Shown: piece after piece, positions 1-33,091 of the stretch
Numbering within the stretch: the stretch's first letter is position 1
Layout of the letters: each line of letters opens with the position of its first letter
Virus record (IMG/VR): IMGVR_UViG_3300047550_001654
Span: 1-33,091 of that record
DNA length: 33,091 nt
From: a virus
Direction: 5' to 3' (one strand)
Notes under the pieces: generated by a model
The model's input: the letters and a program-made list of their open reading frames with translations, nothing else
Told to the model about the DNA's origin: nothing
Databases searched by the model: none
Position numbers and translations under genes: made by a program

Positions 1-442
1 CGCGTAAGGCGCGCCTTGATCAATCTTAAACCCAATCATCTCCACACTATATCCAGCATTGGCTACAAAGCCAAAGTCCCCAGAAACAAATACCTCATTA
101 GTAAGCGTATCAACGAATAATACCTTATGAGTATTGGCCTTGGTATCGTCCGAGTAATCTGGGCTGTGAACTCTTACAATAGTATTTTCAAAAAACTTAT
201 CAATATCAGCAGGCGAAACATAGAAAGAGCTAGATCCATAAGTCGGAGCGCCAACAGGGATAATCACTGAAGGAGTCCAGAACGGATGGACTGCTTTATA
301 AATGCCATCAGCTCCAGCGTTAAGCTCATCGTAATCTGGTACGTCCACGATATCGGTAGCCATCGGAGCACTTGCAAGCGGAGGAGATACGATCATTAAA
401 TTTTCGTCCTCTTCATCGAACTTGATAAGTTTAGTGTATTGG
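1..442. repeat. Left copy of an imperfect 442-bp terminal overlap
   Basis: Positions 1-442 align without gaps to 32650-33091. I count about 21 mismatches, roughly 95% identity. Both copies lie in the same frame of the same tail gene, and only two codons differ in meaning (Met/Ile and Val/Ala). An exact repeat would simply mean a circular assembly; this divergence points to a seam between two closely related strains, or less likely a duplicated gene end. Confidence 0.9.
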
Positions 443-2742
443 ATCGAGCTATAATCAGCCGATCGAACTCTGATCGTTTTATTAAAGTAAGGCGTCCACT
501 TCTCAAGCTCTGAATCTGATCCGAATGATGATTGAACCTTAATGTTATTTAAACTTGATCCAGCGATTACCTGGGAAGCTGGCGACCATACTCCGTAACG
601 GACTCCAGAGCTGAAGTTAGTATCAACTAGATTTAATCTAATGTTACCAGCCTTCCAGTCGAACTCCTTGTTGACCACTTCAAACACTCTCGGCCTAAAT
701 TCTCTGGTCCCGCTAGTCGTATCGGATAAGATAATCTCACCATCTCCGAAAATAACAGAGTCTCCGACTTCGATCGTGTATCCTGTTTTATAATCTGGCT
801 CAACTGGGATCATTTCAGCAGCGAACTGGTAACGCTGAAGCAGTCTCTTACAGTTACGCTCGATCAATTGATCATTCGTAGCAGATGGACGTAATCCCCT
901 AGCGTTAATCGTGTAAGGCTTATTAGGTGAGTTAATCCGATTCTGTGAATCAGCCGAGTAAACAATACGGCCAGATAATGCGCGATCTTCTATCGAGTCC
1001 TCGTTATATTTAAAAACTACAGAGTTATAAAAATATTTGTTAATTGATCTGCTAGTCTTCAGTTTGTTTACGTTCTTAATCGTATTCACACCTAAGACTC
1101 TTGACTCTCCATCATAAAGCGGAGGCGCTGAGATCCCGATCGATGATTTACCTTGCCTTGGGATAGAGTAAAGAGCCGATGGTAAGAATAGCTCTTGGTT
1201 AATAAAGTCTTTCGGCTTAACCGTATCTTTTAAATAAATCTCGTAATTAGCAATCGATGAAGGGAATCGCGATTGGATTAACTTAAAGCGATCAATATCA
1301 ACCTGGAACGGTAGGAATCCGCAGCCATCCGGTAATACGTTATATTGACTAGATAGTGCGATCTTAGCTGGAGAGTTATCTTCTACAGTAAAGCTTGCGC
1401 CAGTTACGTAGACGATAGTGCCTAGATCAACGACTTCAAAATCTTCTACGGTAGCAGTTACATTGTTACTAAATACTCCTGATTCGATAATCGATATGGT
1501 ATCGCCAGCCTGGATATTATATTCACGACTCAGATCCACTCCGATAACAAGAAGCCCATTCTGATATACTTCTCCAGTGCCGAAATCGTAGAACTTAATA
1601 TTTTCAATATTGCTTATGTAATTCTCTGGAGCGCCTGACAGCATCACCTCAAGGGCTAGATCAATCGCATTACTGTCTTCTGTGTTATCGCCTAACTTAT
1701 AAAAGCTTGATACCGTATCGCCTTCGCTGTGATTATCTCCGACTGAAGTTAATACGTGACGTGTTACTCCTGTAAACTCATTGGTTACTGTATCGATACC
1801 AGTGTATTCCATGATCTCATCGTTAACTCTTAGGAATGTTCTAAACTTAGGAGCATCAGGAAGTAGGAACTGGCTAACATCATCAACCGCTACGGTATTT
1901 CCTACCGTTAATTGAGTCGTAGGATGCGTAACTTGGGTATCGTTTTTGTTACCGCTAATGAGAGGGACTGCCATTTTTGAGACTTGTAAATTGTTGATCA
2001 CGGCTTCTCTGATCGTTGAGGCTTTCGTCACGCCTGAGTCGATCGCTACTGTGATTAAGTTACCGCTTACTGAAAGGTTAGCGTTATCCCCGATGAAAGG
2101 AGTGTTAATATAACGAACCTCCACAATGCCCTGCCAATCGCCTTGCTGATACCAAGTGAGATCCTGGATCACGGCGGAGTAGTAACCTAGATCGGCTGTT
2201 AGAGTCGTTTCGATCTTAGGGAATATCTCTGATCTCTTAAGCTCTTCTGGATGAGCGATCGTGATCTCCACGTAACCCGATGCTGGCTCTACTTGCTGGA
2301 CCTTACCGATAAACAGATCGATGTAATCGGCTGGATAAGCTCCCTGCTTAAACCCAAGTCGTAGCCTTGCGTTACGATAGAGAATATCATCTAGCTCATA
2401 GCCTGGGCTAATGAGACGTGTGATCTCGCCATCGATATCAACAAGCCTAACCTTCACAGTCTGAGTCGACGTTGCGTTATTTTTATCTAGGTCAAGCTGC
2501 TGGCTAATTTGCGTTGTAGTGCCATCTAACGAGATGTATTTATCGACTTGGCCTGAGTCAATGATTCCGCCAATAAGCCATCCTGAGCCAATTGTGAGGC
2601 CAGGATAACCAATGGTAACGTAGACGTTAGCAATGTCCGCTCCGTAATACCGATCATGCCCATCAATCGATAGGATGATATTCGGCTCGATATTCGTTTG
2701 ATCTAAAAGCTGTCTAGCTCTATTGCTAATCGCGTAAGCCAT
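1..2742 (-). CDS. Tail hub/baseplate-like structural protein, cut by the window edge
   Basis: An uninterrupted frame runs from ATG at 2742 to position 1 (914 codons, no stop). If the ends join, it continues through 32649-32641 and ends after Trp-Val-stop, giving 916 residues. The first 200 residues are beta-rich with a pattern (IDG, YPGLTIGSGW, TQISQQLD, RLISPGYELDDI) that I associate with large distal-tail or baseplate hub proteins of environmental phages; this is recollection, not a search. No signal peptide or membrane segment is seen. It starts 5 nt after the endolysin stop with only a weak AAGGTG ribosome site. It probably sits at the tail tip, between tube and fibres. Adhesin is an alternative. 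Confidence 0.75.
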   Translation of the reverse strand, partial: MAYAISNRARQLLDQTNIEPNIILSIDGHDRYYGADIANVYVTIGYPGLTIGSGWLIGGIIDSGQVDKYISLDGTTTQISQQLDLDKNNATSTQTVKVRLVDIDGEITRLISPGYELDDILYRNARLRLGFKQGAYPADYIDLFIGKVQQVEPASGYVEITIAHPEELKRSEIFPKIETTLTADLGYYSAVIQDLTWYQQGDWQGIVEVRYINTPFIGDNANLSVSGNLITVAIDSGVTKASTIREAVINNLQVSKMAVPLISGNKNDTQVTHPTTQLTVGNTVAVDDVSQFLLPDAPKFRTFLRVNDEIMEYTGIDTVTNEFTGVTRHVLTSVGDNHSEGDTVSSFYKLGDNTEDSNAIDLALEVMLSGAPENYISNIENIKFYDFGTGEVYQNGLLVIGVDLSREYNIQAGDTISIIESGVFSNNVTATVEDFEVVDLGTIVYVTGASFTVEDNSPAKIALSSQYNVLPDGCGFLPFQVDIDRFKLIQSRFPSSIANYEIYLKDTVKPKDFINQELFLPSALYSIPRQGKSSIGISAPPLYDGESRVLGVNTIKNVNKLKTSRSINKYFYNSVVFKYNEDSIEDRALSGRIVYSADSQNRINSPNKPYTINARGLRPSATNDQLIERNCKRLLQRYQFAAEMIPVEPDYKTGYTIEVGDSVIFGDGEIILSDTTSGTREFRPRVFEVVNKEFDWKAGNIRLNLVDTNFSSGVRYGVWSPASQVIAGSSLNNIKVQSSFGSDSELEKWTPYFNKTIRVRSADYSSIQYTKLIKFDEEDENLMIVSPPLASAPMATDIVDVPDYDELNAGADGIYKAVHPFWTPSVIIPVGAPTYGSSSFYVSPADIDKFFENTIVRVHSPDYSDDTKANTHKVLFVDTLTNEVFVSGDFGFVANAGYSVEMIGFKIDQGAPYA

Positions 2743-2746
2743 AGAT

Positions 2747-3184
2747 TTAGCCTAACACCTTAAAAGGCCAGCGATAACCTAAAACATCGTGTCTTGCGTA
2801 TTTCTGAATGCACACCTTGTTAGATTGATTCCCGCCTAGGATATGGACGAAAGCCTCGTCCTCTCCTACTAGGAATCCAACATGGCCAGATGTTTCATTC
2901 TTACCGCGCTTTAAAATAACAACACAACCGTTAATCGGCTCGCAAGGATACCCCCAGTTAAGCCAGGATCTAGCAGCAGCCGAATAAGTCCCCTTAATCA
3001 TTGACTGCTTCATGCACCAATTAACAAAGCTAGAGCACCAAGGAACCTCGTCGCTAGTAGCCTTTAAAGATGTTTCGGAGTGGTATTGTAAGATCCGCTT
3101 GTTATGGCTCATCCCTGGAATCTCGGTAATTCCCAGCTCATAAGCCGCGACCTGTAACCATTTAGGGACGCTCTCTTCGCTCAT
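2747..3184 (-). CDS. TIGR02594-family endolysin (NlpC/P60-CHAP-like peptidase)
   Basis: A 145-residue cell-wall hydrolase. The sequence matches the TIGR02594 pattern well: EIPG..HN..IL.YH near residues 21-36, PWCSSFVNWC with the likely catalytic Cys50, SAAARSWLNWG, then SGHVGF with the likely catalytic His101, LGGNQS and GYRWP at the end. No signal peptide, so it needs a holin. I chose the ATG at 3184 over an in-frame start at 3205 because AAGGAAG lies just upstream and the ATG overlaps the stop of the preceding gene as ATGA. The bond cut in peptidoglycan cannot be told from sequence; amidase or endopeptidase are both possible. Confidence 0.85.
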   Translation of the reverse strand: MSEESVPKWLQVAAYELGITEIPGMSHNKRILQYHSETSLKATSDEVPWCSSFVNWCMKQSMIKGTYSAAARSWLNWGYPCEPINGCVVILKRGKNETSGHVGFLVGEDEAFVHILGGNQSNKVCIQKYARHDVLGYRWPFKVLG

Positions 3185-3477
3185 GGCTTCTTCCTTACGG
3201 AGCACTCAAAGCCAAGTTCATTAAAACGCTTGCGATCGGATTCTTTGGTAAAGTCGAAATCAATCTCGATCTTTTCTTGGTCATAACAGCGAAACATTTT
3301 AAACCATGAGCATGGCCTAGCAGGATACCAACGATATTCAGTCCTAGGTCCATCAAGACTTAATCTTAGAGTGCGCTGACTGACAGGCAAGAGAGAATAA
3401 GCTCCTAAGCCCTGCGAGGCGCAGTTCAAGATGATCGAGCATAGAATCGTTACGGTTATTACCTTTAGCGTACTCAT
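3181..3477 (-). CDS. Small exported protein, possible outer-membrane lipoprotein (o-spanin candidate)
   Basis: 98 residues. It begins with one Lys, a hydrophobic run (residues 4-18) and Cys19 preceded by Ile-Leu-Asn, which is a poor lipobox because of Asn at -1; Cys13 is another choice. The rest is short and charged. It overlaps the upstream gene by 125 nt in another frame and the endolysin by ATGA. An exported small protein nested against another frame beside an endolysin resembles Rz/Rz1 spanins, but the upstream partner lacks a clear N-terminal membrane anchor. Spanin is therefore an inference. GGGAG about 10 nt upstream supports the start. Confidence 0.6.
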   Translation of the reverse strand: MSTLKVITVTILCSIILNCASQGLGAYSLLPVSQRTLRLSLDGPRTEYRWYPARPCSWFKMFRCYDQEKIEIDFDFTKESDRKRFNELGFECSVRKKP

Positions 3478-3598
3478 GATACCAAAGCTCCCGAATCTCG
3501 TTGATTTCCTTTTGAATCCTCATGGCATGATCAGGGACTAGCTTGTTAATTAAAACTAGCCCTTCTTCGACGATGCCTAGGATCAGTTCTGGATTCAT
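3353..3598 (-). CDS. Small helical protein of the lysis cassette, unknown function
   Basis: 81 residues, mostly helical and charged, with a moderately hydrophobic first 20 residues that are too interrupted by acidic residues to call a membrane segment. Its last 125 nt are shared, in another frame, with the exported protein that follows. Its ATG overlaps the stop of the preceding gene (ATGA), so it is translated by coupling. I have seen similar small proteins between holin-like genes and endolysins, but cannot name a family. It could be an unusual inner spanin or a holin accessory protein. Confidence 0.6.
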   Translation of the reverse strand: MNPELILGIVEEGLVLINKLVPDHAMRIQKEINEIRELWYHEYAKGNNRNDSMLDHLELRLAGLRSLFSLACQSAHSKIKS

Positions 3599-3816
3599 TT
3601 TAAACGCTGAGGAAGGATCTTATCAAGAATGCTACCAAGCTTAGAGCAAAGCTCACCGACCTTCTTAAGTCCATCCGCTACAATATACATAATAGATAAA
3701 GGCTTCTCAGATTTAATCATTCTAAAAGCGAACTCAAGAGCGATCATTACGCTCATGATTAGCTGACCAGATCCGAAAGATTCTACACCTTTAATTACGT
3801 TATTTAGAAATTCCAT
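3595..3816 (-). CDS. Small putative membrane-associated protein of the lysis cassette
   Basis: 73 residues with a hydrophobic stretch at about residues 18-32, a second amphipathic helix (SIMYIVADGLKKVGELCSKLG) and a basic C-terminus. This layout is seen in small holins and holin-associated proteins, and the position two genes before the endolysin fits. It has a strong GGGGGAG site just before the ATG and overlaps the previous gene by 17 nt. Without a clear full-length transmembrane helix, the holin call stays tentative. Confidence 0.6.
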   Translation of the reverse strand: MEFLNNVIKGVESFGSGQLIMSVMIALEFAFRMIKSEKPLSIMYIVADGLKKVGELCSKLGSILDKILPQRLK

Positions 3817-4048
3817 TTTCTCCCCCTTTAATATCTAACTTATATTTAACTAATGTTAAATCTTCTTTAATGCTAATGAGCAATCCGTTAATCTGCTCTT
3901 GCTTTTGCTCAAGCTCTTTTATTTTATTTTCTGCATTGTTGGCTGAAAAAGCAACAGATGAAAGCCAAAAGATAAACCCAGCAGTTACAGGCAACGCTCC
4001 GAATATTGCAAATAACGAGATGCTAGTTTTATCATTCAGTGAGTTCAT
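3800..4048 (-). CDS. One-pass membrane protein with coiled coil, holin or inner-spanin candidate
   Basis: 82 residues. A clear hydrophobic segment covers about residues 9-34, followed by a charged heptad-like region (NKIKELEQKQEQINGLLISI) and a polar tail. A single N-terminal membrane helix plus a coiled coil is the usual plan of inner spanins and of XhlA-like lysis proteins. Its start overlaps the stop of the preceding virion protein as ATGA, so it is read from the late transcript. It is the best membrane-protein candidate in this cassette for either the hole-forming or the spanin role; sequence alone does not decide. Confidence 0.7.
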   Translation of the reverse strand: MNSLNDKTSISLFAIFGALPVTAGFIFWLSSVAFSANNAENKIKELEQKQEQINGLLISIKEDLTLVKYKLDIKGGENGISK

Positions 4049-4404
4049 GGTGTGTTAGTGAATAATAATGCTACGAAAGAATAAGATGCACTTGTCGCAA
4101 CAGACGAAGTGGCTTCAAAGTAAAAAGAAGTACCAGATGGAAAAGTAACCTTATCAGATCCAGGACCTGTTATTGCATTTATGTTAAGATTAAAATTATT
4201 TCCAGAAATTGTAGCCCTAGCTATTGCAGTAAAGCTACCTCCAAAAGGAGCGCTTCCTCCCGCTACCGCAAGAGTGACAACCGCATAAGATCCACTTGGC
4301 ACAGTATAAGAAAATGTACCGTTATTGCTTCCACTGGTTGAGGATCTAAATGCAGTAACCGGAGTTCCTACTTTAATCGTCGTATTATTAGAATATGTAG
4401 CCAT
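4045..4404 (-). CDS. Small beta-rich, Ser/Thr/Gly-rich virion-like protein
   Basis: 119 residues, almost free of charge and rich in Ser, Thr, Ala, Gly and aromatic residues in alternating beta-strand patterns. No signal peptide. Composition resembles the C-terminal jelly-roll domains of the fibre gene two genes upstream, so it may be an extra fibre tip or virion decoration protein. It lies between the fibre-associated gene and the lysis genes, with 3 nt separating it from the former and an ATGA overlap with the latter. No family recognised. Confidence 0.65.
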   Translation of the reverse strand: MATYSNNTTIKVGTPVTAFRSSTSGSNNGTFSYTVPSGSYAVVTLAVAGGSAPFGGSFTAIARATISGNNFNLNINAITGPGSDKVTFPSGTSFYFEATSSVATSASYSFVALLFTNTP

Positions 4405-4407
4405 CTA

Positions 4408-4767
4408 TCACCCCTGAATAGGCTTAGGGTATTTAGCTTTCACCTCTAGCCTCTTAGATTTTAATTGATTCAAAGCCTCTTCTCCACCATCAAAATACGC
4501 ATTGAGGAAATCTTCAGCACTTGGGTATTCTGACATCCTTTTGATGATGCAATCTTTTAAATTATGCTCATAGGTAACGTCTTGAATCTCGATCGTGTAT
4601 TCTGCCGGAAGCTTGTTACCAGTAGGATTCCCATCTTGATCAAGCTCATCACGCTCTGGAAGTCCCCAAAGATTTTTTTGAATACAGTCCTGGATCCATA
4701 AAGTAGGATCATCCATTTCTGCCATGTATTGAGCACCGTTATTTCTATTTATAATAACTCTTTTCAT
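4408..4767 (-). CDS. Fibre-associated protein, possible tail-fibre assembly factor
   Basis: 119 residues, mixed alpha/beta, acidic middle, basic end. The segment RMSEYPSAEDFLNAYFDGG resembles the R..EYPS...QLDALW motif frequent in small proteins encoded straight after phage fibre genes. Its ATG overlaps the fibre stop codon as TAATG, typical of a co-translated fibre and chaperone pair. Role as chaperone or small fibre-bound subunit is inference from motif and position. Confidence 0.6.
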   Translation of the reverse strand: MKRVIINRNNGAQYMAEMDDPTLWIQDCIQKNLWGLPERDELDQDGNPTGNKLPAEYTIEIQDVTYEHNLKDCIIKRMSEYPSAEDFLNAYFDGGEEALNQLKSKRLEVKAKYPKPIQG

Positions 4768-7700
4768 TAGTTCCCCACCCTTACAATGCTAACGCGATTT
4801 GCCCCAGTGCTTGTTGACAAAGCTCTTGTAGTACCGGTCGATTGATAGCCTGTTATGCTAATATATTGACCAGCATTTAAATTTAAAACACTTGAACCAA
4901 CCAGGGCAACGCCGCCAGTGTTTGCAGTTGTCATGTTCACTCGCATTCCGGCAGACCTTGTTGATCCATCAACGTGAATTGTAATAATGTAATCAGACGG
5001 GGTTGATGTTGCTGATGCAATTGTAATAACACTTGTGACAAGGTATCTCCCAGATACAGGGACAACAAAACGCCATGTATTTGTAGCAGTTGTATTATTT
5101 CCAGAACCAGCACCAAGAACAGAATTATGTGTGTCTGTTAGTTTTGTTCCAAAATCAATGTACGTTGTAGTAGCCAGTGAAAGTGTGTTTCCTGCGGTTG
5201 TTGTGTATTCGCAAGCTACTGTTTCACTGGCTGCGATTACAGATGGTCCTGACCTTCTTAAAATTGAAACATTATTTACTGTTGTATTTGAGGTTAAATT
5301 TACAGATCCTCCAGAGTTTTGAAGCGTATAAATTTCAACATATTGCCCAGCATTTAGATAAAATGAATTACTCCCAGAAATAGTAGCGACACCGCTTGTA
5401 ATGTTAGTATATGCCAACATTTTTTCAAGAACACCGTCAACATATACAACTAATCTATTATCTGTAACGCTTGACGCGTATTGCTGAATTGCATAAATGT
5501 CATAAAATCCAGTTACTGGTATATAATATCTATTGAGCCCTGAATCCCAGCCGCCGTGAGTATCTTTTGTAACTACGCCATAAGAAACTTTTGTATAACT
5601 GCTAGTTACAATACTCTGAGTGGCATTTTTTTCAGCAATGAAACCGACCACTCTGGTATCAGTATCGTTTGAAAATTGAACAGAAGAAGAATAGCCAGCA
5701 ATAGGAGCCGTGATATTAAATTTATAGCCTGTGTTCGCAACGGTCATAGCGTAGCCAGCGCTACCCACTGTATCGTCTACAGTACCTCCTCCAGTTCCTG
5801 CGCTAGTCTGAGATGATGAGATATGAGCATAGAACTGAGTAGAGTTATAAGGAATCAAAACAACATTAGCATTATTTCCAGAAGCATTATCCTGGCTAAC
5901 AGTTCCATATCCAATAGGAGTTACTGAACTTCTAATGCCATTAGTGATCACTCCTCCAGATGTTTCTATCTTAGTGGTATCAAAAGCCATACCAGCAGGA
6001 AGAGAGAATAAATAAGTACCAGAACCTCCTGGGTTAGTTACTGCCACAGTAGTTTGATAAAACTCATAGATTAACTGAGCAGAATCTCCGACTCTTCTTG
6101 ATAAGATATTATCTTTTAAAACAGTACCCTTATTAGGAGCTGTCGTAGTAGCTCCAATGGTAACAGTACCCTTATCTTCAAAATCCGTTACAGGTGCGCC
6201 AGTAACTAAAGCCTCTGGACCTACTTTAAACTCATCAAACTTTACTACGTAAGCATTAGTATCAGTCTGCTGAGTTAATACAGCTATTTTATATTCATTA
6301 AATGCTGGATCTCCATCAGTCTGGAAGCTGAATACTACTTTACCAGAACCGCTAGTCTGATTCATTCCGCGCCAGCCAGCCGGTTGAATCCATTGACCAC
6401 TACTAAAACATTGAACCCATATCTCTAACGATTGAGTAGAAGTACCAGAGAAATCCACAGTGCCGCTAACAACCTCATAGGAAAATGATCCGTAAAGGAC
6501 TTTTGCTACATCTTCTCGATCAATCGTAAAGATGTCAGAAATAAATCCTTGATACTGAGCATTGGCAGCGCTCTTAGTAAGTAGCATGGAGTAGTTGCCA
6601 GATAATGGATTAGTTCCACTTACTGATAAGTCCATGTTAGAAGCAGCGCCAGAGAATCCTGTGGGTACTCCTCCAGAAAAGCTGAACTGAACATCGCTCC
6701 AGGGAGCAAAGGTATTTAATTCAAAGTCAGGGTTAATATCACTCAAAGCAATATAGTTTTTAGATCCGCCTCCGCCAGTACCGCCTCCTGTAATATTTAC
6801 AGTAACCTTGTTTAAAGTCCTAGATGCAGTTACTCCATCTCCAGTAAAGTCGATTTCGTCTACTGTGCCAGCAGTTCCAAGTGCAAAGCCTTCATCTTTA
6901 AAAGTAATAGCAGAGTTTTTTAAAACTAAAGCATCATAAACAGCATCCTCAGATGGAGATTTAGTTATAACTCCATTCGTGATCGTCTGACTGATTACAG
7001 CAGTCTGAGCGCGAAGATCCGTAAAATACTTGTTAGTAGTTCCTTCTGTAAGATTGTCGGTTGTTTTAGTCGAAAAACTAGAATCAAACTGAGTACCGAA
7101 ATCAGAAGTATTAAGCTTATTAGCTAAAGCATCAAATACCGCATCCTCAGATGGCGACTTGTTAATAACACCGTTTGTTATTGTCTGAGATATAACGGCA
7201 GTCTGAGCGCGAAGATCGGTAAAATATTTGTTAGTAGTACCTTCAGCCAGATCATCGGTTGTGGCTATTGGTCTACCGATAAATACGTAAACAGAACCAC
7301 TCCATCGATAGCTGTAATTGGTATCAAGGGTTAAGTAAATCTTTGAAACTTCTCCGACCAATGGCAGTGACGCGTAATCGGCCACTTCGATTACATCATC
7401 AACATAAGAAGGTAGATAAGTGGAATCAATCTTAGAAGACGAATCAAGTGGAGCGATCCCATTGGCAATGCCCTTTTGAGTATCAATAACTCCAATAGTA
7501 GCGGTCTCGAAATCACTGATCTTAGAAGTGGTGATAATAGGGATCTGATCGACTGGGACTAACGTAGACGCATCTAATGTAGCCACTCCATCTGCTACGC
7601 CTTTTTCAGCTAATGGGATCTTAAGAGCATCAGAATCGATTACATCGTTAAGGGCTTGCTGAGCATCAAGAATAGGATCGCCTGATCCTGGTCTATTTAA

Positions 7701-7796
7701 AGATTGCTTACCTGTAAGGGTATTATCTGCTGACTTACTAGCAAAAGCTGAGTTAAACGTCGCTGCGTCTGCATTCTGGCCATTAACGACTGACAT
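4767..7796 (-). CDS. Long tail fibre / receptor-binding protein with repeated shaft and jelly-roll tips
   Basis: 1009 residues. The N-terminal 170 residues are fibre-shaft sequence (QKGIANGIAPLDSSSKIDS..LPSYVDD) ending in an aromatic module YRWSGSVYVFI. Two copies of a repeat follow, 66 residues apart, each with EGTTNKYFTDLRAQTAVISQ. About residues 350-540 look like a carbohydrate-binding-type beta sandwich. The C-terminal third carries two successive C1q/TNF-like jelly rolls (Y.PVTGFYDI and F.VPVSGRYLV signatures). These usually trimerise and bind host surface structures. The last 1 kb looks compositionally distinct, with few GATC sites, so the tips may have been swapped recently. It starts as TAATG on the previous gene. 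Confidence 0.85.
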   Translation of the reverse strand: MSVVNGQNADAATFNSAFASKSADNTLTGKQSLNRPGSGDPILDAQQALNDVIDSDALKIPLAEKGVADGVATLDASTLVPVDQIPIITTSKISDFETATIGVIDTQKGIANGIAPLDSSSKIDSTYLPSYVDDVIEVADYASLPLVGEVSKIYLTLDTNYSYRWSGSVYVFIGRPIATTDDLAEGTTNKYFTDLRAQTAVISQTITNGVINKSPSEDAVFDALANKLNTSDFGTQFDSSFSTKTTDNLTEGTTNKYFTDLRAQTAVISQTITNGVITKSPSEDAVYDALVLKNSAITFKDEGFALGTAGTVDEIDFTGDGVTASRTLNKVTVNITGGGTGGGGSKNYIALSDINPDFELNTFAPWSDVQFSFSGGVPTGFSGAASNMDLSVSGTNPLSGNYSMLLTKSAANAQYQGFISDIFTIDREDVAKVLYGSFSYEVVSGTVDFSGTSTQSLEIWVQCFSSGQWIQPAGWRGMNQTSGSGKVVFSFQTDGDPAFNEYKIAVLTQQTDTNAYVVKFDEFKVGPEALVTGAPVTDFEDKGTVTIGATTTAPNKGTVLKDNILSRRVGDSAQLIYEFYQTTVAVTNPGGSGTYLFSLPAGMAFDTTKIETSGGVITNGIRSSVTPIGYGTVSQDNASGNNANVVLIPYNSTQFYAHISSSQTSAGTGGGTVDDTVGSAGYAMTVANTGYKFNITAPIAGYSSSVQFSNDTDTRVVGFIAEKNATQSIVTSSYTKVSYGVVTKDTHGGWDSGLNRYYIPVTGFYDIYAIQQYASSVTDNRLVVYVDGVLEKMLAYTNITSGVATISGSNSFYLNAGQYVEIYTLQNSGGSVNLTSNTTVNNVSILRRSGPSVIAASETVACEYTTTAGNTLSLATTTYIDFGTKLTDTHNSVLGAGSGNNTTATNTWRFVVPVSGRYLVTSVITIASATSTPSDYIITIHVDGSTRSAGMRVNMTTANTGGVALVGSSVLNLNAGQYISITGYQSTGTTRALSTSTGANRVSIVRVGN
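6931..7264. repeat. Two diverged tandem copies of a fibre-shaft module
   Basis: The blocks at about 6931-7066 and 7129-7264 are offset by 198 nt (66 codons) and encode nearly the same peptide, including TNKYFTDLRAQTAVISQ and KSPSEDAV. Many differences are silent, so the duplication is old and kept by selection. It lengthens the fibre shaft. Confidence 0.85.
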
Positions 7797-8572
7797 TATG
7801 TGATCTCCCTAAAAACTAGCTTACCAGTTCTATAGTAACCCGTACCATATTCTAGCTGCTCATATAATTTAAAACCAATACCAGTTTGATCGGCTTCAGT
7901 AGATTCTAACATGAGCGTAAAGTAATTATTAACATCATCTTGATCTGGCATGAACTCAACCCTAGATTTTTGCGTTGCATAACCCATAAAGCTAAGGGCA
8001 TCCTCTACTCCTGTAGGGTTATAAGTCCAGTAGTCTGAGCTAATCATCTTCCTGTTGGTAATCAGCTCGATAGTGCACTCCATGTATCTCTTAGTGCCAT
8101 AACGGATCACTTCGACGTTACCCGATGCAGTCTCGTTAATCGATGCCTGGACCGATCTAACGTTATGCTCAAGAGGGATATAATCTAGCAAATAGAACTG
8201 AGGTATAAACTCATAACCTACCGTATCAGGCGCCAGATAGGAGCTAGCGCCAGATAGGTCAATCCCCCCAGTAAACCCAAGGGTATCATATAGTGTGGTG
8301 GCGGAGTGAACACCTGAAGAAATTAAGATCGAGAAGTTAGAAGCTGCTGAGATGGTAAGCTTGCGAGTGGATCGATTAAATGAGCAAGTGTAAGTCTGAG
8401 TCCCAGCGTTGTTTAATAATGTGGTTAATTTAAGAGCTAACTCCTGAGGAGAGTAAACCCCTACAGGAATGGTTACAGATACCTCACCCGCTCCATCATC
8501 GAAGTCTAAAGAGTTATTATCGGTAACGATCTCAACGCCATAATAGAATTTGCACTTAGTTTCTAAAGCCAT
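7796..8572 (-). CDS. Distal tail protein, function by position
   Basis: 258 residues, beta-rich, with no signal peptide. The first 110 residues (V.IPVGVYSPQELALKLTTLLN..G.QTYTCSF) are typical of virion beta-domain proteins, and residues 130-258 form a second domain ending in YRTGKLVFREIT. It sits between the tape measure and the large fibre, the usual place of the distal tail protein, and overlaps both neighbours as TAATG. No residue motif proves the family. Confidence 0.65.
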   Translation of the reverse strand: MALETKCKFYYGVEIVTDNNSLDFDDGAGEVSVTIPVGVYSPQELALKLTTLLNNAGTQTYTCSFNRSTRKLTISAASNFSILISSGVHSATTLYDTLGFTGGIDLSGASSYLAPDTVGYEFIPQFYLLDYIPLEHNVRSVQASINETASGNVEVIRYGTKRYMECTIELITNRKMISSDYWTYNPTGVEDALSFMGYATQKSRVEFMPDQDDVNNYFTLMLESTEADQTGIGFKLYEQLEYGTGYYRTGKLVFREIT

Positions 8573-10272
8573 TACGCTAACCCTCTCACGACTGCACCCT
8601 TAGTATCAATGGCATCATTAAGAAGCGCAACGATTCGAGACTGAGTCGAGTCACTGTCTAGGATATCGCCCTGGACTGTGAAGTTTACTACTGTATTAGG
8701 AGCCTGTCTTTCAGCGGCCTCGAAAGCTGTTAATCCTTGTTGATCTGCTGGCAGTGGCTGATTTCCAGTAAATGCAACGCCTCCACCGTTAGCGGTAACG
8801 CCTTCATTGGTTCCTCCTCCACCCTCTCCAATCGCACTTAAAACAGAGCCTAATGCAATCAAGCCAAGACCAGCGGCGATTGCTCCTGTAGGATCAAGGA
8901 ACTTTAATGAAAGCATCCCAATACCCGTACTTAAAAGAACCGTACCAACTTGAATTGCAAGCTGTCCCATAAGTCCTAAAATCATTTTACCAAAATCAGC
9001 AAAAGCAGCTTTACCCTTAACAAGATTCCCAATAACAGTCTGGATGCTTTGAGAGATTGAATTGACTAAACCAGCCTTAATCGTTGCGGCTATTTGCTGA
9101 GAAGCTAACTGCATTTTTTTAAGCTGCTCCTCGTAAGCATCCATTACTGCAAATTGTGCTCTCATTGCATCGGTGACTTGCAAATAACCACTTGCGGTTG
9201 CTGTTGCAATTGTTGATGCCTGTAAATCTGCTGTATTTTTTTGCGTCTGAACGGTAACGGCTTCTTTTTCTACTGCAAGCTTTTGTCTTAAAGCTTCCAT
9301 CTCGGCCATGATCTGAGTGGACCTATCAACGTCCCCTCTCACCTGTGACATCAGCAATGACTTCTCAAGCTCTTGAAGTTGGAATGTCAAAAGTCTTACA
9401 TTCTCGGTAGCGGTTGGCGCCTTGCCCAGTAACCACTCTCCTAACTTAATATTAAGAGCATCTAAAGCAGATGTAGATTGTTTAATCTTATCGAGAAATA
9501 TTTGCCCGAAAGCATTGTTAGCGACGGTAGCCACTGTATCGCCTAACTCACCGTAACTAACATCTAACTTTCTTACAGCCTCATCTAGCGGAGTAATCGA
9601 TGTGCTAATATTTTTAAAGTTCTTGTCGCCTACTTCTAAAACTTTATTAAGTATCGCTTGCTGTTTTTCTGCTTCAGACAATGATTCTGCACTTTTGTCT
9701 ATTGAGCTAGAATAAGCTTTAACGGCCTCATTGGCATCGATAAAAATACCAATACTTCTCAATGTTCTTGTATTGCCTGAGATAACGGCTTGCTGAATAC
9801 GTTCAAAGTTTGAAATTGTATCGCCACCAAAAGCTAATGCCGACTTTCTAGCAATCTCGAATAATTGTGGGATATTATTTAGACCAGTTTGTAAGTTGAT
9901 AAGTGAATTAGAAGTAGCCTGTAACGCTTCCTCAAGATCAACGGTTCCGTCAACTGCTGCTGCGATTCCACTCTGCAAGGCATCAGCGCTTAATCCAGAT
10001 TGTTGAGCCAGGATCTCAAAGCGTTTGGTAATCGCGTCGATTCTCTCACCTGACAATACTTGATTAAACAAAGCTCCTGCGGTTTGTTTAAATATTGATA
10101 AAGATTTTTCAGCTAAGTTAATTGCCGATACAAGATCAGTGATTGATCCGACTTTAAAAGAATTAGAGAAAGCCGATCCAGTTTCTTCAGCTTCTTTTTT
10201 AATGCTTCCGAAAGCTCTCTTGATCGAGCCATCGTCCATCACAATTTCTAACTCAATCTTTTGGTCGGCCAT
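8572..10272 (-). CDS. Tape-measure protein
   Basis: 566 residues, helical and Ala/Gln/Ser-rich, with long coiled-coil stretches (about 120-400) and a hydrophobic section near residues 425-485 that ends in a Gly-rich linker. Such a protein after the paired chaperone ORFs is the tape measure, which sets tail length and is expelled into the host envelope. By the usual rule of about 0.15 nm per residue the tail would be near 85 nm; that is an estimate. It is short for a siphophage. The ATG follows the chaperone stop by 9 nt with a TAAGGGAA ribosome site. Confidence 0.85.
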   Translation of the reverse strand: MADQKIELEIVMDDGSIKRAFGSIKKEAEETGSAFSNSFKVGSITDLVSAINLAEKSLSIFKQTAGALFNQVLSGERIDAITKRFEILAQQSGLSADALQSGIAAAVDGTVDLEEALQATSNSLINLQTGLNNIPQLFEIARKSALAFGGDTISNFERIQQAVISGNTRTLRSIGIFIDANEAVKAYSSSIDKSAESLSEAEKQQAILNKVLEVGDKNFKNISTSITPLDEAVRKLDVSYGELGDTVATVANNAFGQIFLDKIKQSTSALDALNIKLGEWLLGKAPTATENVRLLTFQLQELEKSLLMSQVRGDVDRSTQIMAEMEALRQKLAVEKEAVTVQTQKNTADLQASTIATATASGYLQVTDAMRAQFAVMDAYEEQLKKMQLASQQIAATIKAGLVNSISQSIQTVIGNLVKGKAAFADFGKMILGLMGQLAIQVGTVLLSTGIGMLSLKFLDPTGAIAAGLGLIALGSVLSAIGEGGGGTNEGVTANGGGVAFTGNQPLPADQQGLTAFEAAERQAPNTVVNFTVQGDILDSDSTQSRIVALLNDAIDTKGAVVRGLA

Positions 10273-10281
10273 GATATTCCC

Positions 10282-10578
10282 TTATCGTCGGCTTAGTAAT
10301 TCCATAAGCTCTTTGTTGCTGAGCTTCTTGTCGTCCTTATTAGACTTTCTCATGTTTTTAATCTTTGAATCAAATCTTTTAAATATAGCCTTTCGAGTAT
10401 CATCTTTGAGATTCGGGTAATCCTGGATGGTGAAATCTAACAGGACTTCTCCAGCCTCGATAACGTCGATAGCTTGCCAATATAGCTGCGCAGTCTGAAC
10501 GTCTAAATTATCGATATCATAAGGCGACCAGCCGTAGAACCTAGCCAACTTCGCCTTAAATATATCTAGTTCTGTGAC
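10282..10578 (-). CDS. Frameshift extension of the tail-assembly chaperone (T part of the GT product)
   Basis: This frame lies at -1 to the upstream chaperone gene and is open without a stop from the slippery site at 10578 to TAA at 10282 (98 residues). Its only start-like codon near the beginning is a TTG at 10548 with no ribosome site, so translation by -1 frameshift is far more likely. The product is Lys/Asp-rich and helical, beginning VTELDIFKAKLARFYGW. The fusion would be about 181 residues. As in lambda gpG/gpGT, the longer form is expected to recruit the tail-tube subunits to the tape measure. Confidence 0.85.
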   Translation of the reverse strand, partial: VTELDIFKAKLARFYGWSPYDIDNLDVQTAQLYWQAIDVIEAGEVLLDFTIQDYPNLKDDTRKAIFKRFDSKIKNMRKSNKDDKKLSNKELMELLSRR

Positions 10579-10826
10579 TTTTTTTTTGGGTTAGTAACGA
10601 ACTCAAGGAAATCAAAAAAATCGTCTGTGTCAAAGCTTAGAAGAGCTTCTTTTGGAAGTCCTAAGCCAGAGAACCAATTAGCGTAAAGCTCGATTGCTTC
10701 TTCAGCTTTTGATTCTTTTAGCTTTTCTGTGAACTCTTGACGTTCACCTATCGACGGACACTTCATCTCATAAGATTGCCCGTCGATGGTTACTTTAATG
10801 ATCTTCTTTTTTGCTACGAACTCCAT
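10566..10826 (-). CDS. Tail-assembly chaperone, short form (G-like)
   Basis: 86 residues, starting with VAKKKIIKVTIDGQSYEMKCPS, then an acidic helical part (FLEFVTNPKKKSQN at the end). It lies between the tail tube and the tape measure, where the G-like chaperone is found in siphophages. AGGAG sits 7 nt before the ATG. Its last codons run through an A9 tract where part of the ribosomes should slip into the -1 frame. Most product is expected to be this short form. Confidence 0.8.
   Translation of the reverse strand: MEFVAKKKIIKVTIDGQSYEMKCPSIGERQEFTEKLKESKAEEAIELYANWFSGLGLPKEALLSFDTDDFFDFLEFVTNPKKKSQN
10578..10584 (-). promoter_or_regulatory. -1 ribosomal frameshift slippery heptamer A-AAA-AAG
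   Basis: On the minus strand CCC is followed by nine A and a G. In the chaperone frame this reads CCA AAA AAA AAG, so the heptamer A-AAA-AAG is in register for -1 slippage, among the most efficient sites in bacteria. The zero frame stops four codons later at 10566, while the -1 frame stays open for 98 codons. Confidence 0.85.
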
Positions 10827-10838
10827 GCGCTACTCCTA

Positions 10839-11768
10839 TTATGCGTCAGGAAGTGCGGATCCTACTCCATAAGAGAACAAGTTAGCAAATCCTGACTTAG
10901 ATGTATCAAGGTATCCCATAACTTCGATTGGAAGTACAAGCTCATTCTCAGCGCTCAAAGTAAGCTCTCCAAGTTTCAGCTTAGACTTATGGATAGTGAA
11001 ATCTTCAGAAGCATCGTTATCAGCAGCCAGGTTAGTAGGACGCAAGATAACCTGATCAGCTACATCGTCTGTAGACTTGAATAGGTTATTAGAACCGTAT
11101 CCTGTGATCACTTCAGAAGCTGCATCGTCGGTAACGATAGTCTGGCCATAGAAGTTAAGAGCGCGACGAATAGAAGAAACTGAGGTATCTTTAAGCTCGA
11201 AAGATACGCCAACGGATGCGCCACGACGAATTTCAGCAAGCAAGAAATCGCCAGTCTGAGGAGATTTAATTTCCTTAGTCTGCTCTTCTACGGTGAAAGT
11301 GATATCGCCATTGGTAGCGCCAGCATCGAACTGAACTGATCCGAATTGGCTAACGATGATGTTAAAGCCAGTCTTAGCCAAAGCATCCAAAGCATCGCGA
11401 GCCTCATAAGCATAGCCTGGATCGTCCATGGTTACTTCTACTTCATTGCCAACTACAGTAGCTCCACAGAATCCTGCGCCTGAAATAGAAAGAGCCAAGG
11501 TAGTAGCTACGTTGTTTTTAGTTTCATCTAGGCCGATTGCTACTTGATGTCCAGTAGCATTAGGGATAGCAGGATCAACGCCTGTGCTACCTACGTTAAA
11601 CCAAAAGTAATGCTTATCTTGAGTTACTGGTTCATGCATTACGAAATATTTATTATTAAGAGATCCGCTAACGTCCGCTTTAGTATAGATACAAGTTTTT
11701 TGTGCTCGATCTTTACCCAAGATAATGTTACGGATTCCGAGATTGTATTGAGATGTATTACAAGCCAT
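10839..11768 (-). CDS. Major tail tube protein
   Basis: 309 residues, beta-rich and acidic, with no cysteine-rich or membrane features. It lies directly before the frameshifted chaperone, and its ATG has a strong AAGGAGG site 10 nt upstream, as expected for a highly made structural subunit. Residues 60-130 and 225-300 form two beta-rich halves. The segment from about 155 (ITFTVEEQTKEIKSPQTGDFLLAEI) has the look of the tube fold of siphophages. The call rests on position, size and expression signal, not on a diagnostic motif. Confidence 0.75.
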   Translation of the reverse strand: MACNTSQYNLGIRNIILGKDRAQKTCIYTKADVSGSLNNKYFVMHEPVTQDKHYFWFNVGSTGVDPAIPNATGHQVAIGLDETKNNVATTLALSISGAGFCGATVVGNEVEVTMDDPGYAYEARDALDALAKTGFNIIVSQFGSVQFDAGATNGDITFTVEEQTKEIKSPQTGDFLLAEIRRGASVGVSFELKDTSVSSIRRALNFYGQTIVTDDAASEVITGYGSNNLFKSTDDVADQVILRPTNLAADNDASEDFTIHKSKLKLGELTLSAENELVLPIEVMGYLDTSKSGFANLFSYGVGSALPDA

Positions 11769-11795
11769 TTTAAATAACCCTCCTTGGGTATTATA

Positions 11796-12227
11796 TTATT
11801 CGACGCAAATATTTACGATAAATCTGAGCACGATAGTAACTTGCACGATGTTATCGTTACTTTCTAAACTGTACGGCTCAAAAGCCATAGAATCAAGCAA
11901 TACTGCCATGATCGGTTCATCGTTATCAGCATAGTTTTTAAATGCTGTAACGTCTGAAACAATATCCTCAGCCTTAATGATGCTAGACGTTAAAGCTTCT
12001 TCAGGGTTACGAAAGCCCTTAAAAAAAGCTCTAATCTGGACCGATGCTTCTAGGCCCTGGGATGCTTGAGTCTTATCGATGCCAAGTATAGAAACAAAGC
12101 TTTGATGGAATCCGTTATCCAGTAATGAGGATGGGATATTCTCATCGTTAAATGGGTCAGTATGTTCTACGAATCCAAGGCCAGCCATGCGAGCACTGAC
12201 ATAAGGCCTAATCGCTTGTAAGCTCAT
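11796..12227 (-). CDS. Tail terminator-like protein
   Basis: 143 residues, alpha/beta, beginning with SLQAIRPYVSARMAGLGF, which resembles the first helix of tail terminator/minor tail proteins that cap the tube. The last 35 residues alternate in beta strands (VQVTIVLRFIVNICVE). It lies just before the tail tube gene, where the terminator is expected. Its ATG overlaps the stop of the preceding gene as ATGA. Family assignment is inference. Confidence 0.6.
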   Translation of the reverse strand: MSLQAIRPYVSARMAGLGFVEHTDPFNDENIPSSLLDNGFHQSFVSILGIDKTQASQGLEASVQIRAFFKGFRNPEEALTSSIIKAEDIVSDVTAFKNYADNDEPIMAVLLDSMAFEPYSLESNDNIVQVTIVLRFIVNICVE

Positions 12228-12934
12228 CGTCTAAACAGATTGAAAGATCGCATATCTGCCCCCTCTACATCGTCTAAAGTACCATTGCCATTAAAATCAG
12301 CCTGGATCCGACCGCGTTGCTTAACATCTAAAGCCTTGGATCTGTATTCCCTAGCCTTTTGAAGAAAAACATCATCGGTTTTATTGCTAATGCCCATGAA
12401 AATAAGCTCTAAAGTCGTATAGATTGAAAGCTGATTAAGATCGTCAGTCAGTGACAGATCGGCCTTGGTTAGCTTAGTGCCGTCATATCGCCAGATCCTG
12501 ATCGAATCAAGCCAGTCCAAAATCATCTTTTGAGATGCACGATGGACGTTAAGAAAAGAGTTACGTCCTACAGGGATCCACTTCAGGATATCAGGCTCGA
12601 TAGCCATTAGGTCTTTATCAGAGCTAAATAGCTTATCGTCTGATTCCGATACAGCTTCTATAGTAGCGGTAAAGATTTCAGGAGTAGAGTTAGTGGTTAC
12701 TTCAAGAGTTACCGTCTTAACACCTGCTGTAGTGTATTGCCAATCGAGATAAAAGTCCTTGCTTGCCACTGGGGATACACTAACAGTAACGAATGATCCA
12801 GTGGCTTCAGGTTTGATTCTAACAAGCGTAATTGCTGGCTCTCCCTTAGATACGAAAGTCTTAGTGCAATTGATACGAGTTTTATCGTTAAGCTGGATAG
12901 TCGGTTCTAATTCAATATTCCCAAAGATAGCCAT
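12224..12934 (-). CDS. Connector-like virion protein with Ig-like domain and EF-hand-type calcium loop
   Basis: 236 residues. About residues 10-95 look like an Ig/PKD beta sandwich (AITLVRIKPEATGSFVTVSV, TTAGVKTVTLEVTTNS). Residues 105-205 are helical and resemble small head-tail connector proteins (ILKWIPVGRNSFLNVHRASQ, ILDWLDSIRIWRYDG). Near the end, residues 213-224 read DFNGNGTLDDVE, a full match to the EF-hand/dockerin loop (D1, N3, N5, G6, L8, D9, E12). AGGAG precedes the ATG. A role in joining head and tail, steadied by calcium, is inference from position and loop. Confidence 0.65.
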   Translation of the reverse strand: MAIFGNIELEPTIQLNDKTRINCTKTFVSKGEPAITLVRIKPEATGSFVTVSVSPVASKDFYLDWQYTTAGVKTVTLEVTTNSTPEIFTATIEAVSESDDKLFSSDKDLMAIEPDILKWIPVGRNSFLNVHRASQKMILDWLDSIRIWRYDGTKLTKADLSLTDDLNQLSIYTTLELIFMGISNKTDDVFLQKAREYRSKALDVKQRGRIQADFNGNGTLDDVEGADMRSFNLFRR

Positions 12935-12945
12935 AGATTATTCTC

Positions 12946-14211
12946 CTAGTTCAATGCCTCTACGATAAAGTTTAATTCTGTGACAAGTAGGTTATTCGCA
13001 TTAGTCGCATTAGTGATAAATATTTCAATAAAGTCGTTAGTATTAAGTTCTACGATAGCCTGAGATAAAAAATTTTCATTTCTTGCAACGGCTGAAGTGG
13101 TCGCCTGAGATTCTGACTCAGCAATAGTCGCACCGTTCTTAGCTACCCTTGTTAAAATCGTAACCGTTTGAGTGGTTACAGAGTTAGCAGAAATCGCAGC
13201 AGTTACCTTAAAGGATCTCGCAAGTCCTCCGGTATAAGTCAGTCTGTTATCAGTATGAGAGAATTTCTGATTGATTGAGCTGGCAGTAGTAGCTCCAACT
13301 ATTTTTTCAAATACGCCTTGAGTAGCAATTGGGTTCTGTACTGTGTTGTTTGTATAATATGCCTGGCCTATCTCGCTGCTATTGACCACTCCTTTGCAGT
13401 TAGAAAAGAAAGCTTTGTTATCGGTATAAGTAACTCCACCTGTATAAGTCGCTCCACCTGAAAAGTTAATCGTATCTAAGATGTAAGATTCGACTGGTAC
13501 TACAGCAGCAGGATCAACAAAGATTGCAGTAGCTCCACCGAAAGCAACGAATGAACTATAGATAGCTCGAATACGTCGAGTGATTGTAAGTGTAGAAGGG
13601 AAGTTTAAAGTCGTTTGACCAGCAATCCCTGAGAATAGGCAGTTAACAAAGCCGACAGTTCCGATCGTACCGTCAAAGGTCATATTAGCAGAGCTTAAAA
13701 GAGCACAGTCGCTCATGATAAAGTTAGAATATGTTTTAATAGTTCCTACAGTAGCACAATTGGTAAAGTTCACTCCGAACCAATCTAATGCAGCCGTAGG
13801 ATTTCCAGTAGCATCAAGATTAACTGCGGTTCCATGCGTGATCGAAAGGTTACGCATTGGCAAAGAATAGTTAGAGCTAATCAATGCAGTCGATGCGCTT
13901 AAGCCAGTAGAAATTAGAAAGCAGTTCTCAGATGATCCACCGATCAAAACGGTATTATTCCCTGCGACCAATCTGTCACCTGTTAAATCAATCGTCTTAG
14001 TAATGAAGTAAGTTACACCCGCTTCAAGCGTAATCACGCCGTTTAATGGAGTAGGGAAATCACTCTTTGAATTAACAAACTTAAATTCAGGGTTAGGCGC
14101 ATTAGATTCTAAAATTGATATCCTAGATTCAAGGCTAGATTGAACCGATGCTAACTCTGCATCCGTTGTCATTTCCTCATCAATCCATGTGCTATCTATC
14201 TTTTTTGCCAT
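12946..14211 (-). CDS. Fibre-like protein: coiled coil, beta-helix and jelly-roll tip
   Basis: 421 residues. A short N-terminal coiled coil (LASVQSSLESRISILESN, about 20-38) leads into a parallel beta-helix of the pectin-lyase type, rich in short strands and Asn/Cys turns (NFTNCATVGTIKTYSNFIMS and so on, about 75-270). The last 120 residues form a jelly-roll domain like the tips of the 4767-7796 fibre. It probably forms a trimer that binds or cuts a host polysaccharide; I see no clear catalytic residues. It is encoded between head and tail genes, so it may be a head fibre or a second tail spike. Confidence 0.7.
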   Translation of the reverse strand: MAKKIDSTWIDEEMTTDAELASVQSSLESRISILESNAPNPEFKFVNSKSDFPTPLNGVITLEAGVTYFITKTIDLTGDRLVAGNNTVLIGGSSENCFLISTGLSASTALISSNYSLPMRNLSITHGTAVNLDATGNPTAALDWFGVNFTNCATVGTIKTYSNFIMSDCALLSSANMTFDGTIGTVGFVNCLFSGIAGQTTLNFPSTLTITRRIRAIYSSFVAFGGATAIFVDPAAVVPVESYILDTINFSGGATYTGGVTYTDNKAFFSNCKGVVNSSEIGQAYYTNNTVQNPIATQGVFEKIVGATTASSINQKFSHTDNRLTYTGGLARSFKVTAAISANSVTTQTVTILTRVAKNGATIAESESQATTSAVARNENFLSQAIVELNTNDFIEIFITNATNANNLLVTELNFIVEALN

Positions 14212-14265
14212 TTAATCCCCTTAAATCAGGGGAGAGATTGCTCCCTCCCCATCATTAACTAATTG

Positions 14266-16098
14266 TTACTTGTAGTAGTTGAAGTACAAGTTATCACCAT
14301 TCTGAAGCTGTTGGTTGCCTGGGCTAACCAATTGATTAACGAAAGTGATGCGAGTAACTCCACCGACTACTGAAACGGTAAAGTCTTCAGATGCTCCTTC
14401 ATGAATAGCCAATCGATCAACGAAAGCGTTAATCGAGTTAGAAGCTGCTTCATGCGGAAGATCAACGAAAGACTGACCACTGAATACTACCTTATGCTTG
14501 TAGAAAGCTTTAGCTTCAAGAGCATCGACTCTTGAGTCCATTGCTGTATTAAGGCCATCAGCATAAGACTTAGCATCTGCTTCTGCCTGATCAGCATAAG
14601 CTTCGATCGCAGCCTGTCTAACTGAAGTGTAGTAGAGATTAGTCGCACCTTCTGTGATATCGTCACTGTCTAGTGTAACGATTCCAGTTTGACCGTTAAC
14701 AGAGTTTACTTCACTAGGAGAGACTTCGATATAAGTCGAACCGCTCCAGCGATAAACCTTGCTTGTATCAAGAGCTACATAAATCTTGCCAGATTCGCCT
14801 GTAGCAGGAAATGCAGCAACATCAGCAAACTCAAGAACATCATCAACGTAGGAAGGAAGATACTGAGATTCGATCTTCTGAGAAGAGTTTAATGGAGCAA
14901 CTCCGTTAATCGCACCTAGCTGATCGTAGACAAGTGGCTGACCGTTTTGAGCAGGTACTGGAACTCCAGTGATTTTCTTGCCTGATTGGATATTAAGATC
15001 GCCATAGCAATCAACATTTTCAGCAGAAAGCGCTAATGTACTACCCAAAACATTAGAACCAACTTGTACAAAGGTATTACTAGAAAGAAGTCCAGCAGGA
15101 TTAACTGTAACGAGCTTAGTTCCATCACTTAGTAACAAAGTGCCAGCGCTTAAATCTCCAAAGCTATTACTTCCAGGATCAATAGCCAAGAACTGATTGG
15201 CATTAGTAATAGCCTTTTGATTCATGTCAACATTGGACTCGATGTTAATAGTTCCATTACCAGAATCAGAAGTAATACTTAAATCGCCTAAAGAGCTAAT
15301 AGAGCCAGATTGAATTGTTAATGGATTACCAGAATCGTTAACAATTAACCCATTATAATCGAGTATGGTTGTTTTATTCTGGCCTGTAGAATTATCTTGG
15401 TACTGATGCTTAAAGCCATCGCCGATTCTTGCAGAAAGATTGGTTTGATAACCAAAAATCGTTTCTCCATTCAACTGATAGTCTGACACACTTTCAATGC
15501 CTGTTAAGCCTTCATTTCTAGTAAGTGTCATGGACAAATTAGAATCTCCATCATCTTCTGGAGTTCTAATAAATTCAAGTGAATTGCTTGCCAAAGCTGT
15601 ATAAGATCCTGGTCCGAAAGTGTTATTTTCTTCTGCAATTAGCGTTGTAAGATCAAAGCCAATCTTTGCAGCAGTAGAAGGGCCAACGATCATGTTAAGA
15701 TCGCCAGTCATGCTATCGCCAGACTTAGCTACCTTATCAGCATCTAACTCATCGATAGCTGACTGAACATCATCAGCAGCCATTCCAGAAGCAGTATTGC
15801 TAAAAGAAATAGCAGAAGCATCGTGCGCATCTTCAGAATCGCTTAAGTGGTTAGCAAGAGCAGCCCCGCCGCCAGCTACTGCATCGTCAACGTACTTTTT
15901 CGTTGCAGCATCTTCATCTGAAGAAGGAGCAACGAGGTTAGTAATCACTACCTCATCCGTTGCATTTACTTTGATTAGTTCTACTTCTCCAGTACCAGCA
16001 GCATCTTTTGCTCTTAACGCTGCATTGTTTTCTAACAATATCTTTTCGTTTGTTACCTGATCATTACCAATAAATTTTGTTTTAATTTGATTAGCCAT
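14266..16098 (-). CDS. Fibre protein with phage tail-fibre repeats
   Basis: 610 residues. The start is typical fibre sequence (NLVAPSSDEDAATKKYVDDA, then LSDSEDAHDASAISF and VQSAIDELDADKV). A long low-complexity beta shaft follows. Residues from about 385 (GAINGVAPLNSSQKIESQYLPSYVDDV) to YRWSGSTYIEV repeat the module found near the N-terminus of the 4767-7796 fibre. The C-terminal 75 residues are a beta domain ending DNLYFNYYK, related in pattern to the end of the next gene's 158-residue protein. Position beside capsid genes suggests a head or neck fibre, but tail attachment is possible. A GAGGGG site precedes the ATG. Confidence 0.75.
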   Translation of the reverse strand: MANQIKTKFIGNDQVTNEKILLENNAALRAKDAAGTGEVELIKVNATDEVVITNLVAPSSDEDAATKKYVDDAVAGGGAALANHLSDSEDAHDASAISFSNTASGMAADDVQSAIDELDADKVAKSGDSMTGDLNMIVGPSTAAKIGFDLTTLIAEENNTFGPGSYTALASNSLEFIRTPEDDGDSNLSMTLTRNEGLTGIESVSDYQLNGETIFGYQTNLSARIGDGFKHQYQDNSTGQNKTTILDYNGLIVNDSGNPLTIQSGSISSLGDLSITSDSGNGTINIESNVDMNQKAITNANQFLAIDPGSNSFGDLSAGTLLLSDGTKLVTVNPAGLLSSNTFVQVGSNVLGSTLALSAENVDCYGDLNIQSGKKITGVPVPAQNGQPLVYDQLGAINGVAPLNSSQKIESQYLPSYVDDVLEFADVAAFPATGESGKIYVALDTSKVYRWSGSTYIEVSPSEVNSVNGQTGIVTLDSDDITEGATNLYYTSVRQAAIEAYADQAEADAKSYADGLNTAMDSRVDALEAKAFYKHKVVFSGQSFVDLPHEAASNSINAFVDRLAIHEGASEDFTVSVVGGVTRITFVNQLVSPGNQQLQNGDNLYFNYYK

Positions 16099-16165
16099 TT
16101 TTTATTTCCCCTCTAAAAAATATTATCGGCACATAATTTTAATTTCGTTAGCAAAAAAAATTATT

Positions 16166-16642
16166 TTATTCGCTTGTATAAATAACCCTTATTTTATCGC
16201 CAGCTTCCAAGAAGCCTTCTAAGCCTAAGCCATTCCACGATATGTCAGAACCTGTCACGGTAAAGTCCTCGTCATATCTTTGATGTATTCCACCGTCAGG
16301 AATGAACTGGATCGTCTCAGGAAAAATAGGAGCGTGATGTAGTGTGAATTTCTTTTGAGTGATATCGCTATTTGAGAGCGTAACTACTTGGCGACGATGA
16401 GTAATCTTAATGGATTCAAGATCAATCCACTCGGTATCGTAATTAGATGGAGATGCTTTGGCTAAGATCGATCCTGTATCGCCTCCAGATGGAACTCCTG
16501 ATCCGATAGCAATACCGCCAGCAGTAGAACCATCTCCACCGAAAAAATCTTGTAGATCGGTATCAAATACGATTTCGCCGTCTAAGAGGACTAACCCTTC
16601 TCTTTGCGCTGTTGTGATCCTGGGTACTCTTAAAATCGCCAT
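16166..16642 (-). CDS. Small fibre protein with Mtd-type N-terminal domain
   Basis: 158 residues. The N-terminus (RITTAQREGLVLLDGEIVFD, then FFGGDGSTAGGI) matches the N-terminal domain of phage tropism proteins such as Mtd, which trimerises and attaches the fibre. After a Gly/Ser linker a C-terminal beta domain follows, with GDKIRVIYTSE at the end; it looks related to the C-terminus of the neighbouring 610-residue fibre. No reverse transcriptase or variable repeat is nearby, so this is not a diversity-generating system. The 3-nt gap to the upstream gene suggests coupled translation. Confidence 0.7.
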   Translation of the reverse strand: MAILRVPRITTAQREGLVLLDGEIVFDTDLQDFFGGDGSTAGGIAIGSGVPSGGDTGSILAKASPSNYDTEWIDLESIKITHRRQVVTLSNSDITQKKFTLHHAPIFPETIQFIPDGGIHQRYDEDFTVTGSDISWNGLGLEGFLEAGDKIRVIYTSE

Positions 16643-16645
16643 ACC

Positions 16646-16837
16646 TTAACCCTCTAATATTCTTAAGCCTTGGTCAAGAGTTGACCCATCGTTAGTCCGG
16701 TCCCCAGTATCTAGCGAAAGGTCCGACGTGCCACTATCTCCGAAAGTTATGTTAGCAGGATCTGAAGACTCAGAAGCCTGGGTTACGGATACCGCAAAAA
16801 CAATATCCCCTAGTGTTGGATCAAAGCGCCAAGGCAT
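16646..16837 (-). CDS. Small acidic protein of the fibre block, unknown
   Basis: 63 residues, acidic, Ser/Thr/Asp-rich, beginning MPWRFDPTLGDIVFA and ending in TLDQGLRILEG. No recognised family. It is flanked by a TAATG overlap upstream and a 3-nt gap downstream, so it is a real coupled gene. Asp-rich short virion proteins at this place may be head decoration or fibre adaptor subunits; this is only a guess from position. Confidence 0.6.
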   Translation of the reverse strand: MPWRFDPTLGDIVFAVSVTQASESSDPANITFGDSGTSDLSLDTGDRTNDGSTLDQGLRILEG

Positions 16838-17106
16838 TAAAACCTCACCCTTACAACGCTAATAGGAACCTTTTTTGATGCTGACTCGTAAACAACCGTT
16901 ACAGTCTGGACCACAACGGAGTTAAGCGAATACGTGAAAAGCTCGGTAATGCTGTCAGGGAATGTAGTAATGATCGTATCCCATCTAATACCGGCTGTCT
17001 CAACGGGCAAAGAATCCCCATCGGCTGCAATGTTAACAGCGACTCCCGATTCTCCATCCTTAAATTTATTATACTCGCGATCTAGGATCGTTCCTGGAAG
17101 TGCCAT
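16837..17106 (-). CDS. Small beta-rich virion-like protein, unknown
   Basis: 89 residues, mostly beta strands, no cysteine, no signal peptide. Proteins with the plan IADGDSLPVETAGIRWDTI..F..S..E.FTYS turn up beside fibre genes in environmental phages, by my recollection, but I cannot assign a function. Both ends overlap neighbours as TAATG, so it is expressed with the capsid and fibre genes. Confidence 0.6.
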   Translation of the reverse strand: MALPGTILDREYNKFKDGESGVAVNIAADGDSLPVETAGIRWDTIITTFPDSITELFTYSLNSVVVQTVTVVYESASKKVPISVVRVRF

Positions 17107-17330
17107 TACTTGCTTCCCTCAAGCTCTTTTAAAGCTGTGCGATCGTCCATGTTCTCATAGAACCATGCTACCCATTGTTTACGGCCATTCATTTCAACAT
17201 ATTGAATATCGAAATAGCTGACTCGCGCTCCAAGTCTAGCGTTAGTTAATAGCATTAACCGCCGTAACCCCATTGGAGTCACGGCGGTAATGAAGTTAGG
17301 AATCGCAGTCGGTAAAGTATCTAACCTCAT
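17106..17330 (-). CDS. Small protein after the capsid gene, unknown
   Basis: 74 residues, basic N-terminal half and aromatic C-terminal half (WVAWFYENMDDRTALKELEG). No family recognised. It follows the capsid gene by 15 nt with an AAAGGGAT ribosome site. Head-completion or connector proteins usually sit here, but nothing in the sequence proves that role. Confidence 0.6.
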   Translation of the reverse strand: MRLDTLPTAIPNFITAVTPMGLRRLMLLTNARLGARVSYFDIQYVEMNGRKQWVAWFYENMDDRTALKELEGSK

Positions 17331-17345
17331 GCTATCCCTTTAAGA

Positions 17346-18191
17346 TTACATCTTAACGATCAATGGAGATTTACCAACGGTCGCTCCGAGTTCGCCAGTT
17401 TGAAGAGCCTTAAGGCCCATAACTGCATCCATAGCAACGCGCTTAGCGCCTGTGCCATAAGCGATCTCAGATTGTTCCGCCATAGTGATCTGCTTCTGGA
17501 AAGCAATACCTACTGAATCTTTAGAATACCAGTAAGCCTTACCAGAAGATACGCCTTGATGAACGATTACAGGCAAGCCGTATACAGAACCGATAACACC
17601 GTTACCGATGTTAGAAGATCCGTAGTAATCAGCGCGCACGAAATCAGCAATCTTAAGCATAGCCTTCTCTTGATCTGGACCTACAAGCATAGCGCAAGCA
17701 GCAGGATCAGCGAAAGACTTGATCAATTGCTCACGAGCATCAAGGATCAGATCAGAAGTGATCGGAGAAGTACCAACGTCCAAGAAAGCGCCGCTCTCAA
17801 GAGTGCTAATGATTTGCTCATCAACGTAGCGAGCAAGAGCAGCAGCAGCGCGGTTAGCGTACTCCATCTCTGCATCGATAGCAGTTTGTTGAAGATCGAA
17901 AGAATCGATCAAGAAGCTAACGTAAGCATTGATGTTCAGGTCGAGAGTATCGACAGCAGAAGTCAAAGCCTGGATATCGCCAGCTACAGCAGATCCACGG
18001 TTCTGAACGGTAAAGCTATTCAACTTTGGAAAGCTGATAGACTTAGCGCCCTTGATAGCAAAAGCAGACAAGTCAGTGACTGTCGGCAAAAGCTTGGATT
18101 TGAATTTAAGTTCCTTTTGAATAAGTGAAGAGATGAGCGCCTGTTTAGTAGCGACCAACTCAGTGTTACCTGTAATTACTTCAGTAGCCAT
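17346..18191 (-). CDS. Major capsid protein, HK97-fold type
   Basis: 281 residues. The start (VITGNTELVATKQALISSLI) is an N-terminal arm; the middle helices (IDAEMEYANRAAAALARYVD) form the long spine helix; residues 195-245 (YGSSNIGNGVIGSVYGLPVI, followed by HQG) are typical of HK97-like coat proteins near the P-domain to A-domain turn. It is followed by fibres and preceded by a coiled-coil scaffold gene. No separate protease gene is seen, so head maturation probably uses scaffold release. Its AAGGGGAT ribosome site suggests strong expression. Confidence 0.85.
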   Translation of the reverse strand: MATEVITGNTELVATKQALISSLIQKELKFKSKLLPTVTDLSAFAIKGAKSISFPKLNSFTVQNRGSAVAGDIQALTSAVDTLDLNINAYVSFLIDSFDLQQTAIDAEMEYANRAAAALARYVDEQIISTLESGAFLDVGTSPITSDLILDAREQLIKSFADPAACAMLVGPDQEKAMLKIADFVRADYYGSSNIGNGVIGSVYGLPVIVHQGVSSGKAYWYSKDSVGIAFQKQITMAEQSEIAYGTGAKRVAMDAVMGLKALQTGELGATVGKSPLIVKM

Positions 18192-18213
18192 TTTTTATCC
18201 CCTTTTGGATTAG

Positions 18214-18792
18214 TTATTTCAAAGCTAACAATTTAGCCTTGAGTTCATCGATTGACATTTCTTCTAGTTTCTTTTCAGCAGGAATAGCCTTTGAAGACGT
18301 TAACACATCTCTTGGAGCTGATGCGCTGCCAGCGAAATAGAACGGTTTAGACTTGCTTAGACTTGCGATCTGAGCTTTTAGCTGATCTTTGTTGATGCTA
18401 AAATTTTCATCGATCTCCACTGAAGACCAATCGCCTACCTTTACAATATCATCAAGAGCATCTTTGCGCGCCCCTAGCGAAAGGGCCACTTCCTGTACTT
18501 CTTTTGTGAAAATCTTTTTAGCGAATGCCTTTTCCTTAGCTTCCAAAGCTTGCTCAAGTTCCTTCTTTTTCAAGACGGCTGCCTCAAGAGCTTCTTTAAA
18601 CTTTCCTTGTTCTGCTAAAATCGCTTGCTCGCGCTCTTGCTCTTTTGCTTCATACTCGCCCATCTTAGCTTTCAGGCTTTTTAGTTCTCCGATTGCTTTG
18701 CGATAGGTATCGTACTTAACAACATCCTTCTCGCTAACTTCTCCACTGGATACGCTAGGGGAGTCACTGACTCCGTTGGATTCTTGATTCAT
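18214..18792 (-). CDS. Capsid scaffolding protein
   Basis: 192 residues from the ATG at 18792. Upstream in-frame codons (to a TTG at 18819) are possible, but AAAGGAG lies just before this ATG. A polar N-terminus is followed by a strongly charged coiled coil at about residues 25-95 (Lys/Glu/Ala, QALEAKEKAFAKK), then an alpha-helical tail ending EMSIDELKAKLLALK. This is the plan of GP20-like scaffold proteins, and the gene sits directly before the capsid gene. It would guide shell assembly and then leave the head. Confidence 0.8.
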   Translation of the reverse strand: MNQESNGVSDSPSVSSGEVSEKDVVKYDTYRKAIGELKSLKAKMGEYEAKEQEREQAILAEQGKFKEALEAAVLKKKELEQALEAKEKAFAKKIFTKEVQEVALSLGARKDALDDIVKVGDWSSVEIDENFSINKDQLKAQIASLSKSKPFYFAGSASAPRDVLTSSKAIPAEKKLEEMSIDELKAKLLALK

Positions 18793-18826
18793 TTTGTTAT
18801 TCTCCTTTAAGTTATTCAAGTTCTAT

Positions 18827-19354
18827 TTAGAGTTTACGTCTAATGTACCGAATTACAATATTTTTCAGCCTTGGCAATAACGACTCTCGGATTTTAAAAA
18901 AAGGCCTAACTTCATTTACATAACCCGCCAGTTTATCGTTATCGATGGGCTTACCTATTGTTCTGTTACCAGAAGTTCTAACCCTTTTAGCCTGATAAGG
19001 TCTATGCAATCCTTTAAATACAATAGCAATACCTGATCTAGTAATAATCTTGCTCATTGCATCAAGTAACTGGCCTGTTATGGTTACGTTGCTTCGATTG
19101 GCTTTAAAAGTTTCGTGAACTTGAGTCGCTTGTTCGATCTTTGATCTCTCTTTGATCCACTTAGGAGATAATGGCTTAAACCTATTTCCATCAGGAGTAA
19201 GTCCTCGTCTCGCTTGAAACTGAATGTCTTTGATTGCTACTTCTGCAATATCTGAAAGAAGCGCTGGAGATTTTACGATCTCTTTAATCTTTAATCGTAT
19301 CGATGCCTCTGCTTCATCAATCGTCTTTTGATTAAACTTAAGTTCTGTTTTCAC
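18827..19354 (-). CDS. Virion morphogenesis / tail-completion family protein, copy 1
   Basis: 175 residues, basic. RRGLTPDGNRFKPLSPKWIK (about 54-73) and ITGQLLDAMS (about 96-105) match the plan of the phage virion morphogenesis family (Mu gpG/P2 gpS type), which acts in head-tail joining or tail completion. It starts with GTG, overlapping the stop of the previous gene as GTGA, with a GGGGGAT site upstream. It is followed by scaffold. The next gene upstream seems a diverged copy. Confidence 0.7.
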   Translation of the reverse strand: MKTELKFNQKTIDEAEASIRLKIKEIVKSPALLSDIAEVAIKDIQFQARRGLTPDGNRFKPLSPKWIKERSKIEQATQVHETFKANRSNVTITGQLLDAMSKIITRSGIAIVFKGLHRPYQAKRVRTSGNRTIGKPIDNDKLAGYVNEVRPFFKIRESLLPRLKNIVIRYIRRKL

Positions 19355-19917
19355 TTAAGAAGATCCCCCAGGGTACGAATCCCACGGATAAAGTTAATGA
19401 GCCTATTCTGTTCTTCAGCCGATGTTACTCGCTTAGCTTTAATCTCATCCTTAAACTCTGGTAAAATCTTTTTCTTAATCTCATCAGGAGTCACTCCAAA
19501 GAACGGTCGCTTAGGTCCTTTGATATGCGGATGGCCCTCGAATCCAGTCTGATGCCCATAAGCTTTGATCGCCTGATCTGGATCATCAATCCCAATTGTA
19601 AGTTTAGAGCCGTCGACTTTTAATAGATCAATCGATCCCATCATATCGCCTGATAATTTCATATTAACATCGCTCTTAGATTTACCAGCAGCCTTAAAGT
19701 CTAAGCTCTCAGCGTATGAGTCCGAGTAAGGAGATTTAAGCTTAACTTCTCCAAGTCCCTTGCCATCGTCTACTCGCTCATCCATGTAATCGATAATGGC
19801 CTGACCGATGCGATTAACTAGAAGCTCATCGGCTGATATGTCAGAGCCAACGATCTTATTAAGATCGATAGTCTGAGTAACCTTGGACTTGCTTAGCTTA
19901 ATCCCTGGCTCGCTCAT
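19351..19917 (-). CDS. Virion morphogenesis / HK97 gp10-like protein, copy 2
   Basis: 188 residues. After an N-terminal helical part come YSDSYAESLDFKAAGKS and MKLSGDMMGSIDLL, then GHQTGFEGHPHIKGPKRPFFG. The SGDMM block mirrors the TGQLLDAM block of the neighbouring protein, and the PKRPFFGV ending is typical of gp10-like tail-completion proteins. It overlaps the portal gene as ATGA. Two such proteins in tandem suggest different tasks, one at the head side and one at the tail side, but this is inference. Confidence 0.65.
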   Translation of the reverse strand: MSEPGIKLSKSKVTQTIDLNKIVGSDISADELLVNRIGQAIIDYMDERVDDGKGLGEVKLKSPYSDSYAESLDFKAAGKSKSDVNMKLSGDMMGSIDLLKVDGSKLTIGIDDPDQAIKAYGHQTGFEGHPHIKGPKRPFFGVTPDEIKKKILPEFKDEIKAKRVTSAEEQNRLINFIRGIRTLGDLLK

Positions 19918-21377
19918 TCAATATCAGCAGTGATCCCAGCTTCAGGCTGGACTGGATTGACTTGATTTATATTATTAAAGATTTCCTGAGCGTCATCGAT
20001 GCTAACTGATCTATCTTCAGCAATGGCTTCGACTTGAGAGATAAGGCCCATCTCAAGACGTTGCTGAATAGACTGAAGCTTTTCGTTCTTAGATTGAATA
20101 TCTGAAGGCTTAACATATTCAACTTCTACGTAAGCATCTTTTGAGAAAATCATCTTAGGATAGTTAGGCAATATAGGAGTACCGCCGTAAGTCTCAAGGT
20201 AAGCGATAACGATCTTCAGTATCTTATTCTCAGCATCTTTAAACACATCGATATCTTGCTCAGTAGCTTCGAACTGTTCAATCATGGCAAGCAATCGATC
20301 GACTCCAGATGTGTACTTAGTCGCCTCTAGCCTTGAGTTAACAAGTTTCGGATCGATCCCGCGAGAAGTAAGGAAGCTAGAAAGAAGCCCTTCGATATAG
20401 CTTAGTGATCCAGCCAGATCAGGGTTAGCATTAGCATAACCGAAATCAGTCGGAGTAGGATTATTCGGATCGATTGGAAGTCTCAAGATAAAGTTAGGTC
20501 CGACTTGGATATTCTCAGGGATCAGATTAGATGGAGCTTTAAGCCATGCCTGACCAAAGCCCTGCATCCTGACGATATTACCAAGGTCGGTAAGGCTAGC
20601 ATTGTATTGAATTGTAAAGTCAGTAACAGATGATCCAGAGCGAACCCAATACTCACCATCCTTAGATGAGAAGATGTCAACGAATGGAACTACTCCACCG
20701 ATAGGGTTATCATAACTCTCGGCTTGTTGAATGTTACCTTCCTGATCCATCACGAAATTAAATACAGGCGACCATACAGCGATCGCTTCCATTGCTGATT
20801 TATAATCGTTCTCATCAGCAATCAATTGATTCTGAGCATCTCCGTATTCGCTAACCTTTACGTTAGCCATCGTGCGATTGAAGCCAGTCAAAAGATAAAC
20901 TTCTCCGACTTCCTGGTCCTGAGTAGAAGGTACTACATCAAGTTGATGCGCAAGTAATGGCATGGCCTTGAGCTTACCGTTACGAGGCACGATATAAACA
21001 TGGGCCTGATCCTGGAGCTTAAAGTTCTGATTAAGACGATTCATTACGGTATCGATCTTCATCTCTGAATAGACTTGGTTCAACACTTCAGCCTGATCTG
21101 GAGTTACATTATAGAACTCGCGCTTAGGCTGCTTAATGTAAAGGGACGCCTCTTTGTTTACGATACGTCTAGCAAGGTTAACAGAAGCAACGATTGGAGT
21201 ATTTTCGATAGTTTGTTTAGAGTAGAAGCCTTGGAGAAACGCTTTCACTTGTTGATAAATTCTATCTCTGTAGACCTCATACTGACCGAAAGATACTTTC
21301 TTTCGTTCCATATTCTCGCTTGCGTTTGTTTCTTCGATAATCTGTTTACGAATAAATGGGTTAAGCAAGTTCAGCAT
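19914..21377 (-). CDS. Portal protein
   Basis: 487 residues. Blocks such as NLARRIVNKEASLYIKQPKR (about 70), the long central beta region and the helical C-terminus (KLQSIQQRLEMGLISQVEAIAEDRSVS) fit portal proteins of siphophages, which form the dodecamer through which DNA enters and leaves the head. It directly follows terL, with AGGAGAT before the ATG, and is coupled to the morphogenesis gene by ATGA. The last 40 residues are polar and probably disordered. Confidence 0.85.
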   Translation of the reverse strand: MLNLLNPFIRKQIIEETNASENMERKKVSFGQYEVYRDRIYQQVKAFLQGFYSKQTIENTPIVASVNLARRIVNKEASLYIKQPKREFYNVTPDQAEVLNQVYSEMKIDTVMNRLNQNFKLQDQAHVYIVPRNGKLKAMPLLAHQLDVVPSTQDQEVGEVYLLTGFNRTMANVKVSEYGDAQNQLIADENDYKSAMEAIAVWSPVFNFVMDQEGNIQQAESYDNPIGGVVPFVDIFSSKDGEYWVRSGSSVTDFTIQYNASLTDLGNIVRMQGFGQAWLKAPSNLIPENIQVGPNFILRLPIDPNNPTPTDFGYANANPDLAGSLSYIEGLLSSFLTSRGIDPKLVNSRLEATKYTSGVDRLLAMIEQFEATEQDIDVFKDAENKILKIVIAYLETYGGTPILPNYPKMIFSKDAYVEVEYVKPSDIQSKNEKLQSIQQRLEMGLISQVEAIAEDRSVSIDDAQEIFNNINQVNPVQPEAGITADIE

Positions 21378-21381
21378 TAAA

Positions 21382-22743
21382 TTATCTCCTAGATGATCCG
21401 ACCATTACCGAGCCTATGTTATTATGCTCATATACCACGCTATAACCGATCGCGGTCGTTATGTGCTGGTAAGGATGACTTGGGCCATCGTCCTCTACAT
21501 AGTCCCCGGACTTTTTCAGCGCGGTTAGTCTCATTCCATCATGGGCTACCTTGCAATCCTTGTAAACGAATAACCGATTGACTCCCTTTTCGTTCAAACA
21601 ATACGCGTTGACTAGGTTGTGCCTTCTTCTGATCGGCGGGTTAGCCTTGGGAACTTGCATCTCAACTATTGCTCCAGCGTTACTAAAAGCGCGCTTGATG
21701 ATATCGTAATCACTTAGGATTGATCTTGTATCTCTGGCATCGCCAGAAGCATCGCCTCTAATGATAACCTTTTGACCTGGCCTAATGAATCCCATTGATA
21801 GCCATTCCTCTACAGCTTCAGATGTCCTAGCTCCTTGGATTACTACTTCTTTAAAGATGTGAAACGCACCGTCAAACTGCATGGCGCATGAACTCATTGG
21901 CTTACCTTGGCCGATGTTAAAGTCGAAGGCTATGATGATCGGAAGCCCATGCCTAACTTGGTAACTTTCGTTAATGAAATTCTTTTCTGGATCGTAAGCG
22001 TAATAAACTCGATCAGCATCTAGCTCTACCCATTCGCCGTAAATATATCTCTGAGCGGACTTGGGATCGAGATCGGCTTTAAGCTGCTCGATATAAACAG
22101 GATCAAGGAATGGGTTGTCAGTAGTGACTGACTTAAAAGTTTTTCTAGTAGGTTTCTGATCATCGAACCAATACTTAAAAACCCAATGCGCTGGAGAGTC
22201 AGGGTTAGTCGCAGCGATTAAGAGATTTTCTTTCACTGTAGGAATACGCCTAAGACGCGCCTTAAGAGTATCGAAAGCTTGTTTATCTTCCTCGTTATTT
22301 TCTGTAAGCTCCTCGAATACGACCATGGATAGCTTGAGCGATCGGCCTTTCTTATACTTCTTATCGGACCATGATCTAGAGATGATCTCGCTGCCATTAA
22401 ACCATGTAATCTTCGCACTCGTGTGATTAACGGTATAGTGCTTGCCTTCGATGAAATCATCGGTGATGTGCTCTAGGATTTCTTTGAAAATGGTATCTTT
22501 TAAATCTGGCATTGCTTTTCTTGCTAAGCATACCCTTGCGCCTGGATTCTCTAAACAATGCCTAACTGCAAGATGCGCACAGAGTATTGACTTTGCACTT
22601 CCGAAACTGCCACTGAGTAAAATTTCTGGAGTACCTTTGCTGTAATCCCACTCATCTAGGAAGTCGATAACATCAGATTGATAAGGAATAATCCTAGGAG
22701 AGAAATCAGCGAAGTTAGGCTTCGAGTAAACTTCATTATTCAT
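21382..22743 (-). CDS. terL: Terminase large subunit
   Basis: 453 residues, the usual size. ATPase part: Walker A GSFGSAKS at residues 45-52 and Walker B MVVFEE near residues 140-145, then a coupling motif region (LLIAATNPDSPAHW). Nuclease part: AFDFNIG near 265 and the acidic RGDASGDARDT near 330. It packages DNA into the prohead through the portal. It overlaps terS by 8 nt. The likely circular permutation of the genome would agree with headful packaging, but the class of terminase needs a tree. Confidence 0.92.
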   Translation of the reverse strand: MNNEVYSKPNFADFSPRIIPYQSDVIDFLDEWDYSKGTPEILLSGSFGSAKSILCAHLAVRHCLENPGARVCLARKAMPDLKDTIFKEILEHITDDFIEGKHYTVNHTSAKITWFNGSEIISRSWSDKKYKKGRSLKLSMVVFEELTENNEEDKQAFDTLKARLRRIPTVKENLLIAATNPDSPAHWVFKYWFDDQKPTRKTFKSVTTDNPFLDPVYIEQLKADLDPKSAQRYIYGEWVELDADRVYYAYDPEKNFINESYQVRHGLPIIIAFDFNIGQGKPMSSCAMQFDGAFHIFKEVVIQGARTSEAVEEWLSMGFIRPGQKVIIRGDASGDARDTRSILSDYDIIKRAFSNAGAIVEMQVPKANPPIRRRHNLVNAYCLNEKGVNRLFVYKDCKVAHDGMRLTALKKSGDYVEDDGPSHPYQHITTAIGYSVVYEHNNIGSVMVGSSRR

Positions 22744-23089
22744 TTACGCTAGGCTTTGCTTTTCTTTCGTAATTTAAAGTCATCGCAAGTGGAGCATCTG
22801 CATTACCTGCTACTTCATGCTTATCGGCCCATCCGCATAGGTTCTTAAGGCAGAAGATCAGCATTGTATTATCGCCGTTCAAAGCCTTGTCGATAGCCTT
22901 ACGAATCAGAGCATGGCGAGTGTGCACCATTCTTTGGTTCCGAAACTCGACAAACGTAACTTCGTAGTGATCATGAATGAATCGTTCAATAGTCCTAGCA
23001 GAGCATTGGAAGAACGCGGCTGTATCCTCAAGAGTCGGCTTGAGTCGCATCATTGCTTCTAACTTGGCTTTATCGATATTAACAGCCAT
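22736..23089 (-). CDS. terS: Terminase small subunit
   Basis: 117 residues with a helix-turn-helix (LKPTLEDTAAFFQCSARTIE, about 17-36), then helices and the ending MLIFCLKNLCGWADKHEV (about 76-93), a block found in many small terminases of environmental phages. It recognises the packaging site and recruits the large subunit. It overlaps the methyltransferase gene by 11 nt and terL by 8 nt. Confidence 0.8.
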   Translation of the reverse strand: MAVNIDKAKLEAMMRLKPTLEDTAAFFQCSARTIERFIHDHYEVTFVEFRNQRMVHTRHALIRKAIDKALNGDNTMLIFCLKNLCGWADKHEVAGNADAPLAMTLNYERKAKPSVNE

Positions 23090-24302
23090 TGATTAACTCG
23101 GCTTTCTTCCCAGTAAACTTCTCCCAGCGTGCAACAATAATGTCGCAATATTTTGGACTAAGTTCCATTGTTAAAGATCTTCTTCCTGTTTTTTCACATG
23201 CAATTATGCAACTTCCTGATCCTCCAAATGGTTCATAAAGATAATCACCTGTTCGTGTTTGATTGTTAATTGGAATCTCATAAACCATTAAAGGCTTTTG
23301 AGTAGGATGCTCAGTTTTATCTTCTTTAGATCCGCTCATAATATGATTAGGAATAGCGCCATCCCAAACTGTTACCTGTTTTCTATCACCAACCCAGTTA
23401 TGATCTGCACCTTTTTTTACTGCATACCAACAAGGTTCATGCTTCCAATGATAATATGACCTTCCCATTACTAGAATATTTTTGTTCCAAATGATTTGTT
23501 GTTTAATTTCAAAATTAGCTCTTCTTAAACTATCCATTACAACATCAGTAAAAGAAGAAGCGTGCCAAATGTATGCAATATTTCCTGGAAATAAAACCCA
23601 TGCATCATACCAATCAGCTCTCTCATCATTTTCTACAATATTTTTATTACCTGCACCCATGGACTTTTCTCCCATGGCTTTATCTCTCCAAGATTGATCT
23701 AATTTAACTCCGTAAGGTGGATCTGTAACCATTAGGTTTGGTTTATCTTCTCCTAATAATTTTTCAACATCTGTTAAAACAGTAGCATCGCCACACATCA
23801 ATCTATGATTTCCAAGCTTATAAATATCACCGAGTTTAGTAATCGGTTCCACTGGTGCCTCTGGTACTTCATCCTCATCACATTGAGGCTCTACTACTTC
23901 AGGCAATTTAAAATCTTCGATACCAAGGAGGCTTGTATCAATATCTGGAATCTCTTTCAACGCATCGTAAACACCTTGGAAGTCTAACTCTGCCCAGCGA
24001 GCAATCTCGTTATCGGCAGTCATGTGCTGATACTCTTCAGCTTCAGATGTGAAATCCTGGTAGATCACTGGAAGTTCAGTCATTCCTAGCGTCTTAGCTG
24101 CTTCTAAGCGAGCATGACCACAATTAAGGAATCCAGAGCGATTCGAGATCGTAAGCGGTTCACGAAATCCATGTGCTTTAATTAACTTAGCGATGGCATT
24201 GATCTGCTCGATTGAATGTCTGTTATTATTTTTAGGATTAGGTACGATTTGCTCAATAGGAATGAGCTTAAAGTTCTCGGCCTTGCATTTAATTTCGATC
24301 AT
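23079..24302 (-). CDS. ParB-like domain fused to a DNA N4/N6 methyltransferase
   Basis: 407 residues. Residues 10-100 form a ParB/Srx-type nuclease-like domain (IPIEQIVPNPKNNNRH, then GFREPL and FLNCGHARLEAA). A linker rich in Glu and Pro leads to the methylase: DPPY at 194-197, then the SAM-binding EPFGGSGS near 358-365, an order typical of the beta class. Such fusions are common next to phage terminases and may modify DNA before packaging or resist host restriction. The methylase half is AT-rich (about 33% GC over the lines I counted) against about 43% in the ParB half, suggesting a mosaic gene. GGAGGG precedes the ATG. Confidence 0.88.
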   Translation of the reverse strand: MIEIKCKAENFKLIPIEQIVPNPKNNNRHSIEQINAIAKLIKAHGFREPLTISNRSGFLNCGHARLEAAKTLGMTELPVIYQDFTSEAEEYQHMTADNEIARWAELDFQGVYDALKEIPDIDTSLLGIEDFKLPEVVEPQCDEDEVPEAPVEPITKLGDIYKLGNHRLMCGDATVLTDVEKLLGEDKPNLMVTDPPYGVKLDQSWRDKAMGEKSMGAGNKNIVENDERADWYDAWVLFPGNIAYIWHASSFTDVVMDSLRRANFEIKQQIIWNKNILVMGRSYYHWKHEPCWYAVKKGADHNWVGDRKQVTVWDGAIPNHIMSGSKEDKTEHPTQKPLMVYEIPINNQTRTGDYLYEPFGGSGSCIIACEKTGRRSLTMELSPKYCDIIVARWEKFTGKKAELINGC

Positions 24303-24309
24303 TATCCCT

Positions 24310-24346
24310 CCACTGGATTAGATAATGAGATGCCACTGGCAATCTC
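24310..24346 (-). promoter_or_regulatory. Operator-like inverted repeat before the ParB-methyltransferase gene
   Basis: At 24327-24346 the arms GAGATGCCA and TGGCATCTC face each other with one unpaired base at the centre and one inserted base in one arm. CCACTGG also occurs twice, at 24310-24316 and 24333-24339. The site lies about 25 bp before the start codon, a place where a repressor would block expression. I did not find a convincing promoter around it. Confidence 0.4.
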
Positions 24347-24360
24347 TAAGATCAAGCTAC

Positions 24361-24402
24361 AAAAAAAGACGGATGCCCGCAACGGAAGATTACAGGCATC
24401 CA
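24361..24402 (-). terminator. Rho-independent terminator between the lipoprotein gene and the methyltransferase gene
   Basis: On the minus strand, GGATGCC (24401-24395) pairs with GGCATCC (24377-24371) across a 17-nt loop, followed by GTC and seven T. It would end the transcript of the replication and nuclease genes and separate them from the packaging and structural operon. The stem is only 7 bp and three bases come before the T run, so it may be partial. Confidence 0.6.
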
Positions 24403-24476
24403 AGAAGCATGGAGATTTTTGTTACCCTTGCGCGCTTGATAACTGCCATGCGTATTTAGTTTGAGTTTAAAAAATA

Positions 24477-25046
24477 TTACTTACAACAAGAATCAAAAGA
24501 AGCGTTGAGGGAATAGGGAACTGAGTACTGCCGATCCTTGGTTGGATAGTACGAATGAGTGTAGTTTCCTAGAGCGTGCGCAATCCCCTCGTGGGCCATG
24601 GTACTAGCCCAATCGCATACCGATTTCGACGCAGTGAAGTAATTTCGATTTAAATTGATTTTAAGGCTAGGAGGATTCCGATAGGCAATAGCACTGGTCC
24701 ATCTCTTAAAGTACATAGAAACGCCAACTAGGCCACTTAGATTTGAAACGTGAGAATAGACCTCGCTCGATGTGCGATTGTTAGTCTCGATCATGGGCCT
24801 TGAGAGCATGAAATCCTTGAAGCACTGCGACGAAACGACTTCCTGGATCTTCTTCTCAGCCTCAAGCACTTTCGCTACCTCTGAAGGCTTACACGTTGTG
24901 TCACACTTAAAAGTAACCAAGCCTGTAAGTTTACCAACGGGTTTGGGGGTTGTTGATAAAATAACAGGCTCAGTTACGGTCGGCTCTTGCTTTCGAGGGA
25001 TCGTGGAGCAAGAAGCGAAGATCAAAATTAAAATTAAGTATCTCAT
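24477..25046 (-). CDS. Lipoprotein with metallopeptidase-like C-terminus
   Basis: 189 residues. Signal peptide 1-12 with lipobox F-A-S-C13, so it should be a membrane-anchored lipoprotein. A Pro/Thr-rich linker follows. Near the end is MAHEGIAHALGNYTHSYYP (from residue 150) with His152, Glu153, His157 and His164, then SVPYSL. This resembles a zincin site but has HExxxH, not HExxH, so zinc binding is uncertain. Phage lipoproteins of this kind may change the host surface, for example to prevent superinfection; that is inference. Its ATG overlaps the nuclease stop as ATGA. A terminator-like hairpin follows about 75 nt downstream. Confidence 0.7.
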   Translation of the reverse strand: MRYLILILIFASCSTIPRKQEPTVTEPVILSTTPKPVGKLTGLVTFKCDTTCKPSEVAKVLEAEKKIQEVVSSQCFKDFMLSRPMIETNNRTSSEVYSHVSNLSGLVGVSMYFKRWTSAIAYRNPPSLKINLNRNYFTASKSVCDWASTMAHEGIAHALGNYTHSYYPTKDRQYSVPYSLNASFDSCCK

Positions 25047-25387
25047 GAAATATAACTCCTCAAGATTTCCTGGACCTCGCTTAGTGATCTAGCAACGAAA
25101 GCGAGTCCACCGTGATGATTGATCCGAGTAATGAAACTAATCTGCTCATCGCTAGGCTTACCAGTTTTAGATTTCACTTCGATCGCAAGCAATCTCCCAT
25201 CAGGCAATACACCTAGGATATCGCTCACTCCCTTGATGTGGTAAGGGTTGTTTGATCTTCGATAAATCTTTTTCACCGGATCGAAGATACCGACGCTTTG
25301 ATTTTTCCAAGCATAGAAGCCAGAGATGTTTAGCCAGTGAAGGATTACGTTCTCGATTGCTTTCTCTGGAGTGATTCTTTTTACCAT
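25043..25387 (-). CDS. VRR-NUC nuclease
   Basis: 114 residues, the size of stand-alone phage VRR-NUC enzymes. The PD-(D/E)xK-like residues are visible: Glu8 in the first helix, GVSDILG with Asp56, and LLAIEVKSKTG with Glu70 and Lys72, followed by the helix SDEQISFITRI. Such enzymes act on branched or nicked DNA and are thought to help resolve replication or recombination intermediates. The start overlaps the stop of a small membrane protein as TAATG. Substrate unknown. Confidence 0.9.
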   Translation of the reverse strand: MVKRITPEKAIENVILHWLNISGFYAWKNQSVGIFDPVKKIYRRSNNPYHIKGVSDILGVLPDGRLLAIEVKSKTGKPSDEQISFITRINHHGGLAFVARSLSEVQEILRSYIS

Positions 25388-25545
25388 TACTCAAAAACTC
25401 TTTTATCGGTAATGCATTGATCGAAAGTGTAACCAAGTAACAGGTAATCACTGCAAGCACTCTTAGGTTTAAAGTAAATATTATTTATGTAATTAATTAC
25501 AATCACAGAAATAATAAAACCAATCACGATGTAAGTCGTTTTCAT
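25387..25545 (-). CDS. Small one-pass membrane protein, unknown
   Basis: 52 residues: MKTT, then a strongly hydrophobic helix (about 5-20, [15 protein letters not shown]), then a polar tail with Cys31 and Cys44. Its ATG overlaps the stop of the upstream Lys-rich protein (ATGA) and its stop overlaps the start of the nuclease (TAATG). Both overlaps together strongly support a real gene, though it is shorter than usual prediction limits. No function can be read from the sequence. Confidence 0.7.
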
Positions 25546-25688
25546 TTTTTCTTTTTAGCAGCCTTCTTAGCTTTCTTTGCTACCGAGAGTGCGATTGCCA
25601 CGGCTTGCTTCTGAGGCTTGCCAGCTTTCATTTCAGTTTTAATATTCTTGCTAATAGTCTTTTTCGAGTAACCCTTTTTTAATGGCAT
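25542..25688 (-). CDS. Lys/Ala-rich small protein, DUF6496-like
   Basis: 48 residues. It begins [20 protein letters not shown], then [20 protein letters not shown], and ends in an Ala/Lys run. This matches a small protein repeatedly found in phages of many hosts (DUF6496 as I recall it). The very basic tail suggests nucleic-acid binding. It is coupled to the membrane protein by ATGA. Function unknown. Confidence 0.75.
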
Positions 25689-25704
25689 TTTATTTTTCCC
25701 TTTC

Positions 25705-25968
25705 TTAGTTTCGATAACGCAAATGAGTTCCTTGCATTGCTGGTATGCTGAGTGGAGGAAGTTTTAAATAATCATCTCTGAGTCTCACGTACTCGTTCCA
25801 TGCTATCTCTCTAGCGTTGATCTGATTCATGGTCATCGTCCCATGTAGCTCTCCACCGAGATTCACGAATTGCTTCCAGGCTTCTCCGACGATTGGATCG
25901 TTAAGCATTTCTTGGATCTTCTGGATTTTCTCTTCAGGCACTGGAGCTGTGTTGTATTTCGGTAACAT
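25705..25968 (-). CDS. Small helical protein, unknown
   Basis: 87 residues, with helices such as [20 protein letters not shown] and [21 protein letters not shown], and a Met/Gly-rich turn between. AAGGAATTTC precedes the ATG. It lies between the tRNA-like gene and the Lys-rich small gene and looks normally translated. I do not recognise it; similar proteins of unknown role occur before terminase operons in environmental phages. Confidence 0.6.
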
Positions 25969-25985
25969 GAAATTCCTTTTTTAAT

Positions 25986-26058
25986 CAGCCGATGAAGGAA
26001 TCGAACCTTCGACCAGGCGTTTTTGTTCGCCTTACTCTAACCACTGAGCTAATCGGCT
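25986..26058 (-). tRNA. tRNA-like gene with deviant anticodon loop, amino acid undetermined
   Basis: 73 nt. Acceptor AGCCGAT/ATCGGCT, D arm GCTC/GAGT with G18-G19, anticodon stem AGGCG/CGCCT, variable loop GGTC, T arm GAAGG/CCTTC with loop TTCGATT, discriminator G, no encoded CCA. The elbow (G15 with C48, TTC in the T loop) is canonical. The anticodon loop is AACAAAAA: eight bases, and no U at the usual position 33. A read as CAA would name Leu, but a class I tRNA with a short variable loop does not fit Leu. It may be a degenerate or decoy tRNA, or a sequencing error in the A run. Confidence 0.65.
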
Positions 26059-26103
26059 GTACATGATCGCATCAATGAAACTGTTATAATCAAGCAATGC
26101 AAT

Positions 26104-26120
26104 TTTAATAAATTATTAAA
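26104..26120. repeat. AT palindrome upstream of the tRNA-like gene
   Basis: TTTAATAA and TTATTAAA flank one A, a perfect 17-bp dyad in the 105-bp gap between the tRNA-like gene and the zinc-knuckle gene. On the minus strand it lies in AT-rich DNA where a promoter for the tRNA could be. Composition alone produces such dyads easily, so a role is not shown. Confidence 0.35.
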
Positions 26121-26163
26121 TCTGATCGTGACACATTTTGCCGTATTAGTTTTTGTTATGTAA

Positions 26164-26658
26164 CTACTCAGCGCTTATTTTTTCGATGCTTTTGAGTGAT
26201 GAGTTCACGATGCTTTTAATTTCATTCTCTGAGCTAACTTTAGAGTTTCTGTTTCTGTAAGCGAACTCCTCTTCGCTAGCGGTTAATGCTTTTCTAACTA
26301 GCTTACCTTCCCAAGTCTTGATGAAATCAGGAAGCGATTGACCGATAACACATCTGCATCGATAAGCATTGTTACCTGGGAAATCTTCGATGATAAATCC
26401 AGAGCCTAAGCAGTAAATGCAAGAATCAGTTTTTGCTTTGTTGAAAAGTTTTAAGTCCTGCTGAACTTGTTTAAACTTGCCCAGCATCGGCGGTCGCTCG
26501 CTCTCTGAAATAATCTCGGTGATGATTTTAGAGAAATGTTCTACCGATAATCTATTGGCCCATTTAAAAATAATTTCCATTCGCGATGAGGGATAATACT
26601 TCTCGCCGTAAACTTCGATTACCCTTCCCATCTCATGAGCGAAATCTGCATGATTCAT
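26164..26658 (-). CDS. Zinc-knuckle protein, likely replication partner
   Basis: 164 residues. A helical N-terminal half (ADFAHEMGRVIEVYGEKYYP, then SVEHFSKIITEII) is followed by C80xxC83 and C101xC103, a CxxC-x17-CxC zinc site. The tail is charged and helical. It overlaps the replication initiator-like gene as ATGA and has a GGAGAT site, so the two act in the same process. In many phages the gene after the initiator encodes a helicase loader or primase partner, but there is no P-loop here, so this is not a DnaC-type loader. Confidence 0.6.
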   Translation of the reverse strand: MNHADFAHEMGRVIEVYGEKYYPSSRMEIIFKWANRLSVEHFSKIITEIISESERPPMLGKFKQVQQDLKLFNKAKTDSCIYCLGSGFIIEDFPGNNAYRCRCVIGQSLPDFIKTWEGKLVRKALTASEEEFAYRNRNSKVSSENEIKSIVNSSLKSIEKISAE

Positions 26659-27341
26659 TTTTTATCTCCATCTGAATATTTTTCAAGAAACGAAAATGGA
26701 TTCTTTTTAGCTTCAGGCTGGTAAGTGATCCACTCTCGCCAGCTTCCGATAGGATCAAAGAACGAACTAAACATCTTCACAAGCTCAGTGCGCTCCTTGT
26801 TGGTTTGTTTACACCACTCCGAGTAATTCTTAACCGCCTTCATCGCATCGTCGAAATCAGACTGTGTCTTGACGATCCTCTTCAGCCTCTCAAGCCCTTT
26901 AGCCTTGTTAGATGATCCGAGTCGTTTCGGGTAAATTTTATAAATATCCTCAAAAGCGAATTTCGCAGCGTGTGATTCGTCAGAATCGCACATATATTTG
27001 TTATGTTCTGTTATGTTATGTTCTGTTATGTAGCGAACAGATTCCGTACGGATTACGTTCGCGATCTGTACAGATTCAAGTAAATCAATAACTTGCTCTA
27101 GTGTTTTGATACTAACATTCCATAACCTAGAATGATGCTCTGGTATTATCGATACTTCGCCATTGGTATCTTGCTTGCTCGCTTCGCATAGCAAATAAAC
27201 AAAACATAGCTTCTCATCGTTTTTAAAATTGTAGAACTTTGGATCGATAGGGAAATCATTGGCCATAGCGAACCACCACTGGCGCTTATAGTCTTTTCGC
27301 TTGTTGTATTTATCCCAGTTTAAGAACTTTATTTTAATCAT
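26655..27341 (-). CDS. Phage replisome organizer / replication initiator-like protein
   Basis: 228 residues. About residues 20-105 form a winged-helix domain typical of phage replication initiators (FKNDEKLCFVYLLCEASKQD, then EHHSRLWNVSIKTLEQVIDLL). An acidic linker with the doubled peptide ITEHN-ITEHN follows. The C-terminal part (AFEDIYKIYPKRLGSSNKAK, then FSSFFDPIGSWREWI) is the module found at the end of many such proteins and may contact the helicase. Its gene contains repeats and palindromes that could be the origin it binds. The initiator reads leftward from the 27.35-27.57 kb control region. Confidence 0.75.
   Translation of the reverse strand: MIKIKFLNWDKYNKRKDYKRQWWFAMANDFPIDPKFYNFKNDEKLCFVYLLCEASKQDTNGEVSIIPEHHSRLWNVSIKTLEQVIDLLESVQIANVIRTESVRYITEHNITEHNKYMCDSDESHAAKFAFEDIYKIYPKRLGSSNKAKGLERLKRIVKTQSDFDDAMKAVKNYSEWCKQTNKERTELVKMFSSFFDPIGSWREWITYQPEAKKNPFSFLEKYSDGDKK
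27001..27075. other. Candidate replication origin inside the initiator gene
   Basis: Two perfect 15-bp direct repeats (TTATGTTCTGTTATG, 27001-27015 and 27016-27030) are followed by a dyad with arms GCGAAC (27033-27038) and GTTCGC (27057-27062) around the palindrome TCCGTACGGA (27043-27052). Next is a perfect 12-bp palindrome ATCTGTACAGAT (27064-27075). In lambdoid phages the origin iterons also lie in the middle of the initiator gene O. The doubled ITEHN peptide is the coded trace of the repeats. Confidence 0.5.
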
Positions 27342-27363
27342 GATGGTCCAATCTTAGTTGAAC

Positions 27364-27407
27364 CGAGCAAGGAAAAATGATAAGAAATTATCAGCAATCC
27401 TTGCCCG
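27364..27407 (+). ncRNA. Compound stem-loop in the divergent control region
   Basis: On the plus strand GCAAGGA (27367-27373) pairs with TCCTTGC (27398-27404), then a 4x4 internal loop (AAAA against GCAA), then TGATAA pairs with TTATCA and closes a GAAA tetraloop at 27384-27387. A strong terminator follows 9 nt later. It could be the body of a short terminated RNA, or part of an attenuated leader of the early genes. Expression in either direction is not shown. Confidence 0.45.
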
Positions 27408-27415
27408 ATTGCTTG

Positions 27416-27444
27416 CGGGAAGATCACACCTTCCCGTTTTTTTT
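27416..27444 (+). terminator. Rho-independent terminator, plus strand
   Basis: Perfect 7-bp stem CGGGAAG/CTTCCCG, 7-nt loop (ATCACAC), then eight T. It faces rightward and lies 126 nt before the first early gene. It would stop plus-strand transcripts that come from the left through the compound stem-loop, either a short RNA or antisense reads across the initiator gene, before they enter the early genes. Confidence 0.8.
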
Positions 27445-27472
27445 ATTATAAATTAAAACAATTAAAGTAAAC
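27445..27472 (-). promoter_or_regulatory. Possible leftward promoter for the replication and late genes
   Basis: On the minus strand GTTTAC (27472-27467) and TATAAT (27450-27445) are 16 bp apart. Transcription would start near 27438, so the leader would begin with the CGGGAAG hairpin and then the compound stem-loop before the initiator gene. The -35 box is weak, and the region is AT-rich, which makes chance matches likely. Confidence 0.35.
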
Positions 27473-27500
27473 CTTAAAAGACACCATTAAGTATTTCTAA

Positions 27501-27531
27501 TGTGCTATATAGTGCACTAATCAATTATAAT
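27501..27531 (+). promoter_or_regulatory. Possible rightward early promoter with palindromic operator-like site
   Basis: TATAAT at 27526-27531 lies 38 nt before the first early ATG. Just upstream is the perfect 10-bp palindrome TAGTGCACTA (27510-27519), next to GTGCTATATA, where a regulator could bind. I see no good -35 box, so an extra activator or a phage-specific polymerase factor may be needed. Weak evidence. Confidence 0.3.
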
Positions 27532-27569
27532 AATAAGCCTGTTTTAATATTATTTGATAAGACTTGCTC

Positions 27570-27866
27570 ATGGAAAATAAGAAAAAAGACATTGGGGCTA
27601 TTTGGGTTAAATCTGGTCAGTACGGAGATTATCTCTCCATCCAGATTGAGATCAACGGAGTTAAACATAACTTCACAGCTTTCCCAAACAAATACAAAGA
27701 GCCAGGCGATAACAAGCCATCTTATCGAATCCCTGAGCCAAAAACTAAAGATGATGGGCAGTCATCATATCAATCTAAAATAGCCTTGGTGAAAGAATAT
27801 CAAGCTAAGAAGCCAGCCACTCAAAAGCCTTTAACTGATATCGAATCTGAAGATTTTCCGTTTTAA
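27570..27866 (+). CDS. DUF736-like small protein with SSB-type acidic tail
   Basis: 98 residues from the ATG at 27570; a TTG two codons upstream is unlikely to be used. The fold pattern (IGAIWVKSGQYGDYLSIQIE, then FPNKYKEPGDNKPSYRI) resembles DUF736-type small beta proteins. The last residues SEDFPF are acidic and end in Pro-Phe, the same plan as the tip of SSB proteins that recruit replication and repair partners. It is the first gene of the early arm. It may coat or mark single-stranded DNA, or mimic the SSB tail; binding is inference. Confidence 0.65.
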   Translation: MENKKKDIGAIWVKSGQYGDYLSIQIEINGVKHNFTAFPNKYKEPGDNKPSYRIPEPKTKDDGQSSYQSKIALVKEYQAKKPATQKPLTDIESEDFPF

Positions 27867-27870
27867 AAAA

Positions 27871-28392
27871 ATGAGTGGATTAAGAACTGGTTATCCTGGA
27901 TTAACTCATACCGCAAAAAATATTGCTGAATTTATTGGCGAATGTGATGTTTTTTGCGAACCATTTGCAGGACTTGGTAGAGTTTCAAAGCATATTAAGG
28001 CAAAAAAATATGTTTTAAATGACATGAGCGATTATTCGATCAATTTTTTAAAACAAAACTTTAAAAACGCAATAATAACTCAAAAGGATTTTGTAGATTG
28101 TATTTTAGAAAATGATTCAAAAAATACTACATTTTTAATAGATCCACCATGGGCAAGAAAAGATTATGCTGATAATCCAAATACATTTTGCGATCGTGGA
28201 GTAGGAGAATATTATAAAAAGTTAGTTGAGATTGTTCCAAAACTTAATGGGCGATGGTTTGTTGCTGGGCGAGCTTCTGGAGGATCAAGAAGTACAGTAA
28301 CCGTGTATTTTAAACATTATCAATCAAAAATAATGGAATCAGAAAGAACAATAAATGGACATAAAATTAAAACTAAACTATTTTTTAAATAA
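27871..28392 (+). CDS. Dam-like (D12 class) DNA adenine methyltransferase, AT-rich
   Basis: 173 residues. Motif I CEPFAGLGRV (residues 29-38) binds SAM, ND at 50-51 fits motif II, and DPPW (91-94) is the catalytic motif IV with Trp in place of Tyr. The usual N-terminal GGK of this class is only partly seen, and the target-recognition insert is short against Dam (about 270 residues). GC is near 30% over 480 nt that I counted, against about 42% around it, and no ribosome site is visible before the ATG. Both suggest recent transfer. It may protect phage DNA from host restriction. Confidence 0.8.
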   Translation: MSGLRTGYPGLTHTAKNIAEFIGECDVFCEPFAGLGRVSKHIKAKKYVLNDMSDYSINFLKQNFKNAIITQKDFVDCILENDSKNTTFLIDPPWARKDYADNPNTFCDRGVGEYYKKLVEIVPKLNGRWFVAGRASGGSRSTVTVYFKHYQSKIMESERTINGHKIKTKLFFK

Positions 28393-28397
28393 TTATT

Positions 28398-28470
28398 TTG
28401 CCTGAAAGCAAGCAAGCCACGGCGGTAAGTGTAACCGAAAGGAAACACAACCTCGATCATATCGCCGTGG
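28398..28470 (+). ncRNA. Structured RNA element with nested GNRA stem-loop
   Basis: A hairpin TTGC/GCAA (28398-28411) comes first. Then an 8-bp closing stem CCACGGCG (28417-28424)/CGCCGTGG (28463-28470) holds an inner stem GTGT/ACAC, a 2x2 A/A internal loop, and CC/GG capped by a GAAA tetraloop (28437-28440). A 14-nt single strand closes the junction. It ends 12 nt before the next ATG, where no other ribosome site is seen, so it could be a leader switch or a separate small RNA. I match it to no known riboswitch. Confidence 0.6.
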
Positions 28471-28482
28471 TATTATTATCTC

Positions 28483-28722
28483 ATGAGACGCTTTAAGTAT
28501 TTTATATGCGAGCATGATTTAATAAAGTTAGCCAAAGATGATCTAGCTTGCGTTAAGTGGTATCGTAAAAAGCCTAAATTATGTGACGATCCGCATTGCA
28601 CTGAAGAGATCATTGAACTATCGATAACGATCATTCAGACTAAAAAAGATGCTGCCGAATCAAGTGCGAATAAAACCACGCGTTACGTACGAAATAGTAT
28701 ACCAAGACGTTATAAAAAATGA
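28483..28722 (+). CDS. Small basic protein with cysteine pairs, unknown
   Basis: 79 residues. C9, C23, C34 and C39 (with His10 and His38 near) could bind a metal, as in KLCDDPHCTEEI. The C-terminus is basic (RYVRNSIPRRYKK). It has no Shine-Dalgarno sequence except GTGG in the 3' arm of the preceding RNA stem. Its last 74 nt overlap the start of the next gene in another frame. No family recognised. Confidence 0.55.
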   Translation: MRRFKYFICEHDLIKLAKDDLACVKWYRKKPKLCDDPHCTEEIIELSITIIQTKKDAAESSANKTTRYVRNSIPRRYKK

Positions 28723-28927
28723 CCCTAACTGTCTTGGCTTATGCGATCCAAATACCAGACATATTTATATTAAAACTAATCAATCTAAACAAAATATAAT
28801 TAAATGCTTTATTCACGAATGGCTTCACTCTGCAGAAGCAGAATTCGATATAAAAATACCTCACGAAAGCATTTATAAATTAGAAGATGCAATTTATAGA
28901 TTTTTAACTTTGAACAAGTTTATCTAG
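28649..28927 (+). CDS. Small HExxH metalloprotein, SprT/minor-peptidase-like
   Basis: Up to 92 residues. CLGLCDPNTRHIYIKTNQSK leads into FIHEWLHSAEAEF with HEWLH at residues 56-60, a classical zinc-binding helix, and a C-terminal helix. The protein is too short for a full protease, but stand-alone versions are common in phages and bacteria and are often called phage metallopeptidases. The ATG at 28649 has no good ribosome site; a GTG at residue 6 is another choice. Activity is not certain. Confidence 0.65.
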   Translation: MLPNQVRIKPRVTYEIVYQDVIKNDPNCLGLCDPNTRHIYIKTNQSKQNIIKCFIHEWLHSAEAEFDIKIPHESIYKLEDAIYRFLTLNKFI

Positions 28928-28995
28928 CTTTTTTCATTATAAAACTTGCAATTCCTTACCGATCAGTCACGCTTTAGGTATTGGGGGTTATCATA

Positions 28996-29940
28996 ATGGC
29001 TGACTTAAAAAAACAGCAGGAGCTGATTAACAAACTTAAGGATCTGGCTGTAGAACTTGGCCGCACTCCTTACTGGCATGAGATCAAAGAGATCGTAAGT
29101 AATAATCAAGTTTACTCAAATTTCGGTAGCCTTCCAGTATTCATCCAGGCTGCGGGACTTGAGCCAGCTCCAAGAACGAAAAAACTAACTAACGAAATAT
29201 TTCGCGTCGATATCGAGCAGCATCTCGAAGAGCACGAAGATCGCACGATTAAAAAGCGTAAACCATACCCACGCATTGCTTGCCTTGGGGATCTCCATGA
29301 ACCTTTTAGCCATGCCAATCTAAAACAGGATTTTAAACTATTCGTCGAGAAGTTTAAGCCTGAGTACATCATCCAGCTAGGCGATGCCATGGACCAATAC
29401 TCAGCCGCTAAGTTTCCTCGCTCTCACAACGTATTTACTCCAAAGCAAGAAGAGGAACTTGCTAAGAAAAACATGAACGAGTTTTGGTCAGAGATGCAAA
29501 AGGCAGCTCCCAAAGCTAAGATGATTCAGCTTCTTGGAAATCATGATATCCGACCACTTAAAAGAACATTGGAAGTAATGCCAACGATGGAGCATTGGAT
29601 TGAAAAATACTTCCAGGATCTTTACACCTTTGAAAATGTTCACACTGTGATTGATCCACGTGAAGAGTATTTAATCGAAGATATTGCCTTTCACCATGGC
29701 TATCGCTCTAAGCTCGGCGATCATCGCGATTATATGCACATGAACTTTGTCGGAGGCCATACGCATAGAGGCGGAGTCGTTTACCGTAATATTAAAAACA
29801 CCGTACTGTGGGAGCTTAACTGCGGACTCGCTGGAGATCCTACAAGCAAGGGGTTATCTTACACTAATCAACGCATGAACGATTGGACTTTAGGCTGGGG
29901 TTGTATTGACGAATACGGTCCAAGATTTATAGGTTACTAA
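28996..29940 (+). CDS. Calcineurin-like metallophosphoesterase with homing-endonuclease-associated repeat
   Basis: 314 residues from the ATG at 28996; a TTG five codons upstream is ignored because GGGGG lies at the right distance for the ATG. Residues 22-56 (LGRTPYWHEIKEIV, then FGSLPVFIQAAGLEP) are a homing-endonuclease-associated repeat, a small DNA-binding module. The catalytic part shows GDLH (98-101), GDAMD (129-133), GNHD (181-184), HHG near 233-235 and GHTH (254-257), the full two-metal set. It may act on DNA ends or nucleotides, similar to SbcD-type enzymes in mechanism, but the substrate is unknown. Confidence 0.88.
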   Translation: MADLKKQQELINKLKDLAVELGRTPYWHEIKEIVSNNQVYSNFGSLPVFIQAAGLEPAPRTKKLTNEIFRVDIEQHLEEHEDRTIKKRKPYPRIACLGDLHEPFSHANLKQDFKLFVEKFKPEYIIQLGDAMDQYSAAKFPRSHNVFTPKQEEELAKKNMNEFWSEMQKAAPKAKMIQLLGNHDIRPLKRTLEVMPTMEHWIEKYFQDLYTFENVHTVIDPREEYLIEDIAFHHGYRSKLGDHRDYMHMNFVGGHTHRGGVVYRNIKNTVLWELNCGLAGDPTSKGLSYTNQRMNDWTLGWGCIDEYGPRFIGY

Positions 29941-29941
29941 C

Positions 29942-30139
29942 ATGGCAAAGCATCAACGAGTCCTACATCGATTTAAAATATCAGATATCTCCCAAGTGTT
30001 AATTGATTACCTGGACTCGCTTCAGTCGCCAGATGGCTCTAAGTTTGTTACCCATCAAGTGTTAGACGATACGATCGTTGTTAGAATAGCGAACCAATCT
30101 TTCATTATTAGTATTTCTGAAAAAGACGGCCTAAGCTGA
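29942..30139 (+). CDS. Small protein after the phosphoesterase, unknown
   Basis: 65 residues; helix (ISDISQVLIDYLDSL) then beta strands ending in SFIISISEKDG. It starts 1 nt after the phosphoesterase stop. No family recognised. The tight spacing suggests a functional link or just coupling in a compact operon. Confidence 0.55.
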   Translation: MAKHQRVLHRFKISDISQVLIDYLDSLQSPDGSKFVTHQVLDDTIVVRIANQSFIISISEKDGLS

Positions 30140-30201
30140 TAAGTTTTAATAATTATATATTATAAGCCAAATTTGTTATCTTGTTATCAAAGGCGGCGAT
30201 T

Positions 30202-30486
30202 ATGGACTTCAAAGATATAATTAAACCAATTGTATTTAATCAACCTAAAAAGCGTACTTTCGTTATCATTGATCCACGTGGAGTTAAGGAAGATTTCGAC
30301 TCATGGCTGGATCTAGTAGACCACGCTCTTAGCACTGATTTACACGATCACATGAAATCGATCTGGATTAGCTTAGATATGTCAGATCGACTTAAAGCTG
30401 ATGATCGGGCTTTCTATGATTTCGTTTGTTTAAATCTAGAAGAGTACGCTGGAGAAATTGGATTCATTATAGCGGAGGAGTTATGA
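30202..30486 (+). CDS. Small acidic early protein, unknown
   Basis: 94 residues from ATG at 30202, with AAAGGCGG a few bases upstream; an in-frame TTG at 30181 is less likely. It is alpha/beta and acidic, with VIIDPRGVKEDFDSWLDLVD and a tail ending EEYAGEIGFIIAEEL. The gap before it (30140-30201) is AT-rich with TATATTATAAG and two TTGTTATC copies, possibly a promoter. No family recognised. Confidence 0.55.
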   Translation: MDFKDIIKPIVFNQPKKRTFVIIDPRGVKEDFDSWLDLVDHALSTDLHDHMKSIWISLDMSDRLKADDRAFYDFVCLNLEEYAGEIGFIIAEEL

Positions 30487-30734
30487 GAGAGCCGCTATAT
30501 ATTGAATGTTCAGACTTATGCGAATATCAAGGCTCTGGAAAGTTTAGAAGTTTTTCTTTCTATGCTTTTGGCCACAGCATTGATGAGCTAATTAAAAACG
30601 CCGATATACTAGAAGTCGATCAAGATGGCGGAGAAATTAGTTGCTATGGCCTTGACGATGCAAGCAATGATGTATATCAAGCTGCCATTGGATTGATTAA
30701 CGATGAGTTTAAGAAATGGAGTAACGTACAATGA
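30483..30734 (+). CDS. Small early protein, unknown
   Basis: 83 residues from the ATG at 30483, which overlaps the preceding stop as ATGA and has GGAGG just upstream. Earlier TTG codons in frame can be set aside. It is alpha/beta, with two early cysteines and an ending ...GLINDEFKKWSNVQ. It overlaps the ERF-type gene by ATGA, so it may belong to the recombination module. No family recognised. Confidence 0.6.
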   Translation: MREPLYIECSDLCEYQGSGKFRSFSFYAFGHSIDELIKNADILEVDQDGGEISCYGLDDASNDVYQAAIGLINDEFKKWSNVQ

Positions 30735-31369
30735 AACACATCGCACAGGCTTTACTACAGGCCCAAAAAAATATTAAAAACGCACTGAAGGATGCTAAAA
30801 ATCCTCACTTCAAAAATGATTATGCCACTCTTGAAAGCGTAATCGATGCGGTTAAGGATCAGGCTAATGCTGCTGGAGTGTTAATCGTGCAAGGAACTGG
30901 GGCCGATGAGTTTGGTCAGTATGTTAATACGACCCTTATTCATGCTGATTCTGGCGAGTCGATGAGTTCTAAAACTTATCTCACGCTAGATAAATCGAAT
31001 ATGCAAGGATTAGGAAGTGCCATAACTTATGCGCGAAGATATGGACTTGCTGCCATGTTCTCGATAACCCAGGCCGATGATGATGGCAATATGGCAAGCC
31101 AACCCAGTTCATGGAGCTTTAAACAGTTTAATGATCAACTAACCAATGAGGATCCAGTCGGCTCTGATAAGTACACTGTCCCATTCGGTAAGTTTAATAA
31201 ACGCACTCTTGAGCAAATTCCCATGAAGGAACTAGAGGATTATATCATTTATCTTGAGAATAAAGCTAAGAAGGAAGGCAAGCAGATCACTGGAGTTGTG
31301 AAAGATTTCATCGAAAGAGCTACTGACTTTTTAAACTCATTCGAGCAATGGGCCGAGAATAACAAATAA
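30731..31369 (+). CDS. ERF-type single-strand annealing protein with ExoX-like C-terminal domain
   Basis: 212 residues. Residues 1-115 match the ERF family: IAQALLQAQKNIKNALKDAK, the FKNDYATLESVIDAV block, then MQGLGSAITYARRYGLAAMF (91-110). ERF proteins pair single-stranded DNA in phage recombination and genome circularisation. After a linker, residues 148-205 (VPFGKFNKRTLEQIPMKELE) look like the small C-terminal domain found in exonuclease X and many phage recombinases. A circularly permuted genome with redundant ends would need such a protein. Confidence 0.88.
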   Translation: MKHIAQALLQAQKNIKNALKDAKNPHFKNDYATLESVIDAVKDQANAAGVLIVQGTGADEFGQYVNTTLIHADSGESMSSKTYLTLDKSNMQGLGSAITYARRYGLAAMFSITQADDDGNMASQPSSWSFKQFNDQLTNEDPVGSDKYTVPFGKFNKRTLEQIPMKELEDYIIYLENKAKKEGKQITGVVKDFIERATDFLNSFEQWAENNK

Positions 31370-31376
31370 TAAAAGA

Positions 31377-31464
31377 TTGGCCAGGATCGCCGCCGCTTTC
31401 ACTGGCTAATATAGGCCGATTGAGATTCCTGATTCACCCTCAGTCGGCCTTATTTATAAGGAGA
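31377..31464 (+). promoter_or_regulatory. Tandem hairpins with possible Shine-Dalgarno switch
   Basis: Hairpin A pairs TTGGCCAG (31377-31384) with CTGGCTAA (31402-31409). Hairpin B pairs AGGCCGATTGAG (31413-31424) with CTCAGTCGGCCT (31439-31450), 12 pairs with one wobble. The 3' end of B (CCTTA, 31448-31452) can instead pair with TAAGG (31457-31461) of the ribosome site, so the two folds exclude each other. No T run follows B, so it is not a standard terminator. Confidence 0.5.
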
Positions 31465-31468
31465 GAAT

Positions 31469-31657
31469 ATGTTAGAGAATGATTTATATTTATTAGTAAA
31501 GGCTGCTCAACAAAACGGATACAGAATGGCGATCAATGCGCTAGCTCATCCAGAGCTTTATAACGTAGAATCTAAAAATACAGGCAGTAATATGGATTGG
31601 GCATCATTTTTGGATAAGATCGAAAAGGAAGTTTTAAAAGATAAAGGCGACGAGTGA
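31469..31657 (+). CDS. Small helical early protein, unknown
   Basis: 62 residues, helical, beginning MLENDLYLLVKAAQQNGYRM. AAGGAGA lies 8 nt before the ATG, at the end of the hairpin leader. Its stop overlaps the start of the next gene (TGATG). No family recognised; if the leader acts as a switch, this gene and the two after it would be its targets. Confidence 0.6.
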   Translation: MLENDLYLLVKAAQQNGYRMAINALAHPELYNVESKNTGSNMDWASFLDKIEKEVLKDKGDE

Positions 31658-31884
31658 TGGAGCATAAAAGCGATTGCATAATTTATATATGCACCTGTAA
31701 CGAAAGATTCCCTGAGTCAGTAGAGGATAAGCTAATTGTAGCAATCAACGCGCTCAGATTCTATGCTGATCGGAGATCATACTCGATCACTAATTTAGCC
31801 CAGGACTGCGAACAAACTAACGAAACTTTTAAATACGCTGGCAAGAGAGCTAGAATCGCACTGGACTTGATCGGGGTTAAATAA
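31657..31884 (+). CDS. Small early protein, unknown
   Basis: 75 residues from ATG 31657 (a GTG one codon earlier is possible). An N-terminal CIIYICTC part could bind metal; the rest is helical (ESVEDKLIVAINALRFYADR). Many early phage proteins of this size bind and divert host proteins, but nothing here shows that. Coupled to both neighbours by overlapping stop and start codons. Confidence 0.55.
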   Translation: MEHKSDCIIYICTCNERFPESVEDKLIVAINALRFYADRRSYSITNLAQDCEQTNETFKYAGKRARIALDLIGVK

Positions 31885-32096
31885 TGGAATACTGCGCTGA
31901 GATCGAGAGAAAGATTAAAAAAGGGCTTATGGTTCGTTGCGAGTGCGGTCGCGCTCATTTCGGTAAGACTGAGAAGTGCCAACAATGTAGCAAAGTAAAA
32001 TGCCAATCCTGCGGTAAGGGTTACATCAAGGGTACGACTAAGCTATGTATTGCTTGCGAGCGTAAAAGACTGCGCAAGATCGCTAACGGCTTCTAA
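31884..32096 (+). CDS. Zinc-ribbon protein
   Basis: 70 residues with nine cysteines. C19xC21 with C32xxC35, and C40xxC43 with C55xxC58, form two possible zinc sites. The end is basic (RKRLRKIANGF). Such small zinc ribbons may bind DNA, RNA or RNA polymerase. It starts as TAATG on the previous gene and is the last of the plus arm. Its stop lies inside the end of the converging fibre gene. Confidence 0.7.
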   Translation: MEYCAEIERKIKKGLMVRCECGRAHFGKTEKCQQCSKVKCQSCGKGYIKGTTKLCIACERKRLRKIANGF

Positions 32097-32631
32097 GCAG
32101 AATCTCTACAGCGAATCCCTCTGATGGCTTAGCTTGCTTATCAAGGAAGTTAAACCGCAGAACATCATTAGCATTAAGCTGAGTAGAGGATAGAACCGGC
32201 ACAGTCGTCCCTGCCGAGGCGTAAATAGTCGAAGCTACTGGAAGGTGCTCGGTAATGATTGAGGCGTTGTTACCGCTTGAAAATGGGATCTTAGGTCGAG
32301 TGGTAAAAATAGTGGACCACGCTCCACCTGGCTGCTGCTTTTCGATATCGCACTCGCTAGTCCCTGATGTACCGGCAGTTTTATTATATACCCTGATCTT
32401 AACGATTTCGCAGTCGAATGGAACTAGAAGCTCTTTATCCATCGAGTATTCTGGGCTAGATGTGATCCAGTAAGAACCATTAGCAATCCAGTGAAGTGAG
32501 TACCAAGTCTCGTCTAGCATCTTGTTTAAAGAGCCTCCGAACTTAGTCATCGTTGCTTCAGATGCTGCCGCTCCAGTTTGTACATCTTCCTCGTAAATTT
32601 TCTGCTTTAAGTTACTAACAAAAGTAGCCAT
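32083..32631 (-). CDS. Small virion protein, last gene of the minus arm
   Basis: 182 residues. The N-terminal 45 residues are helical, the rest is beta-rich (SLHWIANGSYWITSSPEYSM, then LVPFDCEIVKIRVYNK) and ends NFLDKQAKPSEGFAVEILLR. That is the plan of a tail-tip or fibre-anchored jelly roll. AAGGAG precedes the ATG, 9 nt after the stop of the hub gene. It faces the zinc-ribbon gene and shares its last 14 nt with it. Confidence 0.65.
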   Translation of the reverse strand: MATFVSNLKQKIYEEDVQTGAAASEATMTKFGGSLNKMLDETWYSLHWIANGSYWITSSPEYSMDKELLVPFDCEIVKIRVYNKTAGTSGTSECDIEKQQPGGAWSTIFTTRPKIPFSSGNNASIITEHLPVASTIYASAGTTVPVLSSTQLNANDVLRFNFLDKQAKPSEGFAVEILLRSR

Positions 32632-32640
32632 ATAATCTCC

Positions 32641-33091
32641 TTATACCCACGCGTAAGGCGCGCCTTGATCAATCTTAAACCCAATCATCTCCACACTATA
32701 TCCAGCATTGGCTACAAAGCCAAAGTCCCCAGAAACAAATACCTCATTGGTAAGCGTATCAACAAATAAGACCTTATGAGTATTGGCCTTGGTATCGTCT
32801 GAGTAGTCTGGGCTATGAACTCTTACAATTGTATTCTCGAAAAACTTATCAATATCAGCAGGCGAAACATAGAATGAGCTAGAACCATAAGTCGGAGCGC
32901 CGGCAGGGATAATCACTGAAGGAGTCCAGAACGGATGGACTGCTTTATAAATTCCATCAGCTCCAGCGTTAAGCTCATCGTAATCTGGCACGTCTACAAT
33001 ATCGGTAGCTATCGGAGCACTTGCAAGAGGAGGAGATACGATCATTAAATTTTCGTCCTCTTCATCGAACTTAATAAGCTTAGTGTATTGG
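32641..33091 (-). CDS. C-terminal part of the tail hub/baseplate-like protein, cut by the right edge
   Basis: The frame is open from the right edge to TAA at 32641 and ends GAPYAWV. Its protein matches the end of the gene at 1-2742 except for two residues. If the ends join, this is the last part of that gene; the two codons Trp-Val and the stop are only present here. An internal Met at 33045 is not a start. A separate second copy of the gene is the alternative. Confidence 0.85.
   Translation of the reverse strand, partial: QYTKLIKFDEEDENLMIVSPPLASAPIATDIVDVPDYDELNAGADGIYKAVHPFWTPSVIIPAGAPTYGSSSFYVSPADIDKFFENTIVRVHSPDYSDDTKANTHKVLFVDTLTNEVFVSGDFGFVANAGYSVEMIGFKIDQGAPYAWV
32650..33091. repeat. 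Right copy of the imperfect 442-bp terminal overlap
   Basis: This copy matches 1-442 without gaps, with about 21 single-base differences, most of them silent. See the left copy for the interpretation. Because the copies are not identical, it is not a copied terminal repeat kept in step by replication. Confidence 0.9.

What the first reader, a model, noticed from the sequence alone, without database searches (positions are those of the whole stretch)
28398..28470. Undescribed-looking structured RNA before an early gene
A GC-rich 8-bp stem in AT-rich surroundings encloses a second stem with a tandem A/A internal loop and a GAAA tetraloop. The 3' arm lies next to the start codon of a gene with no other ribosome site. 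It fits no riboswitch class I know.
Basis: partly seen in the sequence, partly recalled or inferred. Interest (0 to 1): 0.65.

Follow-up and report, generated by a model that had tools for sequence, protein, structure and literature searches.

The report
Covarying RNA element before phage gene
In the early operon of an uncultured phage, a small folded RNA sits just before the start of an uncharacterised gene, and a related phage keeps the same fold with compensating mutations, so it is a real undescribed RNA element that probably controls that gene, though how it works has not been shown.

Summary
Window 28398-28471 folds as P1 (UUGC/GCAA), a 12-bp P2, a 3' asymmetric loop AACCUCGAUCA, P3, an AA/AA loop and a CC-GAAA-GG cap. 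It ends 11 nt before the ATG of a 79-aa gene that has no Shine-Dalgarno sequence.

A related phage contig (L002) has the same element in the same place. P2 carries four compensatory double substitutions plus one compensated inserted pair, with no uncompensated change; P3 also covaries. Loop motifs AACC...GGAA and AACCUCGA are unchanged. The GAAA tetraloop is not conserved (ACAAAA in L002), so it is not essential. Two conserved G.U pairs point to a + strand RNA.

Rfam has no family for either copy. Scans of viral, genome, phage and plasmid collections found no third copy; one scan was truncated. A third phage (L205) has the same gene order but only a simple hairpin there.

Best explanation: a cis-acting leader element, probably a protein-bound operator controlling translation of the 79-aa gene. 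Rivals are an RNase III processing hairpin and a put-like antiterminator. Mechanism is inferred; the structure is well supported, though by only two sequences.

The parts
28398..28415 (+). P1: small hairpin UUGC...GCAA shortly after the upstream gene's stop codon
   Evidence: Predicted fold; L002 also has UUGC(AUAUC)GCAA at the same place. Weak on its own.
28416..28427 (+). P2 5' arm GCCACGGCGGUA
   Evidence: Pairs with 28460-28471. Against L002: 4 double substitutions, one inserted pair, no uncompensated change.
28429..28448 (+). P3 and cap: GUGU-AA-CC-GAAA-GG-AA-ACAC
   Evidence: Fold. L002 has GCU-AA-CC-ACAAAA-GG-AA-AGC: stem covaries, AACC and GGAA kept, GAAA not kept.
28449..28459 (+). 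3' asymmetric internal loop AACCUCGAUCA
   Evidence: AACCUCGA is identical in L002 while the flanking stems changed.
28460..28471 (+). P2 3' arm UAUCGCCGUGGU
   Evidence: See the P2 5' arm.
28472..28482 (+). 11-nt AU-rich spacer AUUAUUAUCUC between P2 and the start codon; no Shine-Dalgarno
   Evidence: L002 has the same length and the same AUUAUUAU; anti-SD pairing is low among the phage's genes. Could also contain part of a -10-like TATTAT.
28483..28722 (+). ORF79, uncharacterised protein downstream of the element (conserved C9, C34, C39; basic tail)
   Evidence: Homologues in L002 (49%) and L205 (44%); no Pfam or PHROG match; predicted fold has no match.
28649..28927 (+). HExxH metalloprotease-like ORF overlapping the end of ORF79 in another frame
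   Evidence: phrog_1233 E 4e-11; weak DUF6782 match; conserved in L002.
27571..27866 (+). First gene of the early operon (weakly SSB-like); directly precedes the element in L002
   Evidence: weak SSB PHROG match, E 0.08.
27871..28392 (+). Adenine methyltransferase gene lying between the first early gene and the element, only in this phage
   Evidence: PF02086 E 1.8e-9; absent at this place in L002 and L205.

Best explanation
The element is a cis-acting leader RNA in the phage's early mRNA. P2 (about 12 bp) and P3 present two conserved single-stranded patches, AACCUCGA in the asymmetric loop and the AA/AA-flanked CC/GG cap, to a specific partner. The partner is most likely a protein, perhaps phage-encoded and possibly the basic, cysteine-containing ORF79 product itself. 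Because the helix ends exactly 11 nt before the start codon of a gene with no Shine-Dalgarno, binding or unfolding there would set how often ORF79, and the overlapping metalloprotease gene, are translated. Shown: the fold's conservation by covariation, its place, the missing Shine-Dalgarno, no match to known RNA families. Inferred: protein recognition, translational control and the identity of the partner.
For: The same architecture occurs in two phages. P2 has 4 double substitutions and 1 pair indel, all compensated; the chance for the substitutions alone is about 1.9e-4. Covariation vanishes when one arm is slid by 1-3 columns. Loop sequences stay fixed while stems change, as expected for a recognised RNA. 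Two G.U pairs kept in P2 favour a + strand RNA over a DNA dyad. The P2-to-ATG spacing and the AUUAUUAU spacer are identical. In the window a methyltransferase gene lies upstream, yet the element still adjoins ORF79. ORF79 has poor anti-SD pairing and one of the least accessible start regions among 45 compared.
Against: Only two copies are known. A third phage with the same gene order (L205) has just a simple hairpin there, so the element is not needed for ORF79 expression in general. No binding partner is identified; the ORF79 fold has no match. Other genes in the phage also lack a strong Shine-Dalgarno. The -10-like TATTAT 6 nt before the ATG could make the ORF79 mRNA leaderless.
Confidence: 0.45

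Rival explanations
1. RNase III processing signal between genes, as in T7 early mRNA: an irregular hairpin with an asymmetric internal loop is cut in the loop, separating the mRNA of the first early gene from that of ORF79 and setting their stabilities.
For: Intercistronic place shortly after a stop codon; long lower stem, asymmetric 3' loop and short upper stem in both copies. The resemblance to T7 sites is from general knowledge.
Against: The upper stem is short (3-4 bp plus a 2-bp cap). Strict conservation of AACC...GGAA and AACCUCGA is more than a double-strand-specific nuclease is expected to need.
Confidence: 0.2
2. A put-like antiterminator: the nascent RNA binds RNA polymerase and lets it read through downstream terminators in the early operon.
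For: Two adjacent hairpins, about 75 nt, in an early operon; HK022 put RNAs are about 70 nt with two stem-loops downstream of early promoters (PMC9378689).
Against: No + strand intrinsic-terminator-like site downstream in the operon in the window. P1 here is a very small hairpin while put has two long stems. The model finds nothing in the 18.8 kb of HK022 fetched. The element lies beyond the first gene(s), not near the promoter.
Confidence: 0.1
3. Transcription terminator or attenuator between the first early gene and ORF79, with P2 followed by UAUUAUUAU.
For: Strong GC-rich hairpin followed by an AU-rich tract; z -3 to -4.
Against: No run of U; the terminator scan does not call it in either phage. 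A terminator does not explain conserved loop sequence.
Confidence: 0.08
4. A DNA element: a dyad operator or extended -10 promoter (TGGTATTAT, 6 nt before the ATG) driving a leaderless ORF79 mRNA.
For: TGGTATTAT then 6 nt then ATG in the window and L002; L205 has TAATAT at the same distance; no Shine-Dalgarno.
Against: No -35 match and the scan does not call it. A protein reading DNA half-sites would conserve their sequence, whereas P2 changed sequence and kept pairing. TANNNT is common in AT-rich DNA.
Confidence: 0.1

Closest known systems
HK022 put RNA (phage antiterminator)
   Same: About 70-75 nt, tandem hairpins with internal loops, in a phage early operon
   Different: P1 is tiny; lies after the first gene(s); no downstream + strand terminators found; the model finds nothing in the part of HK022 searched
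T7-type RNase III processing hairpins
   Same: Intercistronic irregular hairpin with an asymmetric internal loop
   Different: Fixed loop sequences in both phages; short upper stem; host and cleavage unknown
Phage translational operators (protein-bound leader hairpins)
   Same: Hairpin with conserved unpaired bases just upstream of a start codon
   Different: The helix stops 11 nt before the ATG rather than containing the ribosome site; no binding protein known
Rfam c4-2 RNA (RF02944)
   Same: Best weak phage-type hit of the window copy (13.7 bits)
   Different: Far below the gathering score of 41, E 3.5, and absent for the L002 copy: chance

Membership tests
Any Rfam 15 family | Covariance-model score above the family's gathering cut-off | tested here: not met
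   Only a tRNA passes in the window; permissive scans of both copies give chance hits.
Conserved structured RNA element | Compensatory base changes in homologues | tested here: met
   4 double substitutions and one pair indel in P2, P3 also covaries, none uncompensated; two sequences only.
put antiterminator | Two stem-loops of put type with sequence similarity to known put | tested here: inconclusive
   No model match in HK022 22000-40751 and no blastn match of the window copy in phage records, but put itself was not located in HK022 and the model rests on two sequences.
put antiterminator | Readthrough of downstream terminators | not testable with these tools
   No + strand intrinsic terminator-like site found downstream in the window; function needs an assay.
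RNase III processing signal | Cleavage by RNase III in the internal loop | not testable with these tools
   Only the shape agrees.
Intrinsic terminator | GC-rich hairpin followed by a U run | tested here: not met
   Not called in the window or L002; the tail is UAUUAUUAU.
Riboswitch | Ligand-binding aptamer with an expression platform | not testable with these tools
   No Rfam riboswitch match; no ligand test possible.
Translational operator | A protein binds the leader and changes translation | not testable with these tools
   Place, spacing and missing Shine-Dalgarno are consistent.

The most novel reading that the evidence does not exclude
A new class of phage leader RNA that itself recruits or gates the ribosome at a start codon without a Shine-Dalgarno, through the conserved AACCUCGA loop, in response to a phage or host factor.
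Probability: 0.12. Interest if true: 0.75.

Novelty: new member of a known kind. Interest (0 to 1): 0.42.

Why it matters
Structured RNAs in the early operons of uncultured phages are little catalogued. This one has a fold supported by covariation, fixed loop motifs and a defined neighbouring gene, so it can be tested directly and used as a seed for further searches. It also flags an uncharacterised early protein (ORF79) worth testing as a regulator.

Tried and rejected
Exact search for the inner hairpin in viral contigs: none. AACCTCGAN{4,20}GGTATTATTAT found only the L002 contig. ORF79 searches found L002, plus L205 through its upstream gene; genome contigs, phages and plasmids none. The metallophosphoesterase search led to L003, L124, L126 and L127, whose records show neither ORF79 nor the element; none in genome contigs. 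'Relatives' cannot be drawn for a virus record. The weak c4-2 hit was rejected because L002 lacks it. A coding explanation for AACCTCGA was rejected because it sits in different frames relative to ORF79 in the two phages. Locating put within HK022 by inverted self-similarity was inconclusive. Fold search of ORF79 gave nothing.

Full report
What is there. The window is a 33-kb uncultured phage contig (a virus record). Late genes run on the minus strand. An early operon runs on the plus strand from about 27571: a small, weakly SSB-like protein, a D12-type adenine methyltransferase, ORF79, a metalloprotease-like ORF, a metallophosphoesterase with an HNH-associated repeat, and an ERF annealing protein. 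The element lies between the methyltransferase stop (28392) and the ORF79 start (28483).

Fold. 28398-28415 forms a small hairpin P1. 28416-28427 pairs with 28460-28471 (P2). Inside are P3 (GUGU/ACAC), an AA/AA loop, CC/GG and a GAAA loop. On the 3' side only, 11 nt (AACCUCGAUCA) are unpaired. The energy is -27.6 kcal/mol, z -4.07. In a scan of the window on both strands several places score better, so stability alone would not be convincing.

Homologue. A search with the metallophosphoesterase found contig L002 (82% identical). Between the stop codon of its first early gene and its own ORF79 (49% identical) it carries the same element, which folds the same way when folded alone (L002 about 4423-4491, z -3.05). 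By hand alignment P2 changes at four pairs (C-G to U-A, G-C to C-G, G-C to A-U, U-A to G-C) and gains one C-G pair, with no uncompensated change. Random placement of the same number of substitutions in the 3' arm gives a fully paired P2 in 380 of 2,000,000 trials. RNAalifold independently finds 4 pairs changed on both sides, two in P2 and two in P3, and sliding one arm by 1-3 columns abolishes covariation. The column-shuffle control in that tool is weak with two sequences (32 of 500). The unpaired motifs AACC...GGAA and AACCUCGA are identical, while the tetraloop is not (GAAA against ACAAAA). Two P2 pairs are G.U in both phages; on the other strand or as DNA they would be mismatches, so a plus-strand RNA is favoured.

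Placement. P2 ends exactly 11 nt before the ATG in both phages, with the same AUUAUUAU start to the spacer. In this window a methyltransferase gene lies between the first early gene and the element, while in L002 the element directly follows the first early gene, so it stays with ORF79. ORF79 has almost no anti-SD pairing and one of the less accessible start regions. A third phage, L205, has the same gene order with ORF79 at 44% identity, but only a simple hairpin in a 39-nt gap, so the element is not universal for this gene.

Search for more. No third copy was found.

Known families. No Rfam family passes for either copy. The put antiterminator of HK022 (PMC9378689) shares size and a two-hairpin plan but not the long first stem, and no downstream terminator is seen here. 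A T7-type RNase III site shares the irregular intercistronic hairpin; I cannot test cleavage.

Conclusion. A genuine, undescribed, covariation-supported RNA element, best read as a cis-acting leader controlling ORF79. The structure is well supported for two sequences; the mechanism is inference.

Noticed in passing
window 27393-27450: Two adjacent hairpins in the gap between the divergent operons; the second (GCGGGAAG...CTTCCCG plus a run of T) looks like a plus-strand terminator lying upstream of the early operon. L002 has a different hairpin at the same place.
   Followed up: partly
window 27503-27518: Imperfect palindrome GTGCTATATAGTGCAC just before a conserved TTATAATAATAAG stretch ahead of the first early gene: likely repressor operator and early promoter.
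   Followed up: no
window 17252-17341, minus strand: Most stable fold of the window (z -6.9): ACCGCCGT/ACGGCGGT hairpin shortly after the start of the gene beginning at 17330.
   Followed up: no
window 10711-10801: Strong predicted structure on both strands (z about -5.7) near the start of the gene beginning at 10826.
   Followed up: no
window 25985-26059, minus strand: A tRNA gene for which ARAGORN reports an unusual four-base anticodon (caaa).
   Followed up: no
window 28649-28722: The metalloprotease-like ORF starts inside ORF79 in another frame; the overlap is also seen in L002 and L205.
   Followed up: partly
window 28981-29940: Metallophosphoesterase with an N-terminal HNH-associated repeat; close relatives (70-82%) sit in differently organised phages.
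   Followed up: partly
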